A DNA stretch of 28,546 bases from the IMG/VR virus record IMGVR_UViG_3300041964_000109, positions 1-28,546 of that record. One strand, given 5' to 3'. Source of the DNA: a virus. A program made the position numbers and the translations under genes. The first letter of the stretch is position 1; every line of letters begins with the position of its first letter. Shown here one piece after another: positions 1 through 28,546 of the stretch. A model generated the notes under the pieces. It was not told the DNA's origin. It saw only the letters and a list, made by a program, of their open reading frames with translations, and made no database searches.

Positions 1-2
1 CA

Positions 3-260
3 GTGGAAAGAGGGTGGATTATAAGGGCGATGGAAATTGCTCCAGATCATGTTCACTTGTTGGTGGAGTACGACCCAAAGACCCCGATTAACTCAGTTGT
101 TAAGGCGTTCAAGGGGCGTTCATCTCGGTTACTTAGGAAGGAGTTTTCTCATCTGCTTAAGCTACCTACACTCTGGACGCATTCTTACTTTTATGACGCC
201 ACGGGCAAAGTAACGACGGCTAAGATTACTGAGTATATCAACGACCCGCATCATGCTTAA
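3..260 (+). CDS. tnpA: IS200/IS605-family transposase TnpA, 3' part
   Basis: HUH-type single-strand transposase, cut by the left edge of the window. The metal-binding HUH motif is visible as HVH at residues 16-18 of the readable frame. It is followed by the family segment KGRSSRLLRKEF and LWTHSYFYDATG, and a tyrosine in ITEYIN (residue 78) fits the catalytic Tyr. Such enzymes move short elements by cutting and joining single strands at subterminal hairpins, and two hairpins follow the stop codon. The first in-frame GTG is probably not the real start, because the family is about 130-150 aa and the N-terminal strands lie upstream of the window. No TnpB follows. Confidence 0.9.
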   Translation: MERGWIIRAMEIAPDHVHLLVEYDPKTPINSVVKAFKGRSSRLLRKEFSHLLKLPTLWTHSYFYDATGKVTTAKITEYINDPHHA

Positions 261-264
261 TATT

Positions 265-320
265 CACGGCAGTTAAAACTGCCGAGTCGCTTTTCCACCC
301 CGCAATGAATTGGCGGGGCT
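265..320. repeat. Paired hairpins after tnpA (probable IS right end)
   Basis: Two perfect inverted repeats sit directly after the transposase stop. The first is CGGCAGTTAAAACTGCCG at 267-284, with a 7-8 bp stem. The second is CCCCGC at 298-303 pairing with GCGGGG at 313-318. IS200/IS605 elements carry subterminal hairpins recognised by TnpA, so these may mark the right end. The exact cleavage site cannot be fixed without the left end. Confidence 0.55.
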
Positions 321-379
321 ATCAAGCTCCCGTGCGCTTCCTCGTATTCAGGTTTGTTGAGTAGAAACACCCTGGCATT

Positions 380-411
380 GCCTTCTAGTTTTGTCCGCTA
401 GAGGGCTTTTT
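380..411 (+). terminator. Rho-independent terminator
   Basis: A stem formed by GCCTTCTAG at 380-388 and CTAGAGGGC at 398-406 (one G-T pair) is followed by TTTTTG. It would end plus-strand transcription coming from the insertion element. It abuts the stop codon of the convergent micro-gene at 414-560. Confidence 0.6.
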
Positions 412-413
412 GT

Positions 414-560
414 TTAGCTTTCGGCAGATTCTTCAGCCTCTATTTCTTCGACTTCTGTTTTTAGTCCAGACAGCACCTGCAAAGCTTGGTCATTGTCCTG
501 TTCTGTTGCTATCGCGATTTCGTTCTCGATTCGTTGTTTGAGGCTATCTAGCTTTGACAT
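414..560 (-). CDS. Acidic coiled-coil micro-protein, 48 aa
   Basis: A 48-codon frame beginning MSKLDSLKQRIENEIAIA and ending EAEESAES. It is charged, glutamate-rich and predicted to be one long helix. A good Shine-Dalgarno (AAAGGAGAG) precedes the ATG, and the start overlaps the stop of the upstream gene in a TAATG junction. Those signals, rather than homology, are why I call it a gene. It is the last gene of the minus-strand group that starts near 1109. Function unknown. Confidence 0.65.
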   Translation of the reverse strand: MSKLDSLKQRIENEIAIATEQDNDQALQVLSGLKTEVEEIEAEESAES

Positions 561-712
561 TATTTACTCTCCTTTGAGCATCCAGGCATTGGTGATTGGT
601 CGGGCTTATTGCATTCAGATTGAGTCTGCGCTAGGAAGTCATGCCAAGTTAGCGTGTGATACCATCCGAAGCCTGATACAAAGACTGCGGCGGCAATGAG
701 AGCTGATAACAT
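560..712 (-). CDS. Small membrane-anchored protein, 50 aa
   Basis: The start is MLSALIAAAVFVSGFGWYHT: an N-terminal hydrophobic segment of about 16 residues followed by a short polar tail containing two cysteines and ending CSKESK. TTAGGAGC upstream of the ATG is a good ribosome site. The stop overlaps the next start by one base, so the two are translationally coupled. Small single-span proteins like this occur in phage early and lysis regions, but nothing here assigns a function. It could also be an exported peptide whose hydrophobic part is a signal sequence. Confidence 0.65.
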   Translation of the reverse strand: MLSALIAAAVFVSGFGWYHTLTWHDFLAQTQSECNKPDQSPMPGCSKESK

Positions 713-744
713 TGAAAATGCTCCTAACTGTGGTTTTGAGTAGT

Positions 745-778
745 AGCCAGCAGGTAGTAATCAGCTTTGCTGCTGGCT
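745..778. other. Hairpin in the leader of the 560-712 gene
   Basis: AGCCAGCAG at 745-753 pairs perfectly with CTGCTGGCT at 770-778. It lies about 20 bases upstream of the Shine-Dalgarno of the small membrane protein. A second imperfect inverted repeat (CTCATCCCGCC with GGACGGGTGAG) follows at about 798-831. Neither has a T tract in the minus-strand direction, so mRNA structure or processing is more likely than termination. Confidence 0.45.
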
Positions 779-836
779 ATTGACTTGAGGACATCGCCTC
801 ATCCCGCCTTCTTCACAGAGGGACGGGTGAGAAGAT

Positions 837-1049
837 TTACTCTTTACCGTGATATTCCTGGTATCCCTCCCAATTGATTGGGTTATCTGGGTCTGTAGCT
901 ATTTGTTCAGGTTCGCCCATCCAAACGATATTGCTTTCCTGATAGATCGTCACCGCTGCTTTGTAGCCAAATTTTCTGAATTCTCTGTCAAGGGGTTCGT
1001 CAAAAACAGGGCAAGATGCGATTCGCTGCTAATAACCTGAAAGTTTCAT
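837..1049 (-). pseudogene. Small gene with an in-frame TAG at codon 7
   Basis: The frame runs from ATG at 1049 (Shine-Dalgarno AAGG eight bases upstream) as MKLSGY, then TAG at 1031-1029. It then continues with ordinary coding character (QRIASCPVFDEPLDREF, then KFGYKAAVTIYQESNIVWMG) to TAA at 837, 70 codons in all. No alternative ATG lies between the TAG and the middle of the protein. TAG serves as the normal stop of intact genes nearby (for example at 4687-4689), which argues against genome-wide amber recoding. A nonsense mutation or a base error is most likely. Function unknown. Confidence 0.6.
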
Positions 1050-1052
1050 CAC

Positions 1053-1109
1053 TTACACCTTCTTTTTGAGGAGTTCGATGGCTTGGTTTAACTGTTCTAG
1101 TCCACTCAT
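1053..1109 (-). CDS. Possible 18-aa micro-ORF/leader peptide
   Basis: MSGLEQLNQAIELLKKKV, an amphipathic 18-residue peptide ending three bases before the ATG of the 837-1049 gene. No clear Shine-Dalgarno is present, only a purine-rich AAAAAGAAA. Its 3' end supplies the ribosome-binding sequence of the next gene, so it may act through translational coupling. It may be chance. Confidence 0.3.
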   Translation of the reverse strand: MSGLEQLNQAIELLKKKV

Positions 1110-1139
1110 TTTCTTTTTTGCTTACGACTGAGGGAATCC

Positions 1140-1180
1140 CCTCGTCCTGCCTGCACTTTCGTGAAAGGCAGGAGGCGAGG
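1140..1180. other. Long imperfect hairpin between minus-strand genes
   Basis: CCTCGTCCTGCCT at 1140-1152 pairs with AGGCAGGAGGCGAGG at 1166-1180, with a small internal mismatch. It sits just after the stop of the 1183-1950 gene and before the micro-genes. It has no T tract on the minus strand, so it could be an mRNA 3'-end stabiliser or processing site instead of a simple terminator. Confidence 0.5.
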
Positions 1181-1182
1181 AT

Positions 1183-1950
1183 TTAGAAGCTTTCAGGCTC
1201 AACTTCAACCGTTGGTAGCACGGCAAGAGATATAGCTTGAGCTGCTCCTTGCATTAGCTCAGGTTGATTTTGTCTTGCAATCATCTTTTTGAAACTCTGC
1301 TTTTCAGTAGGCTCTAAGGCATCCAGATTCAGCAATCCTGGGTCAATCTCAAAGTCCAACTCCATCGGATTTAAGCCAAACTGTTGATACATCTGAATGA
1401 TGCGTTGGCTTGTTTCAACCTGGCGACCCTTCCGGCATATTCCACCACCACTTGAGTGCAGAGTATGAACCGTGTTTGTTGGACTTCTTTAAAAACTCAG
1501 GAGTCCATACAACTAACTGCCATGCTTGCAATCCAGGGATATTGAGTTCGTCAAGCTGTTGATCTAACTTCGGTTCGTTCCGTGTCGTCTTGCAGGCGGC
1601 GCTGAAACTAGCTAAGTGGCGACCCCGCTTGAACAGTTGGCAGACAGTGCGATCGCTCACCTTGGAGTACAGTTTGTTGTCAGCTTTGATTGCCTCGGTT
1701 GGGACGAATAGAACTTGTGTCCAGAAGTCAGGCTTGGGCAGTCGTCCTGTTGCTTCATCACCCTTGTCCCAGCTGGTAAGCCATACCAGAGATTGGTCTT
1801 GAGAACGAAGCAAGAGAAATTATCCCCTAGCTTCTCATCATCAACTCCCTTCAATGCGCCGTCACCTTGCAAGGAGATAAGAACATTGAACGGCTCGTCG
1901 TCAAAGATGATTGGTCGAAGAACAGAGGATTCAGATTTGTTAACAGCCAT
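1183..1950 (-). pseudogene. Frameshifted ~255-aa gene of unknown function
   Basis: Three overlapping minus-strand pieces form one protein if two single bases are corrected. The N-terminus (MAVNKSESSVLRPIIFDD) runs to about 1778, where a TTT run shortened to TT would shift the frame. The middle (SWDKGDEATGRLPKPDFW to KWWWNMP) runs to about 1433, where one extra G shifts it back. The C-terminus (GRQVETSQRIIQMYQQFG to PTVEVEPESF) ends at 1183. Both shifts restore continuous coding sense. I do not recognise the family; the Trp/Lys-rich middle might bind nucleic acid. It lies 77 bases downstream of the SWIM-finger gene on the same strand. Confidence 0.6.
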
Positions 1951-2027
1951 TTGATTGAATTGGGGATAGGTTTACTTGACATAGCTGCCAATCCCAACCA
2001 CTTAAGGCAGGTTGCGCCGTGTGTACT

Positions 2028-2519
2028 TCACCCTAGTTGGACACCGAAGCTAGCCACTGCTGAAAGGTACTCAATCGCTTCGTCGCCATTGGGAAAAACT
2101 GAACTACGCTTTTCGTCTTTGACGATGCATTGTCCTGGCTTGAATGTGACTTCTGCTACTGGCTTCGCGTTGTCTATTAAGTGATAGATACCTGACTTGT
2201 AAGTGATATCGAAGCCAAGGAATTTAGCCTTAGCTGCCCAAAGGTGAGCGCACCGGTTGTTATTGGTGCGAAGGCAATCACAGGCTTGGTGCTTGAAATT
2301 AGTCTTGTGCCATGCGCCAATCTCGGACTTACTAGCTACCAGACACCAATCAGGATGCGAAGACTTTTTAACTTCGAGAGGATGCCAGTTTTCTAGTTCG
2401 CAAAGGTAGTCGAAAAGCATTTCGTTTGTCAGCGCCGATCCTTGTGAGTGAGAGTGAAGCGATTCTGCACTGTGGTTGGGATGGGCGTTAATTGCGTCGA
2501 TTAATTGCTGCTTGTTCAT
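2028..2519 (-). CDS. SWIM-type zinc-finger protein, 163 aa
   Basis: Residues 80-92 carry a Cys-X-Cys pair, seven residues, then Cys-X-His (C80, C82, C90, H92). This is the SWIM zinc-finger pattern, used for DNA or protein binding. The N-terminal 60 residues are helical and His-rich, and the rest is a small mixed domain with no recognised motif. SWIM fingers occur beside recombination and transposition proteins, but this one stands alone. It is intact, ends in TGA and is followed on the same strand by the frameshifted 1183-1950 gene, so the two may be co-transcribed. Confidence 0.75.
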   Translation of the reverse strand: MNKQQLIDAINAHPNHSAESLHSHSQGSALTNEMLFDYLCELENWHPLEVKKSSHPDWCLVASKSEIGAWHKTNFKHQACDCLRTNNNRCAHLWAAKAKFLGFDITYKSGIYHLIDNAKPVAEVTFKPGQCIVKDEKRSSVFPNGDEAIEYLSAVASFGVQLG

Positions 2520-2578
2520 CGTAGGATTGTGGGCTTATTGGCAATAAATACACCCTGACTCTATTGTCTCAACTCTCT

Positions 2579-3076
2579 CTAAAACTCGCAGCCGTCCGCA
2601 GTCCAGTTAGGGCCGTGATAAGCATTCTCGACGGGTGGGAGGTAGTCGGCTTGTTTTTGCTCTGACATTCCAAGAATGTAGTCCAGTCCCGCACTGACAG
2701 GCTCGTTTAGCCATTTGTCATCCTCTAGCCAGTCCAGTCTTTCTGGTGTCGTAGTGACCAACCCTAGTAGTTGCATGATTTCATCTTCAGATGACTGGTA
2801 GATGATTGCAGACATCTCTCGCTCGTAGGCTTCAAGTTCTTCAGACTCAACCCGGTTCCGCTCTTGCTCGACCAACTCCGCCTCAGGCTTCATGATGTCC
2901 CACTGCTCAGGGGTGTTGCTGCCACTCTGCACGAGGTAGCTGACGTAATCACCTAGGTCAACCAGCGCGACAACTCGAAACGTTGGCTGATAAGGGAGGC
3001 GGAAGTAGTCACCGATTTGGGCTTCTGTGGTGGTGTGGTCGAAGACTTGTACTGTGCGATCGGATGTATATGTCAT
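2579..3076 (-). CDS. Acidic hypothetical protein, 165 aa
   Basis: Starts MTYTSDRTVQVFDHTT and is Glu/Asp-rich, with a charged helical centre (residues about 68-105) and no visible catalytic motif. The first 60 residues look like a small beta-rich domain, the end like a separate helical tail. It is the first gene of the minus group that diverges from the phage-like repressor at 3266, so it is probably controlled from the shared AT-rich region at 3190-3249. I do not recognise the family. Confidence 0.65.
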   Translation of the reverse strand: MTYTSDRTVQVFDHTTTEAQIGDYFRLPYQPTFRVVALVDLGDYVSYLVQSGSNTPEQWDIMKPEAELVEQERNRVESEELEAYEREMSAIIYQSSEDEIMQLLGLVTTTPERLDWLEDDKWLNEPVSAGLDYILGMSEQKQADYLPPVENAYHGPNWTADGCEF

Positions 3077-3114
3077 GATTGTGTTCTCAGGGTTACTGTG
3101 TGTTCTCTGGGACT

Positions 3115-3158
3115 CCCGTCGCTCTGTCGCTGTGCAATCGTTCAGAGGGCGGGTTTTT
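3115..3158. other. GC-rich hairpin with T tract upstream of the 3076 start
   Basis: CCCGTCGCTCTG at 3115-3126 pairs with CAGAGGGCGGG at 3143-3153 with one bulge, followed on the plus strand by TTTTTGTTTT. It has terminator form in the plus direction but lies in the leader of the minus-strand gene. It may insulate the early promoter from readthrough entering from the left, or structure the leader RNA. Confidence 0.45.
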
Positions 3159-3189
3159 GTTTTGGCGTCCGATGTGGTTGCCTATAGTT

Positions 3190-3249
3190 ATATTGAAAAT
3201 CAATTTTCCTAAATTGTCAATTGATTTTTAAAAATTGATTTGCTATTCT
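3190..3249. promoter_or_regulatory. Divergent control region with AATTGATT operators
   Basis: Three copies of AATTGATT or its complement AATCAATT lie within about 50 bases (near 3198, 3219 and 3233). A plus promoter fits TTGATT at 3221-3226, 17 bases, then TATTCT at 3244-3249, so two operator copies overlap it. On the minus strand TTGACA reads from 3220 to 3215. This is the arrangement of an autoregulated phage switch, and the adjacent HTH protein is the natural ligand. Confidence 0.6.
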
Positions 3250-3265
3250 TAGGGCATCGAGTTCA

Positions 3266-3517
3266 ATGACGGATATGGAAGGATTGCTGGCTCAGGCTGG
3301 CGTAACTAGAGAAGATCTAGCTTTGCAGCTAGATGTTAGCGCTACAACGATAAGGAACTGGCTTGGTGGGAGAACGGCTCCCACGTTAAACCCAGAACAG
3401 TATGAAACACTGCTAAGACTGCTAGGGATAACACCAACGGAGCTAACCGCAGCATGGAAGGAATCAATGACGAATAGAGTCAAACGCAAACCAGGGAGAA
3501 AAAAGCGCAATGACTGA
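3266..3517 (+). CDS. XRE/HTH_3-type phage repressor, 83 aa
   Basis: A compact helix-turn-helix domain fills residues about 8-60: GVTREDLALQLDVSATTIRN is the recognition unit, followed by WLGGRTAP and a typical fourth helix. The C-terminus is basic (NRVKRKPGRKKRND) and lacks a peptidase or multimerisation domain, so SOS-type self-cleavage is not expected. It overlaps the next gene by eight bases and heads the plus-strand operon to 6507. With the repeated AATTGATT sites upstream it is probably the autoregulated transcriptional switch of the element. Confidence 0.85.
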   Translation: MTDMEGLLAQAGVTREDLALQLDVSATTIRNWLGGRTAPTLNPEQYETLLRLLGITPTELTAAWKESMTNRVKRKPGRKKRND

Positions 3518-3941
3518 AAATCAATCAGTTGAGTCCATTGCTCAAAATCGCGCATTGATTTATAAGTCCAAGGGTGGCGACGTTGACGACAGTGGTACAT
3601 GGGTTCATCGCAGAGTTGCCCTTCGTCTGGCAGCTTGGCTTAATGAAGACTTTGAGGCTTGGGTTTACGGTTCAATAGAAGACTTGTTATTAACTGGCAA
3701 GGTTGAGCTAGATGATGTTCGATTAAAAGAACTAGCAGACGCTCTTGGTGCAGAGCAAGCTAAAACCGAACAGCTTTCAGAAAGTCTAACAGTAATAGCA
3801 GTAGAAAACGCCATGCTAGAACACCAATACAACCAAGCACTCTACCGCATGGATTCGGCTGGACTACTTCAGTCAATGGTTGATGACGATGCACCGTATC
3901 TATATGACTGGGAAGCTGATGTAAACGGAGAGGAGGAATAA
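3510..3941 (+). CDS. KilA-N-type antirepressor remnant, 143 aa
   Basis: Residues 29-63 (TWVHRRVALRLAAWLNEDF onwards) match the C-terminal half of the KilA-N DNA-binding domain, whose hallmark is a TWVHP-like stretch and a W-L-x-x-x-F helix. The N-terminal half of the domain is replaced by only about 28 residues, so this is a shortened version. The rest is a helical coiled-coil-like segment (residues 65-115) and an acidic tail. Such proteins act as phage antirepressors. Its start lies inside the repressor 3' end, suggesting coupled translation of a switch pair. Confidence 0.7.
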   Translation: MTENQSVESIAQNRALIYKSKGGDVDDSGTWVHRRVALRLAAWLNEDFEAWVYGSIEDLLLTGKVELDDVRLKELADALGAEQAKTEQLSESLTVIAVENAMLEHQYNQALYRMDSAGLLQSMVDDDAPYLYDWEADVNGEEE

Positions 3942-3945
3942 ACAA

Positions 3946-4245
3946 ATGACCCTAAAACCCCACGAACTAAAACTAGCCGCAAAGCTTCTGGAGTTAGCTG
4001 CCGATCAATTTGCCAGCCACGGCTGCAATGACTTCGACTTAGTGCAAGAGGCTGGACTAACACCAGAGCAAGCCTACGAAATTAACAAAGCCTATGTGAA
4101 TTGGAATGGTGACGCTGACCAATGGGAGGAGGATTACCTGCGAACAACGAACGCTTGGGCAGGGGATAGCGGGATGATGCGCTGGCTGTCGGCAAGGATG
4201 AAACAGGAGTTAGAGGAAAGGAGCGATCGCAATGACCTGGATTAA
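3946..4245 (+). CDS. Helical hypothetical protein, 99 aa
   Basis: Begins MTLKPHELKLAAKLLELAAD. It is mostly amphipathic helix with an acidic centre (DADQWEEDYLR) and a charged C-terminal end. GAGGAGG sits upstream of the ATG, the best ribosome site in the operon. The 3' end overlaps the next gene by 14 bases and contains a HIP1 octamer. The pattern (about 100 aa, helical, in a repressor-led operon) is common for phage early proteins of unknown role. Confidence 0.7.
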   Translation: MTLKPHELKLAAKLLELAADQFASHGCNDFDLVQEAGLTPEQAYEINKAYVNWNGDADQWEEDYLRTTNAWAGDSGMMRWLSARMKQELEERSDRNDLD

Positions 4246-4465
4246 AGTCAAAGACAGATTGCCTGAACCCAGCAAAGTAATCGAGTGTCACGGCAAGAAT
4301 ATCCGAGGCGACTACCGAATAAATCTCAAGTGGGAGTTATACGAAAAACCAATCAGGAGGAAGTTAGGGCGATGGATGCATGAGTGTTTTTCAGGTTCGC
4401 CTATTGCCTACTGGACTTCATATCCGCAGTGGAGAGAGATTATCGAATGGAGAGAAGTGAAATGA
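4232..4465 (+). CDS. DUF551-like protein, 77 aa
   Basis: Starts MTWIKVKDRLPEPSK, the signature opening of DUF551 proteins (W-I-x-V-x-D-R-L-P-E). It then has GRWMHE and a closing Y-W-T segment where the family has a T-H-W-M-P-L-P motif. DUF551 proteins are small, frequent in phages and without a known function. It starts inside the previous gene and its TGA overlaps the next ATG. Confidence 0.7.
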   Translation: MTWIKVKDRLPEPSKVIECHGKNIRGDYRINLKWELYEKPIRRKLGRWMHECFSGSPIAYWTSYPQWREIIEWREVK

Positions 4466-4689
4466 CACCTAAAGAACTCAAAGCCCACTTAGGCGAATTA
4501 CTTAAGCAGTCCCGTGACTTAGAAATCAAAATCAAGCAAGCTTATCGGTTGATTGATGATTACGTGCCAAAAAATCAGCGATCGCCTAGGGATTTGGTGT
4601 ATGCGCTCAAGGGATTGGATGATGTGCAATGCGCTCTGATTCGTTCTGAGTGTGCGATTCAAGTAGAGGAAATTAAAGACAATGATTAG
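4462..4689 (+). CDS. Helical hypothetical protein, 75 aa
   Basis: I chose the ATG at 4462, which overlaps the previous stop as ATGA, over an earlier ATG at 4384 that lies deep inside the DUF551 gene. The product begins MTPKELKAHLGELLKQSRDL and is almost entirely helical and charged, with one HIP1-derived segment. It ends in TAG at 4687-4689, showing amber is an ordinary stop here. Function unknown. Confidence 0.6.
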   Translation: MTPKELKAHLGELLKQSRDLEIKIKQAYRLIDDYVPKNQRSPRDLVYALKGLDDVQCALIRSECAIQVEEIKDND

Positions 4690-4906
4690 AACTTGGTGGA
4701 TTAACAATAGCTGGCGATTCTGGGCAGTTCGTTGGGTGCTAGCAAGTGACCCCTACTCTGCTGTTGAGGCATGGCAAGAATATCGCTATATGGTCAATCC
4801 CAGTGATGAGCGAGATTTAGCTGAGTTGATTTGCGATGAGTACAGCAGGGATATTGATGCAGCCTTACGGAATCCGTTGATAGCGCTACTGTGGCGATTC
4901 TTGTAA
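4682..4906 (+). CDS. Trp-rich small protein, 74 aa
   Basis: Opens MIRTWWINNSWRFWAVRWVL, six tryptophans in the first twenty residues. A helical acidic middle follows, and it ends ALLWRFL. The two ends are hydrophobic and aromatic, so membrane-surface association is possible, but neither is a clean transmembrane segment. It starts eight bases before the previous stop, consistent with coupled translation. Not recognised. Confidence 0.55.
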   Translation: MIRTWWINNSWRFWAVRWVLASDPYSAVEAWQEYRYMVNPSDERDLAELICDEYSRDIDAALRNPLIALLWRFL

Positions 4907-4922
4907 TAAAAGGAGTGATGAA

Positions 4923-5258
4923 ATGAACCTAAACGAATATCAGAACGCTACAACCAAAACAGCTATTTACCCAGGTAAGGGCGAACCTATGGGACTCGCT
5001 TACACAGCACTTGGATTGGCAGGTGAGTCTGGTGAGGTAGCAGAGAAGGTCAAGAAAATTCTCCGAGACAAGGCTGGCATAGTTGATGACGAGTCGCGAC
5101 TAGCCATCCAGAAAGAGTTAGGCGATGTCCTCTGGTACATAGCTGCAGTTGCGACTGAGCTAGGGTTGAATCTTGACGAAGTAGCACAGGCGAACTTGGA
5201 CAAGCTGAACTCTCGCAAGGAAAGAGCCGTACTGAATGGGAGCGGCGATAACATATGA
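4923..5258 (+). CDS. MazG-type nucleotide pyrophosphohydrolase, 111 aa
   Basis: An all-alpha NTP pyrophosphohydrolase of the MazG superfamily, which hydrolyses NTPs or dNTPs to the monophosphate plus pyrophosphate. The metal-binding pattern E-x-x-E, a spacer, then E-x-x-D is present as E35/E38 (GESGEVAEK) and E65/D68 (KELGDVLWY) with a normal 26-residue gap. The single-domain length is typical of phage copies. Phage MazG proteins are thought to adjust nucleotide or alarmone pools during infection. It has AAGGAG upstream of its ATG, and its last bases overlap the next start. Confidence 0.9.
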   Translation: MNLNEYQNATTKTAIYPGKGEPMGLAYTALGLAGESGEVAEKVKKILRDKAGIVDDESRLAIQKELGDVLWYIAAVATELGLNLDEVAQANLDKLNSRKERAVLNGSGDNI

Positions 5259-5437
5259 GAATAATCATCACCAACCACTACCTCTGTGCTGGATGGGCTT
5301 TCGACGTGGCACACTTCTACGGTGACTACGTAGTCACCAAAGGCGGGAGTCGGTTCTATGCGAATCAGTGGCGAGTGGCAGAGGAAGGGGAAGAGGCGGT
5401 CAAGGTTAATCCTGATTTGGAGGTAGCGGCAAAGTGA
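5255..5437 (+). CDS. Small hypothetical protein, 60 aa
   Basis: Begins MRIIITNHYLCAGWAFDVAH and ends with an acidic tail (EEGEEAVKVNPDLEVAAK). It overlaps the MazG gene by four bases (ATGA) and the next gene by four (GTGA), so it lies in a fully coupled MazG / 60-aa / PP-loop cassette. No motif is recognised. A metal-binding role (His8, Cys11, His20) is conceivable but unproven. Confidence 0.65.
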   Translation: MRIIITNHYLCAGWAFDVAHFYGDYVVTKGGSRFYANQWRVAEEGEEAVKVNPDLEVAAK

Positions 5438-6507
5438 ATCAGCAGCTTTCCCTGTTTCCTGAACCCCGAACTCGCCTCGACTCTCTCCTTGATTGGTCAT
5501 TCGGGGTGTTCGACTCGCTTGACCCTAACCAGGAATATCAACTTGCCTTCTCTGGTGGTAAGGATAGCCATGTTTTGCTGGGTGTGTATCTGCTGTGGTG
5601 TGAGAGCAGGGGTAAGCGGTTGAATCTGAAGGTGGTTTTTAGCGATACGTTTCTGGAGTCTCCTAAGCTGTACGCTCTGATCGATTCGGCTGCTCAATTA
5701 TGCGATCGCCTGTCCATCCCATTCGTTAAAGTCCATCCTTCCATCGAGAAAAGCTTCTGGGTGCTGCTTGTTGGTCGAGGTTATCCAGTACCAAACTGGA
5801 AGAATCGCTGGTGTACCGGAAAGCTCAAAGTAGAGCCAATGGACAAACTTAAATCTATCGCGATTGCAGGCTCTCACAAGGGAGAATCTAGCAAGAGAAA
5901 CGATCGCCTAGATGGGTGCGGAAGCTCTGAGTGTGGAATTGACTCTCTTGAGAACAAAGTAGAGCCTCTAACTCCGTGGAAGAACTGCGACGTGTGGGAC
6001 TGGATAATCTTGTTTTCTGACGATGTTCTCTATCAAGGGGTGTCTGGTGCGCTGCTGTCCCTCTACGAAATATCGGAAAGCCAGAACGGCAGCTTGCGGA
6101 TGGGGTGCTTTATGTGCCCAGTGGTAGGTAGAGCAGCGATCTCTAAACAGGTAGATGATGGCATCATTCCGGCTATTGCCCTACAAGTCTGGGACTTGAT
6201 TAACGGCAAACTCAGATTTGCACCTCGTATCTTGTCAGAGCGAACAGGCAAGGCTGGTGCTATCCATATTGACTCAAGGATTGAATTCTGGAAGGAACTA
6301 CAGCCACTAATCCCACAGCTTCGAGAATATGGCTGGCTCAGTGAAGAGGTTGAGCAGACAGTGAATGAACTTTTGGAAAGACGCGCCTACCCACCCACTT
6401 ACAGGCAAGAGTGGATTGACGAGCAAGAGGCTTATGCGACGCCCTGGAGACAGCGCAAAGGCAAGGTGACGGTATCGAGCAAATATGAGCAGTTGGCGTT
6501 GTTGTAA
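5434..6507 (+). CDS. PAPS-reductase/DndC-like PP-loop protein, 357 aa
   Basis: An ATP pyrophosphatase-fold enzyme. The PP-loop SGGKDS is at residues 40-45, followed by VVFSDTFLESP and NRWCTGKLK, as in PAPS reductases and DndC-type sulfurtransferases. Cysteines at 127 (WCTG), 162/167 and 225/228 (GCFMCP) are placed like the Fe-S or sulfur-carrying cysteines of DndC-like proteins. The family activates a substrate with ATP and transfers or reduces sulfur; whether this one modifies DNA, tRNA or a nucleotide is not visible. The GTG start overlaps the preceding stop. It is the last gene of the operon and no other dnd gene is nearby. Confidence 0.85.
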   Translation: MNQQLSLFPEPRTRLDSLLDWSFGVFDSLDPNQEYQLAFSGGKDSHVLLGVYLLWCESRGKRLNLKVVFSDTFLESPKLYALIDSAAQLCDRLSIPFVKVHPSIEKSFWVLLVGRGYPVPNWKNRWCTGKLKVEPMDKLKSIAIAGSHKGESSKRNDRLDGCGSSECGIDSLENKVEPLTPWKNCDVWDWIILFSDDVLYQGVSGALLSLYEISESQNGSLRMGCFMCPVVGRAAISKQVDDGIIPAIALQVWDLINGKLRFAPRILSERTGKAGAIHIDSRIEFWKELQPLIPQLREYGWLSEEVEQTVNELLERRAYPPTYRQEWIDEQEAYATPWRQRKGKVTVSSKYEQLALL

Positions 6508-6508
6508 G

Positions 6509-6526
6509 TGACCGGAGTTCCGGTCA
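6509..6526 (+). terminator. Hairpin ending the early operon
   Basis: TGACCGG at 6509-6515, a four-base loop AGTT, then CCGGTCA at 6520-6526: a perfect seven-pair stem two bases after the stop of the PP-loop gene. No T tract follows, so termination may be weak. The same core (GACCGGA...TCCGGTC) recurs at 15063-15079 and 21228-21244. Confidence 0.5.
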
Positions 6527-6532
6527 GTTACC

Positions 6533-6569
6533 AAAATAAAACCCCGCACACATCTGAATAGTGCAGGGG
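6533..6569 (-). terminator. Minus-strand terminator after the GIY-YIG-RHH gene
   Basis: CCCCGCAC at 6542-6549 pairs with GTGCAGGGG at 6561-6569 with one bulge. On the minus strand the stem is followed by a T-rich tract (complement of 6533-6541). It would end transcription of the 7403-6673 operon and faces the early-operon hairpin, isolating the two convergent units. Confidence 0.55.
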
Positions 6570-6672
6570 CTTGTCAGGGTGCATCTGTTTTTTATTTTAC
6601 AGAATTGGCGAGTGCGATCGCCTCGTCGTTATCTGCTCTGCTTATTCGTGACTAGGCGATCAGGGCTTTTGT

Positions 6673-7137
6673 TTAATCTTCGTCCAGAATACCTAGTGCC
6701 TCCATTCTTGCCTCACACTCATCGTATATGCCTCGCGTTAGAACCCTAGAAACGAGGCTTGACACTGATTCGCCTGACTCTTGCGATAAAGCTTCAAGTA
6801 CCTGCATTGTTTGCTGATCTAATGACACTGTTAGGCAACCGTTGCCAACCCTGGGAACCGATGTCTTGTTTAGCTTTGGAGACAAAGACTCGATTAATTG
6901 CTTTTCCATTAAAGGAAGCTCATCAAGGGGCGCTTCAATCCAGGCTATTACCGAGCAACTTAAATCACTTAATTGCTGTAGTCTGTGGTGTGCGGTGAAT
7001 CTCCTCTTTAGGTTTCGAGCCATCCCTACATACAAGGGGATGGCTTTAGGATTTAAAGCAATGTAAACCCCTGCTTTTTGAGGCAGTTTTGATTTGTCCC
7101 TGAAAGATACTTTTGGTAGTTCGTCTAGGTTTATCAT
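6673..7137 (-). CDS. GIY-YIG nuclease fused to a C-terminal ribbon-helix-helix domain, 154 aa
   Basis: Residues 20-90 form a GIY-YIG nuclease domain: GVY at 23-25, YVG at 36-38, the basic helix NLKRRF with HHR at 50-52, and an acidic E78 in place of the catalytic Glu. Residues about 99-140 (CLTVSLDQQTMQVLEALSQE, then SVSSLVSRVL) look like a ribbon-helix-helix DNA-binding domain. The nuclease half is clearly related to the protein at 22700-23233. It overlaps the upstream 7134-7403 gene by four bases, so they are co-translated. A homing-type or site-specific nuclease is likely. Confidence 0.8.
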   Translation of the reverse strand: MINLDELPKVSFRDKSKLPQKAGVYIALNPKAIPLYVGMARNLKRRFTAHHRLQQLSDLSCSVIAWIEAPLDELPLMEKQLIESLSPKLNKTSVPRVGNGCLTVSLDQQTMQVLEALSQESGESVSSLVSRVLTRGIYDECEARMEALGILDED

Positions 7138-7403
7138 TCTTCAACCTCTACTGAATCACCATTTAGCCCAGCGTTCCTCCATATTTGTTGCTTAAGTTGC
7201 TCTGGCGTTACCCCTAAGTCAGCGGCGCGTTCATTGATACATTGCTCAATCCACCTCTGATTTTCTGCATTTTCGGTTCTTGCCTGAAAAACATCGGATG
7301 CCAATGTTGCGATAGGTCTACCCTTCAACCATGCCCATAATGCACCCGTTTTGTAATGCGTCACCGGGATGCTCATAGAGGTTCTAACTTTTTTGTCTGC
7401 CAT
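7134..7403 (-). CDS. Small protein, possible RHH-type DNA binder, 89 aa
   Basis: Starts MADKKVRTSMSIPVTHYKTG, a basic strand-like opening followed by two helices, a shape compatible with a ribbon-helix-helix fold, but the match is weak. The C-terminal half is helical and acidic. It is the first gene of a two-gene operon with the GIY-YIG-RHH protein (overlap ATGA). Its promoter should lie in the divergent gap at 7404-7536. It may regulate or partner the nuclease. Confidence 0.6.
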   Translation of the reverse strand: MADKKVRTSMSIPVTHYKTGALWAWLKGRPIATLASDVFQARTENAENQRWIEQCINERAADLGVTPEQLKQQIWRNAGLNGDSVEVEE

Positions 7404-7434
7404 TTCGTGAATTACTGCTTGATTACTACTATTA

Positions 7435-7464
7435 TTGCACTATTTATCAGTATTAGTGTATAAT
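7435..7464 (+). promoter_or_regulatory. Sigma70-type promoter
   Basis: TTGCAC at 7435-7440, an 18-base spacer, then a perfect TATAAT at 7459-7464. It drives the 7537-7707 gene with a leader of about 65 bases and lies in the gap diverging from the 7403 start. Confidence 0.65.
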
Positions 7465-7536
7465 CCTCATAGACTCACAAAAGCGATTACCGCTGTGCAT
7501 AAATATGACACCGCCAAAAATTCAAGGAATACAAAA

Positions 7537-7707
7537 ATGACCAAGTACCGTGTTTTTGAAGTTGACTCTGCCACTGGACTAGCTACTCCAGTAGAAAATC
7601 CGAAAATAAACGAGCATGACGTGGTTCTCGTTGGCTCTGTAAAAGACTTAGGGCAAAAAGCAGACCCTAATCCCAAACAGAACAACGGGAAAGAGCAAAA
7701 CCAATAG
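7537..7707 (+). CDS. Small hypothetical protein, 56 aa
   Basis: I place the start at the ATG at 7537 because CAAGGA stands eight bases upstream and a good promoter lies about 75 bases before it; the frame is open further upstream but shows no ribosome site. The product starts MTKYRVFEVDSATGLATPVE and ends in a Lys/Asn/Gln-rich tail. Not recognised. The 108 bases after it hold two GCGATCGC octamers that form a long-range inverted repeat. Confidence 0.6.
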   Translation: MTKYRVFEVDSATGLATPVENPKINEHDVVLVGSVKDLGQKADPNPKQNNGKEQNQ

Positions 7708-7815
7708 GTAGCGCACGTCATAGACACAGGCAAAGCGATCGCACGACATTGGACAGTATGCGATCGCTCCGTGCCAAAGCACTAACCCCTGATCACGATT
7801 TAGAGGCTAAAAATA

Positions 7816-8115
7816 ATGGTTGCACAGTTTCCTCGACACAAGTCCTTTTCCCGTCCAGATTTCAGCAGTCCTCGTCACATCACCTCATTTCAGTGGCAGG
7901 CTTTTGAAAATAAAGTCAATCAGTTAATGATGGAGCCAGAAGATTTTTTGGCTCACTGGGATTGCACCTACAGCGAGATTGCAGCAATATGCAAGTGCAG
8001 TCGAAACACAGTGGCTAGCTGGTTCTGTAAAGGACAAACTGGGAAGCGACCTAGTGACGCTCAAAAAGCTTGGCTAGGAACGGCTCACAAGCTGCTTTTG
8101 AATAGCCGATCCTAG
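7816..8115 (+). CDS. Helix-turn-helix protein, 99 aa
   Basis: After a basic, disordered N-terminus, residues about 42-85 form an HTH: DFLAHWDCTYSEIAAICKC then SRNTVASWFCKG. The spacing suits a MerR/Tc3-like or phage Cro-like fold. Similar small HTH proteins occur in cyanobacterial mobile DNA. It has three cysteines in or near the HTH (C50, C58, C60), which could bind metal, though this is speculative. A strong terminator follows 20 bases after the stop. Confidence 0.7.
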   Translation: MVAQFPRHKSFSRPDFSSPRHITSFQWQAFENKVNQLMMEPEDFLAHWDCTYSEIAAICKCSRNTVASWFCKGQTGKRPSDAQKAWLGTAHKLLLNSRS

Positions 8116-8135
8116 CCATAAATTACTTATTAACG

Positions 8136-8170
8136 AATCGCTCAAGTTTTAGCAGGCTTGAGCGATTTTT
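8136..8170 (+). terminator. Rho-independent terminator inside a convergent gene
   Basis: AATCGCTCAAG at 8136-8146 pairs perfectly with CTTGAGCGATT at 8157-8167, followed by TTT and G. It ends the HTH gene on the plus strand. The hairpin also encodes the last residues and stop of the minus-strand 8142-8948 protein, so one sequence serves both transcripts. Confidence 0.8.
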
Positions 8171-8948
8171 GTTGTTGAGATACTGCTTCAGGTAATGAAA
8201 GCAGGTAAGCATCAGCACTTTGTAATTTAGCGATTACTTTGCTTTGAATCCGATTTTCCTTCATGTTTTCTACCTGGGTTCGACTTAGTGCTTGCATCGA
8301 CTCTTCTAAAGCGCCTATCCAAATTGATAGTTCTTTATCCAGCTCTGAGCTGTTTAGCTCTGGTTTCACTTTTGACATAGAGGTAATAACTTCTGCGATA
8401 CAGGAAATAATTTCTGTGTCGAGGCTAAACCATTCTCCAGTAATCCAGAATTCATCAAAAATTCTGTGGACTTTCGCTTCCCAAGAAATGCTAGGAATTG
8501 GAATACAGCCAAGCAGGGTTAACCTGAATGGATTGCCTACCTGAATATTGCTAACTCGATTCTTGATATCAGAGGTGTAACCGATTTTTACGGCTTTAGC
8601 AGGTTCGCAGTAGATAAAGTACAAAACCAGCGGATAAGCCTCGTGAGGATAGTTGACGCTTTCGTTGCTACAACCTCTTCTTTTCTTTGATTTTGTTGTA
8701 GGCGGTACATCTTTCTGCTTGCTACCACTTTTATTAGACAGGAAATCCTCGACAAACTTGAGTAGGTTTTTCTCAAGCTCACGAATGCGCTTACTCTTCT
8801 CTACTGACTCTTTTGCAAGGAATTCAATTTCTGTTTGTGCTGCTTTCAGTCGTTCTTCCAGTCTTGCTGTTTTTAACCGCAGATCCTCTACTTCCTGTCG
8901 AGCAAAAACCAGTTCTAGTGAGTCTGTAATTTTCTGTTTATTTAGCAT
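8142..8948 (-). CDS. Coiled-coil protein with T5orf172 (GIY-YIG-like) domain, 268 aa
   Basis: Residues about 10-70 are a continuous coiled coil and 71-100 a basic linker. Residues 109-180 match the T5orf172/Mug113 branch of the GIY-YIG superfamily: LYFIYCEPAKAVKIGYTSD, then RVSNIQVGNPFRLTLLG and a closing GEWFSL. A helical C-terminal extension follows. This branch is frequent in phages, often fused to DNA-binding or antirepressor domains. Its catalytic state is uncertain because only the Tyr and Lys/Arg positions are visible. It diverges from the repeat region at 9008-9248. Confidence 0.75.
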   Translation of the reverse strand: MLNKQKITDSLELVFARQEVEDLRLKTARLEERLKAAQTEIEFLAKESVEKSKRIRELEKNLLKFVEDFLSNKSGSKQKDVPPTTKSKKRRGCSNESVNYPHEAYPLVLYFIYCEPAKAVKIGYTSDIKNRVSNIQVGNPFRLTLLGCIPIPSISWEAKVHRIFDEFWITGEWFSLDTEIISCIAEVITSMSKVKPELNSSELDKELSIWIGALEESMQALSRTQVENMKENRIQSKVIAKLQSADAYLLSLPEAVSQQQKSLKPAKT

Positions 8949-9117
8949 TTGTTAGCTCTTGCAACTCTGCGGTTTCTTATTCTTACTACAAGCTCAAGGC
9001 TTTGTATCCGTAAGCTTTGACGACAAAAAAGACAGCTTACGGGTTGTCTGAATTTAGTCGTTTTTGGTACTAACCATACTAATACGACCTGTTTTGTTTT
9101 TTGACGAGGTAAATTTT

Positions 9118-9209
9118 AGACAAGTGTTTTTGGCGTATATATAGATATCGAATGTGAGACAACCCAGACAAGCGTTTTTAGTGCATATATAGATATTGGA
9201 TATGAGACA
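9118..9209. repeat. Two imperfect tandem repeats, period 48 bp
   Basis: Copy 1 (9118-9161) and copy 2 (9166-9209) share AGACAAG(T/C)GTTTTT followed by a common ATATATAGATAT core and a closing TGAGACA, with scattered transitions between copies. The direct repetition at a fixed 48-base spacing, upstream of a DNA-binding-like gene, resembles iterons or repeated operators. Confidence 0.75.
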
Positions 9210-9219
9210 CTTGCGTGAG

Positions 9220-9248
9220 TTGTCCAATTTTAGTATCGAAACTATAAA
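9220..9248 (+). promoter_or_regulatory. Promoter of the membrane-protein/ATPase operon
   Basis: TTGTCC at 9220-9225, a 17-base spacer, then TATAAA at 9243-9248. It directly follows the 48-base repeats and would give a leader of about 55 bases for the 9311 gene. The -35 hexamer overlaps a GTTGTC motif, so a factor binding that motif could repress it. Confidence 0.5.
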
Positions 9249-9310
9249 AGTTCTATTGCTAGCTGGTTAGAGTAATTTCAGTAAGCCAAGCACAACCTTG
9301 TCAACCAGCA

Positions 9311-9799
9311 ATGTCAAATAAGTCTCCACTGCGAATAATCTACGAGCAGGAACACCAGCCCGTTTGTGATCGCACCTGGGACAGAGTTAAACGACGGCTA
9401 GGCATAAAAGAGCCAGTACCTTCTGATCAAAAAGCAGAGACAGCAAGACAAATTAGGGTTTACGTCTACCTCCGGAAGCGCTACCCAAATCGGGCAATCT
9501 CTACGCTTACGGTGCAACGGTTTATTGATATTAAGTTGTTTTTGGCTGGTAAAAGCTTCACTCAATGCACAGGGGTGCAAATTCACAATCTAGTCCAGCA
9601 ACTTAATCCTCGCCCGTCTGACTCAACTCTTTATCGGTGGGGTGATGAAATAGGACTGAAGTTTAGCAAGGAACGAACTTATGTTGGAGACGAAGTTAAT
9701 CGGTGGGTTGAAAAAATAGTGACTAATCCCAGATATGAATACTGCTCAAACAAACTAAGGAGATATTCGGACAATGGACAAAATCAGAGAGTTGCTTGA
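9311..9799 (+). CDS. Putative DNA-binding protein, 162 aa
   Basis: A basic protein beginning MSNKSPLRIIYEQEHQPV. Residues about 18-32 (VCDRTWDRVKRRLGI) and about 100-125 (SDSTLYRWGDEIGLKFSK) look like two HTH-like units, the second resembling HTH segments of resolvases or transposon regulators. I cannot name the family. It is the first gene after the repeat region and overlaps the next by 26 bases. Replication initiator, operon regulator or DNA-recruiting partner of the downstream ATPase are all possible. Confidence 0.6.
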   Translation: MSNKSPLRIIYEQEHQPVCDRTWDRVKRRLGIKEPVPSDQKAETARQIRVYVYLRKRYPNRAISTLTVQRFIDIKLFLAGKSFTQCTGVQIHNLVQQLNPRPSDSTLYRWGDEIGLKFSKERTYVGDEVNRWVEKIVTNPRYEYCSNKLRRYSDNGQNQRVA

Positions 9800-10289
9800 A
9801 TTTGAAGAGATAGCCGCAACTGATGAGCAGATTAGAGAGGCTGCGATGCGTCGAAACATTAGCCTAGATAGTCTCACCGATGAGAATGTGCTAGCTGTCG
9901 TAGCCGAACTAAAACATCCATCTTCTAGTAATGGATTGGTTGTAACCAATGGCAATGGTAAAGCCACTAAGCGAAAGCCAGCGGCGAGAAAGCCTAAAGA
10001 AGATCGCCTAGCCAAAACTCCTAAGCTAGACAACCCTATCAGCAACCTAGCCAAGCAAGTTACAGAAGAAGTTGGAAACTACGTTGATGCGTTCCAGCAA
10101 GCTTCTGACGCCGCTGCTGAGATTGAATCGGACAAAGTGATTGAGATTGTCGAGAATCACCCCAACGTTTTTTTGGAAAAGCTAGGAGAAAAAGCGAGGG
10201 ACTACAAGGGGAACCCCACCTTTTTTCGTCAACGAGGTGAAGACGATGCTAGTGCTTTATTCGGGGTTAGTTTCACAACTGAAGCCTAG
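9774..10289 (+). CDS. Hypothetical protein with basic linker, 171 aa
   Basis: Three parts are visible: an acidic helical N-terminus (residues 1-48, EIAATDEQIREAAMRRN), a disordered Lys/Arg/Ala/Pro linker (about 60-85, GKATKRKPAARKPK) and a helical C-terminal region (about 90-145). The linker could bind DNA or RNA. It starts inside the 9311 gene with AAGGAG 11 bases upstream of the ATG and overlaps the next gene by 44 bases. No family recognised. Confidence 0.65.
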   Translation: MDKIRELLEFEEIAATDEQIREAAMRRNISLDSLTDENVLAVVAELKHPSSSNGLVVTNGNGKATKRKPAARKPKEDRLAKTPKLDNPISNLAKQVTEEVGNYVDAFQQASDAAAEIESDKVIEIVENHPNVFLEKLGEKARDYKGNPTFFRQRGEDDASALFGVSFTTEA

Positions 10290-10446
10290 TAGCGCTCTCG
10301 TCTGGATGGGTGCAGCCTACGTGGTCTTAATGTCACTAACACTTGGAGCGCTAGTTTATGGACAACTACATCGAGATACAAGAGGAAGAGATTCAGCCCA
10401 CAGTCAAAACGTCAATTTACAACAACGGACGATCAATACTTTTTGA
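10246..10446 (+). CDS. Small single-span membrane protein, 66 aa
   Basis: I prefer the ATG at 10246 over the GTG at 10237 because GAGGTG stands six bases before it. Residues about 19-40 (ALVWMGAAYVVLMSLTLGAL) form one transmembrane helix, followed by VYGQLHR and a short polar tail. The motif G-A-x-x-Y-G-Q-L-x-R after the helix recurs in the next protein, so the two share ancestry at least there. Its 3' end contains the start of the 10358 gene in another frame. Confidence 0.65.
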   Translation: MLVLYSGLVSQLKPSSALVWMGAAYVVLMSLTLGALVYGQLHRDTRGRDSAHSQNVNLQQRTINTF

Positions 10447-10684
10447 TGTTAAGGGATTAAGCTCCTACGAAACCTCAAGGCTGCATGAAGAGATGGTTCA
10501 ACAAGCTGCACAAATAAGGCAGCAAAACAGAGAATCGCAACTCATAACCTTAATAGCCTTTGGTCAATTACTACTTTTTTTAATTTGTGGAGCAATGTTT
10601 TATGGGCAGCTACAACGAACAGAAGGAGGCGACAACCAACAAAGTTCGATTCAGCATCAACCCGGAAGGACAAATCGAGTTTGA
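10358..10684 (+). CDS. Membrane protein, paralogue A, 108 aa
   Basis: The N-terminal about 60 residues are cytosolic-looking (MDNYIEIQEEEIQPT, then ILFDVKGLSSYETSRLHEEM). One transmembrane helix (about 65-84, TLIAFGQLLLFLICGAMF) and YGQLQR follow. It resembles the next gene product in the F-D-x-x-G-L-S-x-x-E-x segment and in overall layout, and the previous one in the post-helix motif. It begins 89 bases before the previous stop with no clear ribosome site, so translational coupling is likely. Confidence 0.7.
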   Translation: MDNYIEIQEEEIQPTVKTSIYNNGRSILFDVKGLSSYETSRLHEEMVQQAAQIRQQNRESQLITLIAFGQLLLFLICGAMFYGQLQRTEGGDNQQSSIQHQPGRTNRV

Positions 10685-10919
10685 TGCTCAAGGGTTGAGT
10701 GAGTGGGAAGCTACCGAGATAATCAGTCAGGTTGCAACCCAAGCCAGAGAACAACGCAGTGCAGCAAAAAAGATTCAGGAAATCAAGCTCACCTCCGAAT
10801 TCTTTATGCATTGCCTAGCCTTGGGCTTTGTGGTGGTGCTGGTGACGGGATTCAGTTTCACAATTTCCAGGATAATTTCAGGAGTTTTTACCCCAGAGGT
10901 TCAAAATGTCCAAAGATAG
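10602..10919 (+). CDS. Membrane protein, paralogue B, 105 aa
   Basis: ATG at 10602 is preferred over the upstream GTG at 10587 because it sits at the same place relative to YGQL as the start of paralogue A. The cytosolic part (MGSYNEQKEATTNKVRFSIN, then IEFDAQGLSEWEATEI) aligns with paralogue A. A transmembrane helix at about 72-92 (MHCLALGFVVVLVTGFSFTI) follows. The overlap with paralogue A is 83 bases. The pair points to tandem duplication of a membrane component of the ATPase module. Confidence 0.7.
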   Translation: MGSYNEQKEATTNKVRFSINPEGQIEFDAQGLSEWEATEIISQVATQAREQRSAAKKIQEIKLTSEFFMHCLALGFVVVLVTGFSFTISRIISGVFTPEVQNVQR

Positions 10920-11031
10920 TATTTCGCTCATTCTTATGACAGCAGGGGTGTTCCTGCTATTTCACAACATCGGCTCAATGAGTGCGATCGCACTGCAAGA
11001 CAATCAGGTACTTACAGCAGAGGTCAAGTAA
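10906..11031 (+). CDS. Small membrane protein, 41 aa
   Basis: MSKDSISLILMTAGVFLLFH is a short polar N-terminus and one hydrophobic helix, followed by about 20 periplasmic-looking residues ending QVLTAEVK. It starts 14 bases inside the preceding gene, and its TAA overlaps the next ATG (TAATG). It includes a HIP1 octamer. Size and packing resemble minor membrane subunits of secretion or filamentous-phage-like assemblies, but that is only an analogy. Confidence 0.6.
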   Translation: MSKDSISLILMTAGVFLLFHNIGSMSAIALQDNQVLTAEVK

Positions 11032-11243
11032 TGGTATTAGGTCGATTAGTTCCGTTCAACTCAAGTGGCATCAGCCACGGTCAAGGGCTAGCTTCTGGGC
11101 TTAATCCCGACGACATTAGAGCAGTGGAAGCTCGAACCAAGAAAGTGATGCAACGAGCTGGCAGAATGCCTATGAAGGCATCAGCTCAATCAGTAATGAA
11201 CGCAGCAAAGTTAGCCAAGTTTATGGAAACCAAAACGACTTAA
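11031..11243 (+). CDS. Small basic protein, 70 aa
   Basis: Begins MVLGRLVPFNSSGISHGQGL. The C-terminal half is basic and Ala/Met/Lys-rich (KKVMQRAGRMPMKASAQS). The start codon overlaps the preceding stop. From about 11120 a second frame (one base back) is open and continues 233 bases beyond this stop, so the annotated end may be wrong if a frameshift, natural or sequencing-derived, occurs between 11120 and 11240. Confidence 0.5.
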   Translation: MVLGRLVPFNSSGISHGQGLASGLNPDDIRAVEARTKKVMQRAGRMPMKASAQSVMNAAKLAKFMETKTT

Positions 11244-11476
11244 TCAATCAACAAATCTCTCATCAAGAGCGCCAAATCAAAGCCTCTCTAGACAATAGAA
11301 GCGCTGCTATTAAGTTTGCTAGCACCAAGATGAGAGCAGAGCAAACCTGGCAGCAGCAAGGACAGCAATTACAGGAAATGCAGCTTCAGCACAGACTAGC
11401 CACTGGCGTAATCAGTCTGAGTCAGTTGGTACTCAGCAAGCCTATACCAAGCAATCCGCTATTGATTTCGCTGTAG
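11120..11476 (+). CDS. Start-less open frame, coiled-coil protein (frameshift partner)
   Basis: In the -1 frame relative to the 11031 gene there is a 118-codon open stretch between TAG at 11117 and TAG at 11474. It has no ATG, GTG or TTG until its middle. Its sense is coding-like: a Gln-rich helix (NAYEGISSISNERSKVSQVY, then WQQQGQQLQEMQLQHRL) and a hydrophobic end (ATGVISLSQLVLS). It fills an otherwise empty gap, ending ten bases before the next ATG. It is best read as the C-terminal part of the 11031 product after a -1 shift or an indel. Confidence 0.5.
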   Translation, partial: SSGSSNQESDATSWQNAYEGISSISNERSKVSQVYGNQNDLINQQISHQERQIKASLDNRSAAIKFASTKMRAEQTWQQQGQQLQEMQLQHRLATGVISLSQLVLSKPIPSNPLLISL

Positions 11477-11485
11477 GAGTAGAAC

Positions 11486-11752
11486 ATGAAACCTAAAACC
11501 ATTCAGCAAAAGATAGCAGAAGAAAAAGCTAGACAAGAAAACGCCAAGGCTCAAGTAGAAGCATACAAAAAAGCTTTAGCCAAGAAAATATCTGAAAGCA
11601 AGGAACTAAACTGTGACACGATTTCAACTCTCGCTAATCGCAACCCTTCTCGCTTCAGGACTATGGCTAGCCCAACTCGCCACTTCATTCGCCCTGGTTC
11701 GGATGGGATGCTGGCTGATAGTTTTTGGGTATTTCATAGCGATCGCTGTTGA
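11486..11752 (+). CDS. Charged coiled-coil protein, 88 aa or shorter
   Basis: TAGGAG precedes the ATG by six bases. Residues 1-40 (MKPKTIQQKIAEEKARQENA onwards) form a charged coiled coil. After about residue 43 the frame overlaps the 11613 gene and loses coding character, so the C-terminal half may be a by-product of overlap. Alternatively the two are one protein (coiled coil plus two membrane helices) split by an indel near 11610. Confidence 0.5.
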   Translation: MKPKTIQQKIAEEKARQENAKAQVEAYKKALAKKISESKELNCDTISTLANRNPSRFRTMASPTRHFIRPGSDGMLADSFWVFHSDRC

Positions 11753-11888
11753 TGCCTTCATCGACAAAGCCAAGCTTGAGGCAAGCGGCGAGTTTTACGG
11801 CGATTGGCTAGCTGCTGTTACCCCCCACGTTGGCTACGCGATTGGGCTGTTTTTTCTGGTATGCGTGGGGGTGTATATCGGTTGGTGA
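11613..11888 (+). CDS. Membrane protein with two or three helices, 91 aa
   Basis: GTG start with AAGGA eight bases upstream. Hydrophobic segments at about 5-45 (LSLIATLLASGLWLAQLATS and MGCWLIVFGYFIAIAVDAFI) and at about 72-90 (HVGYAIGLFFLVCVGVYIGW) give two to three membrane spans around a short polar loop. It is the last of the small membrane proteins and precedes the ATPase by about 135 bases. It resembles small polytopic accessory proteins of DNA-transfer machines only in general character. Confidence 0.6.
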   Translation: MTRFQLSLIATLLASGLWLAQLATSFALVRMGCWLIVFGYFIAIAVDAFIDKAKLEASGEFYGDWLAAVTPHVGYAIGLFFLVCVGVYIGW

Positions 11889-11970
11889 CAGTACGCGATT
11901 GCGGGTAATCAAGCCCCTAGCTCAATGGCAGAGATGAGCGATCGCCTGAGTTCTCAAGAAAGGAGTTCAT

Positions 11971-12033
11971 GTGTTATTCCAAGCCGAAAAAGCCGCCCTG
12001 AAGCCATCTCGAATCATCGCTAATGCCCTATGA
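11971..12033 (+). CDS. Possible 20-aa leader peptide overlapping the ATPase start
   Basis: A GTG preceded by AAGGAG at five bases opens a 20-codon frame (LFQAEKAALKPSRIIANAL after the start) whose TGA at 12031 lies eleven bases inside the next gene. The ATPase ATG at 12023 has no ribosome site of its own, so reinitiation after this peptide is a plausible way to translate it. Confidence 0.4.
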   Translation: MLFQAEKAALKPSRIIANAL

Positions 12034-13519
12034 CGCGATGTTTTTATCAAGCGCTGTGATTGGATTCGGCAGTGCTTTGCTGTTTGCAGGTTCTCTCGAC
12101 AAGCTCAGTAAAGCCATGCTCACTACCACAGGTTTGGCTGGCATGGCTTGCTATACCATCAATTGCAAAGCATCTGAGAAAGTTCGCAAAGTAGACAAGG
12201 CACTGGAGACGGTGCAATGGGATTCAATGAAGTATCAGCTCAAAGAAGAGGAGGAGGTGTACCAATTAGCGGCTGAGGTTGAGGGTACTACTCGCAAGGT
12301 TGAATTGATACTTAACAAATCAAACCCGTGGGAATGGGGATACTGGGCGCAACGAGCAGGAGTTGGGGCGAATATGCCGCCTCTGCAAGATTTGACAAAT
12401 GAGATTGTTGAGCAACCTACGAGAGTTAGCATACCTTCACCTGAAATTACAACCATTAGCCAGACTGAAGTTGATGGCATTGTCTCCCCTGATGAACTCG
12501 TCAAGCTTGAGCAGCTATCCGCCGCATTCCCGCAATATATCCGAGTCGATGAGCGATGGATTGATGAGTTGTGTGACGCTGCCTCTAATCCGAATATGAG
12601 CAAGCGCTACAACCATCATTTCTGTATAACCGGAGAAACCCAGTCAGGAAAGTCAACCATTGCTGGTGTCATCATCAACAAGGTAGCCGCCAAATCTGCC
12701 AGCCCTGCCACTATCATCGGCAACGACCCCAAGGACGGCGTTAGTCGATGGCTGTGCAAATTTAGCCATCGATTTGATGGAGTTGAGACGATTGACAACT
12801 GGATTCAGTTCGCCTTCCAGAAAGCCAATGACCAGAAAAAGGCTTATGCTAAAAACCCTAAAGAGGTTGGTGAGATGTTTTTTGTCCAAGATGAGGTTGA
12901 TTCTGTCTACAACAATGGCAAAGGCTTCTTGGGTTTTCTGGGTGCGGACAAGAAGGTGCAAACGTCTCAGGCTCAATCACTCCAGTCTCTGTGGAACTTC
13001 CTGATCAAGTACACAGCGGGGGCAAAAGGTCACTACATTGGGATTGGTCAATCCCCCTTGTCTGGAGATACGGGTTTATCCCGACCAGCCTACAAGTCCT
13101 GCTGCTTTATCGCTCTGGGTAACACAGCCAACTATATTTTTGACCACCCTGGCGACTTTTTGAATGTCAATAAAGAAATTCAAGAAGTTTTACAACAGGC
13201 ATTCGAGATGATGACCAACGCTGGACAAAGATGCGCCCTCGTTATTCCCATGCGCGGTAATCCCTACGTTGCACTGATTCCTCAGTTTGACGTAGATGGT
13301 TATCAAACTGAGGTATCCCTACCTGTTACCCAAATCGAAACTGATGAACGGACATTCAAGACATCTGACCAACTCATGGAAGAAATGATCGCCTGGATGC
13401 AGTCTCTTGATGAACTACCTTCACCTCAAGCGATCGCCTCTAAGTGGGAGTCTCTAAGCAGCAAGCCTCCATCAGAAAAGCTGCTAAAGATAATCCTTGA
13501 GAAGTTAGGTCTGGCTTAA
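12023..13519 (+). CDS. Membrane-anchored FtsK/HerA/VirD4-like ATPase, 498 aa
   Basis: Two hydrophobic segments lie near the N-terminus (about 5-23 and 32-46, MLTTTGLAGMACYTI), then a coiled-coil-like stretch (50-90). A RecA-like motor domain starts near 180: Walker A GETQSGKST at 204-212, NDPKDG at 234-239 and Walker B MFFVQDE at 285-291. Later GIGQSPLSG (about 346) is in a sensor-like position. This plan fits DNA-pumping ATPases of the FtsK/HerA/TraG-VirD4 group; Zot-like phage assembly ATPases are an alternative. It closes the operon of small membrane proteins and probably drives them. Its stop overlaps the next ATG. Confidence 0.75.
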   Translation: MPYDAMFLSSAVIGFGSALLFAGSLDKLSKAMLTTTGLAGMACYTINCKASEKVRKVDKALETVQWDSMKYQLKEEEEVYQLAAEVEGTTRKVELILNKSNPWEWGYWAQRAGVGANMPPLQDLTNEIVEQPTRVSIPSPEITTISQTEVDGIVSPDELVKLEQLSAAFPQYIRVDERWIDELCDAASNPNMSKRYNHHFCITGETQSGKSTIAGVIINKVAAKSASPATIIGNDPKDGVSRWLCKFSHRFDGVETIDNWIQFAFQKANDQKKAYAKNPKEVGEMFFVQDEVDSVYNNGKGFLGFLGADKKVQTSQAQSLQSLWNFLIKYTAGAKGHYIGIGQSPLSGDTGLSRPAYKSCCFIALGNTANYIFDHPGDFLNVNKEIQEVLQQAFEMMTNAGQRCALVIPMRGNPYVALIPQFDVDGYQTEVSLPVTQIETDERTFKTSDQLMEEMIAWMQSLDELPSPQAIASKWESLSSKPPSEKLLKIILEKLGLA

Positions 13520-13872
13520 TGGGTCATTACTACCCTAGCCTCAACTGGGATGTACGCTACCCTCCAAACTGGGCAGACATTCGCAGAGCAGCCCACAAAG
13601 CGACCGGGGGTATCTGCTGTTGCTGCAAAGTCAAGCCATCTACTACAGCACATCACACCCGATACTTGTGGAAAAAAGACAAAGAAGGGGTGAACGTGTT
13701 TCCTGTCTGCCCTACTTGTGACAAGCTTTGCCACTCTCCTAAGAACTGGGTCAAGCACAAGGGCAATCCACTCTGGAAAAGCCGAAACACTCCTCAGTGG
13801 GAAGCCAAGTTAAGGCAAGGATTTAACGAACTTAAGGAGCAACAATCATGCAAGCCAAGCAAATTTTATTGA
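13519..13872 (+). CDS. HNH-like zinc-binding protein, 117 aa
   Basis: C33 and C36 (GICCCCKVKP), H45/H46 (TTAHHTRYLWKK), N59 followed by VFPVCPTC (C64, C67) and C71/H72 (LCH) follow the order of an HNH endonuclease with a structural zinc knuckle. The family cuts DNA non-specifically or at a target site and is common in phages. The first 20 residues (MGHYYPSLNWDVRYPPNWAD) are unusual. It is linked to the ATPase by a TAATG junction, and its 3' end overlaps the lipoprotein gene by 25 bases. Confidence 0.7.
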   Translation: MGHYYPSLNWDVRYPPNWADIRRAAHKATGGICCCCKVKPSTTAHHTRYLWKKDKEGVNVFPVCPTCDKLCHSPKNWVKHKGNPLWKSRNTPQWEAKLRQGFNELKEQQSCKPSKFY

Positions 13873-14015
13873 TTTTGTTTTGCACTTTGACGTTGGCATC
13901 TTGCCAAAAGATATCTCCTTCGCAAGGAAAGTATAACTGTCCTTTTTGGTGTCCCGATAGCGAAGAAGCTCAACCCCCAACTGGATTCAAAGAAAACAAC
14001 TGTCCACTTTGCTAA
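13848..14015 (+). CDS. Cys-rich lipoprotein A, 55 aa
   Basis: MQAKQILLILFCTLTLASCQ is a signal peptide ending in a lipobox (L-A-S-C, Cys19), so the mature protein of about 37 residues should be lipid-anchored outside the inner membrane. It carries a CPFWCPD motif and an ENNCPLC end. AAGGAG stands eight bases before the ATG. A second protein of this kind is at 14777-14920. Phage-encoded small lipoproteins can be Rz1-like spanins or superinfection-exclusion factors, but the Cys/Pro pattern is not one I recognise. Confidence 0.8.
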   Translation: MQAKQILLILFCTLTLASCQKISPSQGKYNCPFWCPDSEEAQPPTGFKENNCPLC

Positions 14016-14026
14016 AAGGAGCAACA

Positions 14027-14195
14027 ATGCAAGCCGAAGAAATTCAGCAGACACTAGAAGCCAAGGGCGTACCGACTGACAAGCAGTCCCGCTGCTAAGG
14101 TACTTGCCCAAGAACTAAGAGACAGCACACGAACTCGAACATCTGAAGAACAAACCATCATTACGGCTGCATGGGAGTTTCTAAAAAACAAATGA
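14027..14195 (+). pseudogene. Frameshifted small helical gene
   Basis: AAAAGGAG precedes an ATG at 14027. The frame (MQAEEIQQTLEAKGVPTDK) stops at 14096-14098. Dropping one base near 14080-14085 gives a second segment (SPAAKVLAQELRDSTR, then TIITAAWEFLKNK) that runs to TGA at 14193, exactly overlapping the next start. The merged product is about 55 aa, helical and of unknown function. Confidence 0.5.
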
Positions 14196-14419
14196 AATAT
14201 CAAGTAAACATAACCGGAGAAAATCGAAACACTCGATCTACTGAGGTTGACCAATCCTGGGTTGAGACATTCCACCCCAAAGAAGCTGAGGCGTTGAACG
14301 ATCCAGCGTGTCGAGGTAGTCGGACAACCTGGGAACTCGAAGACGGGACAAAAGCACACCTGTACATAGAAAGAAATGTTGAAAGAAAAACCACACGATT
14401 CCTTCTACTTCGTAATTGA
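14192..14419 (+). CDS. Small hypothetical protein, 75 aa
   Basis: The ATG at 14192 overlaps the preceding stop (AAATGA), so I prefer it to the ATG at 14171. The product starts MKYQVNITGENRNTRSTEVD and looks like a small beta-rich domain with basic and acidic patches. Its 3' end overlaps the RusA gene by 44 bases. Not recognised. Confidence 0.6.
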   Translation: MKYQVNITGENRNTRSTEVDQSWVETFHPKEAEALNDPACRGSRTTWELEDGTKAHLYIERNVERKTTRFLLLRN

Positions 14420-14756
14420 AACCGCACCCAAATCGAAGCCACGGGCACGAAGTAACGGGAAGGTGCGGTTTTATACTGCTGATTACGAAGCCTTTATTCA
14501 AGACTCTCACGGGCAACTTTGCCAGCAGTGGAGGGGTGAGCCAATCAACAGAACAGTAGTTCTAGACGTTCTGATGCATGGCTGGCGCAAGGGGAGCGAC
14601 TTAGACAATCTGCACGGTGCGGTTCAGGACAGTTTGGTAAGAGCGGAAATCCTAAAGAATGACAACCTGAACAATATTGATGACTTTCACTCTGCCTGGT
14701 GCAAAGCCGAGAGTCAGTGGCAGCAGAGAATTGAGATCTGGGTGCAAGCTGATTAA
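14376..14756 (+). CDS. rusA: RusA-family Holliday junction resolvase, 126 aa
   Basis: A dimeric endonuclease that resolves four-way junctions during phage replication and recombination. The catalytic aspartates are clear: D75 and D77 in GSDLDNLHGAVQDSL and D96 in ILKNDNLNN, with the same 2- and 19-residue spacing as D70, D72 and D91 of E. coli RusA. KSKPRARSNGKVRFYT at the N-terminus is the usual DNA-binding loop. The length is standard. It starts inside the previous gene and precedes the second Cys-rich lipoprotein by 20 bases. Confidence 0.9.
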   Translation: MLKEKPHDSFYFVIETAPKSKPRARSNGKVRFYTADYEAFIQDSHGQLCQQWRGEPINRTVVLDVLMHGWRKGSDLDNLHGAVQDSLVRAEILKNDNLNNIDDFHSAWCKAESQWQQRIEIWVQAD

Positions 14757-14776
14757 CAAAAAAATGGAGTTAGACA

Positions 14777-14920
14777 ATGAAAAGAATGTCAATAGTTGCT
14801 GCTGTTTTTGCTTTGGCTGTAGTTTGTGGTTGTAACTCTATTGCGCCATCCATTGATCCTTGTGAAGCTGGCTGTTATCCAGACTACGAAAACTGTCCGA
14901 AACATTGCCCACTTAGCTAA
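14777..14920 (+). CDS. Cys-rich lipoprotein B, 47 aa
   Basis: MKRMSIVAAVFALAVVCGCN contains a signal peptide with a lipobox ending at Cys19 (V-C-G-C). The mature part of about 29 residues has CEAGCYPD and ENCPKHCPLS. It shares with lipoprotein A the order Cys-x3-Cys-Pro-Asp (here with an extra Tyr) and an E-N-x-C-P end, so they are probably paralogues. TGGAGT lies before the ATG. It is the last gene of this plus-strand run. Confidence 0.75.
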   Translation: MKRMSIVAAVFALAVVCGCNSIAPSIDPCEAGCYPDYENCPKHCPLS

Positions 14921-15167
14921 TACTTTCCGCCCTTTTTCGACACTCAACGACAGAATGCGGGTTTCGCGCTACAGAATCACTCAACCGAATATAACCCCGT
15001 CTTTTCGGACACTTCGCTTCCCATTAGCTGCCTGTCGGCTTCTGGGAATTTTTGTTTTTGCCGACCGGAGACTTCGGTCACTGCTGTTTTACTGTAAGTG
15101 CGATCGCCTCCAGTTGATGTGAGTGCGTTGCCTTGTGGCGGTTTCTCGCAGTGTGCGATCGCTAGCT
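14921..15167. other. Non-coding gap with hairpins
   Basis: I see no gene on either strand. It holds a GACCGGA...TTCGGTC hairpin at 15063-15079 followed on the plus strand by CTGCTGTTTT, which may end the lipoprotein transcript. Two HIP1 octamers follow at about 15102 and 15157. The convergent 16157-15168 gene ends at its right border. Confidence 0.45.
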
Positions 15168-15424
15168 TTAGTTTTCTTTGAGGCTTTGAATTAACTCAAT
15201 GGCTTTGGCTTTGTCTCCATCTTCCAAAGCCTCAACAATTGGAACCAGTGAAGCACGAATATACCGAGTTTGACCCTGACCGCTACTCGGTCTGCCACGC
15301 TTCCTGACTACTGCTTTGGGACAGGAATAACATCCCCCGCTCGATAATTACCGCCGTGCGACTCAACCACAACAGCCGCCCCTTTGACCCCATCAACTTC
15401 TAACCTCGGATCGAAAGTTCCGAC
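15168..15424 (-). pseudogene. Displaced C-terminal part of the Nudix-Csx3 gene
   Basis: In the frame shifted by one base at the GGGG run (plus 15424-15427) the protein continues as VGTFDPRLEVDGVKGAAVVV, then ESHGGNYRAGDVIPVPK. A second shift at the AAA run (plus 15315-15317) continues as AVVRKRGRPSSGQGQTRYI to an end at SLKEN. The first piece completes the Csx3 fold with its DPR and SH motifs; the second is a basic tail with an AT-hook-like KRGRP. The second piece could instead be a separate small gene, but it has no start codon. Confidence 0.65.
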
Positions 15425-16157
15425 CCCATTTATAGATATGGGCTTGATGCGCTAGGCAGGCAAACAACCACACCGGAGCGCGACCTGAAAGCACGATACC
15501 CTTAGTTGTGTCGCAATTGGGCAGTTCTAACCCTTTCAAGTCTGCGGGTTCACAAACCTCGTTGGGTAAGCCGATCTCCAGTAAGGTGAAGTCACCGCGA
15601 TCGCTGGCTACAAGCTCAATGTTTTTCATTGGTACTTTTCTCCACACAAAGTAAGTTGTTTTGTCATCCTGAACCTCTACATAGCCTTCAGCTTTATAAG
15701 CCTCCGGCTCTATAAATACGTCGTACTTATGCCGCACGTATCTCGTCAACAACCCTGGATACGAAGGAGATTCACTCTCCTCCGCATTCATTCCTAGGCA
15801 AGCTGTCCGGACATAATCCGGGTCTATTCCCAGCTCTTCCTCTACTGCCCTAAGAACCGCATCTTGAGACACCTCTTTAGGTTGCATCTTTTCAGATATT
15901 CCCCGCTTTGGAGAGCCATCTTTCTCTTGGCGCTGGCGAACTCTGCCATCAGAGAAAACTTGCTTCTCTTCAATCAGATACTGCTTGGCGTCCAGCGTGA
16001 AAACGTTCGCTACCACAACATTGATCACTCTGACAGGGTGATAAGCCTGCCACTGAATCAGGCACTCCCCCGACTCGATTTCTTCCAAAAGATGCTCAAT
16101 AGTTTTCGCTTCACCCTGACCGTAAAGTTTTACGGGTAGGCTTTCAATTAGTTGCAT
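15393..16157 (-). CDS. csx3: Nudix domain fused to Csx3 (CRISPR ring-nuclease family)
   Basis: Residues about 46-176 form a Nudix-like domain. The box is degenerate but visible: E95, seven residues, then RAVEEELGI (103-111), with Ala for the first Glu of R-E. Residues about 185-244 begin a Csx3 domain: DFTLLEIGLP, a KGIVLSGRAPVWLFACLAHQ stretch and QAHIYKW. The fold is finished in a shifted frame (15168-15424) with WVGTFDPRL and VVVESH. Csx3 (Crn3) proteins degrade cyclic tetra-adenylate, the second messenger of type III CRISPR. I use the ATG at 16157; a TTG at 16190 is in frame. No CRISPR genes are nearby. The frameshift makes the present state uncertain. Confidence 0.8.
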   Translation of the reverse strand: MQLIESLPVKLYGQGEAKTIEHLLEEIESGECLIQWQAYHPVRVINVVVANVFTLDAKQYLIEEKQVFSDGRVRQRQEKDGSPKRGISEKMQPKEVSQDAVLRAVEEELGIDPDYVRTACLGMNAEESESPSYPGLLTRYVRHKYDVFIEPEAYKAEGYVEVQDDKTTYFVWRKVPMKNIELVASDRGDFTLLEIGLPNEVCEPADLKGLELPNCDTTKGIVLSGRAPVWLFACLAHQAHIYKWGRNFRSEVRS

Positions 16158-16247
16158 AGTTGCAATGATGAGAGGGGTACTGCCTCTCAATGCGATCGCC
16201 AGCCTCCGACTGCTGCTAGACCTCCATTAGGCGCGACCGCTATTCAA

Positions 16248-16370
16248 CTAATCCGTGTATCCCGCACTAATTAGAGGAATACTTACTTCTTCAAAGTCAC
16301 AATCTTTTAGCATTTGTTTGGCAATATGCCAACTTTTGCGATTTGACTGGCGTAGAATGTACGCTTTCAT
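16248..16370 (-). CDS. Small basic protein, 40 aa
   Basis: MKAYILRQSNRKSWHIAKQM, then LKDCDFEEVSIPLISAGYTD. The ATG at 16370 has AGGAG eight bases upstream, so I prefer it to the ATG at 16448, which would add 26 residues with a C-G-C-x-x-C motif but lacks a ribosome site. It lies between the 239-aa gene and the Nudix-Csx3 gene on the same strand and is probably co-transcribed. Confidence 0.55.
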   Translation of the reverse strand: MKAYILRQSNRKSWHIAKQMLKDCDFEEVSIPLISAGYTD

Positions 16371-16498
16371 GTTGTTAGCTCCTGTACGATTGCGACGGCA
16401 TCCATTGCAGCCACAACGAACTGTTGTTTTGAATTTGTTTTTTTGCATTAGCTGATAAATAGAATTCAGCTAATGACCCATGCTACCTAATCCCAACA

Positions 16499-17218
16499 TT
16501 ACCAATATCCTTTGTCTGACCAAGAACCAATACCTGAATACCCTGCGCTAGAAACAGAAGAATAAAAATGATAGCGCTCGATTTTAAACTTGCATAACAC
16601 AAGCTGTTCGCCCTTCACTTCAACTCGATACCCAACACCTGATTCTAGATGCACAATGTTGCCTAAATGGCGCTCACTTGTTTCAGTAAACACAACATCG
16701 TCATACCCCATCGCTTCGGGATATTTTGTCCAAAATCCTTCCCACGTCGCGAATGGGCATACCTCACAAATTAACTGCTGCATCTTCCGTACAGCATCAT
16801 GCACGGAAAACTCAAAGGGGTCATAAGTAGGCTCAGGCTCTAATTCCCAGCCTGGATAGACTATCCGTTCACCCTTTTGGACAGGTTTAATTTCTTTGAT
16901 GATTCCTTTAATCCAGCAATCAGAGTATTCAGCCCCAGCAACCTTCAGAGCTGGCTTAATCTCAAGAGCCGGAACCTCAATAACCTGCCCAACCTCATAA
17001 GCGCATTTAGTTTTAAGCTCGATAATCTCAACAAAAACTGTTTCCACAAGGAAAGGCGTTTTTGCCGTCTCTTTCTCGTACTCTGTAGCTTTCTGCTTCC
17101 ACCGCTCAAGACGCTTTTCAAATGCTGTCTTGTGGGCAATCCTTGCTGTTTCATGCCAAGGGCAAGGTGAAACAGTAAGCCTTATTTTTGGGAATAGCTG
17201 CTCTCTTAATAAGACCAT
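16499..17218 (-). CDS. Hypothetical protein, 239 aa
   Basis: Begins MVLLREQLFPKIRLTVSPCP. A charged helical stretch (about 25-50, HKTAFEKRLERWKQKATEYE) precedes a beta-rich middle (60-150) and a C-terminal segment with Cys (QQLICEVCPFATWEGFW) and a Tyr/Ser/Gly end. It may be a two-domain protein; I recognise neither domain. It has GAGG before its ATG and is first in the operon driven by the promoter/operator at 17255-17308, upstream of Nudix-Csx3. That position makes an anti-defence or early role plausible, by inference only. Confidence 0.65.
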   Translation of the reverse strand: MVLLREQLFPKIRLTVSPCPWHETARIAHKTAFEKRLERWKQKATEYEKETAKTPFLVETVFVEIIELKTKCAYEVGQVIEVPALEIKPALKVAGAEYSDCWIKGIIKEIKPVQKGERIVYPGWELEPEPTYDPFEFSVHDAVRKMQQLICEVCPFATWEGFWTKYPEAMGYDDVVFTETSERHLGNIVHLESGVGYRVEVKGEQLVLCKFKIERYHFYSSVSSAGYSGIGSWSDKGYW

Positions 17219-17254
17219 TTGCGCGTCCTCTTTATACGCTTGTTTGCCGGACTG

Positions 17255-17308
17255 AATTAATCTTAGATAAATTATCTGGGCTTGTCAATCATTTATCTAA
17301 GATTAATT
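17255..17308 (-). promoter_or_regulatory. Promoter within an 18-bp perfect inverted repeat (operator)
   Basis: AATTAATCTTAGATAAAT at 17255-17272 and its exact complement at 17291-17308 are separated by 18 bases. On the minus strand TTGACA (17288-17283), a 17-base spacer and TAAGAT (17265-17260) form a consensus-like promoter, so one arm covers the -10 box. A dimeric repressor binding both arms would block it. It controls the 17218-15168 operon and overlaps the 3' end of the 17307 gene. Confidence 0.75.
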
Positions 17309-18200
17309 ATTTGCTCCTCACTACCCCAACCCCAGGTAACTTCGGAATAGTGACCCACGAGCATTCTCCTAAGTCAATTAGTCCAGCATAGATTGAGTAG
17401 GGAGCAACCTCATACTCTTGACCGTCACTCCCCTCGAATTTCATGCCAGGGGCGTACCCCCACATAGGATCGGGTGGCAGGTACGGGCATTCCGGATCAT
17501 AGAAACTCTTGCCATCGATTGGGCATATCAAATCAGTCGCAATAAATCTGCCCATCGACACGAACCCTCTGCATCCTAATCTAATGACTTCCGCTGTTTC
17601 TCCGTAGCGGGGGAAAGCTACTTTAAACTCCAGAGATATTAAGCCTTCTTTTTGCCCTACTTCTTTGTTGATATCAGTATTTCCCGCTTGCTCCAAGATA
17701 TCGGCGGGGGCGGGTTCGGATACTACTATTGCGTCAAATACGAATCCGCAGGTTTTGTCCACTGATTCCCAATCGTGATCGCTTTCAAATGGCAACGGCA
17801 AACCTTGCGATCGCACCCCTACAGCAAACTTCGCTAACTCCTCCAATCCCTCACGGTTGAATTTCCACCCTGACCGATTCACCAGATTATTAGCAGCACG
17901 AATTGTGTATACCACCAACTCCTCTGCTGCTACGTCCGGGGTGTACATCTTGATTAGGTCGAACTCGTCGTCGGTTGGCATCCGAGGATAGGAGGCGCGT
18001 TCGTCATAGTCATCGTAGTCTTCAACTGGGTAGTCGAGGGGGATGCTGACAATTGCGTCGGATGGCTTCTTGTCTCGGTATACCCTGACTGAGGCAGTAT
18101 TGTGGCGAATTTCCTCTACCTTGCCAATGGCTGTCCCAACTTGACTCTGCCATTTGACAAATTTACCGATTTTCACTTTTGTATATATGCACTTCTGCAT
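17307..18200 (-). CDS. Possible phage virion or protease-like protein, about 297 aa
   Basis: I use the ATG at 18200 (MQKCIYTKVKIGKFVKWQSQ); a GTG at 18176 is also possible and the open frame reaches 18254. The N-terminal 50 residues are a small basic beta-rich domain. The middle (WKFNREGLEELAKFAVG, then ESDHDWESVDKTCGFVFDAI) and the later GLISLEFKVAF and ICPIDG/DPECPY segments recall prohead protease-like phage proteins that carry a Cys cluster. I cannot identify a catalytic triad, so the assignment is weak. It follows a 28-aa micro-gene by four bases. Confidence 0.6.
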   Translation of the reverse strand: MQKCIYTKVKIGKFVKWQSQVGTAIGKVEEIRHNTASVRVYRDKKPSDAIVSIPLDYPVEDYDDYDERASYPRMPTDDEFDLIKMYTPDVAAEELVVYTIRAANNLVNRSGWKFNREGLEELAKFAVGVRSQGLPLPFESDHDWESVDKTCGFVFDAIVVSEPAPADILEQAGNTDINKEVGQKEGLISLEFKVAFPRYGETAEVIRLGCRGFVSMGRFIATDLICPIDGKSFYDPECPYLPPDPMWGYAPGMKFEGSDGQEYEVAPYSIYAGLIDLGECSWVTIPKLPGVGVVRSK

Positions 18201-18204
18201 AACG

Positions 18205-18291
18205 CTAAATATCCACAATTGTAACTGTGCAATCCTGACGCCACATAGCCTCACCTGTAGCTTGAAGTGTCATAACTTCATAAAACTTCAT
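18205..18291 (-). CDS. Micro-gene, 28 aa, upstream of the 18200 gene
   Basis: MKFYEVMTLQATGEAMWRQD continues to VTIVDI and a TAG at 18207-18205, four bases before the ATG at 18200. There is no clear ribosome site, but sense and position suggest a small translated gene or a leader, and it explains why the longer GTG start of the next gene is unlikely. Confidence 0.45.
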   Translation of the reverse strand: MKFYEVMTLQATGEAMWRQDCTVTIVDI

Positions 18292-18402
18292 GGTGATTCT
18301 AATCGGGTTAATAGCGATGGGGATTAGCGGCGTTAGTGTGCTGGTGAGGATACTCTCTATTTGGGAGGAGGAGTCGGGCTAAAATAGAATAAAAAGTTTT
18401 CG

Positions 18403-18762
18403 ATGAGACATGATACGTTTGCTAAGTTTGCCCGTAAGTCTGCATTAGTGATGGGTTCGCCTCGGACTTTTGCGATTGCGGTTGGGATTACCGTCGCTTG
18501 GGGAATATCGGGATTCTTCCTAGATTTTTCCTCTGACTGGCAATTATTTATAAATACCACTAGCACAATATCAACCGGATTGGCAATTTTTCTAATCCAA
18601 AACACCCAAAACAGAGACTCCCGCGCAATGCAGCTCAAGCTGGATGAAATCATTCGCTCAAGCGGCGATGCCCGAAATAAGGTGATTGCTCTGGAAGAGA
18701 AAGCCGACGAAGTGGTTGACGAGTTGCAAGAGGAATTTAAGCAACTGCGGGACGAGGAATGA
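18403..18762 (+). CDS. Low-affinity iron permease-like membrane protein, 119 aa
   Basis: Matches the low-affinity iron permease family (PF04120-like). Two membrane helices at about 22-40 (FAIAVGITVAWGISGFFLDF) and 47-65 (STISTGLAIFLIQNTQNRDS) are followed by the hallmark MQLKLDEIIRSSGDARN and a charged helix. Transport has been shown only for fungal members; bacterial ones may do something else. Length is normal. It is coupled to the next gene by a four-base overlap. It could be a host-type accessory gene. Confidence 0.8.
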   Translation: MRHDTFAKFARKSALVMGSPRTFAIAVGITVAWGISGFFLDFSSDWQLFINTTSTISTGLAIFLIQNTQNRDSRAMQLKLDEIIRSSGDARNKVIALEEKADEVVDELQEEFKQLRDEE

Positions 18763-19100
18763 TGCACAGAAATCACCCACGACCAGGGGAAAAGTGGCAA
18801 CACTTCAAGGGCAACGAGTATGTGATTATTGCGATCGCAGAAGATAAGCTTGACGGCAAGATAGTGATCTATGGAGATGAGTTACCCTACCTCCCAGTCA
18901 CTGCTAAACACACAGAGACAAATGAGTATTTGCTAGTTCAAGAAGGTTGTCCCGCTTATACTGTCCGCAAAGAAGGACTGAACGCTAAAGAGTACCTAAA
19001 GGTATGGGCACGACCCTTTGAAATGTTTATGGGAGTGGTTAGCAGTCCCTACGGAGTAGGAGCAAGTAACTGTTGGCGGTTTGAGAAAGTGGAAAAGTAG
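18759..19100 (+). CDS. DUF1653-like protein, 113 aa
   Basis: WQHFKGNEYVIIAIAED near the start and YLKVWARPFEMFMGVV near the end match the two conserved blocks of DUF1653 (H-x-K-G-N-x-Y and W-x-R-P-x-E-M-F). Here they are separated by about 35 extra residues. The family folds as a small beta-barrel of unknown function and is common in phages. Two ATGs in tandem at 18759 and 18762 could start it. Confidence 0.7.
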   Translation: MMHRNHPRPGEKWQHFKGNEYVIIAIAEDKLDGKIVIYGDELPYLPVTAKHTETNEYLLVQEGCPAYTVRKEGLNAKEYLKVWARPFEMFMGVVSSPYGVGASNCWRFEKVEK

Positions 19101-19101
19101 G

Positions 19102-19148
19102 CAACAAAAAGCCGCCCATTACAGGCGACGAAAACCCTATTAGCTTAC
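19102..19148 (-). terminator. Repeat unit 1 / minus-strand terminator
   Basis: A 47-base sequence repeated with few changes at 20880-20926. It contains GCCGCCCATTACAGGCGAC, whose minus-strand copy forms a hairpin followed by CTTTTTGTTG. It would terminate the 19849-19268 transcript. The shared flank (AACCCTA, then TTAGCTTAC) goes beyond what a terminator needs, which suggests recent copying. Confidence 0.6.
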
Positions 19149-19175
19149 GAGTTGTAATGCGTAAAACCCCCGTAC

Positions 19176-19219
19176 ATGAACTACTCCGACCTGCTAGCGT
19201 TGAGGTCGGAGTAGTTCAT
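19176..19219. terminator. 17-bp perfect hairpin between convergent genes
   Basis: ATGAACTACTCCGACCT at 19176-19192 pairs perfectly with 19203-19219 around a ten-base loop. It lies between the plus-strand DUF1653 gene and the minus-strand 19849-19268 gene. No long T tract follows on the plus strand. It may be a bidirectional terminator or the relic of a small palindromic repeat. Confidence 0.6.
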
Positions 19220-19267
19220 CAAACAAAAAGAGCGGTGATACCCGCCCTTGCTTGCTAAGAGAGTCTT

Positions 19268-19849
19268 TCAACCCTTCTTGGTATCAATTGCGTAAAGTAC
19301 AGGTAGTCCTATTTTCTTGAGCGCGTCTATAGCGCTTAAAGGATATTCCCACTTGTAACCATCGTTTGTTTTTCCGATAGACTTTTTTCCTTGTTTTGGT
19401 AGTGACTGGGCAAACCCTTCTTTGTATCCAAAAGCATAAACCTCAACGCAATCACTCTTGACTTGAATCTCTCCGTCTGGTTGAGTAGATTCCCAATCTT
19501 CTTGTTCAAAGTCATCTCGTGCCCAGTTGGTTTTCTCTCCATAATTGCGCTGAGATTCTAAATAATTGAGCGCTTCTTGGTGAAGTTCAGCGTATTGATT
19601 AATCCAGTTTGCTACTTTCGCTCTATGGGTTTGAGAAAAGCTGTCTGTTATGTAATCATCTTTAGGGGTGGATGGCGTCATCTTGCCATCTACATTAGCC
19701 AATTCAGTTTGAACTTCTGCCCATAGCTTAATGTGTCCGCAGGCTTTGATGACAGCTTCTTTTGTTGCCCCTTGATTGAAGAAATAATTGCAAATTTCTC
19801 TTTTAAGGCTTGCTTTGCGATCGCTCCAAGTTGCTGCTGCTGTTTCCAT
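19268..19849 (-). CDS. Hypothetical protein, 193 aa
   Basis: METAAATWSDRKASLKREIC opens a helical N-terminal half (about 1-100). An acidic linker (ARDDFEQEDWESTQPDGEIQ) and a basic C-terminal segment (PKQGKKSIGKTNDGYKWEYP) follow. The upstream gene's stop lies within the ribosome site AGGAG, so expression is coupled. No motif recognised. It is last in a group of three minus genes reading from 20659. Confidence 0.65.
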   Translation of the reverse strand: METAAATWSDRKASLKREICNYFFNQGATKEAVIKACGHIKLWAEVQTELANVDGKMTPSTPKDDYITDSFSQTHRAKVANWINQYAELHQEALNYLESQRNYGEKTNWARDDFEQEDWESTQPDGEIQVKSDCVEVYAFGYKEGFAQSLPKQGKKSIGKTNDGYKWEYPLSAIDALKKIGLPVLYAIDTKKG

Positions 19850-19854
19850 CGGTT

Positions 19855-20052
19855 TTACTCCTCTTCTAATTTCCGAAAATACTCACAACTTGCAAAAGAT
19901 TTGTGACAGACAGGGCACTTTCCTAGCTCGATTACTTTGTTCAATGCCGCTTTGGCGAAACTGTTGGGATTGAGCTGAGGGGATAATTTACGAATTTTTG
20001 ATTTGGCTTCTATATCCCTAAACTCAATTCGACTATCCGGGTTACTAGGCAC
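19855..20052 (-). CDS. Small zinc-finger-like protein, 65 aa
   Basis: GTG start overlapping the preceding gene's stop (GTGCCTAG). The product begins MPSNPDSRIEFRDIEAKSKI and has CPVCHKSF followed by C near the end (Cys-x-x-Cys-His and a later Cys), a possible zinc knuckle with an incomplete ligand set. Short, basic and helical. Function unknown. Confidence 0.6.
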   Translation of the reverse strand: MPSNPDSRIEFRDIEAKSKIRKLSPQLNPNSFAKAALNKVIELGKCPVCHKSFASCEYFRKLEEE

Positions 20053-20659
20053 TAAACTTGCTCCGATTGTCGATCCAAAGTTTTGCGCTGGTTACAGAGG
20101 CTGCCTTCTCTAGGGAGAGTCCATTGCGGATTGCTTTTTCCCGAATACTTTCTGCCCAAGCTACTTGTTTAGGTGTTCCTTCTAATTCAGGCAATGTAGG
20201 AATGGGATTAACCTCATCAATCATTTCTTGCTGGGTTTCCCATTCTTTTTCGATTTGCCCTGCCGTTACTTGAATGTATCCACGACGTTCTTTATGCCCA
20301 ACCGCTTCTTTATATTCATAAAGCCCGTTATCAAATTTACCCAAGTCAATCTCAACCGTTGCAGATTTGCCTCTGTAGTAGCGCTCTTTGTTGTCTCCTT
20401 CATCTAAAGGATTGCCGTTGTAAAATTCACCTCGCTGGATTTCTGAACCATTAATAGTCAGTGGGCACAGATAAGCGTAAATACCTTTACGCTTATAGTG
20501 GGTCAACAAAAGTTTTTGAGCTTGCATAATCAAAGCAACCTTGCTTACAAATCTAGGACGCATTCCTTGAATTCGACACCACAACACTTTTGCCCATTCC
20601 TGGACTTCTAAAACTAAATTGCTAGCAATTTTTAGATGTTGTGCGATCGCCGTATTCAT
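20045..20659 (-). CDS. Hypothetical protein, 204 aa
   Basis: The ATG at 20659 is chosen because AGGAG stands six bases upstream; the frame is open for another 27 codons. The N-terminal two thirds are mixed (WAKVLWCRIQGMRPRFVSKV, then YRGKSATVEIDLGKFDNGLY). The C-terminal third (GTPKQVAWAESIREKAIRNG, then SAKLWIDNRSKF) is a helical module that I recall in other mobile-element proteins but cannot name. It heads the three-gene group 20659-19268. Confidence 0.65.
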   Translation of the reverse strand: MNTAIAQHLKIASNLVLEVQEWAKVLWCRIQGMRPRFVSKVALIMQAQKLLLTHYKRKGIYAYLCPLTINGSEIQRGEFYNGNPLDEGDNKERYYRGKSATVEIDLGKFDNGLYEYKEAVGHKERRGYIQVTAGQIEKEWETQQEMIDEVNPIPTLPELEGTPKQVAWAESIREKAIRNGLSLEKAASVTSAKLWIDNRSKFSA

Positions 20660-20691
20660 GTAAAGCTCCTGGGTGTCTACACCTGTCAAGG

Positions 20692-20880
20692 TTAATTGAG
20701 AATCAACTGTATAGAAAAAGTCGGGATAGGGCATTGCCACGACTCTAAATGTACGTCGAGACAGAGTAAGACTACTTCGGTAGCGCCAGTCGATGAAGCG
20801 TCAAGAATCACCGTCGCTCTACTCGCGGTGAGTATGTCAAAAATATATTCACGCCCCAGCTTATTCTTGGAAATACCCAC
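20692..20880 (-). CDS. Doubtful 62-aa reading frame
   Basis: GTG start without a ribosome site, immediately after a terminator-type hairpin. The frame (KNKLGREYIFDILTASRATV, then VILDASSTGATEVV) is moderately protein-like but may be chance; the same stretch could hold the promoter of the 20659 gene, since TTGACA occurs twice in it. Confidence 0.25.
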   Translation of the reverse strand: MGISKNKLGREYIFDILTASRATVILDASSTGATEVVLLCLDVHLESWQCPIPTFSIQLILN

Positions 20881-20926
20881 AACAAAAACCGCCCATAACA
20901 GGCGGCTGCAACCCTAATTAGCTTAC
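20880..20926 (-). terminator. Repeat unit 2 / minus-strand terminator
   Basis: The second copy of the 47-base unit at 19102-19148. On the minus strand GCCGCC, a short loop and GGGCGG are followed by TTTTTGTTG. It lies 19 bases after the stop of the 21169-20945 gene and should end the 22475-20945 transcription unit. Confidence 0.7.
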
Positions 20927-20944
20927 TCACTCATCCAGCTGACT

Positions 20945-21169
20945 CTAAGCCGCCATCGCATCTGCCTTCAGTTTCTCGAAGGCTACCTTGTAGTGAGCCA
21001 GCAGTGCCTGATCATGCTGCCCTTTCTCGTTGTCCCAATTTTGACCGGGACGGGTTTCAGTACTGGTTTTATTGATAACCGATAACTCGTAGTTGACCCT
21101 AGCCAAGTATCGTGGATCGACTGCTGGTTTAGGGATTCTGGCGGGAAGTCCTGATGCTCCGATAGTCAT
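20945..21169 (-). CDS. Small protein related to the C-terminus of the mucin-like protein, 74 aa
   Basis: The segment YLARVNYELSVINKTSTETR, then PGQNWDNEK, is nearly identical to the end of the 21246-22475 product (YLKRANYELSVIDKTSTETR, then PGQNWD). Both are followed by a helix with LL and Y-x-V-A. This is therefore a stalk-less paralogue of that terminal domain. Homology shows in the DNA too (about 20985-21120 and 21310-21450). It may be a co-expressed capping or chaperone domain or a second structural subunit. Confidence 0.75.
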   Translation of the reverse strand: MTIGASGLPARIPKPAVDPRYLARVNYELSVINKTSTETRPGQNWDNEKGQHDQALLAHYKVAFEKLKADAMAA

Positions 21170-21227
21170 AGTATTTTCCTGATTCGTGTGCTTCTATCTT
21201 ACCGAACGTATTCGTTGCTCTCAAAAC

Positions 21228-21244
21228 GACCGGAGTCTCCGGTC
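21228..21244 (-). terminator. Hairpin after the mucin-like gene
   Basis: GACCGGA, a three-base loop, then TCCGGTC: a seven-pair stem. On the minus strand it is followed by a G and TTTT. It lies directly after the 22475-21246 stop, so it may attenuate readthrough into the small paralogue gene. It is the third member of a hairpin set also seen at 6509 and 15063. Confidence 0.55.
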
Positions 21245-21245
21245 A

Positions 21246-22475
21246 CTATCGTGGGAAATCACGAAGTCCACCGTAAGCGACTTCGTAAGGAGTTAGCAGA
21301 ACTTTATCCCACTCCGACTTGGTTCTGTCCCAATTTTGACCAGGGCGGGTCTCTGTGCTGGTTTTGTCGATAACCGATAACTCGTAGTTAGCTCTTTTTA
21401 AGTAGGAATTATTCGGCGGGATAGCAGGGATATCGCGAGGCAGTCCCGTCACATTTGGCATTTCGTCAATGGTGATAATCAGATTTTCGATGTTGCTAGC
21501 AAGTCCAGATAAGTTACTGCTGTTCATGGGTATTTGACTAGGGGTAGGATTGGGCGCTGCTGTACTCGTTGAGCTTACTGACGGTTGAATCGTGTTACTG
21601 CTAGTTGGAGTAGGAGTAATCGGAATCGGTGGAGGCGTCGAAGTACTGGTATTTGTGGATGGAGCTTGTGTAGTCGAACTCGTTGAGGTACTTGGCAGGG
21701 GTGCAGGGGTACTGGTACTGGTCGAAGTTGGGGGTTGAGTAGAAGTACTGGTACTCGTCGGAACAGGGGTGGTTGAGAGTGGCGGCGGCTGTGTAGTGGT
21801 GCTGCTGCTTGTGCTAGTACTTACTGGCTTCTGTGTGGTTATGCTACTCGAAGTCGAGAGAATTGAGATAGTGGGTTGAGTTGGAGCTGCTGTTGTAGTA
21901 GGAGCCTGAGTGGTTGACGAAGAGCTGGTAGTGGTTTGAGCTGGCGGCGTTGTGGGAAGAGTACTTGGAGCCTGAGTACTACTACTCGTGGTTGTACTAG
22001 AAATAATCGGTAGCTGTGTTGTCGTGCTACTACTTGGGATTGGTGCGGGTGTACTTGTCGAGGTGCTAGTCGGCGGCGGTGTTGTCGTGATTGGGGTGGG
22101 GACTGGAGTTGAAGTGCTAGTACTGGTTGGGATTGGCGGCGTTGTAGTTGAGGTGGGAACAGGTACAGGAGTCGTGGTCGAAGTACTGGTGGGTAAAGCC
22201 GTTGAGGTGCTAGTAGAAGTGCTTGGAGCGGGTGCGGTGGTGACATCTATCAGGGGTGAAGTCACTGCCACCAATGGCGGCGGCGCTGTTGAAGTGGTGG
22301 TAGTTCCCCCCAAGATTGGAGCCGACACCTGAATTAGCGGCGTCGTAGTACTTGTGCTTGGAGGACGAGTGCTGGTACTGGTGCTTGTGGGAGCCTGAGT
22401 CGTAGACGTGCTGGTACTTGGGGCGCGTGTCGTGCTGGTTGTGGTGGTGCTGGGCGTTAAACCTCCAAGTACCAT
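21246..22475 (-). CDS. Mucin-like Thr/Ser/Pro-rich protein with a small C-terminal domain, 409 aa
   Basis: Residues about 8-310 are almost entirely Thr, Ser, Pro, Ala and Gln in short repeats (TSTSTTTP, STSTSTQPPTSTST), a low-complexity stalk like mucins and some phage-fibre or surface proteins. No signal peptide or membrane span is visible at MVLGGLTPS, so export would be non-Sec, or the protein is a virion component. The last about 70 residues (GLPRDIPAIPPNNSYLKRAN, then KTSTETRPGQNWD) are conserved in the neighbouring 74-aa protein. It is next to tail genes, so a fibre or head-fibre role is plausible by inference. Confidence 0.75.
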   Translation of the reverse strand: MVLGGLTPSTTTTSTTRAPSTSTSTTQAPTSTSTSTRPPSTSTTTPLIQVSAPILGGTTTTSTAPPPLVAVTSPLIDVTTAPAPSTSTSTSTALPTSTSTTTPVPVPTSTTTPPIPTSTSTSTPVPTPITTTPPPTSTSTSTPAPIPSSSTTTQLPIISSTTTSSSTQAPSTLPTTPPAQTTTSSSSTTQAPTTTAAPTQPTISILSTSSSITTQKPVSTSTSSSTTTQPPPLSTTPVPTSTSTSTQPPTSTSTSTPAPLPSTSTSSTTQAPSTNTSTSTPPPIPITPTPTSSNTIQPSVSSTSTAAPNPTPSQIPMNSSNLSGLASNIENLIITIDEMPNVTGLPRDIPAIPPNNSYLKRANYELSVIDKTSTETRPGQNWDRTKSEWDKVLLTPYEVAYGGLRDFPR

Positions 22476-22530
22476 ATTTTTTACCCTTTTTCTTTAATAA
22501 TAAGCTTCGCGAGTAATTACCTCAAATAGC

Positions 22531-22559
22531 TTGACTTGTGTAAAGCAATATGCTTTACT
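22531..22559 (+). promoter_or_regulatory. Promoter with 8-bp inverted repeat; leaderless start
   Basis: TTGACT at 22531-22536, a 17-base spacer and TTTACT at 22554-22559. GTAAAGCA (22540-22547) and TGCTTTAC (22551-22558) form a palindrome that spans the spacer and -10. The ATG at 22566 begins about six bases after the -10 with no ribosome site, so a leaderless mRNA is likely. The RHH protein encoded there probably binds this palindrome. Confidence 0.6.
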
Positions 22560-22565
22560 TTAGTG

Positions 22566-22700
22566 ATGGAAGAGAAACAAATGCTCAATGTACGAGTACC
22601 AAAGTCCGAAATACAAATCCTAAAAGACTATTGTGATCGCACTACCAGAAGTCAGACCGAAGTAATTAGAGAACTAATCCGTTCACTGAAAGAAAAGTAA
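22566..22700 (+). CDS. Ribbon-helix-helix regulator, 44 aa
   Basis: A minimal Arc/CopG-type fold. QMLNVRVPKSEIQILKDY is the strand and first helix; RSQTEVIRELIRSLKEK is the second helix. Length and pattern fit a homodimeric DNA-binding protein or an antitoxin-type regulator. Its TAA overlaps the ATG of the GIY-YIG gene (TAATG), so the two are co-translated, and a palindrome overlaps its promoter. Compare the GIY-YIG protein at 6673-7137, where an RHH-like domain is fused in the same chain. Confidence 0.8.
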   Translation: MEEKQMLNVRVPKSEIQILKDYCDRTTRSQTEVIRELIRSLKEK

Positions 22701-23233
22701 TGCAACAAAAATTAGACCGCTGCTATCAACTAGCAAATACGTCGGTCAACTTACAAAGCCTCCCTTTTTGCTTCTTGACAGAGAAACATTTATTACCAAA
22801 AACTAGCGGAGTCTACTTTGTGATAGATGAAACGGGTAAAGTTTACTATATTGGCAAAGCGGTGAATTTTCGGCGTCGCTGGGCAAGCCATCATCGACTA
22901 AATGAGTTGCAGCGATTAGGGAAGCAATTCAAAATTGCATATTTGACTATTGCTGAACAAAAATCTTTGCTACAGATAGAACGGACAATGATTACTGAAT
23001 TTAGCCCATTACTTAATGGAGTCAAGAACAAAGAGAGAATAGTTAAAGACATTCAGTTTTGGACTTTTGAAGGGACCTACGCCACTGTTAAAGAGGCTTG
23101 CACTCTACTTGACTGTACTGAAGGATATGTACGACGGATGCTAATAGTCAAGCGCTTAGATGGCATCAAGATAGGTTGCGAGTGGTTAATTCCAGTTGTA
23201 AACGGAAAACTTGAAGTTAAGGAGAAGAGTTAG
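22700..23233 (+). CDS. GIY-YIG nuclease with C-terminal HTH, 177 aa
   Basis: GIY-YIG domain at about 30-105: SGVYFVIDETGKVYYIG (GVY at 37-39, YIG at 50-52), NFRRRW with HHR, and E94 as the metal-binding Glu. After residue about 125 comes an excisionase-like HTH (YATVKEACTLLDCTEGYVRR, then EWLIPV). The closest relative in the window is the 6673-7137 protein. Homing-type or element-specific endonucleases have this plan. The gene is second in the RHH operon. Confidence 0.85.
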   Translation: MQQKLDRCYQLANTSVNLQSLPFCFLTEKHLLPKTSGVYFVIDETGKVYYIGKAVNFRRRWASHHRLNELQRLGKQFKIAYLTIAEQKSLLQIERTMITEFSPLLNGVKNKERIVKDIQFWTFEGTYATVKEACTLLDCTEGYVRRMLIVKRLDGIKIGCEWLIPVVNGKLEVKEKS

Positions 23234-23329
23234 TTTAACCCTACGCAAGCGAATCGCCTCCCTGACTACGACATCTAAGAGGCGATCGCACCTTCACACA
23301 GCACAAACCATATAAAGGCAATCAAGATT

Positions 23330-24046
23330 ATGTCACAGAACAATATCTTTTCACTTGAACTCGCAAAACAGCTTTACGACTCAACGGAGCGCTTCCCTAT
23401 CGATTTCGATGACGCTTGGGTGTGGCTGGAGTACAGCCGGAAAGACAATGCTAAAGCCAGTTTCATGAAATGTGGTTTTGTTGAAGGCATTGATTTTCAA
23501 GTCCTGATTTCTCAGGAACTCAAACCCCCTTGAGGTCTGAGTAATCGCGAAGACATCAGGCTTGCTTGCGATTGCTTCAAGCAGTGGGGTATGATGGCAG
23601 GTACAGAAAAAGGTCGGCAAATCCGGCTTTACTTCATCGAGTGTGAGCGCATTGCCAAAGCAGCAACAGCTCAACAGCCTCAGTCAACAGGCGATATGCT
23701 CATGATGTTCGCTCAAGCTTTCAAGGAACATGAACAAAGGCTGGCTGCTATTGAAGAGGAAAACCAGCAACTCAAAGAGCAGATAGAGGCTGTTGACATG
23801 GAGACGGTAGCCAACACAGCCGAACTCGAAAGGTTCAGAAATGGGCACGGCTTCTGGTTCAGTATTGCGGGTTGGTGTAGCAAACATGGAATTAAGAAGT
23901 CTATTGAGTGGATGAACAACCAAGGAAGAAAAGCTGCGGCACTATGTAAGGCTAAAGGACTTCAACCTGTACCCGTGAATGACCCACGGTTCGGAACGGT
24001 AAACACCTATCCTGATAGCGTTCTATCCGAGCTGACTTGGGACTAA
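23330..24046 (+). pseudogene. AntA/AntB-like phage antirepressor with in-frame TGA
   Basis: The two open pieces (23330-23533 and 23591-24046) are in the same frame and separated only by a TGA at 23531-23533. Without it the protein is about 238 aa. The N-terminal domain (RFPIDFDDAWVWLEYSRKDN, then KCGFVEGIDFQVLI) resembles AntA/AntB antirepressors and continues across the TGA with NREDIRLACDCFKQWGMMAG and YFIECERIAK. A coiled coil (QRLAAIEEENQQLKEQIEAV) and a conserved-looking C-terminal domain follow. A GGA or CGA to TGA change would explain it; opal recoding is unlikely because TGA ends other genes here. Confidence 0.8.
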
Positions 24047-24070
24047 TCCCCACAACACCATCCGAGTATT

Positions 24071-24099
24071 AACCGCCTTCACCACGAGGGCGGTTTTTT
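24071..24099 (+). terminator. Rho-independent terminator
   Basis: AACCGCC at 24071-24077 pairs with GGCGGTT and is followed by an uninterrupted T tract to about 24100. It ends the plus-strand antirepressor transcript. Confidence 0.8.
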
Positions 24100-24133
24100 T
24101 GTCGGCATCTCACACCCCATGTCTACGTCTTTT

Positions 24134-24171
24134 GCTAGGCGACTTCGCTAAGGAAGTCGCCTAGCAATTTT
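24134..24171 (+). terminator. 13-bp hairpin overlapping the end of the 24148 gene
   Basis: GCTAGGCGACTTC at 24134-24146 pairs perfectly with GAAGTCGCCTAGC at 24153-24165, followed on the plus strand by AATTTTTG. It lies in the last codons and stop of the minus-strand 24148-24312 gene and separates the convergent units. Confidence 0.65.
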
Positions 24172-24312
24172 TGCCCCGCCTTGAGCGCCTTGCTCCGTAG
24201 CGCGTTGAATAGCCTCCTCAAGTTGTTCGCGAGTAACATAATTTGTCTTTTCAGAGTTTCTATCTTGGACAAAAATAATTCTGACGCCTCGTCCTCGTTC
24301 TTCAGACACCAT
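24148..24312 (-). CDS. Small protein duplicating the tape-measure C-terminus, 54 aa
   Basis: Starts at an ATG overlapping the tape-measure stop (MVSEERGRGVRIIFVQDRNS). The last part, YVTREQLEEAIQRATEQGAQ then GGAKIARRLP, closely repeats YVTREQFEEGVRYAAQQGAQ then GGARI near the end of the preceding protein. It is therefore a duplicated tail segment that became a separate micro-gene. It could be an assembly partner of the tape measure or a leftover. Confidence 0.65.
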   Translation of the reverse strand: MVSEERGRGVRIIFVQDRNSEKTNYVTREQLEEAIQRATEQGAQGGAKIARRLP

Positions 24313-26083
24313 GCCGCCTTCTTTCGCTTGGAGAATTGCGTAACCAATTTGACGTAATCCTTGCGCCGCCTTGAGCGCCTTGTTGAGCAGCATAGCGAAC
24401 GCCTTCTTCAAACTGTTCACGAGTAACATAGTCTCGTTCCCCTATTTTTTCGTACTGAATGCTTATACTGCCACCTCGCTCAACAGGTTCGCCACTGCTG
24501 TATTCCCTTTGCTGATAGGAGGGCATTTCCCCAGAGTTGACTGACTCCAAGAAAGCGCTCCCCATGTTTGCAACGCCGTCTCGTGACATCACATACTCAC
24601 CGGGACGCAGCATTGCCGGAACCGTATCAACGCCGATATCACGACCAGGAACCATGCCGCCCTCTGAGAAGCCCAAGACACCGGAGAGGAAGCCGAAAGG
24701 ACTGCCGCCTGTAGCCGCTCCCGTGACGCTCCCTAGGATAGTTCCCAGCAAACCGCCGCCCGTGTCTTTGCCTGTATTCTTCCCTTTGAACAATGCCTCG
24801 ACACCGATATCAACCAAGCGTCCCATAATCTGATTCTTGAGCTGATTGAACGAATCTTTTAGGCTTTCAAAAATACCCTTACCTTCAACCAAAAATCCTT
24901 TAAAGAATCCCTTGGTGGCATCCCTCCCAGCTAATTCAATTTCGCGGCTCAAGTCTGCAAACTGCTGACGAATTTGGTCAGTTTTAAGCCTGTCAATTTC
25001 AATAATCTGACGGCGCATTCTCTCCAATTCCTCGTTGGGAATTTTCCCTTTGAGGGCGTCTAGTTGAGCTATCTGAGCTGTGAAATTTAGCGTCTGCTGT
25101 GCCAGTGCTGTTTCCCGACGGATTGCCTGGGCTGTGAATTCGGCTCCGTTACCTGCCAACACGTCAGCTTTAAGGTTTCCGTACTCAGCACGTTTAGAAA
25201 AGATGGACATAGACCGAGCGATCGCACTCTGCTCTTTTTGAAGTGTCAGTACTTGGTCAAGGTTAGTCTTTTGCCGAGCATAGTCTTCAGCCGTGAGGTT
25301 GGTCAGTGCCCGTGTTTTCTCTAATTCACGAATAGCAGAGTCGTACTGAATCTGGTTCTGGGCATCCTGAACTTGCTGAGTAAGGAAGCTAGAATCAATC
25401 CCCGCAGCCCCCAATCCAGCCATTCGAGTTTGGGTGACAGCCAAATCTGACTGCTGATTCTGTTGCTTCCGTCGGAGTTCAAAGTCCAGTCTTTCTTGAT
25501 TTGCCCGCTGCTGATTTTGCTCGAACTCAACCCGTGCATTCTCCAGTCGCTTATCTGACGCTTGGTTTATCTTGGCTCGAATGGCGTTGAGTTCTTCCTG
25601 AGAGCGGTTGGTATTGGTCAGAGCAAAGCGGTCTTGCTCCAGTAACTGCTGTTGCCTCTCCTGCTCAATCTGAATGACTGACTGCCCATACCTGATAGTG
25701 TTGGGGTCGCCTTGGGTAGTGTCAAAGGGTCGCGTCTGCTGGAACAATTCAGCCGCTCGTAATTGCTCTTGTGTTAGTGCCCCGCTAGCTTGGTTTTGGC
25801 GTTGCAAGAATGCGAAGTCTGCTTCCCTAAATTGCATCTGGCGCTCTTGCAAGCCAAACTTTTTAGCAGCTTCAGTGTTATCAACAATGTCTTTCTCTTG
25901 CTTTTGGAGGGATGCGATCGCCTGGTTATATTCCTCTGGCTTAATCTGCTCTAATCTCAACTGCTCCGCCAATTGCCGACGCTTTTGGTCTAGCGGTAAC
26001 AGTTGCTGCATCAGGTCAATTTGAGCTTGCAATGCAATGGGGTCGCCTTGGGAGAAGTCTCTAGGATTTCGCTGTTGAGCCAA
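24302..26083 (-). CDS. Tail tape-measure protein, C-terminal part (593 aa frame)
   Basis: Long Gln/Glu/Arg-rich helical and coiled-coil region (residues 1-400), then a Gly-rich hydrophobic stretch (about 440-470). The tape-measure signature GFSEGGMVPG followed by DTVPAMLRPGEYVMSRDG comes near 475-500. The end ITSNWLRNSPSERRR is typical of such proteins, so the stop at 24302 is real. The TTG at 26083 is not a natural start; upstream codons continue the coil and are separated only by frameshifts. The product sets tail length and is threaded into the host during DNA injection. Confidence 0.8.
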   Translation of the reverse strand: MAQQRNPRDFSQGDPIALQAQIDLMQQLLPLDQKRRQLAEQLRLEQIKPEEYNQAIASLQKQEKDIVDNTEAAKKFGLQERQMQFREADFAFLQRQNQASGALTQEQLRAAELFQQTRPFDTTQGDPNTIRYGQSVIQIEQERQQQLLEQDRFALTNTNRSQEELNAIRAKINQASDKRLENARVEFEQNQQRANQERLDFELRRKQQNQQSDLAVTQTRMAGLGAAGIDSSFLTQQVQDAQNQIQYDSAIRELEKTRALTNLTAEDYARQKTNLDQVLTLQKEQSAIARSMSIFSKRAEYGNLKADVLAGNGAEFTAQAIRRETALAQQTLNFTAQIAQLDALKGKIPNEELERMRRQIIEIDRLKTDQIRQQFADLSREIELAGRDATKGFFKGFLVEGKGIFESLKDSFNQLKNQIMGRLVDIGVEALFKGKNTGKDTGGGLLGTILGSVTGAATGGSPFGFLSGVLGFSEGGMVPGRDIGVDTVPAMLRPGEYVMSRDGVANMGSAFLESVNSGEMPSYQQREYSSGEPVERGGSISIQYEKIGERDYVTREQFEEGVRYAAQQGAQGGARITSNWLRNSPSERRRHGV

Positions 26084-26502
26084 TTGTGCTTTACGTAGCT
26101 GTGCCTGTGCCTCGGCTATTTCTCTCTTGGGTTAGCATATCTCGCGCTGCCAACCGCCTTAGTTTTTCTTCTCTGGCAAATCGCTCCTTCTCGAAGGATT
26201 CACGACGCTTTTGCTGATCATCAATCCCAGCCTAGAATTTAGTCTACTTCGGACAAGGTTTTGCTACCTGCGGCGATCGCTTTCCTCGTTGTAGCGATAT
26301 CTTCCTGTAAGTTCTGCCCTGGTTGCACTTGATAGCCAGGTGCAGTCAGCTCAGACTCAGTACGTTTTGCCTGTTCAACACCCGCCTCTTGTCTGACGCT
26401 GAAACTCAACCAACTTTCGGCGCATATCATCATAAGAATCTTTGGTGGCAGTCGTTTGTTGCTGAAACTCACGTAATGGGGTGGGGTCGCCAATTGCAAA
26501 GC
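26084..26502 (-). pseudogene. Damaged central segment of the tape-measure gene
   Basis: Coding sense continues in pieces: RNLGFAIGDPTPLREFQQQT in one frame, EAGVEQAKRTESELTAPGYQ in another, then AGIDDQQKRRESFEKERFAR in a third. Shifts lie near 26513 (TTT shortened to TT), 26390 (an extra A), 26241 (an extra base) and 26122, and a TAG reads at 26234-26232 where CAG would fit. Correcting these joins the two large frames into one protein. Confidence 0.65.
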
Positions 26503-28398
26503 CTAAGTTACGAACTCTCGCGTATTAGCTAGTGACTGCTCATATAGTTGGTTCAGAGATTGGCGAGTTTGCTCTGTTCGGCTCTTCTGCTCCAACTCCC
26601 CTCTAGTTTTCAGATCGGTTAAAGCCTGCTGTTCCTGCTGAATGGCTAGTTGGTCTTGACTTGACCGATTCTGCATTACCTGAGACTGCCCCGATGCAAT
26701 TCGTTGTGCATTGCCAGTATTGGGATTATTCATCTGTACGCCCAACACAGCCGAGCGCTGCCCACTGCTAGCAACGTTATTCAAGTTAATCCCGCTGTCC
26801 TTGAGGAACTGCCGCGCACGGGCGTTGTGTTCGCCCTGCCGGAATTTGGGTGCAGCATTACGAACTGTCGTGCCATTAGAATCTGAGGCATCCCAATAAC
26901 GTTCTGAGGCTTGACCTGCTAGTACAGCAGAGTATGCGTGGCGGATATCGTGCTTTCCAGGCTGGAATCCTCTGTCCTTTAAATAGCGCTCAACTGCGGG
27001 TATCTGCTGTGCGATGCTCTGCTGTCCTGATGTGCCATATGTGCGTTGGTTGTCTGGGGAGAACTGGATGATTCCTTTGTAGGCATTGTCATCTCCACCG
27101 AACACATTGGGGTTAAGAGTTCCCCCGCTCTCCCAACTCATTAATGAAGCAAACTCGATTGGGTCTAATCCTAGTCGTTGTGCCGCTTTCACTAATGCCA
27201 CTGCTCCTGCTGGGTCGGATTGCACCCGCTCGGCACTGCCGATAGTTCCGCCACGAGGTATTCTTCCAACCCCACCCACGCTTGGCAACTGAAATTGCCC
27301 CTTGCTACCGCTACCGACATTCAAGTTAGTCGAGGCTGTCACACTTGCAAGGGTTCTGTTGGCGGGTAGGTTCTTCCGATTATCACCATGTCCCGTTTTC
27401 ATTACAAGGTTACCCTTGGAGTCGTAGATAACAGCATAATTCCCATATCCGCCTCCACTGGCATATTCAACCCGTCCACCAGCTACGGATGGCAGCAAGA
27501 ACTCTGCCCCCTCTGTAGACTTGTCATACAAACCCCGTCCCTTCTTAGGCACGTAATAGTCGAAGTCCCAGAGCGTTGGATTAGGGCTATGACTGTGGGC
27601 AGCATCTATTTGTTCAAGTAGAGCAAATTTCTCCTCTCTAGACGCATCGGTTCGCCAAGTTTTACCAGCTACAGCAGCGTTGCTAAACAGCATCTCTCGA
27701 CCCTGGGCATTGTATGCCGCCGCCATTTGGTCGATTAGCTGAATCGCCATATCCCTGCCGATTGACTTGGCTATCTTACTATCGATGTGATAATCAGCGC
27801 TTCCACCAATATTCGCGGCTGGTCCAGTGTACAAACCGCTAGCAAAAGCACCCGAACCCGAAGCACCTGCACTTCCACCTGTTCCACCAACCAGAGCAAA
27901 ACTTGTCGCTATTCCCTCTTGTGCTGCCTCTGCTGCGCCGCCGTCTTTTAGTTCTTGAATCTTTTGTTTAACGGTATCGATTGCATTGCCGATTGAATCA
28001 ACAATGCTTTGCCCCAATCCAGTGACAGTTTCAGTCACCCCTTTGAAGTCAAAACCCAAGCTAAGAACTTTGGAGCGAATCTTTTCAACAGAATCAGGGA
28101 ATAGCCCCAGCCTTGCCAGTAGCTCTGCAACAGCAGCAAGGACGGGATTGAATGATTTCAGTAGTGCTACTCCAACTATTCCTGCTAGTCGCTGCATCAA
28201 TATTCCGGGTATCGAGAGCAAGTTATTCCAGCGCTGTTGTAGTTCTAGGTTTTCTTTCGTCCCTAACTGAAATTCTTTCTGGACATAGTTCCAGGTGAAT
28301 CCGATATCAGCCAAGAATTTATTCCAGCCTTGCAATTGAGCGTTTATCCCAGTAAATTCGGCTGAAACAGACGCTCCTGCATTCTTCGTTTGATTCAA
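26503..28398 (-). CDS. Tail tape-measure protein, N-terminal/central part with lytic domains (631 aa frame)
   Basis: Hydrophobic helices at about 62-100, then a Gly/Ala/Ser linker. Residues about 198-345 resemble an M23 (LytM) peptidase: DYHIDSKI, AHSHS (268-270) and GGRVEYASGGGYGNYAVIYD with GHGD at 337-340. Residues about 395-510 look like a lytic transglycosylase: SLMSWESGG with E423, then YKGIIQFSPDNQRTYG. Tape measures with such domains help the tail cross peptidoglycan. The end at 26503 is a frameshift, not a true terminus, and its ATG at 28398 is not the natural start. Confidence 0.75.
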   Translation of the reverse strand: MNQTKNAGASVSAEFTGINAQLQGWNKFLADIGFTWNYVQKEFQLGTKENLELQQRWNNLLSIPGILMQRLAGIVGVALLKSFNPVLAAVAELLARLGLFPDSVEKIRSKVLSLGFDFKGVTETVTGLGQSIVDSIGNAIDTVKQKIQELKDGGAAEAAQEGIATSFALVGGTGGSAGASGSGAFASGLYTGPAANIGGSADYHIDSKIAKSIGRDMAIQLIDQMAAAYNAQGREMLFSNAAVAGKTWRTDASREEKFALLEQIDAAHSHSPNPTLWDFDYYVPKKGRGLYDKSTEGAEFLLPSVAGGRVEYASGGGYGNYAVIYDSKGNLVMKTGHGDNRKNLPANRTLASVTASTNLNVGSGSKGQFQLPSVGGVGRIPRGGTIGSAERVQSDPAGAVALVKAAQRLGLDPIEFASLMSWESGGTLNPNVFGGDDNAYKGIIQFSPDNQRTYGTSGQQSIAQQIPAVERYLKDRGFQPGKHDIRHAYSAVLAGQASERYWDASDSNGTTVRNAAPKFRQGEHNARARQFLKDSGINLNNVASSGQRSAVLGVQMNNPNTGNAQRIASGQSQVMQNRSSQDQLAIQQEQQALTDLKTRGELEQKSRTEQTRQSLNQLYEQSLANTREFVT

Positions 28399-28546
28399 TG
28401 ATTGATTGACAATAACCCATCGCCGTATTCAAGTCACGACTAATCCCTACGGCTTCAGCGATCGCACCCTTCAGATCCTGAATCCCCGCACTAGCCTGCA
28501 ATGCATCTACGTCTAGCTTGACTGGTATAGCAGGGATAGACTGAGG
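28399..28546 (-). pseudogene. Upstream part of the tape-measure gene, shifted frame
   Basis: Coding sense from the right edge (LDVDALQASAGIQDLKGAIA, then VGISRDLNTAMG) runs into the 28398 frame (VNQSLNQTKNAGAS) if one base is removed near 28411-28415. The real start lies beyond the window, so the whole gene exceeds 4.2 kb. Confidence 0.65.

Follow-up and report, generated by a model that had tools for sequence, protein, structure and literature searches.

Viral ring nucleases described so far are mainly AcrIII-1 proteins, with few Csx20 and Csx16 members, and a 2025 search of 28,114 phage genomes recovered AcrIII-1 (36), Csx20 (4) and Csx16 (2) with no Crn3 (PMC12409355). For Crn3, H60 and D69 mutants are inactive, R71 and H80 mutants are strongly reduced in activity, and H57 and the S44-G45-R46 loop have been implicated as well (PMC7371418). 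Nudix-cREC fusions of jumbo phages have been read as joint counter-defence (PMC9503650). In the literature searched, we found no prior report of a Crn3-type ring nuclease in viruses and no description of a Csx3–Nudix fusion.

The stretch of DNA analysed here (the window, 28,546 nucleotides, IMG/VR record IMGVR_UViG_3300041964_000109) carries a gene that joins both domains, and comparison was made with a near-identical phage genome, G001 (IMGVR_UViG_3300018719_000003, 107,653 bp). Coordinates are collected in Table 1. We consider the product likely to be a phage Crn3-type ring nuclease that acts as a type III anti-CRISPR and has a Nudix-fold partner; no activity data exist and cA4 (cyclic tetra-adenylate) cleavage is inferred. 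The protein resembles Crn3/Csx3 (A. fulgidus AF1864; PDB 6YUD, 3WZG) in fold (1.0-1.5 Å), in sequence (~40% identity), in H57/H60/D69/R71/H80 and in the SGR loop. Unlike AF1864, it is encoded by a tailed phage without cas genes, has an N-terminal Nudix domain, and shows a short insert (EVDGVK) after DPRL and a -1-frame extension. Cyanobacterial Csx3′ (Csx3-AAA/kinase) is likewise a Csx3 fusion in a cyanobacterial setting (PMC7371418; L005, L054), but it is encoded in a type III-B locus and has Csx3 at the N terminus, ahead of an ATPase/kinase, whereas the window protein has Csx3 at the C terminus, behind a Nudix domain, and is carried by a phage. The proposed role, erasure of cA4 by a virus, is that of AcrIII-1/Crn2 (DUF1874), whose fold is unrelated; the Pfam scan gave no DUF1874 match in the window protein. 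As in the Nudix-cREC fusions, a phage pairs Nudix with a second nucleotide-signal-processing domain, but the partner here is a ring nuclease and not cREC, and membership of the same Nudix subfamily is not shown.

Table 1. Positions of features in the window
Feature	Position	Strand	Remarks
Nudix-Csx3 fusion gene, 282 aa in intact homologue	15308..16157	-	ATG 16157-16155, stop 15308-15310
N-terminal Nudix-fold domain (predicted), residues 1-174	15636..16157	-	AF2 pLDDT ~95; Foldseek to RppH, NudC, ADPRase, probability 1.00
C-terminal Csx3/Crn3 domain, residues 178-282	15311..15626	-	Profile, structure, residues H57, H60, D69, R71, H80
CCCC run, one-base frame break	15424..15427	.	CCC in intact G001 homologue
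C_CCA_AAG, in-frame -1 slippery heptamer, 3 nt before csx3 stop	15314..15320	-	
Start-less -1 frame extension with RKRGRPSSGQGQTRYI motif	15168..15313	-	Stop 15168-15170
Tape-measure gene, broken in window	24302-28398	-	Single-base insertions at 26122, 26233, 26387; intact in G001
Phosphoadenosine phosphosulfate reductase-like gene	5434-6507	+	PF01507, E 2e-10
T5orf172/MUG113 and GIY-YIG endonuclease-like genes	8142-8948 and 22700-23233	- and +	

In the window, the gene is read in two frames. The frame at 15393-16190 (minus strand) runs through RAVEEELGI and KGIVLSGRAPVWLFACLAHQ until an extra C in the CCCC run cuts it short, the shifted frame reads on through VGTFDPRL to VVVESH, and PF09620 (Cas_csx3) matches in two pieces flanking the break (E 3.6e-15 and 3.4e-5). 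The G001 copy (L003:8034-8882) reads through without interruption, giving 282 aa when started at the ATG (window 16157) or 293 aa when started at a TTG, and its DNA is that of the window gene apart from the one base inserted in the window. Because this copy is intact and the window's tape-measure gene is also broken by single-base insertions, the frame break is likely a sequence error and not gene death.

The intact 282-aa protein clears both curated cut-offs, with 82.6 bits for PF09620 (cut-off 21) and 81.1 bits for TIGR02579 (cut-off 55.4), and its best solved relatives by sequence are the A. fulgidus Csx3 chains (E ~1e-16). An AlphaFold2 model of the fusion, based on an alignment covering both halves with viral homologues for the Csx3 half, has a mean pLDDT of 93.7 and a pTM of 0.69, the latter leaving the predicted relative placement of the Nudix and Csx3 domains uncertain. 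Foldseek matched the C-terminal half to Crn3 structures 6YUD (cA4 complex) and 3WZG with probability 1.00 and an rmsd of 1.0-1.5 Å; against Crn3 entries including 6YUD, values were 1.0-1.2 Å (~1.1 Å for 6YUD) with a TM by target of ~0.85-0.89. In a library of predicted viral structures, the best 50 matches to the fusion included Nudix proteins and no Csx3. The Csx3 half keeps H57, H60, D69, R71 and H80 together with the S44-G45-R46 cA4-binding loop. With the domain, its fold and its active-site residues shown, the C-terminal half is very likely a Crn3/Csx3 ring-nuclease domain, for which support is strong; Mn2+-dependent cA4 cleavage and tetramer formation are inferred.

The N-terminal half is weak by sequence, scoring 17 bits against PF00293, under the 21.1 cut-off. 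Its Nudix fold is clear in the predicted structure, which Foldseek paired with RppH, NudC and ADP-ribose diphosphatase at probability 1.00. The Nudix subfamily is small, with invariant E89, K90, E95, R103, E107 and E108 and a SYPGL motif, and has relatives in a 642-kb huge phage, other phage contigs, Patescibacteria and Chloroflexi. Of the Nudix box, E95, R103, E107, E108 and G110 are retained, and two positions depart from the strict form GX5EX7REUXEEXGU, with E89 replacing the G and Ala replacing the Glu that follows R (REU to RAV). We thus describe a Nudix-fold domain and not a proven Nudix hydrolase; catalysis remains possible, with no activity shown.

An initial annotation, made from sequence alone, had quoted the peptides RAVEEELGI, KWVGTFDPRL and VVVESH, all of which are present in the window, and had proposed a C-terminal Csx3/Crn3 domain after a one-base correction, which is upheld by profiles, fold and residues in the G001 copy. 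Its N-terminal Nudix-like domain held for the fold, with a weak sequence match, and a second nucleotide-processing activity in that half is plausible and not shown, the box being non-canonical. The structural comparison with Csx3 and Nudix that it proposed was run, and Foldseek matched both. Its gene boundary at 15168 failed in part: that position is the stop of the -1-frame extension, and the Csx3 frame stops upstream of it.

The carrier is a tailed phage of a cyanobacterium. Window and G001 share 98-99% identity across most of the window, and from ~14.4 to ~26.1 kb (11.7 kb) they are the same except for the extra C of the frame break. G001 has an exact 107-bp terminal repeat and is an apparently complete, end-repeated phage genome. 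It contains 129 copies of HIP1, the cyanobacterial octamer, against 1.3 expected, and it has a terminase match, tail, endolysin, DnaB and sigma-factor genes in Pfam scans, an intact tape-measure protein of 3073 aa, and a virion protein that matches its counterpart in the Cylindrospermopsis phages Cr-LKS4 and RM-2018a over the full length at ~40% identity. The interruptions of the tape-measure gene in the window are likely sequence errors. No RAMP gene was matched in G001 or the window record, against four matches in a Nostoc plasmid used as positive control; no CRISPR-like array was found in the phage genome, and Pfam scans of G001 gave no type III cas families. The terminal repeat, HIP1 excess, terminase, virion and tail genes, Cylindrospermopsis-phage relatives and lack of RAMP genes or a CRISPR array together support the assignment, so that phage location and absence of cas genes are shown, with strong support for a ring-nuclease domain carried by a phage. 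From HIP1 density and the Cylindrospermopsis relatives, the host is inferred to be probably a filamentous cyanobacterium.

Other features of this carrier were also recorded. A 131-bp stretch (window 20710-20840) shares 84% identity with unannotated plasmid DNA close to parAB in Nostoc sp. UHCC 0870, a possible hint of a Nostocales link; beyond it, the plasmid search gave no protospacer-like or phage-like match. The PF01507 gene may be an auxiliary metabolic gene, and the endonuclease-like genes may be mobile endonucleases. PADLOC labelled G001:7985-9058 and 10322-11224 as ‘Csx1’ (model PDLC01039), which we take to be a misnamed model because equal numbers of its members match TnpB/Cas12f-type transposase models, because the two strong matches are long, TnpB-type-looking ORFs in a transposase region, and because the model fires in 7/14 control genomes.

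The pairing of Csx3 with Nudix recurs in a second, HIP1-rich cyanophage, G027 (IMGVR_UViG_3300045919_000635). In G027 csx3 is followed closely by a Nudix gene in the same orientation, whose product is 42% identical to the window's Nudix half. Fusion in one phage and adjacency in another speak for a shared task. Besides window/G001 and G027, none of the other fetched Csx3 loci had this Nudix family nearby, and no Csx3 was found near the other fetched Nudix loci.

In the mechanism we propose, the Csx3 half would dimerise during infection and two such dimers would sandwich cA4, one with its D69 face and the other with its H60 face, assuming that the N-terminal fusion fits the head-to-tail tetramer of Crn3. 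The ligand would then be cut to linear A2-P, and with cA4 removed, Csx1-type effectors would stay inactive, resulting in a type III anti-CRISPR. The Nudix half would most likely hydrolyse, or possibly only bind, a second nucleotide signal from host defences; its substrate is a guess, for example of the ADP-ribose or NpnN type, and has weak support. Support for the anti-CRISPR role is moderate: in E. coli, immunity mediated by cA4 drops when Csx3 is expressed (PMC7371418). Cleavage of cA4, benefit against a type III host and the Nudix substrate are all inferred, and the presence of a type III system in the unidentified host is unproven. With regard to the initial annotation, its phage-like element without any cas gene held (a tailed cyanophage with no RAMP gene and no array), while its anti-CRISPR role is supported and not proven, the host's type III system being unexamined. 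Of the outcomes it named as refuting, none was seen: the structural match to Csx3 is a strong one, the G001 copy retains the residues, and the gene sits in a phage genome and not in a CRISPR locus. If the protein is active, viruses have also taken up the Crn3 fold, the set of type III anti-CRISPRs is widened, and a two-domain enzyme becomes directly testable; a conserved Csx3–Nudix pairing would suggest phages that erase two nucleotide signals at once.

There are other possible explanations for this gene. The Csx3 half could bind or degrade another adenylate signal, or be a sponge or RNA deadenylase, for example countering a CBASS-like system. In favour of this, the activity first ascribed to Csx3 was Mn2+-dependent deadenylation (cited in PMC7159879), phage sponge proteins are known (PMC12409355), and one other viral Csx3, from G002, has lost the cA4-binding loop while retaining the catalytic residues. 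The window protein, however, has both the loop and all catalytic residues, and we regard this alternative as unlikely. Less likely still, the gene could be a host-type off-switch that travels with type III CRISPR on a mobile element and protects the host cell, not the phage. In cyanobacteria, the usual neighbours of csx3 are type III-B genes, on plasmids too, which would fit such a role, but the zero RAMP matches across the window record and 12 other viral Csx3 records, against those in the plasmid control, speak against it, as do the missing array and the apparently complete, end-repeated genome of G001.

It could further be argued that the gene is dead, or that Csx3 has been joined by accident to a Nudix enzyme with a housekeeping role in the nucleotide pool, given the frame break in the window copy and the occurrence of the Nudix family alone in huge phages, Patescibacteria and Chloroflexi. 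This is very unlikely, as the intact G001 copy and the similarly broken tape-measure gene point to sequence errors and the Csx3–Nudix pairing occurs again in another cyanophage as adjoining genes. An anti-CRISPR ring nuclease with a Nudix-fold partner is our preferred reading.

The 3′ end of csx3 has a possible signature of programmed -1 frameshifting, noticed late and after the fact, with no product seen. The heptamer is C_CCA_AAG in G001 and C_CCA_AAA in G027, and in both phages a common motif (RGRPSSGQGQTRYI / RGRPSTGQGRTVYL; RGRPS·GQG) in the -1 frame is preceded by no ATG, GTG or TTG. This frame extends ~46 codons past the csx3 stop in G001. In G027 (L110:4576-5546) it holds the GRP motif, lacks a canonical start and continues into the Nudix gene, where a frameshift-made Csx3-Nudix fusion is conceivable, again with no product seen. 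In two other phages, G029 and G023, C_CCT_TTG is followed by a start-less, GRP-containing -1 extension that is 82% identical between them past the stop (51/62 residues), with differences weighted to third codon positions (9/4/16). As for a possible stimulatory RNA structure downstream, G029 has a 9-bp stem 6 nt past the heptamer (z -2.3) and G023 a similar stem (z -2.2); in G001 the structure is weak (z only -1.1).

Of the 415 phage ORFs screened, just two have both an in-frame heptamer and a start-less -1 extension of >=40 codons, namely csx3 of G001 and csx3 of G027; the screen missed G029 and G023, most likely owing to its start filter and ORF-picking rule. A motif search of the fetched phage DNA gave three matches, each directly behind csx3. 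The extension had no convincing match among solved structures and no match among plasmids, and it may alternatively be a small gene in its own right that has an atypical start. A bolder reading, which we put forward with slightly more doubt than belief, is a cyanophage counter-defence module composed of a Crn3 ring nuclease, the RGRPS.GQG extension and Nudix, assembled by gene fusion in the window phage and, in other phages, by a programmed -1 frameshift at one of the heptamers C_CCA_AAR and C_CCT_TTG. Were it true, a set share of the ring nuclease would gain a second signal-erasing activity and/or a nucleic-acid-binding tail, which could autoregulate the gene. Frameshifting, should the signature prove real, would offer an unusual route to Csx3-Nudix fusions.

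Four scans placed Csx3 in at least 14 IMG/VR viral contigs of <=272 kb, including G001. All of those checked by profile (12/12) exceed the PF09620 cut-off, seven of the Csx3-carrying contigs have a terminase match, and no RAMP match was found in the 12 other viral records carrying Csx3. Most viral Csx3 proteins are stand-alone (97-122 aa as called). H57, H60, D69, R71 and H80 are conserved in 11/11 viral loci, the window's included, and the scan pattern behind this count covered the SGR loop only, without requiring the catalytic residues; conservation in an earlier scan is partly built in, since its pattern demanded H, H, D, P and R. The csx3 gene of G028 is flanked by a tail-like gene and by a long coiled-coil gene taken for the tape measure, likely inside a tail operon, with genes assigned by eye. 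Queried by tblastn against 50,697 catalogued phages, four viral Csx3 proteins found no Csx3, and one of them recovers Crn3 from a plasmid, with 39% identity. An initial scan of the genome collection, queried with the fusion, gave no match, and in Chloroflexota (301 genomes) each of 24 matches spanned just one of the two domains.

Two variants of Csx3 were observed along the way. The stand-alone phage Csx3 of G002 (L073:7941-8288) has Asp-Asn-Ala in place of the S44-G45-R46 loop, from which a different ligand is a possible inference. In Chloroflexota, ORFs of ~400 aa (L088, L091-L097) carry C-terminal Csx3-like stretches, several of which have lost the catalytic residues partly or wholly.
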